Shown here: positions 1-56,896 of the stretch, in pieces
Numbering within the stretch: position 1 is the stretch's first letter
Layout of the letters: every line of letters begins with the position of its first letter
Assembly (NCBI GenBank): GCA_029238665.1
Contig: JAQWFQ010000008.1
Coordinates: 1-56,896 of the forward strand
Source of the DNA: Crocinitomicaceae bacterium
GTDB taxonomy: Bacteria > Bacteroidota > Bacteroidia > Flavobacteriales_D > Crocinitomicaceae
DNA: 56,896 bases
Direction of reading: 5' to 3'
Translations under genes and position numbers: made by a program
Notes under the pieces: model-generated
Database searches by the model: none
The model's input: only the letters and a program-made list of their open reading frames with translations
What the model was told of the DNA's origin: nothing

Positions 1-52
1 TTTTACGTTTCAAGTCACTGATTAACGCACTAGCACTTTTCTTTTTTGTCAT
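1..52 (-). CDS. Possible 5' end of a gene running off the left edge
   Basis: On the minus strand an ATG at 52-50 opens a frame that stays open to the window edge, giving 17 lysine-rich residues beginning MTKKKSASALISDLKRK. Nothing in so short a piece identifies a family, and I see no convincing TAnnTTTG box upstream. It is listed because the frame is open and the composition is gene-like. It could equally be chance. Confidence 0.3.
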   Translation of the reverse strand, partial: MTKKKSASALISDLKRK

Positions 53-113
53 TACTGGTATTATTTAAAGGTTAATATAAATATTAAACCTCTATCTTAA
101 ACTTAAGACCTAA

Positions 114-569
114 GTAGTTCACCTTTGGCTGACGTTACACACGCTTATTATAGATGGTTGGACTATCACTTCAACTAATGTGGTCTGCTCGGACAGCATA
201 TTAGTCAATAGTATTGATGTTGGAGTTGTCCAGTCAGTAAACCTACTGATTGCTAGCCAATTGGAAGCGACATACCAGTGGCTTAACTGTGATAATGGTA
301 ACACCATTATTAATGGGGAAACGAATCAATCATATACTCCAACAAGTACGGGTAATTATGCTGTAGAGGTAACTTTAAATGGATGTATTGATACTTCAGC
401 TTGTTTCTTGGTAGCTTACACTGGGCTTGAAGAAATAACACAAACAGAAAAGAAACTTACAAGGATCGTAGACCTTATGGGTCGTGATACAGAATTTAAA
501 CCCAACACACCGCTAATTTTTGTTTACTCTGATGGAACCAGAGAAAGAGTAATGAAATTAGAAGAATAA
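114..569 (+). pseudogene. Decayed 3' end of a secreted adhesin with a T9SS-like C-terminal domain
   Basis: The frame is open from the in-frame stop at 111-113 to 569, but it has no convincing start; the first usable codon is a GTG at 180. The residues match the tail of large Bacteroidota surface proteins: an Ig-like/PKD-like repeat (TYQWLNC, then SYTPTSTGNYAVEV and a Cys pair), then a C-terminal segment with LTRIVDLMGRDTEFKPN and FVYSDGTRERVMKLEE. The latter resembles the type IX secretion sorting domains of Crocinitomicaceae-like proteins. All frames upstream (53-113) carry stops, so the secretion signal and most of the repeats are missing. I infer a truncated remnant rather than a working gene. 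A short intact protein from the GTG is less likely because it would have no signal peptide. Confidence 0.6.
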
Positions 570-690
570 AAAATCAGATAGCGTTTCTAGTAATGAGGGG
601 CTTTTTTGATGCACATAACAGCACCTATACTTCACACCTTTTAACTCTTATCTTGTGCTAGCGGCTCGAAATTATAGCCAGCCGTTACCC

Positions 691-1560
691 TTACCCCTCC
701 CTAACAAACTCCCAATCCTTTACCGCTTCAAAGCGTTCTCTTGCTTCAGTGTTAGAAGGGTGTTGTAACAATGATTCTACAGAAACTTCCGGTAAAAAAT
801 CATTGGCTAAATCTTCACGTACATAAATAAAATTAAAGCCCAATTCGTTTGCTCCAACCAGTCTGTATCCTTTCTTTTTCGCAAGTTTAGTCATTGCAAC
901 TGGCGATGCGCCATGATAGGTTGGGTGTTTTCCAGGGTAGAAGTATTCTGGGTCGTAAGGAACAATAATATCATTCATTCCAAATTCATTGTGTGTTTCA
1001 ATAATTACTACCTGAGCAGAAACACAATCAATGGCTTTCCATACCCAATAATCATTCCCGTCAATGTCAATTGAAAGCAAACCAACTTCACCTTGCATTC
1101 CGCCTTCTTCTATGAGTTGGTTGATGTTTTCTGCAGTAATAAAAGCTTGTTTAAAAACAGGAGATTGTACCTTCGAATTTCCATGCTTTTTATAAAAAAA
1201 GCGTCCACGGGCTAGCGCTTTTTCATTTCCATCTAAATACAAGCCTGTAAAATCATGGTTGTAATAGAGGTTTGCAGAATTGCTATTTATACCATCATCG
1301 GCACCAAACTCAATGAATGTTTTATGCTTCATTCCAAGAATTGAAAAGACATAAAGTAACAAGCCATCTTCCTCAAATTGAGAAAATAATTTAAAGCCCG
1401 ATTCCGTAATGTTGGGCAGTTTACCCTCCAACATACACGAGTGGTAGTATGCCATTAATTCTTCCTGTTCTGCGCGCACTTCAGGTTTAAACCGTTTTTT
1501 GATTGTATAGTATTTGAGGTACTTTTTAAGTATGTGCTTGAGCCCAGGATTCATCTTCAT
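691..1560 (-). CDS. FkbM-like SAM-dependent methyltransferase
   Basis: This 289-residue protein has a Rossmann methyltransferase core. The glycine-rich SAM loop is FIEFGADDG (about residues 82-90), followed by an acidic strand (TGLYLDGN), then LLSIDIDGNDYWVW near 161-174 and VIIETH near 186-190. This pattern fits the FkbM/Methyltransf_21 group, which often methylates sugars or glycolipids. The substrate cannot be read from the sequence, and no sugar genes lie next to it. The start is the ATG at 1560 rather than the upstream TTG at 1566, because a perfect -7 box (TACTTTTG) ends 3 bases before that ATG. The gene stands alone and is transcribed away from the MazG-like gene at 1662. Confidence 0.75.
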   Translation of the reverse strand: MKMNPGLKHILKKYLKYYTIKKRFKPEVRAEQEELMAYYHSCMLEGKLPNITESGFKLFSQFEEDGLLLYVFSILGMKHKTFIEFGADDGINSNSANLYYNHDFTGLYLDGNEKALARGRFFYKKHGNSKVQSPVFKQAFITAENINQLIEEGGMQGEVGLLSIDIDGNDYWVWKAIDCVSAQVVIIETHNEFGMNDIIVPYDPEYFYPGKHPTYHGASPVAMTKLAKKKGYRLVGANELGFNFIYVREDLANDFLPEVSVESLLQHPSNTEARERFEAVKDWEFVREG

Positions 1561-1563
1561 ACT

Positions 1564-1571
1564 CAAAAGTA
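1564..1571 (-). promoter_or_regulatory. -7 box of a probably leaderless promoter (methyltransferase)
   Basis: On the minus strand the sequence reads TACTTTTG-AGT-ATG, so the Bacteroidota -7 element ends 3 bases before the start codon. Transcription would begin at or next to the A of ATG. I see no clear -33 TTTG at the usual distance. Confidence 0.6.
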
Positions 1572-1661
1572 GGGAATCTATTTAATTTCCGGTCTTTTTT
1601 AGGGTCCTTTTATCTTGTGAATATAGTTTCAAATTTCAATCTTTGTTACAAATACAAAAGG

Positions 1662-2054
1662 ATGACATTAAAAGATACAATTGGTGCAGTAGAAAAGTTT
1701 CATGATGCATTTGGGATTGAAAATAATCATGAACCAACTGCTGTAATTAGCGAAGCAGATTATACGCTACGCCACAAACTAATGGCCGAAGAAAATGAGG
1801 AATATTTAGACGCTGTTAAAGCGGGTGATTTAGTTGAAATTGCAGACGCTTTAGGAGATCAATTGTACATTCTTTGCGGTACAATTCTGAAACATGGTAT
1901 GCAGCATAAAATTGCAGAGGTGTTTGAAGAAATTCAACGTTCAAACATGTCTAAGCTAGATAAAGATGGAAACGCAATTTACCGTGAAGATGGAAAGATT
2001 TTAAAATCTGATTTATACTTTAAGCCAAATATTAAGAGTATTCTTGATAAATAA
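1662..2054 (+). CDS. MazG/HisE-like nucleoside triphosphate pyrophosphohydrolase (DR2231-type)
   Basis: This 130-residue all-alpha NTP pyrophosphohydrolase has the paired acidic helices of the MazG/HisE superfamily: EENEE at 43-47, then EIADALGD at 59-66, giving an ExxE...ExxD metal site. The tail (SNMSKLDKDGN, then KILKSDLYFKPNI) is typical of the DR2231-like subgroup, whose members hydrolyse dUTP or other nucleotides to monophosphate and pyrophosphate. The ATG at 1662 is preferred to the GTG at 1617, because residues encoded before it match nothing in the family. The gene converges with a second MazG-like gene that ends at 2080. Substrate specificity cannot be inferred. Confidence 0.8.
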   Translation: MTLKDTIGAVEKFHDAFGIENNHEPTAVISEADYTLRHKLMAEENEEYLDAVKAGDLVEIADALGDQLYILCGTILKHGMQHKIAEVFEEIQRSNMSKLDKDGNAIYREDGKILKSDLYFKPNIKSILDK

Positions 2055-2079
2055 AGATATCGCTAGCGCGGTGTTTTGA

Positions 2080-2406
2080 TTACTTCAATTTATCATTGTC
2101 CAAGTGCCGTGTAGCATCACGGTTTGTTTTCTTTTCAAAGTTTTTTTGAATGGCTTTTTCTAAGTCAACCCCAGTTTGATTTGCGAGACAGGTCAATACA
2201 AACAATACATCTGCAAGTTCTTCGCCAAGGTCTTTGTTTTTATCGCTTTCTTTCTCGCTTTGTTCGCCATAACGACGCGCCATAATGCGCGCAACCTCCC
2301 CAACTTCTTCCATCAACATTGCCGTATTGGTCATTTCATCGAAATAGCGAACGCCGTATTGCTTAATCCATTGATCTACTTTTTCTTGAAGTGCTTTTAG
2401 TTCCAT
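2080..2406 (-). CDS. MazG-like nucleotide pyrophosphohydrolase
   Basis: This is a 108-residue single-domain MazG-like protein. Its metal-binding residues are visible as EEVGE at 33-37 and EELAD at 62-66, flanking a short charged loop (about 48-60). The family cleaves NTPs to NMP and pyrophosphate, often as house-cleaning of damaged nucleotides. It is the last gene of an rsgA-dtd-mazG unit: its ATG overlaps the dtd stop by one base (TAATG), so translation is probably coupled. The convergent neighbour is another MazG-superfamily protein, but the two share only the fold signature, so they do not look like a recent duplication. Confidence 0.85.
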   Translation of the reverse strand: MELKALQEKVDQWIKQYGVRYFDEMTNTAMLMEEVGEVARIMARRYGEQSEKESDKNKDLGEELADVLFVLTCLANQTGVDLEKAIQKNFEKKTNRDATRHLDNDKLK

Positions 2407-2858
2407 TACTGTTTGTTTTTTGAGTCAATCCAAATAGTGACAGGCCCATCATTGATTAATGAAACCTTCATGTCTGTACCAAAAATTCCTGAAGCTACTT
2501 TCTGGTTTTGAGCAGATTTAAGTTGTTTAATAAATGATTCGTATAAGGGGATTGCCTGCCCAGGTTTTGCTGCTTTGATGTAGCTAGGTCTATTCCCTTT
2601 TTTTGTAGATGCGTGAAGTGTGAATTGGCTTATAACAAGAAACTCTGCGTCTACATCCGAACTTGACAAGTTCATTTTTCCGTGTTCATCACTAAAAATT
2701 CGGAGGCCAACAACTTTTTGAATCAACCAATCAATATCTTCTTGATGATCATCTTCTCCAATTCCAAGAAAGAGTAAAAGCCCTTGATTAATTTCACCAT
2801 TGATTTGAGTGTCAATTTTGACTGAAGCTTCGTTAACACGTTGAACTAACAGTCTCAT
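2406..2858 (-). CDS. dtd: D-aminoacyl-tRNA deacylase
   Basis: This 150-residue protein is full length for DTD, which removes D-amino acids (and glycine mischarged on tRNA-Ala) from tRNA. Diagnostic motifs are SQFTL at 77-81 and the Gly-cisPro motif in NDGPVT at 136-141, preceded by GIFGTDMKV. The start ATG at 2858 overlaps the rsgA stop by four bases (ATGA), and the stop overlaps the next gene by one base, so rsgA, dtd and the MazG-like gene form one tightly coupled operon. Confidence 0.95.
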   Translation of the reverse strand: MRLLVQRVNEASVKIDTQINGEINQGLLLFLGIGEDDHQEDIDWLIQKVVGLRIFSDEHGKMNLSSSDVDAEFLVISQFTLHASTKKGNRPSYIKAAKPGQAIPLYESFIKQLKSAQNQKVASGIFGTDMKVSLINDGPVTIWIDSKNKQ

Positions 2859-3805
2859 CCAAAAATGTTTTTACGGTGAATGTCATTTTCATCCTCCTCC
2901 ATTAATTGGACATATGTAGAATACCTACTTTCGTCAATACGATCAAATTCTAAAGCATCTTTAATAGCACATTTAGGCTCGTTTAAATGCTGGCAATTGT
3001 TAAACTTACAATCACTCATTAGCGCCCTCATTTCAGGAAAGTAATGCGATATCACAGCCTTGTCGAGGTCTACAATTCCAAAAGCACGAATACCGGGTGT
3101 GTCCACAATGTATCCTCCACTTTGTAGCTTGTGCATCTCGGCAAAGGTTGTTGTATGTTGCCCTTGTTGGTGCGCGTTTGAAATTTCGTTTGTAACAATA
3201 TTCAAGTTGGCATCAATGGCATTAATGAGCGTACTTTTTCCAACTCCACTGTGTCCAGATATCATAACTTGTTTTCCGTTAATTTCTTGCTTTAAAAAGT
3301 CAAGACTTTTAGGGTCTAATGCGGATACTTTACGGCACGGGTAACCAATGCGTTCGTACAGATCCATCAATGCATCAATGTATTCTAGATCATCTTCAGA
3401 ATACATGTCAATTTTATTGAAAAGAATTGTTGTTGGAATTCGGAATGATTCTGCTGAAACTAAAAAACGATCAATAAAAGCTAAGTGAGTGACAGGGGAG
3501 TGTATGGTTACCAATAAATAAGCACGGTCAATATTTGCGGCTAAAATTTGTGACTGTTTACTCAGGTTTGTCGATTTACGAACAATATAATTTGTACGTG
3601 TTTCAATGGACTCAATGACACGATTTCCCTCATCGTCTTCATCCTTAGAAAGTACTACAACATCGCCAACGGAAATAGGGTTTGTTGTCTTTAATCCCTG
3701 TAAGCGCATTTTCCCTCGAATTCGACACTTCACTAATGACCCGTCGTTCAATTCTACATTGTACCATTTACCGGTAGATTTCAATACTTTTCCTGTATCA
3801 CTCAT
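2855..3805 (-). CDS. rsgA: Ribosome small-subunit-dependent GTPase A
   Basis: RsgA (YjeQ) is a late 30S maturation GTPase. The 316-residue product shows the circularly permuted G-domain order of the family: G4 NKID at 130-133, then G1 GHSGVGKST at 184-192, then G3 DTPG at 235-238. It also has a C-terminal zinc knuckle (C266, C271, H273, C279) and an N-terminal OB fold. The start is the ATG at 3805. The upstream TTG at 3814 is rejected because it lies inside the -7 promoter box. It is the first gene of the rsgA-dtd-mazG operon. Confidence 0.95.
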   Translation of the reverse strand: MSDTGKVLKSTGKWYNVELNDGSLVKCRIRGKMRLQGLKTTNPISVGDVVVLSKDEDDEGNRVIESIETRTNYIVRKSTNLSKQSQILAANIDRAYLLVTIHSPVTHLAFIDRFLVSAESFRIPTTILFNKIDMYSEDDLEYIDALMDLYERIGYPCRKVSALDPKSLDFLKQEINGKQVMISGHSGVGKSTLINAIDANLNIVTNEISNAHQQGQHTTTFAEMHKLQSGGYIVDTPGIRAFGIVDLDKAVISHYFPEMRALMSDCKFNNCQHLNEPKCAIKDALEFDRIDESRYSTYVQLMEEDENDIHRKNIFG

Positions 3806-3811
3806 TGAACA

Positions 3812-3819
3812 CAAAGTTA
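3812..3819 (-). promoter_or_regulatory. -7 box of the rsgA operon promoter, nearly leaderless
   Basis: The minus strand reads TAACTTTG, then six bases (TGTTCA), then ATG. This is a perfect TAnnTTTG element, so the transcript would carry only a few untranslated bases. The rest of the 179-base divergent region to gldA shows no further clear element; a TAAATTCG near 3959 on the plus strand could serve gldA. Confidence 0.55.
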
Positions 3820-3984
3820 CGTATTGTTCTGAACTCTAACTACTGAATATGAGCTTGAAAGCGCTTTTTAAGTAAAATTGGTTGATTTGTAGATGTTTTA
3901 ATTGGTGCGCTTCACTCAATAGAGCGATTATTCCAATCATATTCTATCAATATTCCTTAAATTCGCTAGTTCAAACTTGAGCGC

Positions 3985-4890
3985 ATGTCAATTGAAGTAA
4001 AAAATCTAGTTAAATATTACGGAGATCAAGCCGCTGTGAAGGATATTTCCTTTAATGTTAAGCAAGGAGAAATTGTCGGTTTTTTAGGTCCAAATGGTGC
4101 AGGAAAGTCAACGACAATGAAAGTGATTACGGGTTACATTTCTGCCTCAGCTGGAGAAGTTAAGGTATGTGGAATGCCCGTTTCGGTTGATTCCTTAGAA
4201 ACGAGACAACTTATTGGATATCTTCCTGAACACAACCCGCTATACTTGGACATGTATGTAAAGGAGTATTTGAGATTTGTAGCAAAGATTTATAAAGTAG
4301 ACCGTGTGGACGATCGTGTTGCAGACATGATTAAGAAAGTGGGTTTAGAGGAAGAGCAAAATAAAAAAATTGGCGCACTTTCAAAAGGTTACCGCCAGCG
4401 TGTAGGATTGGCACAAGCAATTATTCATGACCCTAAGGTCTTAATTTTAGACGAACCTACATCTGGGTTGGATCCAAATCAATTGGTCGAGATTCGTCAG
4501 TTGATTAAGTCGATTGGTAAAGAAAAAACAGTGATGCTTTCAACGCATATTATGCAAGAGGTTGAGGCCATTTGCGACCGTGTTGTTATTGTTAATAAAG
4601 GCGAGATAGTTGCCGATGATAAAGCCGTAGATTTACAACAGAAAGCACAAGTTCAGACTGTTTATGTTGAGTTTGAAGGAAGTGTTTCTAGAAATCAATT
4701 AAGTAATATTAAGGGCGTAAGTAAAGTAGAAAGTTTAGGAGAAGGGTGGCTATTAGAGTCAAAAGATGCGATTGATTTAAGAAAAGTAATCGCCCAATTT
4801 GCCCAAGAATATAACGTATTAACATTAACCCTTCGCAAGGAAGAGAAAACCTTAGAAGAAGTATTTAAAACATTGACAAACCAATTATAA
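3985..4890 (+). CDS. gldA: Gliding-motility ABC transporter ATP-binding protein GldA
   Basis: This 301-residue ABC ATPase is the usual length for GldA. Walker A is GPNGAGKS (35-42), the signature is LSKGYRQR (132-139) and Walker B is VLILDEP (152-158), with PEHNPLY in the Q-loop region as in GldA proteins. In Flavobacterium GldA works with GldF and GldG in an ABC system linked to gliding. The membrane subunits are not in this window, so a role in gliding is inferred from similarity only. The stop overlaps the tyrS start by one base (TAATG). Confidence 0.85.
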   Translation: MSIEVKNLVKYYGDQAAVKDISFNVKQGEIVGFLGPNGAGKSTTMKVITGYISASAGEVKVCGMPVSVDSLETRQLIGYLPEHNPLYLDMYVKEYLRFVAKIYKVDRVDDRVADMIKKVGLEEEQNKKIGALSKGYRQRVGLAQAIIHDPKVLILDEPTSGLDPNQLVEIRQLIKSIGKEKTVMLSTHIMQEVEAICDRVVIVNKGEIVADDKAVDLQQKAQVQTVYVEFEGSVSRNQLSNIKGVSKVESLGEGWLLESKDAIDLRKVIAQFAQEYNVLTLTLRKEEKTLEEVFKTLTNQL

Positions 4891-6170
4891 TGCCGAATAA
4901 TTTTATCGAAGAGTTACAGTGGAGAGGGATGATACATGACATTATGCCTGGAACAGAGGAAGCACTTTTAAAGCAAGTATCGTCTGGTTATATTGGGTTT
5001 GACCCAACGGCAGATTCACTGCATATTGGGAATTTGGTTCAGATAATGACCTTAACCCATTTTCAACGTGCGGGGCATAAACCATTTGCATTGGTTGGTG
5101 GAGCAACGGGTATGGTTGGAGATCCTTCGGGAAAATCACAAGAACGAAATCTGTTGGATTCTAAAACATTGGACCATAATGTTGCCTGCGTGAAAAAACA
5201 ATTGGAGCGTTTTCTTGATTTTGACTGTGGAGAAAACTCTGCAGAGATGGTGAATAATTACGATTGGTTTAAGTCATTTAGCTTTCTTGATTTTATTCGC
5301 GATGTTGGAAAACACTTATCTGTAAACTATATGTTGGCAAAAGATTCTGTAAAGTCTCGTCTAGAAACAGGAATGTCATTTACAGAATTTTCGTACCAAT
5401 TGGTACAAGGCTACGATTATTATTACTTGAATAAGCATAAAGACTGTATTCTTCAACTTGGGGGGTCTGACCAATGGGGAAACATTGTAACTGGAACCGA
5501 ACTTATTCGCCGTAAAGGTGGAGGGGAAGCGTATGCGGTAACAACACCATTAATTAAAAAAGCCGATGGAACTAAGTTTGGAAAAACGGCAGGAGGCAGC
5601 GTTTGGTTAGATGCAGAAAAAACATCGCCTTACCAGTATTATCAATATTGGATGAATGCAAGTGACGAAGATGCAGCTAACTTCATTAAAATTTTCACCT
5701 TAAAATCGCGCGAGGAAATTGAAGCAATTATTGCAGAACATGAAACAGCGCCACATTTAAGACTTCTTCAACAGGCTTTAGCTGAAGACATAACCATTAG
5801 GACGCATGGAGAGGAAGCCTTAGCTACGGCTATTGCAGCAACTAAAATTCTTTTTGGTAAATCAACATCTGACGACTTAAAATCGCTTTCTGAGAAAGAT
5901 TTCTTTGCAATATTTGACGGTGTTCCTCAAGCAACCGTTTCGCGTGCTGATGTGGAGAGTGGAATGGGTATTATTGATGCCTTATCTGCAAAGACAGGAT
6001 TTTTAGGGTCAAACGGAGAGGCTAGAAGAGCATTGAAAGAAAACTCAATTTCAGTAAATAAAGAAAAAGTAAACGATCAATACCGCGTTACTGCTGACAC
6101 ATTAATTAATGATAGGTATGTGCTTTTAGGGAAAGGAAAAAAGAACAACTATATATTGATTGTAGAATAG
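4890..6170 (+). CDS. tyrS: Tyrosyl-tRNA synthetase
   Basis: TyrS charges tRNA-Tyr. The 426-residue class I synthetase has the HIGH-type motif HIGN (45-48), the tyrosine-site segment QLGGSDQWGN (189-198), the KMSKS-type motif KFGKT (229-233) and a C-terminal S4-like RNA-binding domain (roughly 355-426). The start ATG shares its A with the gldA stop. The intergenic gap to the convergent truA is 6 bases. Confidence 0.97.
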   Translation: MPNNFIEELQWRGMIHDIMPGTEEALLKQVSSGYIGFDPTADSLHIGNLVQIMTLTHFQRAGHKPFALVGGATGMVGDPSGKSQERNLLDSKTLDHNVACVKKQLERFLDFDCGENSAEMVNNYDWFKSFSFLDFIRDVGKHLSVNYMLAKDSVKSRLETGMSFTEFSYQLVQGYDYYYLNKHKDCILQLGGSDQWGNIVTGTELIRRKGGGEAYAVTTPLIKKADGTKFGKTAGGSVWLDAEKTSPYQYYQYWMNASDEDAANFIKIFTLKSREEIEAIIAEHETAPHLRLLQQALAEDITIRTHGEEALATAIAATKILFGKSTSDDLKSLSEKDFFAIFDGVPQATVSRADVESGMGIIDALSAKTGFLGSNGEARRALKENSISVNKEKVNDQYRVTADTLINDRYVLLGKGKKNNYILIVE

Positions 6171-6176
6171 CTGAAT

Positions 6177-6923
6177 TTAAACCCCTTTAGGGTATTCAAC
6201 CTTCCATAAGAAAAGACCTTGGGCTGGTACGGATGTAGATGCAGCCTGACGATCCATAGCGTCTAAGATTGTATTAACATCTTCAGGCTTTGCTTTTCCT
6301 AGGCCTACATCGACAAGTGTACCAACTGTTGCACGTACCATGTTTCTTAAAAAACGATTGGCCGTAATTTCAAAATAACAGGCACCATTTTCTAATTGAA
6401 CCCAGTGTGCTGTTTTCACATCGCAAATGTTTGTTTTTACGTCGGTATGAATTTTGGACAGTGATGTAAAGTCTTTTTTTCCGATGAGGTGACGCGCAGC
6501 TTCATTCATCTTCTCAAAATCTAAATCATTTGTAACGAGCCAGCTTTGTCCCTGCTTAAATGGATCTTTGTTTTTATGAATGAAATAACGGTATGTCCTA
6601 GAGTTTGCATCAAACCGGGCATGACTATTTTCGTTTACTGTAAACACCTTATGAATTACAACCGATTTTGGAAGCATGCGATTGAGCTTAAAAATAAATT
6701 GAGCTGTATTTTCAATTACAGGAAGCTCAGTATGTAAAACAAAGTGGTGGGCGTGCACACCTGTGTCTGTTCTACCACACCCTAGAACTTTAACCGCGGT
6801 ATTCGAGTTCAGTTTTGTTAGGCAATCTTCAATAACTTCCTGAACAGAAATTTGCCTGGGTTGACGTTGCCATCCGTAATAATCTTCTCCGTTATATGCG
6901 AGTTCAATGAAATACCGTTGCAT
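6177..6923 (-). CDS. truA: tRNA pseudouridine(38-40) synthase
   Basis: TruA isomerises uridines 38-40 in the anticodon arm. The 248-residue protein carries the catalytic loop RTDTGVHA (51-58) with the nucleophilic aspartate D53, plus the C-terminal FLRNMVRATVGTLVDVG segment typical of the family. The ATG at 6923 is preceded by a perfect -7 box only four bases away, so the gene has its own promoter and is probably leaderless. Confidence 0.96.
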   Translation of the reverse strand: MQRYFIELAYNGEDYYGWQRQPRQISVQEVIEDCLTKLNSNTAVKVLGCGRTDTGVHAHHFVLHTELPVIENTAQFIFKLNRMLPKSVVIHKVFTVNENSHARFDANSRTYRYFIHKNKDPFKQGQSWLVTNDLDFEKMNEAARHLIGKKDFTSLSKIHTDVKTNICDVKTAHWVQLENGACYFEITANRFLRNMVRATVGTLVDVGLGKAKPEDVNTILDAMDRQAASTSVPAQGLFLWKVEYPKGV

Positions 6924-6927
6924 GGTC

Positions 6928-6935
6928 CAAAGATA
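6928..6935 (-). promoter_or_regulatory. -7 box of truA promoter, probably leaderless
   Basis: The minus strand reads TATCTTTG-GACC-ATG. The box ends 4 bases before the truA start codon and lies just downstream of the terminator that follows the PD40 gene. Confidence 0.6.
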
Positions 6936-6956
6936 ATAGAATGTCTAGTGAAAAAG

Positions 6957-6984
6957 AAAAAAACACCACCCTTTAGTAGGTGCT
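6957..6984 (-). terminator. Rho-independent terminator of the PD40/TPR gene
   Basis: Read on the minus strand, AGCACC (6984-6979) pairs with GGTGTT (6967-6962) with one G-U pair, and a run of T follows. It lies 14 bases downstream of the PD40 gene stop and upstream of the truA promoter. The stem is short, so confidence is moderate. Confidence 0.5.
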
Positions 6985-6997
6985 TCTCTGCCGTCGA

Positions 6998-8380
6998 TTA
7001 GTGTATTTTAGAATAATTAAAGCTACTCATGTCAATTTCATAACAATCAATACTTGCTTTTTTTCCTACAATTTCAAAGCTTGAAACAAAGCCCTTTTTT
7101 AATGCTTCGTTGTATGAAAAATGTGTATCGTTATTCACCGAGTTTATTCCATAACCTAGATTAACAGGAGTGCTCCATGTGTCTCCTTGCTTTTCGGAAA
7201 CATAAACATCCAAGCCTCCTAAGCCTAAATGTCCGTCAGAGCTGAAAAACAAAAACAATCCGTCAGGAGAAATAAAGGGAGTTGTTTCCCTTCCGGCAGT
7301 ATTGATTGCGTCCGAAAGTGGTAATGCATCTCCCCAAATCCCACCTTCTTTGTGAGACACATAAATATCGGTAGACCTTGACGCTCCTTTTCGGTCAGAG
7401 ACAAAGTACATGGTATTGCCATCTGAGGTTAAGCTTGCTGCACCTTCAAAATAAGAGGTGTTAATTTCCTTGATAGGTTTCGGGGCACCCCAGACTCCTT
7501 TATTGTTTAACCGTGCTTTACAAATGTCTGAACTCTTTGTTGTTTTTTTTGCATCTGTTGCTGTTGTATTAACTGTAAGGTAGGCGGTCAATCCATCGGC
7601 AGAAATGTAGTTTAATGCATCAAAACCATCCGAATTAAGTTTACCTAATTCATTCGTAGCAGTAGACCATTCTTTTAGTTCTTCATCATAAACAGAACTG
7701 TAAACATCTTCAAAATAACGCTGATCACCAGGGTTCATTTTCCCTCCTGTTGTGTTACTTCTTCTTGAAACAAAGTACATTGTTTTAGTGTCGCCAGACA
7801 ACAAGGTTCCGTAATCATCATACCCAGAGTTGATTTCATTTTTAATGCGCGTTCTTTTAAACTGTTCTCCTTGTTTAACCTGAGATTTAGCAAAATTACA
7901 TTCATCAATATGATGCTGTACACGCAGTAAGTTTGATTGTGATTTTGAAAATAAACCCGCTGCTTTTTGGTAGTTAGAAATGGCTATGTCGAGTTTTCCT
8001 AGGCGATGGTTTATTGCTCCAAACAAGAAGTAAATGTCGTTATTTACTTTATCTCCACCATTATCCATTGCTGAGTTTATATAGGTTAAAGCATAACCAA
8101 AATTGTCTAATTTATAATGACACTTTCCAATCCAATAGAGTGCTTTCCAGCTGTTTGGGTATTTGACCTCAGCCTGCCTAAATTTAATTAAAGCATTCTT
8201 TATTTTTCCGAGAGTATACATTGATTTTCCTTCATCGATAAGGTACGCTGCAGCTGTTTTTTCAATGATATTCGATGTGGAATCGGGTGGAATCGTTGAA
8301 TTGGAGTAGGCGAATAAATTTCCTATAAATGCAACATTAAAAGATAGTAAAACTAGAAAGTAATGTAGTTGTTTAGTCAT
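6998..8380 (-). CDS. Envelope protein with TPR and WD40-like PD40 repeats
   Basis: The 460-residue product starts with a signal peptide (hydrophobic LVLLSFNVAFIGNLFA). TPR-like helices follow (about 45-160; EGKSMYTLGKIKNALIKFRQAE, broken here as the first repeat, then YWIGKCHYKLDNFGYAL). A PD40 beta-propeller-like region comes next (about 190-440), with repeats ending in strings such as TMYFVSRRS, TMYFVSDRKG and FLFFSSDGHLGLGGLDVYV. In Bacteroidota this architecture is common in periplasmic or outer-membrane proteins, often with a C-terminal OmpA domain (PorE type). Here that domain is absent, so peptidoglycan anchoring cannot be claimed. Function unknown. Confidence 0.8.
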   Translation of the reverse strand: MTKQLHYFLVLLSFNVAFIGNLFAYSNSTIPPDSTSNIIEKTAAAYLIDEGKSMYTLGKIKNALIKFRQAEVKYPNSWKALYWIGKCHYKLDNFGYALTYINSAMDNGGDKVNNDIYFLFGAINHRLGKLDIAISNYQKAAGLFSKSQSNLLRVQHHIDECNFAKSQVKQGEQFKRTRIKNEINSGYDDYGTLLSGDTKTMYFVSRRSNTTGGKMNPGDQRYFEDVYSSVYDEELKEWSTATNELGKLNSDGFDALNYISADGLTAYLTVNTTATDAKKTTKSSDICKARLNNKGVWGAPKPIKEINTSYFEGAASLTSDGNTMYFVSDRKGASRSTDIYVSHKEGGIWGDALPLSDAINTAGRETTPFISPDGLFLFFSSDGHLGLGGLDVYVSEKQGDTWSTPVNLGYGINSVNNDTHFSYNEALKKGFVSSFEIVGKKASIDCYEIDMSSFNYSKIH

Positions 8381-8474
8381 TGTTCGAAAGTTTAGTTTTA
8401 GACTTCAGTGAGCAAAAGTTAGACAAAAGAATGTAATTCTCTAAGAAAAAAAGAAAATAGTTCGTTTATCTGTC

Positions 8475-9308
8475 TTATTTAGACGAATGCTTATTTGATT
8501 TTAAGTCTACCAAATCATTCATTGCAATTGTTGCTGCTGTAATTGCAAGAATAGGTGCCGCAGCAGCACAGAGCCATAAGAATAAATGCAATAAAAATCG
8601 TAAAATGAGTTTAAAGGGTGTTTCATAGAAGTGAGACCAATCAAACAAAGCTCCTAAATCTACAGGGACAAGGATTAAGAGTGAGTAAACGGACCCAATT
8701 GCAATGGCTAGTCCTCTGTTTTTACGTATAAAAATGATACTCTGTGCTATGTTGAGTCTTCTTCTTTCATTAATGTAGTCTAAAAAGGCAAATCCGTAAT
8801 AAAAGAATCCAATCACAAATGTGAGGTAGAATATGGGAGCTGATTTTGGATCATCCCATCCTAAAATAGAGACGACAAAGATGATTAAAAAGAAAAAATA
8901 TTCCCACATAAAGTTTCGTATCACAATACGCATTGCTCGTTTTATATCGTGTATTAATTGATGAATGTTGAGCGGGTACTTGTTGCCTGTTAGAATTCGC
9001 TCCGTTTTAACACTAAGGTGAGAAATTAAAGGCGATAAGATGATGACAACGAGGTACTTTGCGAATTTCATCAACAGCATTGCAATTGATATTTCAAGGA
9101 GGATGTACATCAAATACCAAACAATTTCATTCATGTTTTCAGCATCTACTTCCAAGTGATGGTTTTTTACCATTGCACCGAGTTTATAGATTATCAACAT
9201 TAGAACAGCTGGAAAAATTAGGAACCAATACAGCTTATGCTCAATGATAAACCTTACTGCTTTAAAGTAGGCCCGTATTCCAAAAATAAAATTCGATATA
9301 AATCGCAT
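8475..9308 (-). CDS. EI24/CysZ-like integral membrane protein
   Basis: The 277-residue protein has several hydrophobic helices (WFLIFPAVLMLIIYK; LLEISIAMLLMKFAKYLVVIILSPL split over two; YFFFLIIFVVSILGW; LTFVIGFFYYGFAFL; LHLFLWLCAAAAPILAI). The N-terminal FIFGIRAYFKAVRFI pattern resembles the EI24 domain family, which includes the CysZ sulfate permease. Whether it transports sulfate cannot be told: no cysteine biosynthesis genes are nearby. The frame extends to 9377, but the ATG at 9308 is chosen because a -7 box ends three bases before it and the extension would overlap the purB promoter region. Confidence 0.65.
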   Translation of the reverse strand: MRFISNFIFGIRAYFKAVRFIIEHKLYWFLIFPAVLMLIIYKLGAMVKNHHLEVDAENMNEIVWYLMYILLEISIAMLLMKFAKYLVVIILSPLISHLSVKTERILTGNKYPLNIHQLIHDIKRAMRIVIRNFMWEYFFFLIIFVVSILGWDDPKSAPIFYLTFVIGFFYYGFAFLDYINERRRLNIAQSIIFIRKNRGLAIAIGSVYSLLILVPVDLGALFDWSHFYETPFKLILRFLLHLFLWLCAAAAPILAITAATIAMNDLVDLKSNKHSSK

Positions 9309-9311
9309 ACT

Positions 9312-9319
9312 CAAAAATA
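9312..9319 (-). promoter_or_regulatory. -7 box of the EI24-like gene promoter, probably leaderless
   Basis: The minus strand reads TATTTTTG-AGT-ATG, with the same three-base spacing and AGT spacer as at the methyltransferase gene. Confidence 0.55.
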
Positions 9320-9359
9320 ATGAAAGGAAATTCAAATCGGTTATTTCAGAAGGCTTTTG

Positions 9360-9367
9360 TATCTTTG
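9360..9367 (+). promoter_or_regulatory. -7 box of the purB promoter
   Basis: TATCTTTG on the plus strand, 38 bases before the chosen purB ATG at 9406. It lies back to back with the promoter of the divergent EI24-like gene. Confidence 0.55.
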
Positions 9368-9405
9368 CTCTTTCCATTTTTTAACCCTTGAAATCAAGAG
9401 GACAT

Positions 9406-10761
9406 ATGAATTTTAGTAGTTTAACAGCAATTTCACCAGTAGACGGTAGGTATCAAAGCAAAACAAGTGAATTACAACCTTACTTTTCAGAGTTTGGATT
9501 GATCAAGTATCGTGTAATTGTAGAAGTAGAATACTTTATTGCAATGGTGGATAGTGGGGTTAAAGCCTTGGCAGATTTCCCGAAAGAGAAGTACAGTGAT
9601 TTACGATTATTGTGCACACAATTCTCTGAAGAAGATGCATTATGGATTAAAAACATTGAAAAGACAACCAACCATGATGTTAAAGCTGTTGAATATTTCG
9701 TTAAGGATCGAATGACTGCTTTAGGGTTAGAAAAGTATTTGGAGTTCGTTCATTTTGGATTAACATCTCAAGATATCAATAACACTTCTATTCCACTTTC
9801 ACTAAAGGAGGCAATAGAAAAAGAATATTTACCTTTAGTAGATCAGGTCATATCAACGTTGACGGATCTAAGTAAAACATGGAAAGATGTACCAATGTTA
9901 GCTAGAACGCATGGTCAACCAGCATCTCCAACGCGTTTAGGTAAGGAAATTCAAGTTTTTGTGGAGCGTTTAACGATTCAACGAAATCAATTGCTAGCAA
10001 TTCCTTACTCTGCTAAGTTTGGTGGAGCAACAGGAAACTTCAATGCACATTACGTTGCCTTTTCTTCTTCTGATTGGGTTGCCTTTGCCAATAATTTTGT
10101 GAACAACATACTGGGGTTAGATCGAAGTCAAACAACGACACAAATTGAACACTACGATAACATGGCAGCTATGTTTGATACCTTAAAGCGTATTAATACA
10201 ATTGTTATGGATTTAGACCGTGATATGTGGACATACGTTTCGATGGAATATTTTAAGCAAAAACTGAAAGAAGGTGAAGTTGGTTCTTCAGCAATGCCTC
10301 ATAAAGTAAATCCAATTGATTTTGAAAACTCAGAAGGGAATATTGGAATTGCGAATGCACTTTTTGAGCACTTGTCATTAAAATTACCTGTTTCAAGATT
10401 ACAGCGTGATTTAACGGATTCTACAGTGTTAAGAACAATTGGACTGCCATTGGCTCATACATTTATAGCGTTTAAATCAACATTAAAAGGCTTGGATAAA
10501 TTGCTGATTAATAAAGCTGCATTTGAAAAAGACCTTGAAAACAATTGGGCTGTAGTTGCAGAAGCAATTCAGACAATTTTGCGTAGAGAAGGTTACCCAA
10601 AACCATACGAAGCGTTGAAGGGCTTGACACGTAAAAATGAGGCCGTAACAAAATTAACGGTTCATAATTTCGTTGATACATTAGCTATTTCGGATGATTT
10701 AAAAGAGGAGTTAAAGAAAATTACACCTCAAAATTACACCGGAATACAATTGGTTAACTAA
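9406..10761 (+). CDS. purB: Adenylosuccinate lyase
   Basis: PurB catalyses two fumarate-releasing steps, in IMP synthesis and in AMP formation. The 451-residue protein has the N-terminal AISPVDGRY of the long PurB type, the active-site segment ARTHGQPASP (166-175) and the family signature GSSAMPHKVNP (293-303) containing the flexible catalytic-serine loop. The ATG at 9406 (MNFSSLTAISPVDGRY) is preferred to the upstream alternative at 9388, which adds six residues not typical of the family. A TAnnTTTG promoter at 9360 supports independent transcription. Confidence 0.96.
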   Translation: MNFSSLTAISPVDGRYQSKTSELQPYFSEFGLIKYRVIVEVEYFIAMVDSGVKALADFPKEKYSDLRLLCTQFSEEDALWIKNIEKTTNHDVKAVEYFVKDRMTALGLEKYLEFVHFGLTSQDINNTSIPLSLKEAIEKEYLPLVDQVISTLTDLSKTWKDVPMLARTHGQPASPTRLGKEIQVFVERLTIQRNQLLAIPYSAKFGGATGNFNAHYVAFSSSDWVAFANNFVNNILGLDRSQTTTQIEHYDNMAAMFDTLKRINTIVMDLDRDMWTYVSMEYFKQKLKEGEVGSSAMPHKVNPIDFENSEGNIGIANALFEHLSLKLPVSRLQRDLTDSTVLRTIGLPLAHTFIAFKSTLKGLDKLLINKAAFEKDLENNWAVVAEAIQTILRREGYPKPYEALKGLTRKNEAVTKLTVHNFVDTLAISDDLKEELKKITPQNYTGIQLVN

Positions 10762-10769
10762 GATCTATA

Positions 10770-10800
10770 TTGACTTTTAATCAGTTTTTAGTTAAATTGA
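10770..10800 (+). promoter_or_regulatory. Candidate promoter of the 518-residue secreted protein
   Basis: A TTG (in TTGAC) at 10770 is followed after 20 bases by TAAATTGA (10793-10800), a one-mismatch form of TAnnTTTG. The ATG follows four bases later. The spacing resembles the leaderless genes on the minus strand, but the box is imperfect. Confidence 0.4.
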
Positions 10801-10804
10801 ACGT

Positions 10805-12361
10805 ATGAAAAAGGTTTTTTTCATTCTATGTTTTTTGTTTTGCTCAATAATTTTGTTTGGGCAAGAATCTGCTATTAAGTGGGGTGAGGTTCAAAAAAAA
10901 CAAGGGCGGCTCATTACCATTCTATCTAAAACGGAAGGAGAGTTTTATACACTGCGATGGCTTGGAGGAACGATCGGTGGTCGTTATCAAGTTACACGTA
11001 ATGTTGGGCTTAAGCGTATAGCACGAAATAACATAAGACTTGTTGTAAACAAAAGTATTGCAAGTTTTGAATCTGCGGGAATTGTTCATGGCGAGTTTGT
11101 CGTTTTCTTATCCGATAAGCAAGCTGGCCAACATCAGCTGTTTATGCAAAAATACGACCTTGATTTACAGCCTAAAGGAACGCCAATTTTATTAGCAAGT
11201 TATGACCTTAAACCAGCGGTAAAAGGTTCATTTGATGTTGTTTTTTCTTCTCGCGGAAATTATTTTGGCGTTACTTGGGAACTGCCTGGAAGGAAAGACA
11301 GGAGGTTGGTGTATGGCTTCACGATTTACAACGATGAATTAAAAAAAATAAATGACGGCGAGTACCCACTTTCGTATGACCCGAAATATGTCCGTGTTTT
11401 AAGGCATCATGTTTCAAATTCAGGGGCCTATTTTATGGCTTTTTCAGAACTTAAAGCGTCTAAAAAAGTCGTTTTAAGGAACACGCCAGTATTCAAGAAG
11501 TTACATGTGTATCATATTGATACCAGTGGTTTGCGAGATTTAGTCATCGATGTTGCTGGAAGACGAATAGAAGCGATGGCAATGTCTACAACCACTCAGG
11601 ATGAGTTTGTTGTTACAGGTGTGTATGGTTTAGATAATGTGTTGGGAGTTTCAGGAATTTTTCATAAAAAACTAAGGCTGTCTGATGGTGAATTGATCGT
11701 TGAGAGTTATAAAGACTTTGCTCCTGAATTTATAACAGATGGCTGGTCTAAAATGGCATTGAGGCGTGTAGAGAAAAAGAAATTGAAAGGAGAGGGCCCA
11801 GCACTTCAGCATTATCAGATGAGGGAGGTGACAATGTTAGAAGATGGGGGTATTATTGGTACAATGGAACAATATTATGTGCAAGTTCAGTCTTACACCA
11901 GTACAAATATGAATCAGTCTTCTGATAGACGTTATTATCATTTCAATGATATTATTGCGTTTAAAATTTTACCTGATGGAGTGTTTTATTGGATAACAAA
12001 GATTCAAAAGTATCAAGTGTCCGTAAATGATGGTGGGCCATATTCGAGTTATGCGAGCTACCCGTCAGACTCAACCTTGAACTTTATTTTCAATGACAAT
12101 CGAATGAATTACAATGACGATGGATCATTTAAGTCTGATTTAAAATTATATACGGCGAATTATGGACGTAAGAAAAACGTTGTTGCTTTAACTCGAATTG
12201 ACCTAAAGACAGGCGAAATTGAACGAAAAGCATTTTTTGATCGTCACCAAATAGAGGCAATTGCAGTTCCTAAGCGCTTTAATGTAAACCCGTTTACAAA
12301 AGAAATGATTCTATATTCCATATGGGGTAGGAATGAGCGTATTGGGGTATTGAAATTCTAA
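10805..12361 (+). CDS. Secreted protein of unknown family (518 residues)
   Basis: A clear signal peptide (KKVFFILCFLFCSIILFG, then Q) precedes about 500 residues rich in beta-strand patterns, consistent with a periplasmic or cell-surface beta-propeller-like fold. Short strand-turn units recur (FVVFLSDKQAGQHQLF, LFMQKYDLDLQPKG, FVVTGVYGLDNVLG). I do not recognise a named domain, see no lipobox cysteine and see no T9SS C-terminal domain. It lies alone between purB and the convergent lnt gene, 13 bases from the latter. Function unknown. Confidence 0.75.
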   Translation: MKKVFFILCFLFCSIILFGQESAIKWGEVQKKQGRLITILSKTEGEFYTLRWLGGTIGGRYQVTRNVGLKRIARNNIRLVVNKSIASFESAGIVHGEFVVFLSDKQAGQHQLFMQKYDLDLQPKGTPILLASYDLKPAVKGSFDVVFSSRGNYFGVTWELPGRKDRRLVYGFTIYNDELKKINDGEYPLSYDPKYVRVLRHHVSNSGAYFMAFSELKASKKVVLRNTPVFKKLHVYHIDTSGLRDLVIDVAGRRIEAMAMSTTTQDEFVVTGVYGLDNVLGVSGIFHKKLRLSDGELIVESYKDFAPEFITDGWSKMALRRVEKKKLKGEGPALQHYQMREVTMLEDGGIIGTMEQYYVQVQSYTSTNMNQSSDRRYYHFNDIIAFKILPDGVFYWITKIQKYQVSVNDGGPYSSYASYPSDSTLNFIFNDNRMNYNDDGSFKSDLKLYTANYGRKKNVVALTRIDLKTGEIERKAFFDRHQIEAIAVPKRFNVNPFTKEMILYSIWGRNERIGVLKF

Positions 12362-12374
12362 AATACAGCCTGCT

Positions 12375-14078
12375 TTACGACTTGATATACTTTGATTTAA
12401 ATCGCTTAACAAAGGTAAACAGTAGAATAAGCACAGCAAAAAAAGCAAAGCTCCTTCCCAGTACATTTCCATGTTTTGTATAGAATGTTTGTTCAGAATT
12501 CAAATGTACTTTTCCTGAAATCACATCGGCTTCCCACCAATTTGTTGCTTGAGAAATATCTCCACGTTGATTGATAAAACAGCTTGTACCTGTATTTGCT
12601 GATCGTACAATAGCCCTTCTGTTTTCTATTGCTCGAAGAACGGCAAAACTGTTGTGTTGTTTATACCCTGGTGTGTCTTTCCACCAACCATCATTGGTTG
12701 CTATACAGATTAATTGCGCCCCTTTTTTACATTGTTCGGCAACCCATTCTCCATAAATTGATTCATAGCAGATAACCGGTGCAAAAGTAAAGTCTTCGGT
12801 CTTAAAAACCTGAGGGCTCTTTTCAATACCTAATGTTCCTGATGTGCCACCGTTTTCGATAGAAAAGTCCTCTAAAAACGAAAGGTACTCCGAAAAGGGT
12901 ATGACTTCAACTCCTGGTACTAATTTTGATTTGTGGGCAAAATCTGTTGAATTGTCTCGACGTATTAATAGCGAAGAATTATAGTATTCAATATATCCAG
13001 GTCCGCTTTGTAGTTTCATTGAAGCCCTGGAGTTCTTTTCGCTAAAGAACTCCATTGTAGAGGCTCCGATATACCACGGAATGTTGTTTAAGTTGTTTTT
13101 TTGAGTTGATAAATAACGAAAGAATGATAAGCGTTGAATGTCTTGTTCAAAGAAAGGGGTACTAATTGCAGTTTCAGGCGCTACAATTAAAGCCGTTTCG
13201 TCCGTTATTTTTTGAGCGGCTAAGCGGGTTATTTTTTTGAGCTGCTTGTTTAACATTCCTCGCTCAAACTTTTCGTTATATGGGTCAATGTTAGGTTGAA
13301 CCGCGATTACTTCAATGGAATTCCCTTTGTCTATGTACGTATAATATGAAGTTAAGGACACTCCAATTGGTACAAGAAGAACAAACAGCACGGTGTAAAA
13401 GATAGGCGTTTGAATTTTCCAAGATTCACGATTAAAATAGATGTTTTGATAGATTCTGTACACAATTAAATTCACGAGAAGGATCCAAAGTGACCCTCCT
13501 AGAACACCTGTAAACGAGTACCACTGAACAAGAGCTGGCGTAACACTAAAGGTATTGCCAAGGGTAAGCCAAGTCCATGATGCTTCCCAGTTATAATGCA
13601 AGTACTCGAAGCCAATCCAATAGATTAACAGTGAAATATAACCTTCTTTATGACCGACGTACTTCTTTGTTAAGTGAAAGCAGTAGAATACGACCGCCAT
13701 AAATAAGCTGTTAAGTGCTATGGCAAGAATGGCACCTCCAGGGCTGGCGTTCCAAACCCAAAATGTTGTGATGGCGTTGTAGGTGAAAAAACTGATATAA
13801 GCATGGGTCAATACTTTTAAAGATCTAAATCGTTTGATTAAGATGTAATTTTCAAGAAAAAGTAAAGGGACCAGAGCTACAAAACCAACAAAGGTTAGGC
13901 TTCCTGTAAATGGGAAAGAAATGGAAAGTAATATTCCTGTAAGAATACTAAGTATATATCGGTGTTTTTTCTTTAGTGTTATCACGGGGTAAAAGTAGCC
14001 TAATAATTTATTTTGTACGCAAAGGGTTTTAAGAAAAAAGGATTCAATGAACCCTTTTTTCGATGTGGTTTTATTCAA
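12375..14078 (-). CDS. lnt: Apolipoprotein N-acyltransferase
   Basis: Lnt adds the third acyl chain to outer-membrane lipoproteins. The N-terminal half holds about six to eight membrane helices. The C-terminal nitrilase domain shows the Glu-Lys-Cys triad in VAPETAIS, HKSKLVPG and VICYESIYGEW. The start is uncertain: no ATG is available upstream of the first helix. The TTG at 14078 overlaps the end of the upstream gene by 8 bases. A GTG at 13985 would begin the protein just before KKKHRYIL, a more usual Lnt N-terminus of about 536 residues. Either way it is probably co-transcribed with the upstream DUF5723-OmpA gene. Confidence 0.88.
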   Translation of the reverse strand: MNKTTSKKGFIESFFLKTLCVQNKLLGYFYPVITLKKKHRYILSILTGILLSISFPFTGSLTFVGFVALVPLLFLENYILIKRFRSLKVLTHAYISFFTYNAITTFWVWNASPGGAILAIALNSLFMAVVFYCFHLTKKYVGHKEGYISLLIYWIGFEYLHYNWEASWTWLTLGNTFSVTPALVQWYSFTGVLGGSLWILLVNLIVYRIYQNIYFNRESWKIQTPIFYTVLFVLLVPIGVSLTSYYTYIDKGNSIEVIAVQPNIDPYNEKFERGMLNKQLKKITRLAAQKITDETALIVAPETAISTPFFEQDIQRLSFFRYLSTQKNNLNNIPWYIGASTMEFFSEKNSRASMKLQSGPGYIEYYNSSLLIRRDNSTDFAHKSKLVPGVEVIPFSEYLSFLEDFSIENGGTSGTLGIEKSPQVFKTEDFTFAPVICYESIYGEWVAEQCKKGAQLICIATNDGWWKDTPGYKQHNSFAVLRAIENRRAIVRSANTGTSCFINQRGDISQATNWWEADVISGKVHLNSEQTFYTKHGNVLGRSFAFFAVLILLFTFVKRFKSKYIKS

Positions 14079-16578
14079 ATATGATTGTCATTTCAACACG
14101 TCTATTTTTTTGACGGCCTTCACTTGTTGCATTATCAGCAATTTCTTGAGTTTCGCCAAAGTACAGAACCATTAATCGATCTGCATCAATCGCTTTTGAA
14201 ATCATGAATGCTTTTACAGATTCTGCTCGCTTCTTAGATAAGATGAGGTTTGTTTGTGCTCCACCGATGTTATCTGTATGTCCTGAAATTTGAAGTTTCC
14301 ATTCGGTTTTCTTTAAAAGGACTTGCGCAAGTTCAGCCAACGAAGGAATTGACCCTTGTGTAATTACATCCTTACCTGTTTCAAATTCTAAATTTTCAAA
14401 GGCTGTTTTCAATATTTCTTGAACTTCTTCTTCAATTATAGGACAACCATCATTTTCAATTGGGCCCACAACACTTGGGCATTTGTCATCTTTATCTAAA
14501 ACACCATCTTCATCAGTGTCTTGGTAAGGACAGCCCTCGTTGAGTATTGGTCCAGCTAAGTAAGGGCATTTATCATCTTTATCTAACAAGCCATCACCAT
14601 CAGTATCTGGCCATGGACAGCCATTATTTTCTTTCGGCCCAAATTGGGTAGGACAGTTGTCTATAAAGTCAAACAAGCCATCTCCATCTGTATCAGGGCA
14701 GCCATTGTTTGCGCGTGTGCCTGCAACTTCAGGACAAGCATCATCTTCATCTTTAATTCCATCACCATCTGTATCAGGGCATCCATTAAATTCCTTTAAT
14801 CCTGCAATATCAGGGCAATCATCTTTAGTGTCAATGACACTGTCATTGTCTCTGTCAGGACACCCATTAAAAGCACGCTTACCAAAAACTTCAGGGCAAG
14901 CATCATCCTTGTCAGGAATACTGTCATTGTCTGAGTCAGGGCATCCTTGGAAATATGCTAACCCTGGATCATTTGGACATAAATCTTCAGTGTCTTTAAT
15001 TCCATCATTGTCAGAGTCAGGGCATCCTCTAAACTTCCATAATCCAGGAACAGTTAAGCACTCATCAAGTTTATCCGATACTAAATCAGCATCAATATCG
15101 CTAGGGTGATTATACAGAATAGGCAATCGTAACCCTGCGTAAACTTCAGCGCCATTTACATCTCCTGTAGCCAATAAAGTATTGAAATCGGTAACACCAA
15201 TTGTTAAAGGCCCCAAGCGTGTTCCTAAGCCCGCTTTAAACCCTGAGTATTTGTTATATGACATTGGAACACCTATCCCAAGCCACGCAAAATCAAAGCT
15301 TGGTGTAACAGAAACTTGATTGGCAACACGAACTCGGTGTACATTTTTTCGATTCTGAAGGCTAATTATTCCTGTTGTATTTACATAAAACCACTTCCAG
15401 ATGTGGTAATCAAACTGTAGGCTTAATGCTGTAGGCGTGTTCATAAAGTACGTGTCATCTTGGTTTGTGCGTGACCAGTTAGGGTCATTTAGAACCAATG
15501 AATCAATGATGGCGTTTGCCCCTTCTGGACCTTCAGCCCCTTCAAAAACAGTTAAATCAAAAGCATTGGAAGAGTTAATGCTAAGGTTATTGGAGAACTC
15601 ACCCTTTTCAAACTTCATTCCTCCTAAATCTAGAAGTGAAACACCTGCTCTAATTTTGTATTTCTCTTGATCTTTTCGCCAGATATTTGTTTCACCATCC
15701 ATGTCATATTTGTACACTTTCCAGTTAGGCCTCCATTCGTAAACAAATCCAAGGTCTAGACCAAGTCCAAATTTTGAAGCAGAGTTTAGAGAAATATCCT
15801 CTTCGCTTAACACTCCTGTTGAATAGCCGTAGTCAAAGTCACCCGATAAATTTAGTGAGGTGTCCGTGTTTTGTAAGTTATAGCTGAAGTTTGTTGTATT
15901 CATGTATGCAGAGCTGTATCCTGACAACCATTTTGCTTTCGCGCCCATTTTTAGGAAATGTTCACCATCATCTTTGAGTACTTGAGAATAAATTATTCCA
16001 TATTCCATCCACGACATATGGTTCATGTTTAATAATTTCTCATTCAATGTTTGGCCCCAAAGTGAGGGTGCGTTAAGTTCATTTTCAACAAGTACAGCTA
16101 ACTTGGGATCGACATTGTCGACTGTTGTAATTGTTCTAAATTTCCCTGTAAAACCAACAGCCACTTTTGGATTGACGTGAAACATGAAGTTTAAAACATC
16201 TACCTGCATGTTGTTATAGAAACCGAGTGTTTTTTCAGTAGTTTCAGAGTAGTTACTATTAATAAAATTTTCTGTGGGTAAGTTTTGCCAGTTGTTATGT
16301 GGGTTATCATCACCATTTACGTCAGGCTTAAACGATTTTACCCACCACTTACCTAATACGTCAGTGTTAAATGACATGGCATTCTGATAGGCGTTGACAT
16401 TAAAACTTCCGAGGTTAATGTCAACTTTAAATCTACTATCTACAAAACTTGCAGGGTTAAGATCAGTCCCCATTACCCCAGCATAATTACTGCTGTGTAC
16501 GCCTAAATAATTTTGAGACATACCGGTAACGCTTAGTGTTAAAATGGCAAGAATAGTTAAACCTTTTTGCACCGTCAT
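14071..16578 (-). CDS. DUF5723 / thrombospondin type-3 repeat / OmpA-domain outer-membrane protein
   Basis: The 835-residue protein has three parts. After a signal peptide (TILAILTLSVTGMSQ), a DUF5723-type beta-barrel-like region begins with NYLGVHSSNYAGVMGTDLNPAS and runs to about residue 490. Next come seven calcium-binding thrombospondin type-3 units (roughly 495-720), each with a core such as DSDNDGIKD or DTDGDGLLD spaced by CP...GCP cysteines. Last comes an OmpA-like peptidoglycan-binding domain with ISGHTDNIGG and KKRAESVKAF (about 725-835). I infer a large barrel anchored to peptidoglycan by a calcium-stiffened linker. Its stop overlaps the start region of lnt. Confidence 0.85.
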   Translation of the reverse strand: MTVQKGLTILAILTLSVTGMSQNYLGVHSSNYAGVMGTDLNPASFVDSRFKVDINLGSFNVNAYQNAMSFNTDVLGKWWVKSFKPDVNGDDNPHNNWQNLPTENFINSNYSETTEKTLGFYNNMQVDVLNFMFHVNPKVAVGFTGKFRTITTVDNVDPKLAVLVENELNAPSLWGQTLNEKLLNMNHMSWMEYGIIYSQVLKDDGEHFLKMGAKAKWLSGYSSAYMNTTNFSYNLQNTDTSLNLSGDFDYGYSTGVLSEEDISLNSASKFGLGLDLGFVYEWRPNWKVYKYDMDGETNIWRKDQEKYKIRAGVSLLDLGGMKFEKGEFSNNLSINSSNAFDLTVFEGAEGPEGANAIIDSLVLNDPNWSRTNQDDTYFMNTPTALSLQFDYHIWKWFYVNTTGIISLQNRKNVHRVRVANQVSVTPSFDFAWLGIGVPMSYNKYSGFKAGLGTRLGPLTIGVTDFNTLLATGDVNGAEVYAGLRLPILYNHPSDIDADLVSDKLDECLTVPGLWKFRGCPDSDNDGIKDTEDLCPNDPGLAYFQGCPDSDNDSIPDKDDACPEVFGKRAFNGCPDRDNDSVIDTKDDCPDIAGLKEFNGCPDTDGDGIKDEDDACPEVAGTRANNGCPDTDGDGLFDFIDNCPTQFGPKENNGCPWPDTDGDGLLDKDDKCPYLAGPILNEGCPYQDTDEDGVLDKDDKCPSVVGPIENDGCPIIEEEVQEILKTAFENLEFETGKDVITQGSIPSLAELAQVLLKKTEWKLQISGHTDNIGGAQTNLILSKKRAESVKAFMISKAIDADRLMVLYFGETQEIADNATSEGRQKNRRVEMTIIFE
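14440..15080 (-). repeat. Imperfect tandem repeats encoding thrombospondin type-3 units
   Basis: About seven diverged direct repeats of roughly 70-85 bases lie within the DUF5723-OmpA gene, each encoding one D-x-D-x-D-G calcium loop plus a CP/GCP pair. Antisense open frames over this stretch (for example 14657-15109) are a by-product of the repeat and are not genes. Confidence 0.8.
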
Positions 16579-16588
16579 AGAAGTTGTT

Positions 16589-18739
16589 TTAGTTTAAAAA
16601 ATACTGAACGATGAATTGATCCATAACCGTAGTAATTATGTTTTCGTTGTTCATAGGGGAGACGGTTACTTTCGTTTGGCCTTCGATGGATTTCTGAGTA
16701 ATTCGATTCCCGTCAGTTGTATAAAAATAAACATTATTCTCTAGGCCATCTATTATTCCAACAAGTGTCTTATTAGAGGCTGTCTGAAAAACAGAAATAT
16801 GATCAATTTCATTGAATGGAACTTTAAACGATGCAAATGGAATCCCTTTGGTATTTAGTAGTATGATTTCATTGCCATCTTGTACAACGAGTATTGGGTT
16901 TTTGTCGTTTGCAATAATACGCTTAAGTTTTCCGCGATTGAATCTCATAAAGTTGTGACGAGTCCCTTTTTGGTCTATTTTAAATAATGTTGATCCATCA
17001 AAGCCAAATTGAAGTAATTCATTGGGTATTTTGGCTGACATAGTGTTGTTGGGCAGGTCAAACTTCCGGTGTTTTTTGTAATTATCAAGGTTAACCATGC
17101 GAAAGTGTTTCTCGTTTGCTAAACCAGCGAATAGAATTCTATTACTCACCCATACATCGATTTTTTTTGAGACTAAAATGTCTGTTGAGAATATATTTAA
17201 TTCCCTTCCTTTGCTGTCAAAATGCATGATTTGTTTCTCCGCATTCGCAGCGATAAAATAACTCTTCCCTTTCCAACGATAGAATTTAACTTCATTTGTC
17301 AATTCGGAATCAATAGCGATAGGGAATCCTGAAACAGGGACCCCAGATTCATCCCAGAGGTAAATGTTTGTTGATGTATTTAAGAGTGTGTAGTAGTTGT
17401 TGTCATTGTGTAAGTCTATTGTTTGAATTGAACCAAGTACGTTGTCAGTAAGTGCTTTTTGCCATACTTCCTTACCGTTTTCGAATGATTTTAGCACCCC
17501 GTTTTTACCAAGTACGACAACTGATTTTGATTCATGGAACGTAGCGAAATCTTGAATGTCAAATTCACAGTTATACGTTTTTGTCTCTTTCTCAATTGTA
17601 CGCTCAATTAACTGTGTTGTACCCAACTGTGTTTCGAGAATTTTCCCCTGATATACTGTTTTAGAGTATTGTGTGTTTTCTCCGATATACCTTTCTGACA
17701 CAGCCTTTGGAAGGTTGGCATATATCAGGTTTGAAAAGTTTGTATTTAATGATGCCGTATTCCCCAATTTAAAATCTGCGATTAAAGTGTTGCACGTGTT
17801 TTCATCTTCAGACATGACAACAAGGTCATCAATGTATTTTATAAAGTAGGAATTTCCTTTTGTTGGGAAGTTGGCTGTTAAGGGGTTGTTAAATTGATTG
17901 GTGTCCAGTGTTTGGTTTAAATCATTCAAGATCAAAACAGGATCTTGGCCAGCTATATAGTCAGAAATGAGTGCTTTCTTACCATTAACTACGACTTCTA
18001 AAAAACCATTGTCTACCCAGTTAAACATAGGACTCGTTGAAAAAATGGAATCTTGAGATGCGTAGTAATCACGCTCAATAAAATGGTAGTTTTTTATTTT
18101 TTTAGAAATAACATGGGCAAAAATTTCCTGATCCTTAATTTGATTTCCTTGCCGAATACCTTTGTTGTGTGTAATGTAATTTGTTTTATTTCCGGGCAAG
18201 AAGTAAAGATCTGTAACGGCCTTGATGGTGTTGTTTCGATTAAATTCAACCTTGGAGGCGCTTGCTTTTTTATCAACGAATAAAGATGCAGGTACTTCTA
18301 GTTGTGTGTATAGTTTGCCGTCGTTGATGTATAAGCTCTTTTTGTAAAATCGTCCAGAAAATAGGGCACCGTGGAAGTGATTTGATTCAAAAGTAATTGC
18401 TTCACCTAAGCCGTTTAGTAATTTCTTTATGGCAGATTTGTCCCAGTTTGATTTCTTTTTAATCAGTATGTGATTTCTTTTTTCACTGATATATGCGGTT
18501 TTAAAGTCTGTCTTAAGTACAAGGTCAACAATGGGATTTAAGACTGAATTTTGAAGCCCTAAATTTGTTGAGTTTTTAACTTCGTCACCACGATTTACAA
18601 TAAACAGGGTGCCGTCTTCAGTTCCAAATAGTGTAGTTTCATCGTAGTTACTTTTGTCACTTAAGATATCATAGACTACAAAAGTTAGCCAGCCAAGGCT
18701 AGCAACTACGATTAGAAAAAGAAGTATGCGTTTTACCAT
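16589..18739 (-). CDS. Large membrane-anchored protein of unknown function (716 residues)
   Basis: One N-terminal membrane helix (ILLFLIVVASLGWLTFVVYDIL, about residues 5-26, broken here only by its ends) anchors a long periplasmic part. The first half is mixed alpha/beta. The second half (about 380-716) is a run of short strand-turn units (VLGKNGVLKSFENGKEVW, YYTLLNTSTNIYLWDESG, YFIAANAEKQIMHFDSKG) suggestive of a beta-propeller like PQQ or WD40 proteins. I recognise no named family. It is the first gene of a unit with the DUF5723-OmpA gene (10 bases apart) and lnt. A -7 box lies four bases before its ATG. Confidence 0.75.
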   Translation of the reverse strand: MVKRILLFLIVVASLGWLTFVVYDILSDKSNYDETTLFGTEDGTLFIVNRGDEVKNSTNLGLQNSVLNPIVDLVLKTDFKTAYISEKRNHILIKKKSNWDKSAIKKLLNGLGEAITFESNHFHGALFSGRFYKKSLYINDGKLYTQLEVPASLFVDKKASASKVEFNRNNTIKAVTDLYFLPGNKTNYITHNKGIRQGNQIKDQEIFAHVISKKIKNYHFIERDYYASQDSIFSTSPMFNWVDNGFLEVVVNGKKALISDYIAGQDPVLILNDLNQTLDTNQFNNPLTANFPTKGNSYFIKYIDDLVVMSEDENTCNTLIADFKLGNTASLNTNFSNLIYANLPKAVSERYIGENTQYSKTVYQGKILETQLGTTQLIERTIEKETKTYNCEFDIQDFATFHESKSVVVLGKNGVLKSFENGKEVWQKALTDNVLGSIQTIDLHNDNNYYTLLNTSTNIYLWDESGVPVSGFPIAIDSELTNEVKFYRWKGKSYFIAANAEKQIMHFDSKGRELNIFSTDILVSKKIDVWVSNRILFAGLANEKHFRMVNLDNYKKHRKFDLPNNTMSAKIPNELLQFGFDGSTLFKIDQKGTRHNFMRFNRGKLKRIIANDKNPILVVQDGNEIILLNTKGIPFASFKVPFNEIDHISVFQTASNKTLVGIIDGLENNVYFYTTDGNRITQKSIEGQTKVTVSPMNNENIITTVMDQFIVQYFLN

Positions 18740-18743
18740 TACT

Positions 18744-18751
18744 CAAAGGTA
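18744..18751 (-). promoter_or_regulatory. -7 box of a probably leaderless promoter (716-residue protein)
   Basis: The minus strand reads TACCTTTG-AGTA-ATG. This is a perfect TAnnTTTG element four bases from the start codon, with a spacer like those of the methyltransferase and EI24-like genes. Confidence 0.6.
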
Positions 18752-18807
18752 GAAAAAAGCAGTGCGGCATATCATTGGAGCTCAGTTAGAAATGAACACC
18801 CCTTTGT

Positions 18808-19416
18808 TTAATCAAATAGGGACAGCTGATCAGCAGGAAGCCATGTAAATGTTTTTCGGTGGTATTTACACCCTCCATTATTTAAGATGCCGATTCTATG
18901 CGCCTTTGTAGGGTATCCTTTATTTTTATTCCAGTCATAAACTGGAAACTCTTCATGTATCTTCTCCATAAAATCATCGCGGTATGTTTTAGCTAAAACG
19001 GATGCGGCTGCAATAGATAGGTATTTACCATCTCCTTTTACAATACATTCGTCAGGAATGTCAGGGTAGGGGGTAAATCTGTTTCCGTCAATAAGGAGCA
19101 TTTCAGGCTTTGTCTTTAGTTGGTCAATTGCACGATGCATAGCCACAAAACTTGCGTTTAGAATATTGATTTCATCAATTTCTTTTTCGTCAACAAAAGC
19201 CACGCCCCATGCGATAGCTTCTTTTTCTATAATTGGCCTAAGTAGTTTTCGCTTTGCTTCAGATAATTTTTTAGAATCATTTAATAATTCATGTTTGAAG
19301 TGTTTTGGGAGAATAACGGCTGCGGCAACAACAGGCCCTGCTAAACAGCCCCTCCCTGCTTCATCACACCCTGCTTCAATTTTTGATTTGTTCTTGAAAG
19401 GTAAAAGTCCACTCAT
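18808..19416 (-). CDS. rnhB: Ribonuclease HII
   Basis: RNase HII cleaves the RNA strand of RNA-DNA hybrids and single ribonucleotides in DNA. The 202-residue protein starts MSGLLPF and carries [14 protein letters not shown] with the Asp-Glu metal ligands, MLLIDGNRF with the next aspartate, and the downstream [16 protein letters not shown]. The ATG at 19416 is chosen over the longer frame starting at 19500, since RnhB normally begins close to the DEAGRG motif. It is divergent from the small secreted-protein gene at 19514. Confidence 0.96.
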
Positions 19417-19513
19417 GATGTAAATTTGGTGAAAAAAGATTAGTTTAGCTTCATTGTCGACACAACTTTCGGGTAAATAATTACGTCTATACAGATACAA
19501 AAGATAAAATAAG

Positions 19514-19885
19514 ATGAGAAAATTAGGTTTTACATTATTGGCGGTAATCGGATTTACTGGGATGAGTTTTGCTCAAGGATTAACAAATACGGCACAAGTT
19601 GTTGCTGAGTCAGCGTTAATGTTAAGTAAAGAAACAGGAGAATATTCATTTGTTTTCCCTGAAAATACAACGCTAGAAATGGTAATTAAAAATGCGAAAA
19701 ACTATAAGGACATGTTTTCAGTTGAGTTTAATGAAACGACGCATGAAGTAAAGATGAGCCTGGTTGAAAACACGCCTATGAACCGTAAAATTATGACACG
19801 TATGATGATCTCTTGCGGGGTACAATATGTTCGTGTAAACGGAAAAGATATAGAATTAAGAGCATTTTCACAGGCATATTTATAG
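19514..19885 (+). CDS. Small secreted protein of unknown function (123 residues)
   Basis: A signal peptide ([20 protein letters not shown], cleavage expected after Ala) precedes a mature part of about 100 residues with no cysteine motif and no membrane helix. It reads like a compact alpha/beta domain ([18 protein letters not shown], then DMFSVEF). I do not recognise the family. A strong terminator lies just downstream, so it is a single-gene unit. Confidence 0.75.
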
Positions 19886-19911
19886 TGTGAAAAAGCTATG
19901 GGCTATTGAAT

Positions 19912-19943
19912 AAAAAAGGCGGGATTTATCCCGCCTTTTTTAT
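19912..19943. terminator. Strong bidirectional terminator
   Basis: GGCGGGA (19918-19924) pairs with TCCCGCC (19929-19935) around a four-base loop, with an A run before and a T run after. It can therefore serve both the small secreted-protein gene and the convergent acyl-CoA dehydrogenase gene that ends at 19962. Confidence 0.9.
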
Positions 19944-19961
19944 TTGTAATTGATTTGCTTT

Positions 19962-21743
19962 TTAGAAACAGTATTGATTTGCTTCAATAATTTCTAATGC
20001 TATTTTTTGTCGTGCTTCTTTCGGGTTAAAGGCTTCTGTTTTTGTAAAACGTTTTAGTCCCATAAGCATCATTTTTAATTCATCACCCTCTGCAAATGAA
20101 TTCAAGGCATCTTTACCAGCTTTGTTCATCTTATCAGCAATGTCATAAAAATAAGTCTTTACAATGGCGATCTGAGCTTGACAGTTTTCTTCGCCTTTTA
20201 GCTCAATCATTTGCTGAACTCTTAGTAGTGTTGATTCAGCTAAATAGGTCCAGATAGACATGTCGGCAATGTTCATCAATACTTCTTGTTCTTTCGAAAT
20301 CGATTGCATTAATTTTTGAACAGCAGAACCTGCTACCATTAATATTGTTTTTTTGAAGCCGGTTAAGTAAGCTACTTCGTTGGCAAGAATTCCTTCGGGT
20401 TTATCCCCGAAATCAGGGATGCTCATTAATTCATTGGCAACCTGCATCGCTGGTCCCATTAAATCCAACTCACCTTTCATAGCTCTTCGAAGTACCATGT
20501 CAACCGTTAGTAAACGATTAATTTCATTTGTTCCCTCAAAAATTCTATTGATACGTGCATCACGATACGCACGCTCTACAGTTGATTCTGCAGAATATCC
20601 CATACCTCCAAATACTTGAACGGCTTCATCTACTACATAGTCTAATGCTTCAGAACCTGCTACTTTTAGTATGGCACATTCTGGCGCAAATAATTCAATC
20701 CCTTTCAGTGTTGCAGTCTCTTTATCCATTCCTTCGGCAACAAGCCCCTCAATAGCATCGTCAATATTTTGCCCTGCTCGGTATGTTGCAGATTCTACTG
20801 CAAATGTTTGAATTGCAGACTCTGCTAACTTATAACGTATGGCACCATATTTTGAGATTGAACGCCCAAACTGTTCACGTTCTGTCGCATATCGAACACT
20901 GTCAGTAATGGCCTGTTTAGATCCTCCCATAACACCTGCAGCAAGTTTAATTCTACCGATATTTAAGATGTTTAGTGCAATTTTGAATCCATTTTCGCGT
21001 GTAGATAGTAAATTCTCGACAGGAACCTCCACGTTGTTGAAGAATACTTGACGCGTTGAAGAACCTTTAATACCCATTTTCTTTTCCTCAGGGTTTAATG
21101 TGATTCCTTCAGAATCTGCTTCAACTAAAAATGCAGATAATTTATCATCCGTATCAATTTTTGCGAATACGGTAAAAAAGTTGGCAAATCCTGCGTTTGT
21201 AATCCACATTTTTTGCCCATTAATTACATAGTGTGTTCCCGCATCATTTAATAGTGCTTTTGTTTTCCCTGAATTTGCATCAGATCCAGCGCTTGGTTCT
21301 GTTAAACAATATGCAGCTTTCCATTCTCCAGATGCTAATTTAGGGATGTACTTTGCTTTTTGTGCTTCATTTCCATAATACAACAATGGGAGTGTACCAA
21401 TGCCGGTATGTGCTCCATAGGCTACTGAGAAAGAATAGCCATTTGCTAAACGTTCTGTAGCTAAAAGTGACGTTTTAAAATCAACGCCTAACCCTCCTAA
21501 GTTTTCAGGAACACTCATTCCTAGCAGGCCTAATTCACCTGCCTTTTCCATTATTGAAGGCATTAATCCTTCTTCCATTTCATCAATCTTTTCGATGTTA
21601 GGAAGAACCTCTGTGCTTATAAAGTCATCGCACATTTGTGCAATCATGCGTTGTTCTTCTGTCCAGTTTTCAGGGATGAAGATATCTGAGTGCGCTGTGT
21701 CTTTAATTAGAAACTCACCGCCTTTGATTGATTTATCTGACAT
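19962..21743 (-). CDS. Acyl-CoA dehydrogenase (first step of fatty-acid beta-oxidation)
   Basis: This FAD enzyme oxidises acyl-CoA to trans-2-enoyl-CoA. The 593-residue protein has the usual N, middle and C domains: CLTEPSAGSDAN and GQKMWITNAG in the middle domain, then YRDARINRIFEGTNEI with the probable catalytic glutamate. It also has about 150 extra C-terminal residues, typical of the long Bacteroidota form. It belongs functionally with the thiolase and fused hydroxyacyl-CoA dehydrogenase upstream, although a helicase gene lies between. Its promoter holds a palindrome shared with the marR promoter. Confidence 0.92.
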   Translation of the reverse strand: MSDKSIKGGEFLIKDTAHSDIFIPENWTEEQRMIAQMCDDFISTEVLPNIEKIDEMEEGLMPSIMEKAGELGLLGMSVPENLGGLGVDFKTSLLATERLANGYSFSVAYGAHTGIGTLPLLYYGNEAQKAKYIPKLASGEWKAAYCLTEPSAGSDANSGKTKALLNDAGTHYVINGQKMWITNAGFANFFTVFAKIDTDDKLSAFLVEADSEGITLNPEEKKMGIKGSSTRQVFFNNVEVPVENLLSTRENGFKIALNILNIGRIKLAAGVMGGSKQAITDSVRYATEREQFGRSISKYGAIRYKLAESAIQTFAVESATYRAGQNIDDAIEGLVAEGMDKETATLKGIELFAPECAILKVAGSEALDYVVDEAVQVFGGMGYSAESTVERAYRDARINRIFEGTNEINRLLTVDMVLRRAMKGELDLMGPAMQVANELMSIPDFGDKPEGILANEVAYLTGFKKTILMVAGSAVQKLMQSISKEQEVLMNIADMSIWTYLAESTLLRVQQMIELKGEENCQAQIAIVKTYFYDIADKMNKAGKDALNSFAEGDELKMMLMGLKRFTKTEAFNPKEARQKIALEIIEANQYCF

Positions 21744-21773
21744 ATTTTTTTCGTTGTTTTTTTTCTGTAGAAA

Positions 21774-21812
21774 CGAAAGTAATGAAAATCATTAATATAT
21801 TATGCATGCATA
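21774..21812 (-). promoter_or_regulatory. Promoter and putative MarR operator of the acyl-CoA dehydrogenase gene
   Basis: The perfect palindrome TATGCATGCATA (21801-21812) sits within a longer imperfect one, with arms ATATATTATGC and ATATAGTATGC that match at 10 of 11 positions. A -7-like box TACTTTCG (21781-21774, one mismatch) lies on the minus strand 31 bases before the ATG. The palindrome would cover the -33 region. Its core TATGC-NN-GCATA recurs in front of marR. Confidence 0.6.
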
Positions 21813-21937
21813 CTATATTTTTTTAATGAATTCTGTCAGAATAGGGGGTGGTATAACTTATTCTTGAGTAGAAAATAAATCAGGGTGTTGTATTGTGAGT
21901 TCTTTTTAGGGTAAATATCAACACTAAAACCTCACGG

Positions 21938-23251
21938 TTACATGGCAACCTCAATCTTCAATTTTTTACCTTTAATCTTCTCGTTTTTTATTTTACTTAA
22001 TACCTGCTGTACTTTCGTGCTTTTGACAGCAGCGTAAGAAGTCCTGTCAAGTACAGTTACCACTCCAAGTTCTCCACGGCCAAGATTTCCTTTTTTAGAT
22101 AGAAAACCAACAACATCAATTTTGTTGATTTTATCTTTCTTTCCTCCGCTCAAGTAAAGTGTTTCCCACTCTGGTTTTACAGCCCCATCTGCCGAAGGCA
22201 TAATGTTGATTTCAGAGCTTGGTCGTTTTACATATAGGGGTAGCTGTGTCTTTTCTCCAACAAATAAATAAGAGTTTCCAGAGGTAGACATTCGTGCTGT
22301 ACGCCCTTTTCGATGAATAAAAGCTTCTTCACTGTTTGGATATTGGTAGTGAATAACATGGTTAATTTCAGGAATATCTAGACCTCTAGATCCTAGATCA
22401 GTACAAATTAGTAGTGTAACACTTCCATGTCTAAATTTAATCAATGCGCGTTCCCGCTCATCCTGATCGAGTCCTCCATGGTAGTATGCGCTTGTAATCC
22501 CTTTTTCTTTTAGTTGACTAGAAACATCTTGCGCTACCTCACGGTAGTTGCAGAATACAATTGCGCGTTCATGTTTGAACGAGTTTAGTAAATCTTCTAA
22601 TCCTTCAATTAAACTGCCTTGATAGTTAACGAGATGCTCCTGGATATCTACTTCGTCATCTTCCTTAAGGTTGTCAATGATGAACGGATTTTTCAGTTCA
22701 ATATAATCTGGAATAGCTTCCATCTTAGTTGCAGAAACAAGCATTTTATATTCAAGGGCTAATAACTGTCGTGTGATATAGCTCATGTCGTCGTTAAAGC
22801 CAAACTCCAAGCACTTGTCAAATTCATCAATTACTAAAAAGCTACAATGTTGTAGGTGTAGGTTGTTTCTGTCGATGTGGTCAGCTAAACGCCCAGGAGT
22901 TCCAATAACAACAGCTGGGGCAACACTCAAGCTACTTTTTTCTTCTTGCATTGAATGTCCACCATAGCAAACAGTCGATTTGTAATTAGGCTTTAAAGAC
23001 CTAAATACATCGTTTATTTGAATGCAAAGTTCACGAGAGGGCGCAAGAATAATTGCTTGAACCTCTTTCTTGTTTGCGTCTAGTTTGCTCAGTATTGAGA
23101 GCAGAAAAGCAAGTGTTTTCCCTGATCCAGTTTTTGAAAAAAGCTGAATGTCAGTGTGTTTTTGAAACGCATCGATAGATTTATGTTGAATATCCATCAA
23201 GGATTTAAACCCTGCGTTCTTAACATAAGATTTTGGAGAAAATGAAGCCAT
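21938..23251 (-). CDS. DEAD-box RNA helicase, DbpA-like
   Basis: The 437-residue helicase has the Q-motif glutamine (Q22), motif I SKTGSGKT (39-46), motif II DEFD (142-145; an unusual variant of DEAD), motif III SAT (173-175) and motif VI HRKGRTAR (313-320). It ends in a DbpA-type RNA-binding domain (about 365-437: VVGFLSKKGNLGRGELGVV). DbpA proteins bind hairpin 92 of 23S rRNA and act in 50S assembly, and this one probably does too. It has its own promoter (23300-23307) and interrupts the beta-oxidation cluster without a functional link to it. Confidence 0.88.
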   Translation of the reverse strand: MASFSPKSYVKNAGFKSLMDIQHKSIDAFQKHTDIQLFSKTGSGKTLAFLLSILSKLDANKKEVQAIILAPSRELCIQINDVFRSLKPNYKSTVCYGGHSMQEEKSSLSVAPAVVIGTPGRLADHIDRNNLHLQHCSFLVIDEFDKCLEFGFNDDMSYITRQLLALEYKMLVSATKMEAIPDYIELKNPFIIDNLKEDDEVDIQEHLVNYQGSLIEGLEDLLNSFKHERAIVFCNYREVAQDVSSQLKEKGITSAYYHGGLDQDERERALIKFRHGSVTLLICTDLGSRGLDIPEINHVIHYQYPNSEEAFIHRKGRTARMSTSGNSYLFVGEKTQLPLYVKRPSSEINIMPSADGAVKPEWETLYLSGGKKDKINKIDVVGFLSKKGNLGRGELGVVTVLDRTSYAAVKSTKVQQVLSKIKNEKIKGKKLKIEVAM

Positions 23252-23299
23252 GTATTCGTAAGGTTTACCTCTGTGTGAGTAAAGATTTTTATTTCACAA

Positions 23300-23307
23300 C
23301 AAAGGTA
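23300..23307 (-). promoter_or_regulatory. -7 box of the helicase promoter
   Basis: TACCTTTG on the minus strand, 48 bases before the helicase ATG and just past the thiolase stop. The helicase is therefore probably transcribed separately from the thiolase unit. Confidence 0.5.
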
Positions 23308-23324
23308 GTTAAATAAGTAGTTCC

Positions 23325-24500
23325 TTACATCATCTCAATAACACCGGCAGCACCTTGCCCACTTCCTATACACATGGTCACAACACCGTACTTTTGGTCA
23401 CGACGTTTTAACTCATTCATTAGTTGAACGGTTAGTTTCCCTCCTGTACATCCCAGTGGATGACCAAGTGCAATTGCTCCACCATTCACATTTACGATAT
23501 CTGGATTAATTCCAGTTTCACGGAGAACGGCTAATGACTGAGAAGCAAACGCTTCATTTAATTCATACAATGAGATATCATTTTGTGATAATCCAGCTGC
23601 TTTTATTGCTTTTGGAATGGCATCAATTGGACCTACCCCCATAATTCGAGGTTCAAGACCTACAACACTGTAAGAAGCAAGTCGTGCAATTGGTTCAAGG
23701 TTTAATTCTTTTACCATTTTTTCGGACATCACTAAACAAAATGCAGCTCCATCAGAAGTTTGTGATGAATTTCCGGCTGTAACAGTACCGTCTTGAGCAA
23801 AAACAGGCCTTAGTCTTCCTAGCCCTGCCAATGTACTTGCTCTTGGCCCTTCATCTGTATCAATTGTATAAGAACGTTCTTGTCTTTTTTCATATTCATC
23901 CAGATAAACTTGATGCACGTTTACTGGAACGATATCATCTTTAAACCTTCCAGCTTTAATTGCTGCAATCGCTTTTTCATGAGAGTGTAGAGCAAAGGCG
24001 TCTTGATCTTCACGAGAAACACCAAATTGTTTTGCAACTGCTTCAGCGGTTAGCCCCATTCCCCAATACCAAGACGGGTTCTCTTTACCAACTTTAGGAT
24101 TGGGAACAATTCTCCAACCTCCCATTGCCATGGTAGACATAGACTCAACACCTCCTGCGATAATGCATTCAGCCATTCCACTTTCAATTTTTGCTGTGGC
24201 GATTGCAATTGTTTCAAGCCCTGAAGAACAGTACCTGTTTACAGTCATACCTGGAACCTTGTCTGTGTCTAATCCCATGAGTGAAATCATACGCCCAATG
24301 TTTAGGCCTTGCTCTGCTTCTGGAGTCGCGTTTCCAACAATTACATCGTCAATGCGGGTCTTGTCCAATTCAGGAACCTCAGTCATAATGTGTTTGATGA
24401 CATCAACAGCCAGGTCATCTGGGCGTGAAAATCTAAATCCACCCTTCCCTGCTTTACCAACAGCTGTTCTGTATCCCTTTACTATATAAGCTCTTCCCAT
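23325..24500 (-). CDS. Acetyl-CoA C-acyltransferase (3-ketoacyl-CoA thiolase)
   Basis: This enzyme carries out the last beta-oxidation step, thiolytic release of acetyl-CoA. The 391-residue protein has the nucleophilic cysteine C91 in NRYCSSGLE, the histidine H347 in GHPLGCTGG and the second cysteine C377 in CIGSGQGAAG. The start ATG lies two bases after the stop of the fused hydroxyacyl-CoA dehydrogenase gene, so the two are one operon and probably form a trifunctional complex, as FadA and FadB do. Confidence 0.94.
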   Translation of the reverse strand: MGRAYIVKGYRTAVGKAGKGGFRFSRPDDLAVDVIKHIMTEVPELDKTRIDDVIVGNATPEAEQGLNIGRMISLMGLDTDKVPGMTVNRYCSSGLETIAIATAKIESGMAECIIAGGVESMSTMAMGGWRIVPNPKVGKENPSWYWGMGLTAEAVAKQFGVSREDQDAFALHSHEKAIAAIKAGRFKDDIVPVNVHQVYLDEYEKRQERSYTIDTDEGPRASTLAGLGRLRPVFAQDGTVTAGNSSQTSDGAAFCLVMSEKMVKELNLEPIARLASYSVVGLEPRIMGVGPIDAIPKAIKAAGLSQNDISLYELNEAFASQSLAVLRETGINPDIVNVNGGAIALGHPLGCTGGKLTVQLMNELKRRDQKYGVVTMCIGSGQGAAGVIEMM

Positions 24501-24502
24501 GA

Positions 24503-26908
24503 TTAATTTCTTAATATTTTACCTTTTTTAACGATACTTTCTAATCGTTCTAATGTTTTTCTTTCGGCACAAAGTTCCAAAAATGCTTTTCGTTCCATAT
24601 CTAAAAGATACTGTTCTGAAACAACACTGTTTTCGGATAAATCACCGCCACATAAAACAAATCCTAACTTTTCAGAGATGACACGGTCATGCTCTGACAT
24701 GTAGTTTCCGGATAGCATTGTGTCTGCACCAACGTAAACAATTCCAAGTCCTTCGTTTCCTAAGACCGTAATGTTTTTTCCACGTTTTGGGGCAATGTAC
24801 CCTTCTGCAACCATGAGTTCGCAAGCTTCTTTTGCACGAGTTAATTGATGTTGACGACTAACAACAACTTCATCAACCCCTTCTCTTAGGTATCCCAGAT
24901 CAAAGGCTTCATATGCTGATGTAGCTACTTTAGCTTGGCCAATTGTTAAGAATTTATCGCGCATACGGTTGATTTTAATATCACCAGCTGCTAATTCATC
25001 TGAAAGGCGTTTTGCAAATTCCTTTGAACCACCTCCGCCAGGAATTAGTCCAACTCCAAATTCAACAAGCCCCATGTAGAGTTCTGCGTGTGCTACAACT
25101 TTGTCTGCATGCATAGATAGCTCACATCCACCCCCAAGGGTCATGTTATGGGGTGCAACAATAACAGGAATGTTGGAATAACGAACCCGCATCATCGTAT
25201 CTTGAAACGCCTTCACTGCGAAGTTTAATTCGTCAAAATCTTGTTCAATGGCCATCATGAAAATCATTCCGACATTTGCTCCAGCTGAAAAGTTTTGACC
25301 TGTATTAGATACGACCAAACCTTTGTAGTTTTGCTCTGCTAAATCAATGGCTTTATTTATTCCTTCAATAACACCACCACCAATTGTGTTCATTTTGGTG
25401 TGAAATTCTAAGTTTAGAATTCCGTCGCCCATGTCAACAATGGTTGTGTCTGAATTGCCCCATACTTTCTTTTCAGTACGTAGTGACTCAAGTATTACTA
25501 AGTCTTCAGTTCCTGGAATTACAAGGTATGTTTTTGAGGCGATGTCGTAGTAGAATTTTTGGCCATTCTCCATTTTGTAGAATGACTTAAATCCAGCATC
25601 CTTCATTTCTTGAATCCAAGGAGCAATTGTTTTACTTTCTTTTTCTGCTAGCTTAATCCCTTGGTCTAATCCTAAAATATCCCAAGTTTCAAATGGGCCT
25701 AATTCCCATCCAAATCCAGCTTTTAAAGCGTCGTCAATTTTAAATAGATCATCTGTTATTTCTGGAATTCTATTCGAAACATAGGCGAATAATCCACCAA
25801 AAATTTTCTTGTAGAATTCGCCTGCTTTATCCATTCCCATCAACAACATTTTTGTCCGTTGGTGAAGGTCTTCAATTGGCTTAGCCATTTCAAGTGTAGG
25901 GAATTTTACACGAGCAGCTTTTTTATATTCTAATGTATTTAAATCTAATGCTAAAATTTGACGTTTACCATTTTCATCTTTTTCTTTTTTATAGAACCCT
26001 TGTTTAGATTTTGATCCAAGCCAGTTGTTCTCTATCATTTTAGAAATGTAGTCTGGTAGCTCAAATAAATCTTTTTCTTCATCTTTTGGACAGTTTGCCT
26101 TTAACCCATTTGCAACGTGCACTAATGTGTCAAGTCCAACAACATCACATGTTCTAAATGTAGCAGATTTAGGTCTTCCCATAATTGGACCCGATAACTT
26201 ATCGACCTCCTCAACAGTAAGTCCCATTTCACTAACAACATGAAACAAAGACATGATTGAATAAACCCCGACGCGATTTGCTATAAATGCTGGAGTATCT
26301 TTACAAAGAACGGTTTTCTTACCGAGAAAACGCTGGCCATAATCCATTAAGAAGGACACTACTTCAGGGTCTGTTGATGGGGTAGGTATTATTTCTAATA
26401 ACTGTAAATATCTTGGAGGATTAAAAAAGTGTGACCCACAAAAGTGTTTTTTGAAATCATCACTTCTCCCGTCGAGCATCATGTTAATCGGAATACCAGA
26501 TGTGTTTGATGTAATTAATGTACCTGGCTTTCGATGCTTCTCAATGTTCGTGAACACCTGTTGTTTAATGTCAAGTCGTTCAACAACAACCTCTATAATC
26601 CAATCACACGTATTGATTTTTGACAAGTCATCATCAAAGTTTCCTGTTTCAATTCGAGAGGCAAAAGCCTTTCTATAGATAGGCGATGGATTTGATTTTA
26701 TTGAAGCGGCAAGTGCATCATTAACAATCCTGTTCCTGAATCCTTTAGACTCCTTTGTTAATCCTTTTTTCTGGTCAATTTCACTAAGTTCATTAGGGAC
26801 AATGTCTAGAAGTAAAACTTCACACCCAATGTTTGCAAAATGACAAGCGATTCTAGAGCCCATGACTCCAGACCCCAATACTGCAACTTTACGTATATGT
26901 CTATTCAT
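24503..26908 (-). CDS. Fused 3-hydroxyacyl-CoA dehydrogenase / enoyl-CoA hydratase
   Basis: The 801-residue enzyme catalyses two middle beta-oxidation steps. The N-terminal NAD-binding dehydrogenase starts VAVLGSGVMGSRIACHF (8-24) and has the catalytic-histidine region HFFNPPRYLQLLEI; the second dehydrogenase domain contains GRPKSATFRTCDVVGLD. The C-terminal crotonase domain has NFSAGANVG and LGGGCELSMHAD, followed by VGLIPGGGG. The order (dehydrogenase first, hydratase last) is that of the FadN type rather than E. coli FadB. It is co-transcribed with marR upstream (15 bases) and thiolase downstream (2 bases). Confidence 0.93.
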   Translation of the reverse strand: MNRHIRKVAVLGSGVMGSRIACHFANIGCEVLLLDIVPNELSEIDQKKGLTKESKGFRNRIVNDALAASIKSNPSPIYRKAFASRIETGNFDDDLSKINTCDWIIEVVVERLDIKQQVFTNIEKHRKPGTLITSNTSGIPINMMLDGRSDDFKKHFCGSHFFNPPRYLQLLEIIPTPSTDPEVVSFLMDYGQRFLGKKTVLCKDTPAFIANRVGVYSIMSLFHVVSEMGLTVEEVDKLSGPIMGRPKSATFRTCDVVGLDTLVHVANGLKANCPKDEEKDLFELPDYISKMIENNWLGSKSKQGFYKKEKDENGKRQILALDLNTLEYKKAARVKFPTLEMAKPIEDLHQRTKMLLMGMDKAGEFYKKIFGGLFAYVSNRIPEITDDLFKIDDALKAGFGWELGPFETWDILGLDQGIKLAEKESKTIAPWIQEMKDAGFKSFYKMENGQKFYYDIASKTYLVIPGTEDLVILESLRTEKKVWGNSDTTIVDMGDGILNLEFHTKMNTIGGGVIEGINKAIDLAEQNYKGLVVSNTGQNFSAGANVGMIFMMAIEQDFDELNFAVKAFQDTMMRVRYSNIPVIVAPHNMTLGGGCELSMHADKVVAHAELYMGLVEFGVGLIPGGGGSKEFAKRLSDELAAGDIKINRMRDKFLTIGQAKVATSAYEAFDLGYLREGVDEVVVSRQHQLTRAKEACELMVAEGYIAPKRGKNITVLGNEGLGIVYVGADTMLSGNYMSEHDRVISEKLGFVLCGGDLSENSVVSEQYLLDMERKAFLELCAERKTLERLESIVKKGKILRN

Positions 26909-26923
26909 TTTGATTGATTAATC

Positions 26924-27364
26924 TTATTTAAATTCGTTATCGATCGTTCTGTCAAGCTGTTCTGCAACTTCAAAAAAGGTCTTTAACTTGCCTTTTGGGA
27001 TGTTTGCGATCAGCCGTTGGTTAAAGTCAAGAACTACATGTTTGGTGATGTTTCGTTTATCAACACCTTCTTGGGTTAAGAAAATTAAAACTTTTCGCTT
27101 GTCTTGAAGGTCTGGTTTTCGCTCAATAAACCCTTTCTCTTCCATGGTTTTTAATGTCCTGGAGAGCGATGTTGGTTCCATTCCCATTTTTGGACCGAGT
27201 TGTGTGCTTGGCGTTCCTTCTTTATCAATGTTTAATAGAATAAACCCGATAGAGATCGTAATGCCATACTCATTTGCCTTTTGATTGTACATCCTTGAGA
27301 TTTTATGCCAAAGATGACGAATGGTGGCATCCATTAAGTATTCGTTTGTATTTGTTTTAAACAT
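26924..27364 (-). CDS. MarR-family regulator of the beta-oxidation operon
   Basis: The 146-residue winged-helix protein has the MarR recognition segment TQLGPKMGMEPTSLSRTL (about 56-73) and a wing with ERKPDLQDKRKVLIFLTQEG (broken across 87-106). It is the first gene of the marR-dehydrogenase/hydratase-thiolase operon. A perfect palindrome 40 bases before its ATG is the likely operator, so I infer autorepression and control by an acyl-CoA or fatty-acid ligand. The ATG at 27364 is preferred to a TTG one codon upstream. Confidence 0.88.
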   Translation of the reverse strand: MFKTNTNEYLMDATIRHLWHKISRMYNQKANEYGITISIGFILLNIDKEGTPSTQLGPKMGMEPTSLSRTLKTMEEKGFIERKPDLQDKRKVLIFLTQEGVDKRNITKHVVLDFNQRLIANIPKGKLKTFFEVAEQLDRTIDNEFK

Positions 27365-27387
27365 CAAGATTTCCTGCTTTAGAGCGG

Positions 27388-27421
27388 TAAATATATTAAA
27401 AAGTTCTATGCAAGCATAGAA
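27388..27421 (-). promoter_or_regulatory. marR promoter with perfect palindromic operator
   Basis: TTCTATGC-AA-GCATAGAA (27404-27421) is an inverted repeat with perfect 8-base arms. On the minus strand it lies just upstream of a TATATTTA box (27395-27388), 23 bases before the marR ATG, so a bound repressor would cover the spacer and -33 region. The core TATGC-NN-GCATA is shared with the acyl-CoA dehydrogenase promoter. Confidence 0.7.
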
Positions 27422-27476
27422 AAATGTGAAATAGTTACGCTTTTATTTTTTAATCTAAAGCCAATACGGGTAGGAG

Positions 27477-27884
27477 TTACCAAACGTCTTTGGAAATGTG
27501 GACTGTTCCTTTAAATTTTGAAATAAGCTGATTTTCATCATTGAGAATCTCTACTTGATAAACCCCAATGCTTTTACCTCTGTGAATTTCATTTGCTGTA
27601 ATCGTTAGTGCTTGATTGTTTTTGACAGGGTACAGGTGAGATATTGAAGTTTCGACACTGACACATTTGTAGCCATAGGCATTCGCGGCAAAAGCCAATG
27701 CAGAATCGGAGAGTGAATAGGTGATGCCTCCATGCAAAATGTCAAATCCATTTAGCATTTGAGAATTTACAGTGCACGAAAGTGTACAGTTCCCTTTTTC
27801 AATTTTAATTATATTAAGATTTAACCATGCGCTAAAAGCATCGCGGTCTAACATTAATTGAATTATTTCTTCGGGTTGTTTCAC
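27477..27884 (-). CDS. PaaI-like hotdog thioesterase
   Basis: This 135-residue single hotdog-fold protein has the PaaI-type motif HGGITYSLSDSALAFAANAYG (HGG at 51-53, catalytic-type Asp at 60). The family hydrolyses acyl- or phenylacetyl-CoA thioesters and often protects the CoA pool. No phenylacetate genes are present here, so acyl-CoA is the likelier substrate given the beta-oxidation neighbours. The GTG start overlaps the upstream stop by four bases (GTGA), so it is translationally coupled to the 159-residue gene. Confidence 0.85.
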   Translation of the reverse strand: MKQPEEIIQLMLDRDAFSAWLNLNIIKIEKGNCTLSCTVNSQMLNGFDILHGGITYSLSDSALAFAANAYGYKCVSVETSISHLYPVKNNQALTITANEIHRGKSIGVYQVEILNDENQLISKFKGTVHISKDVW

Positions 27885-28360
27885 GCTTTTACTGAACGGT
27901 TCATCAATGCAACCATTGCTGTTGTTACGATGAATAGTTGCGTTGCAGTTTCATCTTCTAATGACGTACCATCTTCATCTTCCGTGCTGATTTCAATCAT
28001 CATAAACTGGGTAAGCTCTGGTTGATCAACAAAGTCATTTATGATTGCCTCTTCGTCTTTATCAAAGTATTGATCTAGCATTTCGAAAAAAGGTTCTTCG
28101 AATGCGTCAATTTGTTCTTCTGTTATTTGATCTAATAAGATGCCTTCTTGCGCAAATGCTTCAGAAATTAAGCAGTAGTAATAGATTAAAAGACCCTCTA
28201 GCTGCTCGTTTTTATACTCAGTAGCTGCTGACATGACATAGCCTAATAACACTTGCTGGGCAAGGGCGTACGTCTCAGCTAATTTTTCCAATCCGTCTTC
28301 TCCCAGATTGTCCACTTTAGTGATTGCTTTTTCGATACTTTTGATAGAAACGTGATTCAT
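27881..28360 (-). CDS. Acidic helical protein of unknown function (159 residues)
   Basis: A soluble, strongly acidic, largely helical protein (DKDEEAIINDFVDQPE, then ISTEDEDGTSLEDE). There is no signal peptide and no recognisable domain. It is coupled to the PaaI-like thioesterase by a four-base overlap, so a shared role is possible but unproven. A TATTTTTA element (28382-28375) lies 14 bases before the ATG on the minus strand. Confidence 0.75.
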   Translation of the reverse strand: MNHVSIKSIEKAITKVDNLGEDGLEKLAETYALAQQVLLGYVMSAATEYKNEQLEGLLIYYYCLISEAFAQEGILLDQITEEQIDAFEEPFFEMLDQYFDKDEEAIINDFVDQPELTQFMMIEISTEDEDGTSLEDETATQLFIVTTAMVALMNRSVKA

Positions 28361-28454
28361 TGCCTTTTTTTGTGTAAAAATAGATTATTTCTAATAAAAC
28401 AAGAGGTATAGTTACTAAAATAGTTGATTGTACCGTGTTATTGTTGCGTAGGTA

Positions 28455-28482
28455 TTGGAATGCGGGCAATTGTGTATATTTG
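28455..28482 (+). promoter_or_regulatory. Promoter of the dipeptidyl peptidase gene
   Basis: TTG (28455-28457), 17 bases, then TATATTTG (28475-28482), followed by a 42-base leader to the ATG at 28525. The leader also shows that the longer frame from the GTG at 28435 is not the true start. Confidence 0.55.
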
Positions 28483-28524
28483 GTCGGCACATTGGTGTGT
28501 TTAAATCTAGAAAATAAAACAATA

Positions 28525-30648
28525 ATGAAGCAATTAATAATACTTGTTACACTTGTATTGATGACAACGTCAACGTTTAGTCAGCAAAAGGAATTAACAT
28601 TAAGCGATGCTGTAACACAACAATATAGAGCATTTTATCCAAAGTCACTTTCAATGTTTAGTTGGGTTCCAATGACAGACAGTTATACTTATTTGGATGG
28701 TTATACAGCATTGATGAAAGCTTCTGTTCGAAACTCAAAAGCGAGTGAGCTACTAAATATTAAGACGTTTAATGAGCGAATGAATTCAAAAATGTATTGG
28801 TTTTCTGGGTTTGAGTGGAAAAATAAAAATGAATTTTGGGTTAACGATGGCTTTTCTTTTTTCAGTTATAATGTGGTTGAGCAGGAAGGCCGCTTACTTT
28901 ACAAGCTTGATGAAGGGGTGGAAAACACAACTTTTCATAACGGAACAGAGCACGTTGCTTTTACAAAAGAAAACAATATTCATATCAGTACGGGAGCTGG
29001 CTTAACAATTAATGTCACTGATAACACGAATAAAAACATTGTGTCGGGTCAGGCAATTGCACGTTCTGAATTTGGGATTACTGGAGGGCTTTTTTGGTCA
29101 CCTGACGGAGAGTCTTTGGCTTTTTATCAAAAAGACGAAACCGACGTGCACGATTATCCGCTGTTAGATAATAGTGTTACGCCAGGAGCTTTAGAGTTGA
29201 TCAAGTACCCAATGACAGGGCAGCCCTCAGAAAAACCTTCAGTTGGAATTTATAACATTAAGAGCAGGTCAACGTCATTTATTCAGCCTAGAGAAGGAGT
29301 TGAGAATTACTTAACAAATGTGTCTTGGACAAAAGACAATAGGTATGTTGTTGTTGCTGAGGTCAATCGTGGTCAAAATCACATGTGGTTAAATGTGTAC
29401 GATGCCTCAAATGGAATGTTTATTCGGACATTATTTGAAGAGAAAAATGATAAATGGATTGAGCCGGAACATCCTGCTTATTTTTTGGATGGGAAATCAA
29501 ATGAGTTCATTTGGATTTCTGAGCGTGATGGATATAATAACTTGTACCACTATAATTTTGAAGGGGAGCTAATCAAACAGCTTACAACGAATGAATTTGT
29601 GCTAAAGGATATCGTTGACTATAAAAATGGAAAAATCTTTTTTACAGCAACTGGAGTAAGTCCTTTGGATACAAAGTTTTTTAATGTGACACTGAGTGGA
29701 AGGCAATCAGAAATAACACGTTTAGCAGGAACGCACAAGGTGTCTATTTCATCAAACGGAAAATATTTCCATGACCATTACTCAAGCCATGAAGTCCCGA
29801 GTAAAGATTTAATTCTTACAGGTAGTGGAAAGACATTAAAAACTTTAATGGAAAGTCCGAATATGCTTTCTGAAACAGAGCTAGGTGGAGCTGAAGTAGG
29901 TTCCATTACTGCAAATGACGGCACCAAACTATACACCCGTTTAATTAAGCCAAGCAACTTTGACCCGAGTGAAAAATATCCAGTTTTGGTCTATGTTTAT
30001 GGAGGTCCTCATGCACAATTAATTACAAATTCATGGTTAGATGGTGCGAGCCTTTGGATGTATTGGATGGCAGAGCAGGGTTACTTAGTGTATACTGTTG
30101 ACAATAGAGGTTCTGGTGAGCGAGGTTTTGCTTTTGAGTCTCAAATCCACAGGCAGTTAGGAAAGGTGGAAATGGAAGATCAACTTTCAGGAGTCGCATA
30201 CTTAAAATCGTTGCCTTATGTTGATGCAGACCGTTTAGCAGTCCATGGGTGGTCGTTTGGCGGATTCATGGCTACATCGTTAATGCTAAGACAACCTGGG
30301 GTTTTTCAGGTGGCTGTTGCGGGTGGACCTGTTACAGATTGGAAGTATTATGAAGCTATGTACGGAGAGCGCTATATGGATATGCCAGAAGAAAACCTAG
30401 AGGGATACGAAGAAGCCTCATTGTTAACACATGCTGCAAATTTAGAAGGCGATTTATTATTGATTCACGGAACAATAGACAATGTTGTTGTTATGCAGCA
30501 CAACCTTGCATTGGTACAGCGGTTTGTTGAACTTGGAGTTCAGATGGATTTTTTCCCTTACCCAATGCATGAGCATAACGTGCGTGGTAAAGACCGTGTT
30601 CATTTAATGACAAAGGTGTTAGAATACGTCATTGAGAATAATCAGTAA
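28525..30648 (+). CDS. Dipeptidyl peptidase IV-type S9 serine peptidase
   Basis: DPP IV releases X-Pro dipeptides from peptide N-termini in the periplasm. After a signal peptide (KQLIILVTLVLMTTSTFSQ), the 707-residue protein has a DPP IV-type beta-propeller (about 60-460) and an alpha/beta hydrolase domain. The catalytic residues are Ser577 in GWSFGG, Asp652 in HGTIDN and His684 in MHEHNV. A Trp-rich substrate-site segment (VYVYGGPHAQ) also fits. The ATG at 28525 is chosen because the upstream GTG start would put the -7 box inside the gene and bury the signal peptide. Confidence 0.93.
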   Translation: MKQLIILVTLVLMTTSTFSQQKELTLSDAVTQQYRAFYPKSLSMFSWVPMTDSYTYLDGYTALMKASVRNSKASELLNIKTFNERMNSKMYWFSGFEWKNKNEFWVNDGFSFFSYNVVEQEGRLLYKLDEGVENTTFHNGTEHVAFTKENNIHISTGAGLTINVTDNTNKNIVSGQAIARSEFGITGGLFWSPDGESLAFYQKDETDVHDYPLLDNSVTPGALELIKYPMTGQPSEKPSVGIYNIKSRSTSFIQPREGVENYLTNVSWTKDNRYVVVAEVNRGQNHMWLNVYDASNGMFIRTLFEEKNDKWIEPEHPAYFLDGKSNEFIWISERDGYNNLYHYNFEGELIKQLTTNEFVLKDIVDYKNGKIFFTATGVSPLDTKFFNVTLSGRQSEITRLAGTHKVSISSNGKYFHDHYSSHEVPSKDLILTGSGKTLKTLMESPNMLSETELGGAEVGSITANDGTKLYTRLIKPSNFDPSEKYPVLVYVYGGPHAQLITNSWLDGASLWMYWMAEQGYLVYTVDNRGSGERGFAFESQIHRQLGKVEMEDQLSGVAYLKSLPYVDADRLAVHGWSFGGFMATSLMLRQPGVFQVAVAGGPVTDWKYYEAMYGERYMDMPEENLEGYEEASLLTHAANLEGDLLLIHGTIDNVVVMQHNLALVQRFVELGVQMDFFPYPMHEHNVRGKDRVHLMTKVLEYVIENNQ

Positions 30649-30721
30649 TAAAGGAATCAGAATTCTGTATAGACTTGTATTTGAAACCACTATAAATGAA
30701 AGGAAATTCATCACAATTCTG

Positions 30722-30729
30722 TATATTTG
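30722..30729 (+). promoter_or_regulatory. -7 box of the 2-oxoacid dehydrogenase E1 promoter
   Basis: TATATTTG, 22 bases before the ATG at 30752. It overlaps the second copy of a ten-base direct repeat, AATTCTGTAT (30661-30670 and 30715-30724). The first copy is part of the palindrome CAGAATTCTG (30658-30667). Confidence 0.5.
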
Positions 30730-30751
30730 ACCACTGAAAAAACGGGATTGA

Positions 30752-32845
30752 ATGGGAACGACAGCGTCTAAATCGAAGAAAACAAGCATTAAAACATCTA
30801 AGGAAACTCTTTTAGAAGCATTTAAACTTATGTCTACAGCTAAAACCTTAACTGAAAAGTATGAGGCGAATAAAGAAGTGACTGCAAAATATGTTCATGC
30901 GACTTCTAGAGGGCATGAAGCTATTCAGTTGGCTTGTGGAATGCAGCTGAAGCCTCAAGATTGGGTATCACCTTATTATAGAGATGACTCAATTTTATTG
31001 GGGATTGGAATTACTCCGTACGAGTTGATGTTGCAAGTTTTTGCCAAAAAAGAAGATGTTTTTTCAGGAGGTAGAACCTATTACTCTCACCCTTCATTGA
31101 AGCGTGATGACATGCCTAAAATTCCTCATCAGTCATCTGCAACTGGAATGCAAGCAATTCCAACGACAGGTGTAGCAATGGGGATTCAGTACAAAGAAAA
31201 ACAAGGACTGTCAGAAGATTTTAAGGGTGAGAACCCTGTTGTCGTTTGTTCACTCGGTGATGCTTCTTGTACAGAAGGAGAAGTTTCTGAGGCTTTACAG
31301 ATGGCTGCTTTAAAACAGTATCCAATCATATACCTTGTGCAGGATAATGGGTGGGATATTTCAGCAAATGCAGAAGAAACGAGAGCTCAAGATATTACGC
31401 AATATGCAGAAGGGTTTAATGGCATTGAAGTCCGTACTATAGATGGAAGTGATTTCGACTTATCGTTTCAAACGATGAAAGAGGTTATTGAGACTGTCCG
31501 TGAGGAAAGAAGACCGTTTATTGTACATGCAAAAGTACCATTGTTAGGGCACCACACTTCTGGTGTTCGTATGGAATGGTATCGAGATGATTTGGAGGAG
31601 GCTGCTACACGCGACCCTTACCCTAAATTAAAGAATGCCTTAAGAGAGGTTGGTGCCGATGAGGCTGACATCATCAATATTGAGGCTGATGTTAGAAAGC
31701 TAGTTGATTTAGATTATGAAAAAGCATTAGCTGCAGAAGATCCTTCTCCAGAATCGATTACAGATTATATTTTTGCACCTACCCCAATTACAGAAGAAAA
31801 AGGGGAGCGCGAACCAAAAGGAAAGAAGAAAACAGTAATGGTAGATTCTGCCTTATTTGGTGTACGTGAATTAATGACTAAGCACCCCGAATCATTGTTG
31901 TACGGGCAAGATGTTGGAGGTCGTTTGGGAGGAGTGTTTCGCGAAGCGGCAACGTTAGCACAACAGTTTGGAGATAACCGTGTCTTTAACACACCCATTC
32001 AAGAAGCCTATATTATTGGTTCAACTGTTGGGATGTCAGCAGTTGGACTTAAGCCTTTCGTAGAGGTTCAGTTTGCCGATTATATTTGGCCTGGGTTGAA
32101 TCAATTGTTTACGGAGGTAAGTAGGTCTTATTATTTATCGAATGGAAAATGGCCTGTAAGCTGTGTCTTACGAGTGCCGATTGGCGCGTATGGTTCTGGT
32201 GGACCTTACCATTCTTCGAGTGTCGAGTCTGTTTTAACAAATATTCGTGGAATTAAGATTGCTTACCCTTCTACGGGAGCAGATTTAAAAGGCCTTATTA
32301 AAGCTGCTTATTATGACCCGAATCCTGTTGTGTTATTAGAACATAAAGGATTGTACTGGTCAAAAATACCAGGAACAGAAGGGGCGATGTCCATTGAGCC
32401 AGATGAAGATTATGTGGTTCCTTTCGGGAAAGCACGTGTAGTTCAAGAAGCGGATGTAGACGCAATATCCAAGGGTGAATCGTGTGTAATTATAACTTAT
32501 GGTATGGGTGTCTATTGGTCAATTGAAGCGGCGAAGGAGTTTGACGGAAGGGTTGAGATTATTGATTTGAGAACATTAAACCCTTTAGATCATGCTAAAA
32601 TGGATGAGGTTTCAGAAAGACACGGTAAGGTAATGCTTGTAACGGAAGAGTCTGTTGAGGCATCATTTACCTTAGGTTTAGCTGGTCGCATTCAGCGCGA
32701 TAACTTTAAATCACTTGATGCCCCTGTTTCAATTGTTGGTTCTGTTGATACTCCTGCAATTCCATTAAACTCTATTTTAGAGAAAACCTTGTTGCCAAAT
32801 GCAGTAAAAGTGGCGTCTGCCCTTGAAGATTTGTTGGCTTATTAA
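30752..32845 (+). CDS. Fused E1 alpha/beta subunit of a branched-chain-type 2-oxoacid dehydrogenase
   Basis: E1 decarboxylates a 2-oxoacid on thiamine diphosphate and passes the acyl group to lipoyl-E2. The 697-residue protein joins both subunits. The alpha part (about 20-345) has the thiamine motif starting GDASCTEG (169-176) and ending QDNG (197-200). The beta part (about 360-697) has FNTPIQEAYIIGSTVGMSAVG and VEVQFADYIWPGLNQL, with the C-terminal transketolase domain. Fused E1 of this kind is common in Bacteroidota and is usually annotated as 2-oxoisovalerate or pyruvate-type. The exact substrate is not settled by sequence, and no E2 or E3 gene is nearby. Confidence 0.9.
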   Translation: MGTTASKSKKTSIKTSKETLLEAFKLMSTAKTLTEKYEANKEVTAKYVHATSRGHEAIQLACGMQLKPQDWVSPYYRDDSILLGIGITPYELMLQVFAKKEDVFSGGRTYYSHPSLKRDDMPKIPHQSSATGMQAIPTTGVAMGIQYKEKQGLSEDFKGENPVVVCSLGDASCTEGEVSEALQMAALKQYPIIYLVQDNGWDISANAEETRAQDITQYAEGFNGIEVRTIDGSDFDLSFQTMKEVIETVREERRPFIVHAKVPLLGHHTSGVRMEWYRDDLEEAATRDPYPKLKNALREVGADEADIINIEADVRKLVDLDYEKALAAEDPSPESITDYIFAPTPITEEKGEREPKGKKKTVMVDSALFGVRELMTKHPESLLYGQDVGGRLGGVFREAATLAQQFGDNRVFNTPIQEAYIIGSTVGMSAVGLKPFVEVQFADYIWPGLNQLFTEVSRSYYLSNGKWPVSCVLRVPIGAYGSGGPYHSSSVESVLTNIRGIKIAYPSTGADLKGLIKAAYYDPNPVVLLEHKGLYWSKIPGTEGAMSIEPDEDYVVPFGKARVVQEADVDAISKGESCVIITYGMGVYWSIEAAKEFDGRVEIIDLRTLNPLDHAKMDEVSERHGKVMLVTEESVEASFTLGLAGRIQRDNFKSLDAPVSIVGSVDTPAIPLNSILEKTLLPNAVKVASALEDLLAY

Positions 32846-32983
32846 TTACTTGAATTTTGATTCAAAGTATTCCTGAGTATATTTCTCTTATGCTATTAAC
32901 AACACAAGGAGGATAACATCTGCACGGTACTTAAAGCACCGTAGTCTTTTGACTTAACTTTACTGAAGATAAAGAACCATCTC

Positions 32984-33910
32984 ATGAAGTTAAAAAACGC
33001 GTGTACGGTAAAAGAAATAGCCGAGTTGTTGGGGTGCACTTTCGTCGGTTCGCCAGGTCATATTGTTTCGGGGATTAATGAAATTCACAAGGTGGAGTCG
33101 GGGGATTTAGTTTTTGTTGATCACCCTAAGTATTATGCAAAAGCATTAAAAAGCGCAGCAGACACCATTTTAATTGATCAGAAAGTAGATTGCCCAAAAG
33201 GAAAAGCTTTAATAGTTTCAGAAACCCCTTTTGATGACTACAATAAATTAGCGCGACATTTCTCACCCTTTTCACCTCAAAAAGTTGCGGTAAATGAAAA
33301 GGCAGAGATTCATGAGTCAGCAATTATTTACCCGAATGTGTTTATAGGGAGTAATGTAAAAATCGGTGCAGGGTCAATCATTTATGCAGGTGTCTCAATT
33401 GGAGATAATACTATTATTGATGACCATGTAGTTGTGGGTCCTAACACAGTAATAGGGCATTCAGCGTTCTATTATAAGAAAAAAGCTACTGGATACGACC
33501 GCATGCATACGTGTGGAGGTGTTCATTTAAAAAGTAATGTTGAGCTAGGCGCGCTTTGTACAATTGACGCAGGTGTTTCGGCTTTAACAGTTGTTGGAGA
33601 AGGGTCCAAGCTTGACAATCAGGTTCATGTGGGACATGACACGATAATTGGAGAGAGTTGTTTGTTGGCTGCAGGTGTTGGTTTAGCCGGATGTGTAATC
33701 ATTGAAGATCATGTGACACTTTGGGGCCAGGTAGGCTGTGCCAGTGATGTTGTCATTGGTGAGGGGGCTGTTGTGCTGGGTCAGTCTGGTGTTACAAAAA
33801 GTTTAACCGGAGGACGGACGTATTTTGGAACACCCTGTGCAGAAGTAAAGTCAAAGTATAGAGAAATGGCAGCACTTAGAAAACTGCCTGAAATTCTTGA
33901 AAATCTATAA
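32984..33910 (+). CDS. lpxD: UDP-3-O-acylglucosamine N-acyltransferase (LpxD family)
   Basis: LpxD adds the N-linked 3-hydroxyacyl chain in lipid A synthesis. The 308-residue protein has the LpxD N-terminal domain (1-100), then a left-handed beta-helix of hexapeptide repeats (IYPNVFIGSNVKIGAG, and so on). The catalytic-type histidine is H218 in VHVGHDTIIG. Other lipid A genes (lpxA, lpxC) are not adjacent. Bacteroidota often carry a second LpxD-like gene away from the lpx cluster, so this may be that paralogue. Its stop overlaps the start of the phosphatase gene by one base. Confidence 0.82.
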   Translation: MKLKNACTVKEIAELLGCTFVGSPGHIVSGINEIHKVESGDLVFVDHPKYYAKALKSAADTILIDQKVDCPKGKALIVSETPFDDYNKLARHFSPFSPQKVAVNEKAEIHESAIIYPNVFIGSNVKIGAGSIIYAGVSIGDNTIIDDHVVVGPNTVIGHSAFYYKKKATGYDRMHTCGGVHLKSNVELGALCTIDAGVSALTVVGEGSKLDNQVHVGHDTIIGESCLLAAGVGLAGCVIIEDHVTLWGQVGCASDVVIGEGAVVLGQSGVTKSLTGGRTYFGTPCAEVKSKYREMAALRKLPEILENL

Positions 33911-35142
33911 TGAATAAAGCGCTGATAAAAAACCTCGAAAGTCAGATTAAACTTAAAGATTTTAAGCTTAATTCGCTGTTAGAGATAACGAATGCGATTA
34001 ATTCAAATGAGGATGTAGATAAAATAATTGACCTTTACGCGTTTATCCTAAGAGAACAGCTAGGTTATGATCGTTTTATCTTGTTTAACCGACAGAAAAA
34101 GTGGAACTGTTTACTCAAGGTAGGTTATAAAGGGCGGGTAAATCATATTGATGTAGCGTTTGAACTTTCACGGTTCGAAGAAATTACAACGATTCAATCG
34201 TCGCATTCTAAATTTTTAAGTGATTTTGATGTAATTGTTCCGGTGGACCACAAAGGACAAACCTTAGCTTATTTATTGGTGAAGGGGAGTGGCTCTGACG
34301 AAAAGTACTTGAATGCAGAGCTAAGTTACATGAGTTTTATTCAAACGCTAACGAATATTATTGTCGTTGCTATTGAGAATAAGCGCATGGTTAAGTTAAA
34401 AGCAAAGCAGGAGCGTTATAAAAAGGAATTGGAGCTTGCTAAAACAATGCAACAGCTTCTTTTTCCTGAAGAGTTACCGTCAGACAAGTGTATGGATATT
34501 TCTGCAAAGTATAAGCCACGGCATGAGGTTGGGGGTGATTATTACGATTTTATCCCTGTTGGTGAAGATGAGTATATCATTTGTATTGCAGATGTTTCAG
34601 GGAAAGGGATTTCTGCAGCCATGCTTATGGCTAATTTTCAAGCTACTTTAAGAACGCTGGTCGAGTACCAGGAATTTGATCTTAAAGCGTTGATTGTTGA
34701 GTTGAATAAAAAAGTAATGAATAGTGCAAAAGGAGAGAAGTTTATCACGTTTTTCTTGGCGCATTACAATACTGTATCGCGTAAATTGGCATATGTAAAT
34801 GCAGGGCATAATCATCCATTCATAACAAATGGAAAGGAGGTGGCGAATTTAGATCAAGGGTGTATTGGTTTAGGGATGTTGGATGAGCTTCCGTTTATTA
34901 ATGTTGGCGAAAAAGAGCTGGAGCCTAATACAACAATTGTGTTGTATACAGATGGTGTTGTTGAGCTCGAAAATGAAGCGGAAGCATTCTTTGGTACGGA
35001 TCGGTTGATTAAGCTGGTTCATAGCTATTACCCCTTAAAAATGGAAGACATGAACAACTTGATTTTTTCTAAGTTGGATGCGTGGAAAGAAGGTTTACCA
35101 TTTGTTGATGACACGGCCATTTTTAGCTGTCGATTCTTTTAA
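33910..35142 (+). CDS. PP2C-type SpoIIE/RsbU serine phosphatase with N-terminal sensor domain
   Basis: The 410-residue cytoplasmic protein combines a GAF-like sensory region (about 20-165), a short coiled coil (165-190) and a SpoIIE-type PP2C phosphatase domain (about 190-410). Metal-binding aspartates are visible in GGDYYDF, IADVSGKG and FVDDTAIF. Such proteins dephosphorylate anti-sigma-factor antagonists or similar partners. No kinase or antagonist gene is nearby. Translation is coupled to lpxD (TAATG), which links envelope synthesis with a stress-type phosphatase. Confidence 0.87.
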   Translation: MNKALIKNLESQIKLKDFKLNSLLEITNAINSNEDVDKIIDLYAFILREQLGYDRFILFNRQKKWNCLLKVGYKGRVNHIDVAFELSRFEEITTIQSSHSKFLSDFDVIVPVDHKGQTLAYLLVKGSGSDEKYLNAELSYMSFIQTLTNIIVVAIENKRMVKLKAKQERYKKELELAKTMQQLLFPEELPSDKCMDISAKYKPRHEVGGDYYDFIPVGEDEYIICIADVSGKGISAAMLMANFQATLRTLVEYQEFDLKALIVELNKKVMNSAKGEKFITFFLAHYNTVSRKLAYVNAGHNHPFITNGKEVANLDQGCIGLGMLDELPFINVGEKELEPNTTIVLYTDGVVELENEAEAFFGTDRLIKLVHSYYPLKMEDMNNLIFSKLDAWKEGLPFVDDTAIFSCRFF

Positions 35143-35175
35143 TCTTTAGTGTTTACGACTCTGATAGGGATGGAT

Positions 35176-36288
35176 TTACTCGCCTTTCGGATTGTTTAGT
35201 TTAATCCGTAATGAAACAACGTGGGAGTAAAGCGCAACGGACGCGTCCCCAATGTCTGTGAAGGCATAATCTAGATAAAAGTTTTTAAAGTGGAGGCCTA
35301 CGCCAATGTTTGGCTGAAGGTTTAGCTTTTCGGTGTTGTCAAAAGTTTTAATGTACTGTATATTCGAAACCCCTGTTCTTAATGAGACATAGTCTTTAAA
35401 TCCAATCTGAACTCCTAAGTGTGGGTCTATTGATACAATTCCAGAGCGCACAATTGAATTTCTTCTACCATCGGTTGTGATGTCAATGTCTAACTCCGTA
35501 GAGGCATGGAAACCTTTTTGACCAATGTCAAATTTTTTATATCCCGCTAAAATAATTCTAGGGAGTGTTAGTTCTATTCCGTTTTCAGGAATATCATTTC
35601 CTGTATTAATGAAAACATCTTGTGTTTCGTTGTCTAGTGTAAATACCCATGCATTAAATGTGGAGGATACATCTCGTGCCATTAGTCCAAATTGCCAATG
35701 ATTGGCTGTTTCGTATTGCAATCCAAAGTCTAATCCAAACCCCCATGATTTTGCAAAGTCACCAACCTTTCGGTGTATGACTTTAAATGTTCCTCCAAGG
35801 CTAAGGCCAACAGGTTTCATCTTTCTAGCGTAGGATAGTAAAAATCCATAATCGGCAGCTGTGAACATTGAAATGTTGTCGTAGTCAATATTTCCATTGT
35901 TGTCGATTAACTGTGTCGTGTTTGGAATGTCGTCAACAGCAAAACGTATTGCTGTGAACCCAATTGCACTTTTACTATCAATGGTATGGGCTAGTCCTAA
36001 ATAGTCATACTTGGCAATGCCTGCAAAATATTCAGAGTGCATCAGGTCAACTTCAAGCCATTTATTGACCTTTGTTAGTCCAGCTGGATTCCAATACCCA
36101 GAGCTAGCACTTCCCGACTGAGCTACCACTGCATTTGCTTGTCCTAGCGCATCTGCACCAACACCAATTGAAAGAAATTCATTGGAATATTTTGGGGTGA
36201 TGGTTTCTGTTGAACTTTCATCTTGTGCAAGTGAGTTTAAAGCTGTAAATGCTAGAATGAAGGTCGAAAAAAGCCAAGAAGTCTTCAT
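35176..36288 (-). CDS. PorV/PorQ-family outer-membrane barrel protein
   Basis: The 370-residue protein has a signal peptide (FILAFTALNSLAQ) and the PorV/PorQ N-terminal pattern EFLSIGVGADALGQANAV, then SGSASSGYWNPAGLT, followed by alternating beta-strands typical of a FadL-like barrel. Family members act in type IX secretion, where PorV shuttles cargo for release and attachment. The other T9SS genes are absent here, so whether this is the core component or a paralogue is open. Confidence 0.82.
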   Translation of the reverse strand: MKTSWLFSTFILAFTALNSLAQDESSTETITPKYSNEFLSIGVGADALGQANAVVAQSGSASSGYWNPAGLTKVNKWLEVDLMHSEYFAGIAKYDYLGLAHTIDSKSAIGFTAIRFAVDDIPNTTQLIDNNGNIDYDNISMFTAADYGFLLSYARKMKPVGLSLGGTFKVIHRKVGDFAKSWGFGLDFGLQYETANHWQFGLMARDVSSTFNAWVFTLDNETQDVFINTGNDIPENGIELTLPRIILAGYKKFDIGQKGFHASTELDIDITTDGRRNSIVRSGIVSIDPHLGVQIGFKDYVSLRTGVSNIQYIKTFDNTEKLNLQPNIGVGLHFKNFYLDYAFTDIGDASVALYSHVVSLRIKLNNPKGE

Positions 36289-36363
36289 AGAAATAGAATT
36301 TTATAATCCTTAAACATCTTTTTCAATAAAAAATTGTGTTCTTTGTAGTGATCGTTATATTGT

Positions 36364-36409
36364 CCTGTAGTTGAGGAAAAGTAAAAATACGATATAATAT
36401 GACTACAGG
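36364..36409. promoter_or_regulatory. Inverted repeat in the divergent porV/Q - pssA control region
   Basis: CCTGTAGT (36364-36371) and ACTACAGG (36402-36409) are perfect 8-base arms separated by 30 bases. A TATAAT (36393-36398) lies between them. This could be a pair of operator half-sites or chance. The rest of the 148-base region shows no clear TAnnTTTG box. Confidence 0.35.
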
Positions 36410-36436
36410 TGATTAAAAGTAGAAATTAGATTCAAT

Positions 36437-37231
36437 ATGTTCACACTTGCTAATTTATTTACCGCATCCAATTTAATTTCAGGAATTGTTGCAATTCTTT
36501 TTGCTTTAATGGGACGGTTAGACTTGGCGCCATTTGCAATTTTTGCTGGAGCATTGTTTGATTTTCTTGATGGGTTTGTTGCGCGGATGTTTAATTCCGC
36601 AAGTGAACTCGGGAAACAACTTGATTCATTGGCAGATATGGTTACGTTCGGAGTTGCTCCAGGGGTTATTATGATGGTTGTCTTGATTGTTGACCCTGCA
36701 CAACTTGATAGCGGGAATTTAATTGATGGCATTGGTGTTCAGACGCAAGAATGGTTTAAAGGCTTGTTTTTGGGAGACGTTGATTTACTTCCTTGTGCTG
36801 GATTAATAATACCTTTTTTTTCATTGTTTAGATTGGCTAAATTTAACATTGATGAACGCCAATCTGAATCTTTCATTGGTGTTCCAACGCCTACAAATAC
36901 ACTGCTCTTCATGACATTTCCGCTGGTTTTGACAATGAATGTTGAGTCTGGTTTTACGGAAGGGTTGTACCCAATTCTGTTTAACCCTTATTTTTTGATT
37001 GGCTTAATGCTCGTGATGGGGCTATTGATGGTTTCTGAATTGCCTTTGTTTTCATTAAAGGTGAAGAGTTTTAAGTTTAAAGGGAATGAAATAAAATTTT
37101 CTTTTTTGTTAATAAGTTTGATATTTATTCTTGTTTTCAAAGTGTGGTCTATAGCATTAATCGTATTTTTGTATCTCGTTTTTTCAATAATAGAAAATAC
37201 AATTTTTAAAAAGAATAAAAATGAAGTTTAA
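36437..37231 (+). CDS. pssA: CDP-diacylglycerol-serine O-phosphatidyltransferase
   Basis: PssA makes phosphatidylserine, the precursor of phosphatidylethanolamine. The CDP-alcohol phosphatidyltransferase motif DGxxAR...G...D...D is complete: D45, G46, A49, R50, G59, D63, D67. About seven membrane helices follow. The 264-residue length fits the Bacteroidota type. The end of the gene overlaps purS by 11 bases, which suggests coupled translation of two metabolically unrelated genes. Confidence 0.93.
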   Translation: MFTLANLFTASNLISGIVAILFALMGRLDLAPFAIFAGALFDFLDGFVARMFNSASELGKQLDSLADMVTFGVAPGVIMMVVLIVDPAQLDSGNLIDGIGVQTQEWFKGLFLGDVDLLPCAGLIIPFFSLFRLAKFNIDERQSESFIGVPTPTNTLLFMTFPLVLTMNVESGFTEGLYPILFNPYFLIGLMLVMGLLMVSELPLFSLKVKSFKFKGNEIKFSFLLISLIFILVFKVWSIALIVFLYLVFSIIENTIFKKNKNEV

Positions 37232-37472
37232 AGCCGAAATCGATGTAATGCCATTGGATGCATTACTTGACCCACAAGGGAAAGCCGTAACAAGTAGTAT
37301 GAAGAATATTGGCTTAGCGTCAATTGATGGTGTTCGCATAGGAAGACATGTTCGTTTGTTCGTAGACGCTTCTAGCTTAGAGGATGCAAATCAGAAGGTT
37401 GAAGAAGCGTGTAAGAAATTACTCGCAAATCAAATTATGGAAAAGTACGCGTTTCAAATCGAAGCAGTATAA
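37221..37472 (+). CDS. purS: Phosphoribosylformylglycinamidine synthase subunit PurS
   Basis: PurS is the small structural subunit that joins PurL and PurQ in the fourth step of purine synthesis. The 83-residue protein shows FKAEIDVMPLDALLDPQG, VRIGRHVRLFVDA and the C-terminal KLLANQIMEKYAFQI, all typical. PurL and PurQ are not in the window, so in this genome the complex is encoded at more than one place. Confidence 0.93.
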   Translation: MKFKAEIDVMPLDALLDPQGKAVTSSMKNIGLASIDGVRIGRHVRLFVDASSLEDANQKVEEACKKLLANQIMEKYAFQIEAV

Positions 37473-37484
37473 CCCATTGCTTCT

Positions 37485-37499
37485 TGTTCAATTTGAACA
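37485..37499. promoter_or_regulatory. Palindrome in the purS - coiled-coil gene spacer
   Basis: TGTTCAA-T-TTGAACA is a perfect inverted repeat with 7-base arms, 12 bases past the purS stop. A shorter one, TCACA-AAAA-TGTGA, lies about 25 bases further on. Neither is followed by a T run, so an operator is as likely as a transcript-end hairpin. Confidence 0.4.
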
Positions 37500-37652
37500 G
37501 TTGTTTGGTGTATTTTTATGATGGTTCACAAAAATGTGAGGCTGTCTTAGGGTTATCTTTTGCGATCTAAAATAATTTTTGTATTTTATTAATCGTACCT
37601 TTTCTAGGTTTACGAGGTTAAAACATAAATCAATTCAATTAATTTCAGCAAC

Positions 37653-38609
37653 ATGTCAGAATTTGATGAGGTACCAAAAAAAAGCAACGGGGGCTATGTG
37701 CTCGTTATAATCGTGCTTTTATTGATGTTAGGATTAATGGCCTATTTATGGTCAGCTAAAAATGGTCAGCTAAACCAGTGTAAAAATGAGAATAAATCAT
37801 TGAGCACAGACATGAAAGGCATGAATGAAATGATGTCAGGGTATGTTGGAGGGATGACCAATGACATTAAGACAGATTTCAAAAAAATGTTGTTTACATA
37901 CGATGCGCTTTTAGAAAAGGATGCTTCGAAAGCTGATTCAATCAATAAACAGAAGGCTGAGATCCAAAATTTATTAGAAAAAGTAGAGCGCGGAAACCTG
38001 AGTGCTCGACAGTTGTTTTCTGCACGGAAGGAGATCGAAACCATGAAGGGGATAATGAAAGGCTATATCGTTCAGATTGACTCCTTAAACACCTTGAATT
38101 TACAACTTGCAAGTGATTTACAGGTTACACATTCTCAACTTTCCGAAACAAGAAATGAGCGCAATCAATACAAAACGGCGGCTGAATTGAATGCTGCAAA
38201 AGTAGAGAAAGGGTCTAAGTTGCAGGCGTATAGTTTTAATTCGGGAGGGTTGAAGATGAGACTAAACAATACAACTACAGAAACGACACGAGCAAGGAAT
38301 ACGGTTCAGATTAAATCGAGTTTTACATTATCCAAAAATCCAATTACAATACCGGGAAAAAAGACGGTATACCTTCAAGTGATAACGCCAGAGGGTAAGA
38401 CATTGCAATCGAGTACAAGTAATATGACTTCAGCGGATGGTTTTACTGTTGCTTACTCAGACAAGAAAACGATTGATTACCAGAATCAAATGATCGACAT
38501 GGCTATTTATTACAAGCTCAATGGTAAAACAGTGTCAAAAGGAAATTATAAAGTAAACATATACTGCCAAGGGCAATTGATAGGAACAGATAGTTTTACA
38601 CTAAGGTAG
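37653..38609 (+). CDS. Membrane-anchored coiled-coil protein of unknown function (318 residues)
   Basis: One N-terminal membrane helix (YVLVIIVLLLMLGLMAYLW, about 15-33) is followed by a long coiled coil (about 40-190, rich in heptads such as LLEKDASKADSINKQKAEIQ, ending in NERNQYKTAAEL) and a C-terminal beta-rich domain (about 200-318, ending QGQLIGTDSFTLR). I do not recognise a named family. The topology suggests a periplasmic spacer or scaffold. An element TACCTTTT about 50 bases upstream may be its -7 box. Confidence 0.75.
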   Translation: MSEFDEVPKKSNGGYVLVIIVLLLMLGLMAYLWSAKNGQLNQCKNENKSLSTDMKGMNEMMSGYVGGMTNDIKTDFKKMLFTYDALLEKDASKADSINKQKAEIQNLLEKVERGNLSARQLFSARKEIETMKGIMKGYIVQIDSLNTLNLQLASDLQVTHSQLSETRNERNQYKTAAELNAAKVEKGSKLQAYSFNSGGLKMRLNNTTTETTRARNTVQIKSSFTLSKNPITIPGKKTVYLQVITPEGKTLQSSTSNMTSADGFTVAYSDKKTIDYQNQMIDMAIYYKLNGKTVSKGNYKVNIYCQGQLIGTDSFTLR

Positions 38610-38634
38610 TGCCGAGGAATAATTTGATCGAGGT

Positions 38635-38901
38635 ATGGTAAATCTTTTTATTGCAAATTTAGATTGGAGTATTACTTCAGATGACTTAAGGGCTACATTT
38701 TCATCTTTTGGAACTGTTGTGTATGCTCATGTTGTGTATGAAAAAGAGACCAAAAGATCGAAGGGCTTTGGGTATGTTGAAATGGAGGACGCTGATAACG
38801 CTATTAATGCCATTAACACGCTTAATGGAATAGAAGTGAATGGTAGAGCAATTGATGTTAAGGTTGCTTCATCAAAGGATAATCGACCAAAGAAAGATTA
38901 A
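38635..38901 (+). CDS. RRM-type RNA-binding protein
   Basis: An 88-residue single RNA-recognition-motif protein. RNP2 is LFIANL (4-9) and RNP1 is KGFGYVEM (about 43-50), followed by a short basic tail. Small RRM proteins of this kind are common in Bacteroidota and bind single-stranded RNA, possibly affecting mRNA stability or cold adaptation. Targets cannot be inferred. Confidence 0.92.
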   Translation: MVNLFIANLDWSITSDDLRATFSSFGTVVYAHVVYEKETKRSKGFGYVEMEDADNAINAINTLNGIEVNGRAIDVKVASSKDNRPKKD

Positions 38902-38915
38902 AAAGGAATTTATAT

Positions 38916-39689
38916 ATGTCAAACGCAATTGATAAAGGGCACGTTGATGTGTCAATTGAAACATCAGGAATAGCTACCGTAGAATTTGGACACCCATTGA
39001 GTAATTCTTTGCCAGGGAAAATTTTACAAAAAATAGCAGATGCTATTTCAGAACTGGGATCAAACAATGATGTCAAGGTTATTATTCTTCGGTCAGCTGG
39101 CGATCGTGCTTTTTGTGCAGGAGCTAGTTTCGATGAGTTGATTTCCATAAAAGACCTGGAAGTTGGAAAGGTTTTCTTTTCAGGGTTTGCAAACGTTATT
39201 AATGCATGTCGTAAGTGTCCAAAGTTTATCATTGGCCGTGTTCAAGGTAAGGCTGTAGGTGGTGGAGTGGGAGTCGCTTCAGCTGTCGATTACTGTTTTG
39301 CTACAAAACACGCAGATGTAAAGCTGTCTGAGTTAGCTGTGGGGATCGGTCCTTTTGTTGTTGGTCCAGCAGTAGAACGTAAAATGGGATTGTCAGCAAT
39401 GAGTCAATTGGCTATTAATGCCACTGAATGGCAACCTGCTCGTTGGGCGAAAGAGCAGGGGCTGTACGCAGAGGTTTTTGATAGCTCTGAAGACATGGAT
39501 GCGTGTATCAATAGCCTTGCCGAAAAGTTAGCGAAATCGAACCCAGAAGCAATGCGTATGTTGAAGACTGCATTTTGGAAAGGCACAGAACATTGGGACG
39601 CTTTATTGAAGGAGCGTGCTGCAATGAGTGGAGAATTGGTCTTGTCTGATTTTACGGTCAATGCGATCAATGCATTCAAAAAGAAGTAA
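38916..39689 (+). CDS. Enoyl-CoA hydratase/isomerase family protein
   Basis: A 257-residue crotonase-fold protein. The oxyanion-hole segments are DRAFCAGASFDEL (about 65-77) and KAVGGGVGVASAVDYCFAT (about 110-128). The first catalytic-type position falls in SELAVGIGPFVVGPAV, where one glutamate (E in LSELAVG) is visible. It is probably a methylglutaconyl-CoA hydratase or general enoyl-CoA hydratase; the sequence alone does not decide. It lies 14 bases after the RRM gene and may share its transcript. Confidence 0.85.
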   Translation: MSNAIDKGHVDVSIETSGIATVEFGHPLSNSLPGKILQKIADAISELGSNNDVKVIILRSAGDRAFCAGASFDELISIKDLEVGKVFFSGFANVINACRKCPKFIIGRVQGKAVGGGVGVASAVDYCFATKHADVKLSELAVGIGPFVVGPAVERKMGLSAMSQLAINATEWQPARWAKEQGLYAEVFDSSEDMDACINSLAEKLAKSNPEAMRMLKTAFWKGTEHWDALLKERAAMSGELVLSDFTVNAINAFKKK

Positions 39690-39787
39690 AACACCTGTTT
39701 TTATACCTTTAATACTGTTCTTGTTTTTATTAGAGCGCTTACCTCTATTGAAAAAAAATAAAGCGAGATATTATTTTTTAATAAAGC

Positions 39788-39818
39788 TTTGTTAATAAGA
39801 CTAGAAATCATATCTTTG
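39788..39818 (+). promoter_or_regulatory. Textbook Bacteroidota promoter of the rplM-rpsI operon
   Basis: TTTG (39788-39791), 19 bases, then TATCTTTG (39811-39818). Both elements match the Bacteroidota housekeeping-sigma consensus exactly. This is the clearest promoter in the window and is placed for high expression of ribosomal proteins. Confidence 0.85.
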
Positions 39819-39820
39819 CA

Positions 39821-39835
39821 CCCCTGATTTAGGGG
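39821..39835 (+). promoter_or_regulatory. Hairpin at the 5' end of the rplM transcript
   Basis: CCCCT (39821-39825) and AGGGG (39831-39835) can pair around a five-base loop, starting within a few bases of the predicted transcription start. It could stabilise the mRNA end or form part of an L13 autoregulatory leader. The leader up to the GTG at 39865 is about 45 bases and AU-rich. Confidence 0.5.
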
Positions 39836-39864
39836 AATTGTCTTATTTTATAAATTAAGTTATT

Positions 39865-40320
39865 GTGGATACATTAAGTTACAAAACAATCTCTGCAAAC
39901 AAGGAAACTGCTGATAAGCAGTGGTTTGTAGTAGATGCTGAAGGCCAAACATTAGGTCGTTTAGCGAGCAAGGTGGCGAAAATCATCCGTGGAAAACACA
40001 AACCGAATTTCACGCCTCACGCTGACTGCGGCGACAACGTTATTGTTGTAAATGCAGAAAAAGTGTCTTTCTCAGGCGCTAAATTAGTCGACAAGGAGTA
40101 TGTTAGATACACTGGATACCCAGGTGGTCAGCGTTTTACTACTGCTAGAGAGATGTTAGCGAAACACCCAGAGAGAATGGTTGAAAAAGCAGTTAAAGGT
40201 ATGTTGCCTAAAAACACGCTTGGACGCCAATTATTTACCAATCTAAAAGTATACAAAGGTACTGAGCACAATCAAGAAGCTCAAAAGCCAACCGTACTTA
40301 ATTTAGATACATTCAAATAA
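39865..40320 (+). CDS. rplM: 50S ribosomal protein L13
   Basis: L13 is an early-assembly 50S protein. The 151-residue product starts at a GTG (MDTLSYKTISANKETADKQW), which matches the usual Bacteroidota L13 N-terminus. It carries WFVVDAEGQTLGRLASKVA and HADCGDNVIVVNAEKV. Its stop overlaps the first of two possible rpsI ATGs by one base, as expected for the conserved rplM-rpsI pair. Confidence 0.98.
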   Translation: MDTLSYKTISANKETADKQWFVVDAEGQTLGRLASKVAKIIRGKHKPNFTPHADCGDNVIVVNAEKVSFSGAKLVDKEYVRYTGYPGGQRFTTAREMLAKHPERMVEKAVKGMLPKNTLGRQLFTNLKVYKGTEHNQEAQKPTVLNLDTFK

Positions 40321-40325
40321 TGAAC

Positions 40326-40712
40326 ATGGAAGTAATTAACACACTAGGAAGAAGAAAAACATCCGTTGCTAGAGTTTACCTTTCAAAAGGTAAAGGTAAC
40401 GTGACAGTTAATAATAGAGACTACAAGGAATTTTTCCCTGTTGCTGTTCTTCAATCTAAGATTGTTCAGCCATTTACATTAACAGATACTGTTAATCAGT
40501 ATGATGTTAAGGTTAATGTTGCTGGAGGTGGAATCAACGGTCAAGTTGAGGCTATCCGTCTTGGAATATCAAGAGCATTGGTTAAGTTGGACGAAGAAAA
40601 TAAGCCATTATTGAAAGATGAAGGTTTAATGACACGTGATCCAAGAATGGTTGAACGTAAGAAACCAGGTCAACCGAAAGCACGTAAGAAATTCCAATTC
40701 TCGAAACGTTAA
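40326..40712 (+). CDS. rpsI: 30S ribosomal protein S9
   Basis: S9 reaches the decoding site with its basic C-terminal tail. The 128-residue protein starts MEVINTLGRRKTSVARV and ends RKKPGQPKARKKFQFSKR, the invariant S9 tail. The ATG at 40326 gives the standard length. An ATG two codons upstream (40320), overlapping the L13 stop, is the alternative. Confidence 0.97.
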   Translation: MEVINTLGRRKTSVARVYLSKGKGNVTVNNRDYKEFFPVAVLQSKIVQPFTLTDTVNQYDVKVNVAGGGINGQVEAIRLGISRALVKLDEENKPLLKDEGLMTRDPRMVERKKPGQPKARKKFQFSKR

Positions 40713-40717
40713 TCGAA

Positions 40718-40797
40718 TTAGTAAACAATATTTTGGCGGTTGTTTAGTATCTAAGTTTATAAGTATTGCGAAAGCCCCTTATAAATTGCTTACTAAA
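40718..40797 (+). promoter_or_regulatory. Structured rpsB leader with mutually exclusive stems
   Basis: The 112-base rpsI-rpsB spacer holds nested pairings. TTTAGTA (40743-40749) pairs with TACTAAA (40791-40797). Inside it, TTTATAAG (40756-40763) pairs with CTTATAAA (40778-40785), and its loop contains GC-GAAA-GC. An alternative stem, TAAACAA (40722-40728) with TTGTTTA (40740-40746), overlaps the outer stem, so the two cannot form together. No T run follows, so it is not a terminator. I infer a possible autoregulatory S2 leader. Confidence 0.5.
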
Positions 40798-40824
40798 GGA
40801 ACGTAAACAATTAAAATAAAAAAA

Positions 40825-41670
40825 ATGTCAAAAATAAAGTTTGAAGACTTATTGAATGCAGGTGCACACTTTGGACACTTGAAAAGAAAATGGAACCCGG
40901 CAATGGCGCCGTATATCTTTGAAGAGAAAAAAGGTATCCACATTATTGACCTTAATAAGACAATTGCACACATCGATTCTGCGAGTGCGGCACTAAAGCA
41001 AATTGCTAAGTCTGGGAAAAAAATTCTTTTCGTTGCAACAAAGAAGCAAGCTAAAGATATTATCGCTACGAAAGTGACTGAAATTAACATGCCTTTCGTA
41101 ACTGAACGTTGGTCAGGTGGAATGTTGACTAACTTTCAAACAACACGTAAGTCTATCCGTAAAATGACGTCAATTGACAAAATGCAAACGGATGGTACGT
41201 GGACTACTTTAAATAAAAGAGAGCGTTTATTTAAGACTCGTCAAAGAGAAAAGCTACAAAAGAACTTTGGTTCTATTGCAGATATGACGCGTCAACCTGC
41301 AGCTATTTTTATTGTTGATATCATTAAAGAGCACATTGCTCTTAAGGAAGCAAAAAGGTTAAATATCCCAACATTTGCTATTGTAGATACAAACTCTAAC
41401 CCTAGCTTAGTTGACTTTCCTATTCCAGCAAATGACGATGCTTCAAAATCAATTTCTATTATCTTAGATGAGATTTGTGGTTCTATTAAAGCAGGTTTAG
41501 ACGAAAGAAGAAGTAGCAAAGAGGCTGATGCAAAAGCGATAGCTGATAAAAAAGCAGCAGCAGAAGCTAAGAAAGCAGAAGCTAAAGAAGCTCCAGCTAA
41601 AGAGGAAGCTCCAGTTAAAGAGGAGAAGCCAGCGGCAGAAGCTACTGAAGAAGTAAAAGAAGAAAAGTAA
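40825..41670 (+). CDS. rpsB: 30S ribosomal protein S2
   Basis: S2 joins the 30S late and helps bind S1. The 281-residue protein starts MSKIKFEDLLNAGAHFGH and has RWNPKM-like KRKWNPAMAPYIF, GGMLTNFQT and PTFAIVDTNSNPSLVDFPIPAND. About 45 extra C-terminal residues form a low-complexity Ala/Lys/Glu tail, common in Bacteroidota S2. It is followed by tsf after 74 bases that include a small hairpin (GTCCT 41691-41695 with AGGAC 41703-41707). Confidence 0.98.
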   Translation: MSKIKFEDLLNAGAHFGHLKRKWNPAMAPYIFEEKKGIHIIDLNKTIAHIDSASAALKQIAKSGKKILFVATKKQAKDIIATKVTEINMPFVTERWSGGMLTNFQTTRKSIRKMTSIDKMQTDGTWTTLNKRERLFKTRQREKLQKNFGSIADMTRQPAAIFIVDIIKEHIALKEAKRLNIPTFAIVDTNSNPSLVDFPIPANDDASKSISIILDEICGSIKAGLDERRSSKEADAKAIADKKAAAEAKKAEAKEAPAKEEAPVKEEKPAAEATEEVKEEK

Positions 41671-41744
41671 ACAGATTATAGATCTGGTAAGTCCTGAAAA
41701 GTAGGACGATAGAATTTAGTACTAATTAGATAAAAATTATATCC

Positions 41745-42569
41745 ATGGCAATTACAGCTGCAGATGTAAACAAATTAAGAAAACATACAGGAGCAGGCAT
41801 GATGGACTGCAAAAAGGCTCTTGTTGAAACTGACGGTGACTTTGAAGCTGCAGTAGATGCACTTCGTAAAAAAGGTCAAAAAGTTGCTGCTAAGCGTGGT
41901 GACAATGAGGCCAAAGAGGGAGTCATTTTTGCAGAGGTTCAAGGAGGTGTGGGTTACATGCTTCAATTGAATTGTGAAACTGATTTTGTTGCGAAAAACT
42001 CAGATTTTCAGACAATGATTAAGTCGATTATGCAAGTGGGTATGGATAAAGGAGTTGCTTCTTCTGAAGAGCTTATGTCTGTTTCTTACAACGACAAACT
42101 GACTGTTTCAGAGAAATTAACTGAGCAAATTGGTGTTATTGGTGAAAAACTAGAGATTTCTAAGTTTGCTAAGGTTGAAGCTCCAACAGTTGTTGCTTAT
42201 AACCATCCTGGTAATCAATTGGCTACATTAGTTGCGTTGAACAATGCTTCTGAGGTTGCTGCTGATGCAGGAAAGCAAGTAGCGATGCAAGTAGCGGCAA
42301 TGAATCCATTGGCATTAAGCAAAGATGGTATTGATGCTGATACAATTGCAAGAGAGCTAGAAGTAGGTAAAGATTTAGCAATTCAAGAAGGGAAACCTGC
42401 TGAAATGGCTGAGAAAATTGCACAGGGTCGTTTAGGTAAGTTCTTTAAAGAAAATACACTATTGTCTCAAGCATTTATTAAAGACAATAAAGTTACTGTT
42501 GAGCAGTTCTTGAACGCTACAGAGTCAGGACTAACAGCTACAGAATTTAAAAGATTTTCATTGAGTTAA
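41745..42569 (+). CDS. tsf: Elongation factor Ts
   Basis: EF-Ts regenerates EF-Tu-GTP. The 274-residue protein has the N-terminal UBA-like domain with RKHTGAGMMDCKKAL, the family signature NCETDFVAKN (the TDFV motif that inserts into EF-Tu), and a core domain ending in TEFKRFSLS. It follows rpsB as in most bacteria, and a strong terminator closes the unit. Confidence 0.98.
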   Translation: MAITAADVNKLRKHTGAGMMDCKKALVETDGDFEAAVDALRKKGQKVAAKRGDNEAKEGVIFAEVQGGVGYMLQLNCETDFVAKNSDFQTMIKSIMQVGMDKGVASSEELMSVSYNDKLTVSEKLTEQIGVIGEKLEISKFAKVEAPTVVAYNHPGNQLATLVALNNASEVAADAGKQVAMQVAAMNPLALSKDGIDADTIARELEVGKDLAIQEGKPAEMAEKIAQGRLGKFFKENTLLSQAFIKDNKVTVEQFLNATESGLTATEFKRFSLS

Positions 42570-42586
42570 TTCTTTTAATAAAATTT

Positions 42587-42627
42587 AAAAGCCGTTTATC
42601 AGTATGATAAACGGCTTTTTTTTTGAT
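42587..42627 (+). terminator. Strong terminator after tsf
   Basis: AAAAGCCGTTTATCA (42587-42601) pairs with TGATAAACGGCTTTT (42605-42619) around a three-base loop, followed by more T. A classic Rho-independent terminator with a 15-base stem. Confidence 0.93.
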
Positions 42628-42630
42628 TAA

Positions 42631-42665
42631 AAATAAATGCTTTTTATTTTAAAAAGCATTTATTT
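42631..42665. repeat. Second perfect inverted repeat downstream of tsf
   Basis: AAATAAATGCTTTTT (42631-42645) and AAAAAGCATTTATTT (42651-42665) are perfect 15-base arms around a five-base loop, only 4 bases after the tsf terminator's T run. The arms are AU-rich. It may be a back-up terminator or a cruciform/protein-binding site in front of the pyrH promoter (42713). Confidence 0.75.
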
Positions 42666-42712
42666 ATTTTGCTTTGAGTTCAAATCAAGGTTAAAAATCA
42701 GTCTAGAATCAG

Positions 42713-42720
42713 TATATTTA
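42713..42720 (+). promoter_or_regulatory. -7-like box of the pyrH-frr promoter
   Basis: TATATTTA followed by C, 20 bases before the pyrH ATG. The TAnnTTTAC form (last base A, not G) recurs 14-23 bases before marR, the 159-residue gene, lpxD and the export lipoprotein gene. Confidence 0.45.
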
Positions 42721-42740
42721 CGCAATCTCAAAAAAATAAA

Positions 42741-43448
42741 ATGAAGTATAAAAGAATACTCCTAAAATTAAGTGGTGAGTCACTTATGGGCGATAAATCA
42801 TTCGGAATTGATAATAATCGTTTGAGTGAATATGCCAATCAAATTAAAGTGATTTATGAACAAGGAGTAGAAATCGCCATTGTAATAGGTGGTGGAAATA
42901 TTTTTAGAGGTGTTCAGGCTGAAGAAGGCGGAATGGATAGAACACATGGTGATTATATGGGAATGCTAGCAACAATGATCAATGCAATGGCATTACAAGC
43001 TGCATTAGAATCAAAAGGTGTTCAGTCGAGGTTGCAATCAGCAATTGAAATGAAAGAAATAGCGGAGCCTTTTGTGAGAAGAAAAGCAGTGCGTCATCTT
43101 GAAAAGGGACGTGTTGTTGTTTTTGGGGCAGGTACAGGTAATCCGTATTTTACAACCGATTCAGCGGCTGCCTTAAGAGCTATAGAAATCAATGCAGATG
43201 TGATTCTGAAAGGAACACGTGTTGACGGAATCTATACAGAGGACCCTGAAAAAAATCCAAATGCAACGAAGTACGACGCTATTAGTTTTGACGATGTTTA
43301 TAGAAAAGGGTTGCAAGTGATGGATATGACTGCATTCACCTTGTGTAAAGAAAATGATTTACCAATTGTTGTTTTTGACATGGATACTCCTGGAAATTTA
43401 ACCAAAGTTTTAGCTGGAGAGCAGGTGGGTACAATTGTTCGTAATTAA
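42741..43448 (+). CDS. pyrH: UMP kinase
   Basis: PyrH phosphorylates UMP to UDP. The 235-residue protein of the amino-acid kinase fold has [11 protein letters not shown] (8-18), [11 protein letters not shown] (about 49-59), [17 protein letters not shown] and [20 protein letters not shown] (split as [10 protein letters not shown] and DPEKNPNA). It is followed after 18 bases by frr, the usual pair. Confidence 0.97.
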
Positions 43449-43466
43449 GAATTAAATTAAGAAAGG

Positions 43467-44030
43467 ATGACTGAAGAATTAAATATGATTTATGACGAGT
43501 TTAAAGAGGGTAACTCTAAAACGCTAAGTCATTTTGAAGTTGAATTGTCAAAAATTAGAGCAGGTAAAGCCTCTCCTGCAATGCTCCAAACTGTAATGGT
43601 TGATTATTACGGTTCACCAACTCCATTAGCGCAAGTAGCAAATGTAAATACAATGGATGCGAGAACAATTACTGTTCAACCTTGGGAAAAAGCAATGCTC
43701 GACCCTATCATGAAAGGAATTATTAATTCAAATTTAGGTTTTGCACCCCAAAGTAATGGTGAGTCAGTATTAATTTCAGTTCCACCATTAACGGAGGACC
43801 GAAGAAAAGAGCTGGTTAAACGAGCAAAAGCGGAAGGTGAAAATGCTAAAGTAGGAATTCGAAACAATCGAAAGGATGCTTTAGACATGATTAAATCACT
43901 AAAGGCAGATGGATTGTCAGAGGACTTAACAAAAGACGCTGAGAATCACATACAAGTGATTACAAATAACTTTTCATCTCGAATTGATGATGTCCTTGTT
44001 GTGAAAGAAAAAGAAATATTGACAATCTAA
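43467..44030 (+). CDS. frr: Ribosome recycling factor
   Basis: RRF splits post-termination ribosomes with EF-G. The 187-residue protein has KIRAGKASPAML (about 29-40), the hinge-region VQPWEKAMLDPIMKGI and RKELVKRAKAEGENAKVGIRN (conserved RRF helix, positions about 112-132). A strong terminator follows. Confidence 0.97.
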   Translation: MTEELNMIYDEFKEGNSKTLSHFEVELSKIRAGKASPAMLQTVMVDYYGSPTPLAQVANVNTMDARTITVQPWEKAMLDPIMKGIINSNLGFAPQSNGESVLISVPPLTEDRRKELVKRAKAEGENAKVGIRNNRKDALDMIKSLKADGLSEDLTKDAENHIQVITNNFSSRIDDVLVVKEKEILTI

Positions 44031-44054
44031 TTGTTGAACTTGATTAATAGCATT

Positions 44055-44088
44055 AAAATACCACTTTTTGAAGTGGTATTTTTTTTGA
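44055..44088 (+). terminator. Terminator after frr
   Basis: AAAATACCACTT (44055-44066) pairs with AAGTGGTATTTT (44071-44082) around a four-base loop, followed by a T run. Confidence 0.9.
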
Positions 44089-44136
44089 CTCTTATTTTGA
44101 TTTATTTTCTTGTAAATTAGAACAAATTCAAAAAGA

Positions 44137-44745
44137 ATGAATACACTAGAGTTATTTTTACTTGATTTAGGATGGTCATGGACAATGAGTAAGGCAGTGC
44201 CTTATTTAGTTATGGTTGCTGTTGGTGCCTTACTTGTTTCTATTTCTAGAAAATGGATAGTGAAAAAGACCTTTCCGAGTAAGGTGATCATTAAATTGAT
44301 GTTGTTCATTATTCCGTTTGCTACGTATTTTATGTGCTTCCCAATATACCAAGGTGATTTTTCAAACAATTCAATAACGGTATTGAAAGGTGAGGCTGAA
44401 AAAGAACTACAAGGAAAAAAACTCATTGTATTAGCTATTCCAGGGTGTCCTTATTGCTTTAATGCACTTGATAAGATGAAGAAATTAAAAGAGCGCGTTT
44501 CAAACATTGAGGTTGAATATATTATTTGTCATTCAGATCCTGAAACGATGCGGTGGTATAAAGAAGGGGCGGGTAATGCCATTGATGTTCAATTGGCGGA
44601 GAATATTCCGGCGATGTCAAACCTTGCTTCTGGAGTGTTTCCTACATTTGTTTTACTTGAAGAAGGTGAACTATTACGCATTTGGTCGAACAATCATTTT
44701 GGTGTATCTGCGCTAGATGAAATAGAATTGAGCTTTAACAAGTAA
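44137..44745 (+). CDS. Membrane-anchored thioredoxin-like protein with CPYC motif
   Basis: The 202-residue protein has two N-terminal membrane helices (about 18-36 and 48-66), then a thioredoxin-fold domain with LIVLAIPGCPYCFNAL (redox motif CPYC at about 106-109) and a cis-proline region GVFPTFVLLEEGEL. The active site has the CPYC of glutaredoxins rather than the CGPC of thioredoxin. With the domain after two membrane helices, a role in envelope or membrane redox chemistry is likely, but the partner is unknown. It stands alone between terminators. Confidence 0.75.
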   Translation: MNTLELFLLDLGWSWTMSKAVPYLVMVAVGALLVSISRKWIVKKTFPSKVIIKLMLFIIPFATYFMCFPIYQGDFSNNSITVLKGEAEKELQGKKLIVLAIPGCPYCFNALDKMKKLKERVSNIEVEYIICHSDPETMRWYKEGAGNAIDVQLAENIPAMSNLASGVFPTFVLLEEGELLRIWSNNHFGVSALDEIELSFNK

Positions 44746-44748
44746 GCT

Positions 44749-44770
44749 TAGGTAAAAGCAACTTTACCTA
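44749..44770 (+). terminator. Weak hairpin after the thioredoxin-like gene
   Basis: TAGGTAAA (44749-44756) pairs with TTTACCTA (44763-44770) around a six-base loop, beginning three bases after the stop. It has only a short T stretch downstream and may act with the stronger terminator 23 bases further on. Confidence 0.4.
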
Positions 44771-44792
44771 GTTTATAACAATCTTTAATATA

Positions 44793-44826
44793 AAAACGGG
44801 GTGAAATTTAAATCCCACCCCGTTTT
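44793..44826. terminator. Bidirectional terminator between convergent genes
   Basis: AAAACGGGGTG (44793-44803) pairs with CACCCCGTTTT (44816-44826) around a 12-base loop. With A and T stretches built into the arms it can serve both the thioredoxin-like gene and icd, which ends at 44843 on the minus strand. Confidence 0.85.
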
Positions 44827-44842
44827 AAGTTAATAAGTACTC

Positions 44843-47059
44843 TTACATTTTTGCAAGAATATCATTTAATGTATTACTTGGACGCATTGCGTCAGCTACT
44901 TTTTGATCAACAGGGAAGTAGTATCCATCAAGATTCATAGGACTTCCTTGAGCCTTATTTAATTCAGTAACTATTGAGTCTTCTTTAGCATTTAGTTCTG
45001 AAGAAACATGTGTAAATATATTTTTTAAGTCTCCATCTTTAGATTGATTTGCTAGTGCTTCAGCCCAATATTTCGCTAAGTAGTAGTGTGAACCTCTGTT
45101 ATCTAACTCACCAACTTTTCTAGATGGAGATTTATCATTCAATAAGAATGTTACAGTTGCTTCATCAAGCGTTTCTCCTAAAATGGATGCTTTAACATTA
45201 TTTGTTGATGCTCCTAAGTGTTCTAAGGAGACTGCTAATGCTAAAAATTCACCTAAAGAATCCCACCTTAAATGACCTTCTTCATTGAATTGTTGAACAT
45301 GTTTTGGTGCAGACCCTCCTGCTCCTGTTTCAAATAAACCACCTCCATTCATCAAGGGAACAATGGACAACATTTTAGCAGAGGTTCCTAATTCTAAAAT
45401 TGGAAATAAATCGGTTAGATAATCCCTTAGAACATTTCCAGTTACTGAAATTGTTTCTTGTCCTTTTTTTAGACGGTCTAAGGTATACAGTGTCGCATTT
45501 GTAGGTGAAAGAATTTGAATGTTTAGACCATCTGTATTGTGGTCTGGCAGGTAAGCTTCAACTTTTTTCATTAGTTCAACATCATGAGCACGCTCATTGT
45601 CTAACCAAAAAACAGTTGGTGATTGTGTTGCTTTAGCTCTATTTACTGCTAGTTTAATCCAGTCTTGAACCGGAGCATCTTTCACTTGACACATTCTCCA
45701 AATGTCGCCTTCTTCAACATTGTGAGAAATTAAAGTTGTTCCGTTTTGATCAATGATTTCAACTTTACCCGCTGATACCATTTCAAATGTTTTGTCATGT
45801 GAGCCATATTCTTCTGCTTTTTGAGCCATTAATCCAACATTAGGAACAGTTCCCATTGTAGTAGGGTCAAAAGCACCATTTTCTTTACAGAAGTCTATCG
45901 TTGCTTGGTATACTGAAGCATAACTACTATCAGGGATAACAGCTTTGGTATCTTGTTGTTTACCTTGAGCGTTCCACATTTGCCCCGATGTACGAATCAT
46001 TGCTGGCATTGAGGCATCAATAATTACATCACTAGGAACGTGTAAGTTTGTGATTCCTTTATCAGAATCTACCATTGCTAAAGCAGGACCTGTTGCGTAT
46101 GCTGCATTAATATCTGATTGAATAGCTAATCGTTCAGCTTCATCTAACGTACTTAACTTACTTATTAAGTTGCCGAACCCATTGTTTACATCAACACCAA
46201 TGCGCTCAAATGTAGCACCATGTTTACTGAATAAATCGTTGAAGAAAACACGTACAGCATGTCCAAAAATGATTGGGTCAGAAACCTTCATCATTGTAGC
46301 CTTCATGTGTAGAGAGAACAAGACACCTGTTTTTTTTGCGTCCTCAATTTGAGTACCTAAAAATTCAACAAGCTCTTTTTTACTCATGAATGTAGCATCG
46401 ATGATTTCATCTTTCAATACGGGAGTTGACGCTTTTAGTACAGTTACATTTCCGTTTGAATCGGTATGTACAATTTTAACCTCTCCTACCTGTTTAATTG
46501 TAACAGATTTTTCGTTTGATTTAAAATCACCATGACCCATTGTAGCTACATGAGTTTTAGAATCTGTAGCCCATGCACCCATAGAATGTGGGTTGTTACG
46601 TGCATATTGTTTTACAGCTCTAGGAGCTCTTCGGTCTGAATTCCCTTCACGGAGTACTGGGTTAACAGCAGATCCTTTTATTTTGTCGTATATTGATTTA
46701 ATTTCTTGCTCTTTATCTGTCGATGGTTCATCAGGGTAACTGGGTACATTAACCCCACCTTCTTGCAACTCCTTTATTGTGGCTTTCAATTGTGGAATTG
46801 AAGCACTAATATTTGGAAGCTTAATGATGTTAGAGTCTGGTTGCTTTACTAACTCACCCAATTCTGCTAGCGCATCTGTTATTTGTTGATTCGGAGCAAC
46901 GTGCTCAGGGAATTTCGAAATAATTCTTCCAGCTAGAGAAATGTCTTTAGTCTCAATGTCAATTCCTGAAGTCTTTGTGAAAGCTTTGATAATTGGTAAT
47001 AATGACTGTGTGGCAAGGGCTGGTGCCTCGTCCGTTTTAGTGTAAATTATTTTTGACAT
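44843..47059 (-). CDS. icd: NADP-dependent isocitrate dehydrogenase, monomeric type
   Basis: This enzyme converts isocitrate to 2-oxoglutarate in the TCA cycle, making NADPH. At 738 residues it is the monomeric (Idh-II) type, unrelated in length to the 400-residue dimeric enzyme. Typical segments are [19 protein letters not shown] at the N-terminus, [24 protein letters not shown] (substrate-binding, positions about 137-160), [10 protein letters not shown] and [29 protein letters not shown] promoter box lies 65 bases upstream. Confidence 0.97.
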
Positions 47060-47124
47060 ATGATTTAATTATTGTCTGTTCAATCCTGAAATTGATATTT
47101 CTGGAGGTTTACATTTTTCAGATA

Positions 47125-47132
47125 CAAATGTA
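47125..47132 (-). promoter_or_regulatory. -7 box of the icd promoter
   Basis: TACATTTG on the minus strand, with TTGACA 20 bases upstream. The leader to the icd ATG is 65 bases. The remaining bases of the 196-base gap to rdgB show no other feature. Confidence 0.5.
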
Positions 47133-47255
47133 CTGCTTGCCATAGACATTGTCAATAAGAAAGAAGGAGGATTTTAGTTCAATCTTGAGTTTATCTATCA
47201 TTCGATGAATGAACACTTTAATCCAACGATTAACGTGTGTAATCTAGGGTGTAAA

Positions 47256-47837
47256 CTATTGCGTATGTTTAATCAGGAAGTCAATCATTTTGACTGTAGC
47301 TCGTGCGCGATGGCTGTATCGGTTCTTTTCATCCATATTCATTTCTGCAAACGATTTTCCACAATTTTCAGGTTCAAATATAGGGTCATATCCAAAGCCA
47401 TTTTCCCCGCGTTTTTCGCTCAAAATTGTTCCGTTCACAATCCCTTCAAATTCATAAACGACTCCATTTAACTCCAAAGCGATAACCGTTTTAAAACGTG
47501 CAGAACGGTCAGTATGTGTTTTTAACTGTTCTAACACAAGATCCATGTTGTCCTGATCATTTCGTTTTTCACCTGCATAGCGAGCCGAATAAACACCAGG
47601 CGCACCATTCAATGACAACACCTCTAAGCCTGTATCATCTGCAAAACAATCAATATTAAAATGCTCTTTAATATAACTGACTTTTTGTAGCGCATTGCCT
47701 CGAATGGTATCAGAAGTTTCAGGAATATCTTCTTTTAGTTCGATGTCTTTTAGTGTAATGATTTCAATTTCTTTAGGAAGAACACATTGAATTTCAGCTG
47801 CCTTATTTAGATTCCCTGTTGCAAATAATAGCTTCAT
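47256..47837 (-). CDS. rdgB: Non-canonical purine NTP pyrophosphatase (RdgB/HAM1)
   Basis: RdgB removes ITP, dITP and XTP from the nucleotide pool. The 193-residue protein has FATGNLNKAAEI (5-16), DDTGLEVLSLNGAPGVYSAR (about 67-86), GFGYDPIFEPE and the C-terminal SHRARA. All key motifs are intact. Together with two MazG-like enzymes and Dtd, it makes four quality-control hydrolases in this window. Confidence 0.96.
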   Translation of the reverse strand: MKLLFATGNLNKAAEIQCVLPKEIEIITLKDIELKEDIPETSDTIRGNALQKVSYIKEHFNIDCFADDTGLEVLSLNGAPGVYSARYAGEKRNDQDNMDLVLEQLKTHTDRSARFKTVIALELNGVVYEFEGIVNGTILSEKRGENGFGYDPIFEPENCGKSFAEMNMDEKNRYSHRARATVKMIDFLIKHTQ

Positions 47838-47886
47838 GACTTAAGGTTTCAGGTAATAAATAAAAGAAAGTTGTTTTAGAGACACT

Positions 47887-50316
47887 CTATTGATTGGAGT
47901 TCTTTCTTCTAAAACGACTTAAAAAGGACTTGTTGCTCTCTTCAAAACCGTAACCATAACCATAACCATAACCATAACCATAACCATAACCATAACCATA
48001 ATAGTTGCGCTTGTTTTGGTCCTTTACATCATTCAATATTAGCGCAATGTTACTGACTTTAGAGTTTTCATGTAATTGTTTTGGTATTTCCATTAAACGC
48101 TTATCTGCGTAGTTTGCACGAGTGACAAAAAGCGTCAGGTCTACATGAGGAACAATTAGTTGTGTGTCAGTAACGACTCCTATTGGCGCTGTGTCAATCA
48201 GTATGTAGTCGTATTCCTTACGGAGTGAATCAATAAGTTGCTTTAAGCGTGTAGAGTATAGTAACTCACTTGGGTTTGGAGGTATAGGCCCTGAGAAAAT
48301 ATAGCTTAAGTTTTTGTGGTCTTCACTTTGATGGGTAATTTCTTGATGGGTCATTTGGTGATTTATCAAGTAGTTTGTTATTCCATCTTTTGACGAATCA
48401 ACATTTAATAGCTTCGTCAGTTTTGGGGAGCGTAAATCCATTCCAACAACGATAACCTTTTTATTTGTTAAGCCAATTGAGACCGCTAGGTTGTAAGTGA
48501 TAAATGTTTTTCCTTCTCCTTTAACAGAAGAGGTCACCGCAACAACACTACCATCCTTAGATTCTTCATGTAGCAAAAAATTGATGTTGGTACGTAACAT
48601 ACGAAATGCCTCTGAAATTGCAGAGCGTTGAGCTGGGTCCACTACGAGTTCTTCTTTTGTTTTGTTTACTGGAATATCTCCTGCAAATGGTAGGTTCAGT
48701 GACTCAAGATCTTTAATCGTTCTAATTTTATTGTCTAACAAGTCTTTGATGTAAATGATACTAATTGGTTTCAATAGACCAAGTAAAAGCGCTCCTAGGA
48801 GAATTATTTTTTTATTTGGAGAAACGGGAATCCCACTCGAGTATGGTTCGTCAATAATGATTGTGTTACCAAGAGTTGCAGCCATGGCAATTTCATTTTC
48901 TTCACGCTTTTGTAAAAGGTATAGGTATAAGTTCTCTTTAATTTGTTGCTGTCGTGCAATTGATCGGTATTCACGCTCGTATTCAGGAATTGATGCAATT
49001 TTAGATTGATTTTGTTTTGCTTCTAATTCGAGTTTTGTCAACTTAATTTCTAGGGTAGAGCTTAAGTTCTTTAAACTGGCGCTTAAACTAACTTTTATGC
49101 CAGCAAGTTCTTCCTTTAATGCGCTTACTAGCGGATTATTTTCGTTGGAAAACTCAAGTAATCTGTTACGTCCTAATACCTTGGTGTTATATTGCGCAAT
49201 GTTTGAAGCGATAGAGGCGTCTTTAAACCCTAGGTTTGTTGGAAGTAAAACTTCATACCCTGATTGCTCTTTTAAGTATGCTGTCATATATTCAGAAAGC
49301 TCTAACTCAATCGAAACCTGTGTAATTTCTCCTTCGAGTTCTTTATTTAATTCAATAAATAACTGTGCATCGGATCTAAGGTCTGTTATGTTTTTTGCAG
49401 TCTTATAGTTTTGCCCTTCTACCTCTACAATTGAAAGCTCTTCATTAATAACTTTCATACGGTCATTAATAAAATCACTCGTTGTTTTTGTGATTTCTCT
49501 TTTGTCGTCAACTACATTTTGTTCATGCAGGTGAATCAGGGTAGAAATAATGGCATTATTTTCATCTGTATCTGGCCCTTGTAGTGAAATTTTTAAAACT
49601 GACGCATCGTCGTTAACGGCTTTAATTGTTATTTCTTCTTGAAGAAATAATGCCTGGTTTTGTAGAGATGTTAATTGAACCGAAAATGTTCTCCCTTCGT
49701 ATTCAGGTATGTATGTATTTGTTTTGTGGAGTATTACACTACCAATAGGGGAAGAGAATGGAGTGCCAAAAACAAATGTCCCTAACTCGACATCATCTTC
49801 TTCATCCGTTAATAGGAAGGTGTTCCCTTCTTCAATCGTCAAGCTCCAGTCAACTTCCTTGTGGTGTAGTAAGCTGTCATTCGTTGAACTTTTAAGCGAT
49901 ATCGGCTCTTTTCCAAATGCAATCGGTATTTGTTGTGTACTTTGATAGATTTCATCTTTAATGTTCACCTTAACACTTAGGTTTAAGTTATCTGAAACTT
50001 TCTTCAGTAGGGTTAAGGATTTAAAGAGCTCAATTTCATTTTCTAAATTTACACTTCCTGAAGACAGTCCGAGGTCTTCAAAAATTTCCATGTTTGAAGA
50101 TAGCCCTCCGCTATTATCTTCCTTAATTAATACTTTTGCTGTCGATTTATATTGTGGCGTTGAAAAGTTTAAGAAGCAAAATGCAACAATGAGACAAATA
50201 AATACAGACATCGCCATCCACTGCCAGTTTTGAAGATAGCGGGCAATCAAATCTTTAATGTTGATTTCTTCGTTGTTTTGTTTTTCAAATAATGGAGGAG
50301 TGTACTGTTTTGACAT
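47887..50316 (-). CDS. Exopolysaccharide tyrosine autokinase (Wzc type) with Tyr-Gly repeat tail
   Basis: Wzc proteins control polymer length and export by cycles of tyrosine autophosphorylation. The 809-residue protein has an N-terminal Wzz domain with a first membrane helix at about 33-52, a long coiled-coil periplasmic part and a second helix near 505-525. The cytoplasmic BY-kinase has Walker A VKGEGKT, Walker A' VVGMDLRSPKL and Walker B YILIDTAPIG. The C-terminus has one Tyr plus nine Tyr-Gly units before FEES, giving ten tyrosines in a hexanucleotide-repeat segment. The gene follows the export lipoprotein directly and belongs to the same minus-strand locus. Confidence 0.93.
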   Translation of the reverse strand: MSKQYTPPLFEKQNNEEINIKDLIARYLQNWQWMAMSVFICLIVAFCFLNFSTPQYKSTAKVLIKEDNSGGLSSNMEIFEDLGLSSGSVNLENEIELFKSLTLLKKVSDNLNLSVKVNIKDEIYQSTQQIPIAFGKEPISLKSSTNDSLLHHKEVDWSLTIEEGNTFLLTDEEDDVELGTFVFGTPFSSPIGSVILHKTNTYIPEYEGRTFSVQLTSLQNQALFLQEEITIKAVNDDASVLKISLQGPDTDENNAIISTLIHLHEQNVVDDKREITKTTSDFINDRMKVINEELSIVEVEGQNYKTAKNITDLRSDAQLFIELNKELEGEITQVSIELELSEYMTAYLKEQSGYEVLLPTNLGFKDASIASNIAQYNTKVLGRNRLLEFSNENNPLVSALKEELAGIKVSLSASLKNLSSTLEIKLTKLELEAKQNQSKIASIPEYEREYRSIARQQQIKENLYLYLLQKREENEIAMAATLGNTIIIDEPYSSGIPVSPNKKIILLGALLLGLLKPISIIYIKDLLDNKIRTIKDLESLNLPFAGDIPVNKTKEELVVDPAQRSAISEAFRMLRTNINFLLHEESKDGSVVAVTSSVKGEGKTFITYNLAVSIGLTNKKVIVVGMDLRSPKLTKLLNVDSSKDGITNYLINHQMTHQEITHQSEDHKNLSYIFSGPIPPNPSELLYSTRLKQLIDSLRKEYDYILIDTAPIGVVTDTQLIVPHVDLTLFVTRANYADKRLMEIPKQLHENSKVSNIALILNDVKDQNKRNYYGYGYGYGYGYGYGYGYGFEESNKSFLSRFRRKNSNQ
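47948..48001 (-). repeat. Hexanucleotide microsatellite encoding the kinase tyrosine cluster
   Basis: Eight perfect tandem copies of CCATAA (47954-48001) plus one variant, CCGTAA (47948-47953). On the minus strand each unit reads TAT GGT, so one unit is one Tyr-Gly pair. Gain or loss of a unit keeps the frame and changes the number of phosphorylatable tyrosines by one. Confidence 0.95.
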
Positions 50317-51093
50317 TTATTTGGAGGAAATTAAAGTAATAGTTGTAATAATCAAAGATGTCAATGAAATGAATACAGAGCCCGTTGTTTTCCATATTGT
50401 AGAATTTGATCGAGCTGCTGCATTGGGTTCAATATATACGACATCATTTTGCTGGAGATAATATACTGGAGAGTTAAAGAGTGTGTTCTCTGTTAAGTTA
50501 ACACGAAATTCTTGTTTTTTTCCATTGTTATCACGTATAACTAATACATTGTTACGTACTCCAGTTATTTTTAAATCACCAGCTAAACCAATTGCTTCAA
50601 GAATTGTAATGCGTTCGTTGGGTACTTTAAAACTGCCTGGTTTTTTAACCTCTCCCAATACAGTTACTTTGAAGTTTAAAATTTGGATATTAACCACAGG
50701 ATTGTTTACATATGCTTTAAGTTTTTCTCTAAGCATTTCGGTTGCTTCCATTCGATTAAGTCCTGCAATTTCAATACTTCCTAGTATAGGTAATTGTATA
50801 TTTCCGTTTGCATCAATGAGATACCCCGATTTCTCATTGTTTCCTTGTACGTAACCGTTATTTACATTTCCTGCATTTCCAAGAATGGGAGGCAGGTTAA
50901 ATACGGCAACAACCTCTGGATTATCTCCAGCAACTATAATGGAAATGAAGTCATCAGTTTTAAGAGTAGGAGTGAAGTTAGTTTGAGCTTCCCCAATCAT
51001 TTCTTTTTGGAAATAAACGAGTTTTTTACGTGTTTGACACGATGCCAATAAAAACAGAATAAAAAACAAAAAGGAGTATGATAACTTAAGCAT
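50317..51093 (-). CDS. Polysaccharide export lipoprotein (Wza family)
   Basis: The 258-residue protein has a lipoprotein signal with lipobox LASC (Cys19), a Poly_export domain starting near DDFISIIVAGDNPEV (about 46-60) and an SLBB domain with VTVLGEVKKPGSF and ITILEAIGLAGDL (about 148-185). A C-terminal helix (SVFISLTSLIITTITLI) could cross the outer membrane as in Wza. It is short for Wza and close to the Bacteroidota form, which pairs with the kinase encoded immediately downstream. Confidence 0.92.
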   Translation of the reverse strand: MLKLSYSFLFFILFLLASCQTRKKLVYFQKEMIGEAQTNFTPTLKTDDFISIIVAGDNPEVVAVFNLPPILGNAGNVNNGYVQGNNEKSGYLIDANGNIQLPILGSIEIAGLNRMEATEMLREKLKAYVNNPVVNIQILNFKVTVLGEVKKPGSFKVPNERITILEAIGLAGDLKITGVRNNVLVIRDNNGKKQEFRVNLTENTLFNSPVYYLQQNDVVYIEPNAAARSNSTIWKTTGSVFISLTSLIITTITLISSK

Positions 51094-51112
51094 ATAGGTT
51101 TACGTTAAAATG

Positions 51113-51120
51113 TAAATATA
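51113..51120 (-). promoter_or_regulatory. -7-like box before the export lipoprotein gene
   Basis: TATATTTA followed by C on the minus strand, 19 bases before the ATG at 51093. It has the same TAnnTTTAC form as at pyrH, marR and lpxD. It suggests the lipoprotein-kinase pair can be transcribed separately from the upstream sugar genes. Confidence 0.4.
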
Positions 51121-51185
51121 GAGCATTAATATGCGTATATCAAGGTTTCGTATTAATTTTTTTTTGAATGAAAAAGAGCTGGGAT

Positions 51186-52277
51186 TTAGGTTTTAGCGTC
51201 TTTTTTTAGTTCAATTTCAGCGCTCCATTTGTTCAGTGTCAATGTTATGAAGAAGATGATTATAGATAAAAAAATAAGGAGTGGAATAAGTCCAAGATCT
51301 CCAAGTATAAATACGAAAGAACAAGTGATTATTAAAAAATTTAAACAGCTAATCGTAAAGGCTGTTCTTCTGTGAGACCATTGTAGTTTATCAATCATAA
51401 TGTGATGAACATGGAATCTATCAGCAGAAAAAGGGTTTCTTTTTTGGAGTATCCTTATGGTGAAAACCCGCACAACGTCATAAATGGGAATAAGTATAAT
51501 GATAACCATTAAAGTAGGAATGTATCTATGGTGGAAAGGAAACATATTCAACTCATGGTCGAATGCTAATAGTCGAATACTCATTAAGGCAATTAAAAAA
51601 CCAATGACAAGTGACCCTGTATCGCCCATAAATATTTTATTGGATTCAGATAGGTTAAAAAGCAGAAAGCCCAATAATGCACCAATCATTGTAACAGCAG
51701 TTAGGGCTAATAAATAGTCACCTGTCCAGAAAAAACAAATTGCAAAACAGGTTAATCCTAGTGTGCTTATAGAGGCAGCAAGGCCGTCAATTCCATCTAT
51801 AAGGTTATAGGCGTTAATAATGGCAATCATAATTAATAGCGACAGTGGTGTGTTAACCCAGACGGGCATGTTAAATACGCCAAAAAAAACGTGAAAATTT
51901 TGAATTTCAAAGCTGGTGTGATTTAATAGGATTAAACACGCTATAATTTGACCTATAAATTTAATTTTTGAACCCAAGCCAACTAAGTCGTCTTTTAGCC
52001 CCATGAAGAAAAGAATAGTAACCCCAGGTAAAATAGAGATTGAGATGTTAGAGGTGTCAAATTGGTCGGTGATACAAAAAGAAAAAAGAAACGTAATAAA
52101 GAAAGCAATCCCACCTAAACTAGCTGTAGATTTTGTGTGAGAACTTCTATTGTTCGGTGTATCCATTAAACGTTTCGAATGCCCAACATCTTTTACCGTT
52201 GGTACAAGATAGGCTGAGATTAAAAAAGAACAAAGGAGTGATCCTAATGCGTAGATATAAATCTCTTCAGTAAACAT
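51186..52277 (-). CDS. WecA/MraY-type undecaprenyl-phosphate phosphosugar transferase
   Basis: This enzyme starts glycan synthesis by moving a sugar-1-phosphate (often GlcNAc-P) onto undecaprenyl phosphate. The 363-residue, roughly 11-helix protein has the family aspartates DD (96-97), NLIDGIDG (158-165), MGDTGS (217-222) and the HVHH (289-292) sugar-recognition motif. The last is typical of WecA-like rather than MraY enzymes. It probably initiates the polymer made by this locus. Confidence 0.92.
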   Translation of the reverse strand: MFTEEIYIYALGSLLCSFLISAYLVPTVKDVGHSKRLMDTPNNRSSHTKSTASLGGIAFFITFLFSFCITDQFDTSNISISILPGVTILFFMGLKDDLVGLGSKIKFIGQIIACLILLNHTSFEIQNFHVFFGVFNMPVWVNTPLSLLIMIAIINAYNLIDGIDGLAASISTLGLTCFAICFFWTGDYLLALTAVTMIGALLGFLLFNLSESNKIFMGDTGSLVIGFLIALMSIRLLAFDHELNMFPFHHRYIPTLMVIIILIPIYDVVRVFTIRILQKRNPFSADRFHVHHIMIDKLQWSHRRTAFTISCLNFLIITCSFVFILGDLGLIPLLIFLSIIIFFITLTLNKWSAEIELKKDAKT

Positions 52278-52350
52278 TTTTAACGTAATGTAATTAAATG
52301 AAATCCTAAGATATCTATAATTGTTTTTGCTGCTCGAAAAATAGCCAAAT

Positions 52351-52402
52351 ATTCATGTATGAATGAAAGTAAGGTGGGTTTCATCTAACATTTAAGATGA
52401 AA
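52351..52402. repeat. Paired inverted repeats in the sugar-locus spacer
   Basis: The 181-base gap between the deacetylase stop and the WecA-type start holds two inverted repeats: TTTCATCT (52379-52386) with AGATGAAA (52395-52402), and ATTCAT-GT-ATGAAT (52351-52364). Neither is followed by a T run on the minus strand. They could be an mRNA-processing hairpin and an operator. I see no open frame in the gap. Confidence 0.4.
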
Positions 52403-52458
52403 TTGTGAGAGTTGGTATAAATACACTCAAACAATGAGCATGCCTTTAGCCAGATAGA

Positions 52459-53307
52459 CTAGAGTTGAATGACCTTGGTTTTTTCCCAATCGATTAAATT
52501 GTTTGCCGTTGAAATGTCAATAAAATCAAAATCTGAAAGCCAAGAATTTAGTTTTTTACTTGCTGTTTTTAACCCGACATAGGATTTGAATTTCCTTGGT
52601 AAAGAAAGCCCATCAATCATAGGTTGGCCAGGGTCTAAATCTCTAGGGTGTAGGTATGACATTACATAATCTGATTTTTCTGTCCATCGTTTAATTGATT
52701 TATACGGAAACAGTCTAAAATAGCCCCCTCCAGAAAATATAACAGGTTTATTTAACAGCTTGTATGTGTTTATTGGAAACTCTTTTAATTGAACACCATT
52801 ATATTTTAAAATAGATGGTTCTGCAACCCCGTAAGATGGGAGTCCTCCATGGGATCTTCCAGCAGGAAACACAGACGAATCAATTTCAATTCCCAATTCA
52901 TACAACACTTCAAAGGCCCATTTGTTTTCTTCAGTAATAGAAAATCCAGGAGCTCGAAACATTGTTACTTTTTTTCCGGAAATATCTTCTAGTGTCTTAA
53001 TTGATCGATTTACATCTTGGTAAAACCCATTTCGATCTTGTTCGTAAACGAGTTGATGCAATGTTGTATGGCTACCGATTTCATGACCTTTATTACAAAT
53101 TTCTCGAATTAATTCAGGATACTTTTCAGCAATCCACCCCAGTACAAAAAAAGAAGCCTTGGCATTAACGTTTTCCAACACTTCATAAATCCGGTCCATA
53201 TTTTGATGGATACGAGGTTCGTAAGCGGCCCAGTCTTTTTCTGTTTTGGTTGACTCATTGTCTAAAATGTGAAACCACTCTTCAATATCAAAGGTTAATA
53301 TATTCAT
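52459..53307 (-). CDS. Polysaccharide deacetylase (DUF3473/PEP-CTERM-locus type)
   Basis: A NodB-fold deacetylase of 282 residues. The metal site is visible as FDIEEWF (Asp7) and the HxxxH motif of SHTTLH (His80, His84), with FRAPGFS (117-123) supplying the next conserved residues. The C-terminal part (about 225-282: SYLHPRDLDPG) is of the DUF3473 type seen in exopolysaccharide loci. It probably removes N-acetyl groups from a polymer or lipid-linked sugar. No exosortase gene is visible. Confidence 0.9.
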   Translation of the reverse strand: MNILTFDIEEWFHILDNESTKTEKDWAAYEPRIHQNMDRIYEVLENVNAKASFFVLGWIAEKYPELIREICNKGHEIGSHTTLHQLVYEQDRNGFYQDVNRSIKTLEDISGKKVTMFRAPGFSITEENKWAFEVLYELGIEIDSSVFPAGRSHGGLPSYGVAEPSILKYNGVQLKEFPINTYKLLNKPVIFSGGGYFRLFPYKSIKRWTEKSDYVMSYLHPRDLDPGQPMIDGLSLPRKFKSYVGLKTASKKLNSWLSDFDFIDISTANNLIDWEKTKVIQL

Positions 53308-53925
53308 CTACTGCTTTTTATTAAAGTAAGCGTTAAAAGCCGATGTGTTTTCACATTCATGCATCTTGTCCCCGTTAACTATTATTGTTTTTTTAGAGAT
53401 AGCTGCCAATGAAACATCACTGTAGCTATCCGTGTATGTTACGTCAATTACCTCTACACCTTCCTTTGATAAAGCGTCAACTTTCTTTGCTTTAAAACAA
53501 TTTTCTTTTAACCCAACAACAGTTTCTTCTTGAAACATGAGCTGAGAGCCTAAGACCCTAACGTTACTAGGAAACAGTGGTCTTAAATAGTCAATAAATG
53601 ACGCGCTTACAATGTAAATGGTATCTTTTGATAGAAAGTCAAATTCTTTGTATAGGGTGTTAAGCTTAATTTTCTTTGAGTAATTTAAAGCTTCTACCTT
53701 CAGTTGACTCTGGCTCATTCCCTTTAAAAAAAGTGCAATCCCAACACGTTTTAATTCGGTATTAGATAAGACCTTGAATTTTGCCAATACCATCGTGAAG
53801 ACGTAGATAAAAACCTTAAATGGGTAGGTGATATTCTTCTTACTAGCTGAAGAAAAAAAACCGAATAAGGTATCAGAGTAACTTAAGGTTTTATCGAAGT
53901 CAAAAACAATTATAGTGGTATTCAT
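53308..53925 (-). CDS. HAD-IB family phosphatase/hydrolase
   Basis: A 205-residue HAD-superfamily protein with the nucleophile motif VFDFDKTL (Asp9, Asp11), the second motif YIVSASF and the metal-binding pair in TYTDSYSDVSL. The helical cap (about 20-80) fits subfamily IB, which includes phosphoserine phosphatase and acyl-phosphate hydrolases. Its ATG overlaps the stop of the ATP-grasp gene by four bases, so the two probably act on the same substrate. Confidence 0.85.
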   Translation of the reverse strand: MNTTIIVFDFDKTLSYSDTLFGFFSSASKKNITYPFKVFIYVFTMVLAKFKVLSNTELKRVGIALFLKGMSQSQLKVEALNYSKKIKLNTLYKEFDFLSKDTIYIVSASFIDYLRPLFPSNVRVLGSQLMFQEETVVGLKENCFKAKKVDALSKEGVEVIDVTYTDSYSDVSLAAISKKTIIVNGDKMHECENTSAFNAYFNKKQ

Positions 53926-55046
53926 CGTTTAAATATTGTCTTTATTTTCTTTAAATCAAAATAGGAAAAGAATATAAATTTTAAGGACCTCCAACGCGAA
54001 CTATATGAAAAATTAATATAACACGTATTGGGTTGTATTTTAAAAAACTTAAAGGGGTTAGAGTAATGCTTCATCCAGTAGATTATATCATATGGAAAAA
54101 CCCAGCGTATATACCTGGTTGTATCTATCTTTTGCGCTTTAACAGCCTTGTTCAAACAACCGTTTACGTAGCTGGTTAAAAAGTTTGCATTGCAAAATTC
54201 TGAAAGCATTATTGACCCCCATAACCTAGGATTGATCTCGATTAGTTTGTAAAGGCCATCTCGTTCATCAAAGAGAAACTCGATCATTACGAAGCCTGAC
54301 CAATCCAATTCTTTTACCACTTGAGCTCCAAGGGTTTTTATTTCTTGGTTGCATTCGGATTTAGAATACACGGTTACGCCTCCAATTTCGGGATATGTTC
54401 TTATACGCTTATGGCTATAGAAAGATATAATCTCCCCCTGTTGACATAAATAAAACCCGGCTTGAATATCTTTTGGATTTGGCAATCGTTCTTGAACAAA
54501 ATCAGTTTCGAAATCTATGGTGCAATTATCCAGTTGCTCCTCATTTTCAAGGTAAACAATTCCTTTTGCACCTGAGCCAAGGCTCGGTTTTTTTATAATT
54601 GGGAACTTAAAGTTCTTGTTTTTTAAAACCGATTCAGAAATATGTTTGGGACAAGAAATGCTTTTTTCTTCACAGAATAAGTTCAGCTGCTCCTTATGTC
54701 TTGATAATTGGAAGTTTGAAAGGCTAGGGAGTAAGTATTTAAAGTTTAACTCCTTGTTGTCTGTAATGAATTTCAAGAAGTTAAACGTAGTACTTTCTTC
54801 GATTGGAAGGTATATTATTTCTTCTGTGCTATACTTTTTCGAGATATTTAATAAGTCCTTGTCAAAATTTTCATGCGTTAAAACTTCAAAATCACGGGTT
54901 TCATGAAAATGTTTAAGCTTAAATCGATTAGACCTAGAGTCTGATGGAATTGTAAATATAAAGTCTCCAATAGGGTAGTGAGCCTTAAGGATATTTATGA
55001 CGTCAAAAGACTTTCTAAAAAAGATATCAGTTAGTAATATTTTCAT
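53922..55046 (-). CDS. ATP-grasp ligase of the exopolysaccharide locus
   Basis: The 374-residue protein has an N-terminal Rossmann-like part, then an ATP-grasp fold with KKPSLGSGAKG (glycine-rich loop, 152-162), FVQERL (183-188), MIEF (254-257) and IEINPRLWGS (269-278) carrying the Mg-binding Glu270 and Asn272. ATP-grasp enzymes join a carboxylate to an amine through an acyl phosphate. In this setting it may attach an amino acid or similar acid to a sugar, but this is inference. The genes on both sides are directly coupled. Confidence 0.85.
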   Translation of the reverse strand: MKILLTDIFFRKSFDVINILKAHYPIGDFIFTIPSDSRSNRFKLKHFHETRDFEVLTHENFDKDLLNISKKYSTEEIIYLPIEESTTFNFLKFITDNKELNFKYLLPSLSNFQLSRHKEQLNLFCEEKSISCPKHISESVLKNKNFKFPIIKKPSLGSGAKGIVYLENEEQLDNCTIDFETDFVQERLPNPKDIQAGFYLCQQGEIISFYSHKRIRTYPEIGGVTVYSKSECNQEIKTLGAQVVKELDWSGFVMIEFLFDERDGLYKLIEINPRLWGSIMLSEFCNANFLTSYVNGCLNKAVKAQKIDTTRYIRWVFPYDIIYWMKHYSNPFKFFKIQPNTCYINFSYSSRWRSLKFIFFSYFDLKKIKTIFKR

Positions 55047-55050
55047 ACTG

Positions 55051-55950
55051 CTATTCTCCCCATTTACTTAGGTCTCGGTTTAACAACTTCTCTAAGCTAG
55101 TTATATCTGTTTTAAAGTATTGCTTTAGTAGTTCTTGATCAGATTGATTTATTGATTTTTTTTGAAGTGAACGACTAGCAACTTTTTCAAGTATACTTCG
55201 TGGTATAATTGATTTTAAGATTTCTCGTGTGTTTGTTGCTATTTTGTTGTTTCGGTTTAATATAAACTTGGCTACAAAATTCTTTGGAGTTCCAGATGGA
55301 TTGTGTTCAACTGAAGTATCTGTTTTGAAATCTGCATCAACATCTAAAAAAGAATAAACTTCTTTCATAACACTTTTTGTGTCTGATTTTAGATCTTCTT
55401 GAAGAACAACCTTTACATTGGTAAATGTATCTAAAAATGTTTTTACCTGCTCAGCGTAGAGCCCAGCTTTTTTATATCCCCAAATAAAGTCCCAATTGTC
55501 TTTCAACCTGTCCTCTTCGGCCGCTAAACCTTCTCTAAAAGAGAGCGGTTCTCTACTGTCTCGTTTTAAGTACATGTAGGCTGAAAAGGCTCTTTTTACA
55601 GGATTTCGTAAAATGATTATTATTGGAATATCACCTAAGGTTTCCTTAATTAAAGGAGCTGTTTGTTGATGGAAAAACAAATAGTCAGGGCTGGCTTCAC
55701 CTATTTTTTTGTAGCTCGATAAGTCTTTAAATAGATTTAGGTATTCAGACCAATCTTTTACGGCATATTTATCTACAGAGTCATCTCCAGACCCATTGTG
55801 TGGGAATTCCAATTGGCTGCTTGAAAAGTATTTAGGCTCCTTTAAATCTGGAAACCCAATGTCGTTATGCTGTTTTAAATAGTAATATAATGCAGTCGTT
55901 CCTGCTTTAGCAGCACCTACAATTAAAAAATTTGGCTTTGATTTAGTCAT
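55051..55950 (-). CDS. PAPS-dependent sulfotransferase
   Basis: The 299-residue protein has the 5'-phosphosulfate loop GAAKAGTT (12-19) and the 3'-phosphate motif RNPVKRAFSAY (115-125), both standard for carbohydrate sulfotransferases of the NodH/heparan type. It would transfer sulfate from PAPS to a sugar of the locus polymer. Its ATG overlaps the stop of the upstream glycosyltransferase by eight bases, and the ATP-grasp gene follows after four. Confidence 0.9.
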   Translation of the reverse strand: MTKSKPNFLIVGAAKAGTTALYYYLKQHNDIGFPDLKEPKYFSSSQLEFPHNGSGDDSVDKYAVKDWSEYLNLFKDLSSYKKIGEASPDYLFFHQQTAPLIKETLGDIPIIIILRNPVKRAFSAYMYLKRDSREPLSFREGLAAEEDRLKDNWDFIWGYKKAGLYAEQVKTFLDTFTNVKVVLQEDLKSDTKSVMKEVYSFLDVDADFKTDTSVEHNPSGTPKNFVAKFILNRNNKIATNTREILKSIIPRSILEKVASRSLQKKSINQSDQELLKQYFKTDITSLEKLLNRDLSKWGE

Positions 55951-56896
55951 TAATTACAGAGTTAAAAATGTTCACGTATTTATCGGCTATATTTTCCCAA
56001 GTATAGTAATTCTGAATTCGAAGTGTACTTGCTTGTTTGAATGTGGATATCGTTTTGTCATCAGATCCACTATCAATCGTTTTTATTGTTTCCGATACAT
56101 CAACGTCATTTTTGAAAAAATAAGCAGCATTATCTAAAACTTCACGATTAAAGACATTATCATGTGCTACTGTTAAGTTTCCTGAGCCCATTGCTTCTAG
56201 AAGTGATGGGTTTGTTCCTCCAACAGAATGCCCATGGAAGTAAGCTTTACAATAGAGTCGTAATGTTGATAGTTTTTGTTGATCATAGACTCCTTCAATA
56301 AAACGAACATTTTCTGAAGCAAGTTGCATCAGTTTTTTTGCATGAGTTGTATTCGTGTTCCCTACAATTATTAGCGGTGACTTTTGAGTTGAATTTAAAT
56401 AGCCTTTGATAATAATCTCAACATTATTCTCTGGTTCTAATCGAGAAACAACTAGCAGGAAATTGTCTTTTACAAGCTTTAATTCCTCTAAATAATTTTC
56501 GCAATTGAAGCTGTCACTTGTTGCCACTGTATTTAAGTCAGATCCGTACTCTGCTACAAAAACATGTTTAGTTCGTTTGAATGTTTTTTTGAAAAAATCA
56601 CTGATTCCAATTGAATCGCAGACTAAATATTTTGAAAAAAGTGCTCCAAACATAAATTGAACAAATAAGGCTATTTTTTTCCACCAAACCCATTTCTCCC
56701 TTTTAAATCCTAATCCATCTGGATTAACGAAAATCTTCATTTTTGACCGCCTAAAGAACGGAATTGAAAAAACGCCACCAATACCACACATAACTGCTAC
56801 ATCTGCGTCCCAATTGTCTGCTATTTTTAAAGAGTCGTGATAAAATTTGATCGGGTTATTTGATTTCACATACGTGGAGTTTAATGTGTGAATCCC
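55943..56896 (-). CDS. Glycosyltransferase (DUF1972/GT4 type), 5' end outside the window
   Basis: The frame stays open to the right edge, so at least 317 residues are visible and the N-terminal part is missing. The visible part has IFVNPDGLGFKREKW, as in DUF1972-containing rhamnosyl-type transferases. The GT4 donor domain follows: VVSRLEPENN, then GGTNPSLLEAMGSGN with the EX7E-region glutamate. The GTG at 56869 could be called as a start, but upstream in-frame residues continue and the missing N-terminal domain argues against it. It is part of the exopolysaccharide operon. Confidence 0.85.
   Translation of the reverse strand, partial: GIHTLNSTYVKSNNPIKFYHDSLKIADNWDADVAVMCGIGGVFSIPFFRRSKMKIFVNPDGLGFKREKWVWWKKIALFVQFMFGALFSKYLVCDSIGISDFFKKTFKRTKHVFVAEYGSDLNTVATSDSFNCENYLEELKLVKDNFLLVVSRLEPENNVEIIIKGYLNSTQKSPLIIVGNTNTTHAKKLMQLASENVRFIEGVYDQQKLSTLRLYCKAYFHGHSVGGTNPSLLEAMGSGNLTVAHDNVFNREVLDNAAYFFKNDVDVSETIKTIDSGSDDKTISTFKQASTLRIQNYYTWENIADKYVNIFNSVIND

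Follow-up and report, generated by a model that had tools for sequence, protein, structure and literature searches.

The DNA analysed here, called the window, is the whole 56,896-nucleotide stretch of contig JAQWFQ010000008.1 (positions 1 to 56,896, forward strand) from the assembly GCA_029238665.1 of a Crocinitomicaceae bacterium. A minus-strand run of exopolysaccharide genes has at its end a kinase gene, and the part of this gene that encodes the C-terminal tail contains a hexanucleotide array. The features of the locus are as follows.

47887 to 50316, minus strand: coding sequence of a Wzc-type (PCP-2a) BY-kinase of 809 amino acids, with a Wzz/GNVR periplasmic part, a kinase domain, and a Tyr-Gly tail
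47890 to 47946, minus strand: C-terminal end past the tract, FEESNKSFLSRFRRKNSNQ, residues 791-809
47947 to 48000, minus strand: hexanucleotide array of nine in-frame units (eight TATGGT, then one TACGGT) encoding (Tyr-Gly)9, residues 773-790
48001 to 48003, minus strand: Tyr772 (TAT), the tenth tyrosine, immediately N-terminal of the units
48496 to 48519, minus strand: Walker A region of the kinase domain, residues 600-607, GEGKTFIT
50317 to 51093, minus strand: Wza-like polysaccharide export protein (Poly_export, SLBB)
51186 to 52277, minus strand: WecA-like initiating sugar-phosphate transferase (Glycos_transf_4)
52459 to 53307, minus strand: polysaccharide deacetylase with DUF3473, resembling those of the XrtA system but below the family cut-off
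53308 to 56869, minus strand: HAD-like, ATP-grasp, sulfotransferase, and glycosyltransferase genes belonging to this run, the last one located at the end of the contig and possibly truncated

Against the XrtA-system family TIGR03006, the deacetylase scored 253.6 bits and did not reach the cut-off of 276.2. Matches to phosphatases were found elsewhere in the genome; two are of the LMW-PTP type and one is of the CpsB/PHP type, and they lie on other contigs (C15 and C31).

That the protein is a Wzc-type kinase, as had been proposed in a sequence-only reading of this DNA, agrees with its position in the exopolysaccharide gene run and with several matches. The domains PF02706 (16-111), PF13807 (453-524), and AAA_31 (591-722) were all above cut-off, as was the match to TIGR01007, and the sequence matched E. 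coli Wzc structures with an E value of 7e-46. A Foldseek search with the predicted kinase domain gave an E value of 6e-22 to 9exo, and 3la6, 2ved, 3bfv, and 3cio were among the best 50 matches. The predicted domain (mean pLDDT 83.3) superposes on structures of Wzc, CapAB, and Etk; the tail was predicted with pLDDT values below 50. The motifs that we take to be Walker A, A', and B read GEGKT (within the segment GEGKTFIT), VGMDLR, and ILIDTAP. The canonical Walker A' motif has an Asp at the first of its two acidic positions, and in the window kinase this place is taken by a Gly (residue 625, window 48442-48444) that is invariant in 32 aligned sequences, the window included; another group of relatives reads LDLDLR. 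An apparent absence of Walker A from several relatives was rejected when a wider pattern recovered SEGKT and KEGKS forms. Three relatives (L006-L008) were unmatched by the wider pattern, yet they are kinase matches by phmmer.

The array is in frame with the kinase. Its nine units run from 48000 down to 47947, with TAT GGT eight times at residues 773-788 and TAC GGT at residues 789-790. Together with Tyr772 this gives ten tyrosines in residues 772-790, a C-terminal tyrosine cluster in which nine are placed at every second residue from 773 to 789, so that a YxY (i and i-2) pattern is present. In the CCATAA phase of the forward strand, eight perfect copies lie at 47954-48001 and one variant, CCGTAA, at 47948-47953. 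Tandem Repeats Finder reported positions 47946-48001 with a period of 6, 9.3 copies, and a score of 105, which was the best of 25 rows for the window. The perfect portion measures 51 bp (8.5 copies) and the whole array 54 bp. The description given by the sequence-only reading, namely eight CCATAA copies and one variant encoding a Tyr-Gly repeat with ten tyrosines, uniform TAT GGT codons with TAC in the last unit alone, and a frame in which each unit gained or lost is one Tyr-Gly pair, was borne out by the sequence, the translation, and the codon phase.

No longer perfect repeat was present in the scanned part of this genome. Three consecutive CCATAA units matched six times here, compared with a mean of 0.00 in 100 dinucleotide shuffles. 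A scan of 412,385 bases of the genome (the window and 355,489 bases of 20 further stretches; units of 1 to 15 bp, at least 3 copies, and at least 14 bp) found three perfect tandem repeats in total, which were the kinase tract of 51 bp and two others of 21 and 19 bp. Because the 412 kb contained no other long perfect simple repeat, there is no sign there of a wider habit of contingency loci. Across all 34 contigs of the genome (2.2 Mb), three TAYGGN units in a row had no second site. The 29 other window genes use TAT for 249 of 435 Tyr and GGT for 251 of 852 Gly; at these frequencies, the chance that eight given units are all TATGGT is 6.5e-7, and the chance that all are of any single unit type is 7.6e-6. 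A simulation with shrunken codon use of the gene gave p 1e-4 for the tract, a value near the floor of its 20,000 draws. In the remainder of the kinase gene TAT and GGT are minority codons (9 of 25 Tyr codons and 4 of 30 Gly codons), and codon preference therefore does not explain the purity.

Relatives of the kinase are common. A protein match was found in 34 of 34 genomes of the same genus (E ≤0.001, with G022 and G023 at 1e-5 to 1e-4 only) and in at least 235 of 240 genomes of the family. By phmmer, 245 distinct complete kinases were assembled, of which 240 were found without using the repeat; the other five came from a repeat-pattern search, and were left out of all counts based on the 240 kinases or their 185 tracts and kept in the main pair test described below. 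Excluded were repeated ORFs and two loci (L038 and L088) with a tail cut by a contig end. The sample represents part of the matched places, and one search contributed the best 80 of 567. At least three consecutive Tyr-Gly units are present in 185 of the 240 kinases and fewer in 55, and the longest run per kinase ranges from 0 to 14 units. In five tails (L051, L052, L054, L159, and L182) YS, YR, or YK steps occur among or instead of YG, and a Tyr is still found at every second residue. Close relatives often retain the unit number although their synonymous codons are scrambled. Synonymous codon mixing in relatives, which the sequence-only reading had named as evidence against its own proposal, was looked for and found, as 174 of the 185 tracts have no run of five identical units. 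Conservation thus applies to the peptide and does not extend to the DNA repeat. Judged from these comparisons, the Tyr-Gly peptide is old and probably kept by selection, and most relatives share the tail.

The purity of the DNA has a different distribution. Runs of at least five identical units occur in 11 of the 185 tracts, whereas 1.77 would be expected from how these genes use their codons. Three hexamers are represented among the 11, and nine changes account for them on the tree. Sisters carry different pure hexamers, with TATGGT in the window and TACGGT in L003, the relative nearest to it (67% identity); likewise, twelve TATGGC units in L082 contrast with eight successive TATGGT in the neighbouring L089. 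In another pair, L112 has seven units of pure TATGGT and its close relative L111 eight mixed units. Two pure tracts are longer than that of the window, with twelve TATGGC in L082 and twelve TATGGT in L204. Six TATGGT in a row were found in 8 of 399 genomes of the order, the window genome included. Of the 18 synonymous third positions in the window array, 1 differs, whereas the gene and that of L003 differ synonymously by 0.53 at fourfold sites (n=187) and by 0.42 at T/C sites (n=109), and the array is consequently much younger than the split between the two. Since pure runs exceed expectation and sister lineages carry different hexamers, repeated turnover of tandem units is indicated. The sequence data thus support a local and recent purity, produced by recent tandem expansion or turnover. 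The earlier proposal of a recent expansion stands in this respect, with sisters that have other hexamers and other unit numbers; the addition that this was so rather than selection on the protein alone holds in part, as the peptide is conserved and both processes are indicated.

Unit number can also be compared between nearest pairs separated by less than 0.7 substitutions per site. The number is shared in none of eight pairs that include a pure tract and in 27 of 55 pairs in which both tracts are mixed (Fisher 0.008). Removing the loci found by pattern, which occur in two of the eight pairs, left 0/6 versus 27/55 (0.03). The difference was not significant in pairs matched for distance (0/8 versus 11/35, p 0.09) or for distance and length (0/8 versus 2/7, p 0.2). 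Pure tracts can differ widely in unit number from their relatives, as in L001 with 9 units versus 5 in L003 and L150 with 10 versus 5 in L127. All of these are differences between species, each represented by one genome. The result agrees with slippage and is no proof of it, and purity may follow a change in unit number rather than cause it.

Identical neighbouring units are more frequent than expected from codon use, with 187 versus 141.0 in 134 tracts, 4 of which the pattern search had supplied, and 154 versus 131.6 in the set of 130. Permutation within tracts gave no excess of identical neighbours over all tracts and a deficit in mixed ones, and the idea that turnover is visible as a general excess of identical neighbours was rejected. 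In mixed tracts, defined as those of the 185 with at least three units and no run of five, adjacent units were identical in 136 of 900 cases compared with 171.4 by permutation (z -3.5; -1.7 to -2.6 with one tract per cluster). At a lag of two units, identity was found in 175 of 726 cases versus 137.9, a 12-bp period (+2.8 to +3.9 with one tract per cluster). This pattern points to duplication of two units at a time or to pure 6-bp repeats being avoided. In the pooled tracts of 130 kinases, GGT and GGC are relatively enriched and GGA and GGG depleted compared with the remainder of the genes (134 genes).

Known systems offer three comparisons. The first is with K30 Wzc of E. coli, in which no individual Tyr is decisive and what counts is how far the tail is phosphorylated. 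This tail reaches into the active site of a neighbour, where Tyr i is placed while the Tyr at i-2 lies in a pocket, and the octamer, which governs polymerisation, becomes looser with each further phosphorylation (PMC11986026, PMC8285477). The window kinase has in common with it the Wzc architecture, the kinase fold, and tail tyrosines at every second residue. The K30 tail differs in having no regular Tyr-Gly run in the protein alignment, and five of its tyrosines are named as phosphorylation targets. In a pairwise sequence alignment, the places of the pocket residues E675 and S679 are taken by L741 and P745 in the window kinase, so the chemistry of the ratchet may differ here.

The second is with Ptk1 of Porphyromonas gingivalis, a Bacteroidota BY-kinase that is needed for EPS and has five tyrosines at every second residue (PMC6759763, PMC8863745, PMC4082711). 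Recombinant Ptk1 made in E. coli was phosphorylated at Y775, 782, 784, 786, 788, and 790 (PMC6759763), which suggests that each step of such a Tyr run can be used, as the whole series from Y782 to Y790 was modified. Phosphatases of the LMW-PTP and PHP types act on Ptk1 (PMC6759763, PMC8863745), and both types are matched in the window genome (two LMW-PTP and one CpsB/PHP). The php1 gene adjoins ptk1 in P. gingivalis, whereas the phosphatase genes here are on other contigs. Repeat instability is not mentioned in the accessible parts of the three Ptk1 papers.

The third comparison is with coding repeats that are known to vary. In mutL, a 6-bp repeat of just three copies slips, and it could be locked by introducing synonymous changes (PMC2955026). 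Both repeats have an in-frame 6-bp unit that would slip without a frameshift, and the codon-mixed relatives of the kinase resemble a natural form of the lock; the mutL change is a switch from functional to defective, whereas a graded effect would be expected for the kinase tail. In tolA, contractions occurred at ≥6.9e-5, the response to some stresses was graded with the in-frame repeat number (PMC3477136), and unit number in a coding repeat altered protein length in frame, as it would here. The differences from tolA are its 15-bp units, its RecA-dependent contraction, and the fact that its variation and phenotypes were measured, while the kinase tract is known from sequence alone. No report of repeat-based variation of such a kinase was evident among the open-access papers listed, a collection with few subscription journals, and none of the 23 papers containing YGYGYG or GYGYGY looks related to BY-kinases by title and start of abstract. 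What seems new is the place of the repeat, in the ratchet tail of a kinase, and its recurrence across lineages.

We consider that the window contains a conserved ratchet tail made slippage-prone in this lineage, rather than a demonstrated contingency locus. A probability of about 0.7 is given to this explanation as a whole, which includes the assignment of the tail as the putative autophosphorylation tail of a Wzc-type BY-kinase. Selection would keep the tail as a run of tyrosines at every second residue, and, by analogy with the K30 Wzc model, the YxY run would feed stepwise through the active site of a neighbour while phosphorylation loosens the octamer. The DNA under the tail would have been homogenised recently as whole 6-bp units were gained and lost, through slippage or unequal exchange, and the pure tract left able to change by one Tyr-Gly pair, equivalent to one ratchet step, without a frameshift. 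We infer that slippage is the mechanism, that the tail is phosphorylated and ratcheted, and that each unit has a small graded effect. The graded effect is plausible because each unit would correspond to one step of the published phosphorylation ratchet, and in this sense the tuning of phosphotyrosine number unit by unit, which the sequence-only reading had put forward, is plausible by analogy.

A true graded contingency locus would require frequent variation of unit number within populations, an effect of Tyr number on exopolysaccharide amount or length, and variants selected in turn. The 51-bp perfect in-frame tract, the unit numbers of pure lineages that differ from those of their nearest relatives, the slippage of three 6-bp copies in mutL (PMC2955026), and the graded phenotypes of tolA (PMC3477136) speak for it, but it appears unlikely given that most relatives are codon-mixed, that about half of the both-mixed pairs keep their unit number, and that the genome sample has no other long perfect repeat. 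Furthermore, no single Tyr is essential in E. coli Wzc (PMC8285477), and by analogy one unit of nine may matter little. Another alternative is a neutral turnover, in which slippage is occasional, any unit number above a minimum is tolerated, and purity is transient and serves no function. The wide range of run lengths among the 240 kinases, the replacement of YG by YS, YR, or YK in several tails, and the pure L112, which stayed near the length of its mixed relative L111 after homogenisation, are in line with that account, which differs from the slippage-prone ratchet tail mainly in effect size. Many close mixed pairs keep the unit number despite scrambled codons, however, which suggests some selection on length, and other pure tracts (L001 and L150) are further in unit number from their relatives; neutral turnover is accordingly rated improbable.

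Selection for particular codons, or for mRNA structure near the end of the gene, could also have produced the uniformity instead of duplication, and the GGT and GGC enrichment of the pooled tracts would fit this. Sister lineages are, however, uniform for different codons (TAC GGT, TAT GGT, or TAT GGC), and in mixed tracts the identical neighbours fall short of the permuted number, which makes such selection very improbable. An error of copy number in the assembly is the least credible explanation; the genome is a draft of 34 contigs, but the contig continues on both sides of the array, pure tracts occur in other assemblies as well, and an array of 54 bp is shorter than ordinary sequencing reads. 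A bolder extension of the slippage-prone ratchet tail is that the Tyr-Gly tails of Bacteroidota BY-kinases are widespread in-frame tuning loci, in which mixed codons lock the step number in most lineages and pure tracts, as in this lineage, can slip, so that polymer export could be reset in single steps. The rarity of identical neighbours in mixed tracts relative to permutation suggests such locking, and we regard this extension as doubtful.

If the unit number is labile, evolution can alter the step count of a phosphorylation ratchet one step at a time. The tails found in nature, whose runs reach 14 units, provide material for testing how many tyrosines a BY-kinase needs, and the codon-mixed and codon-pure tracts constitute a natural experiment on the stabilisation of a repeat by synonymous sites.
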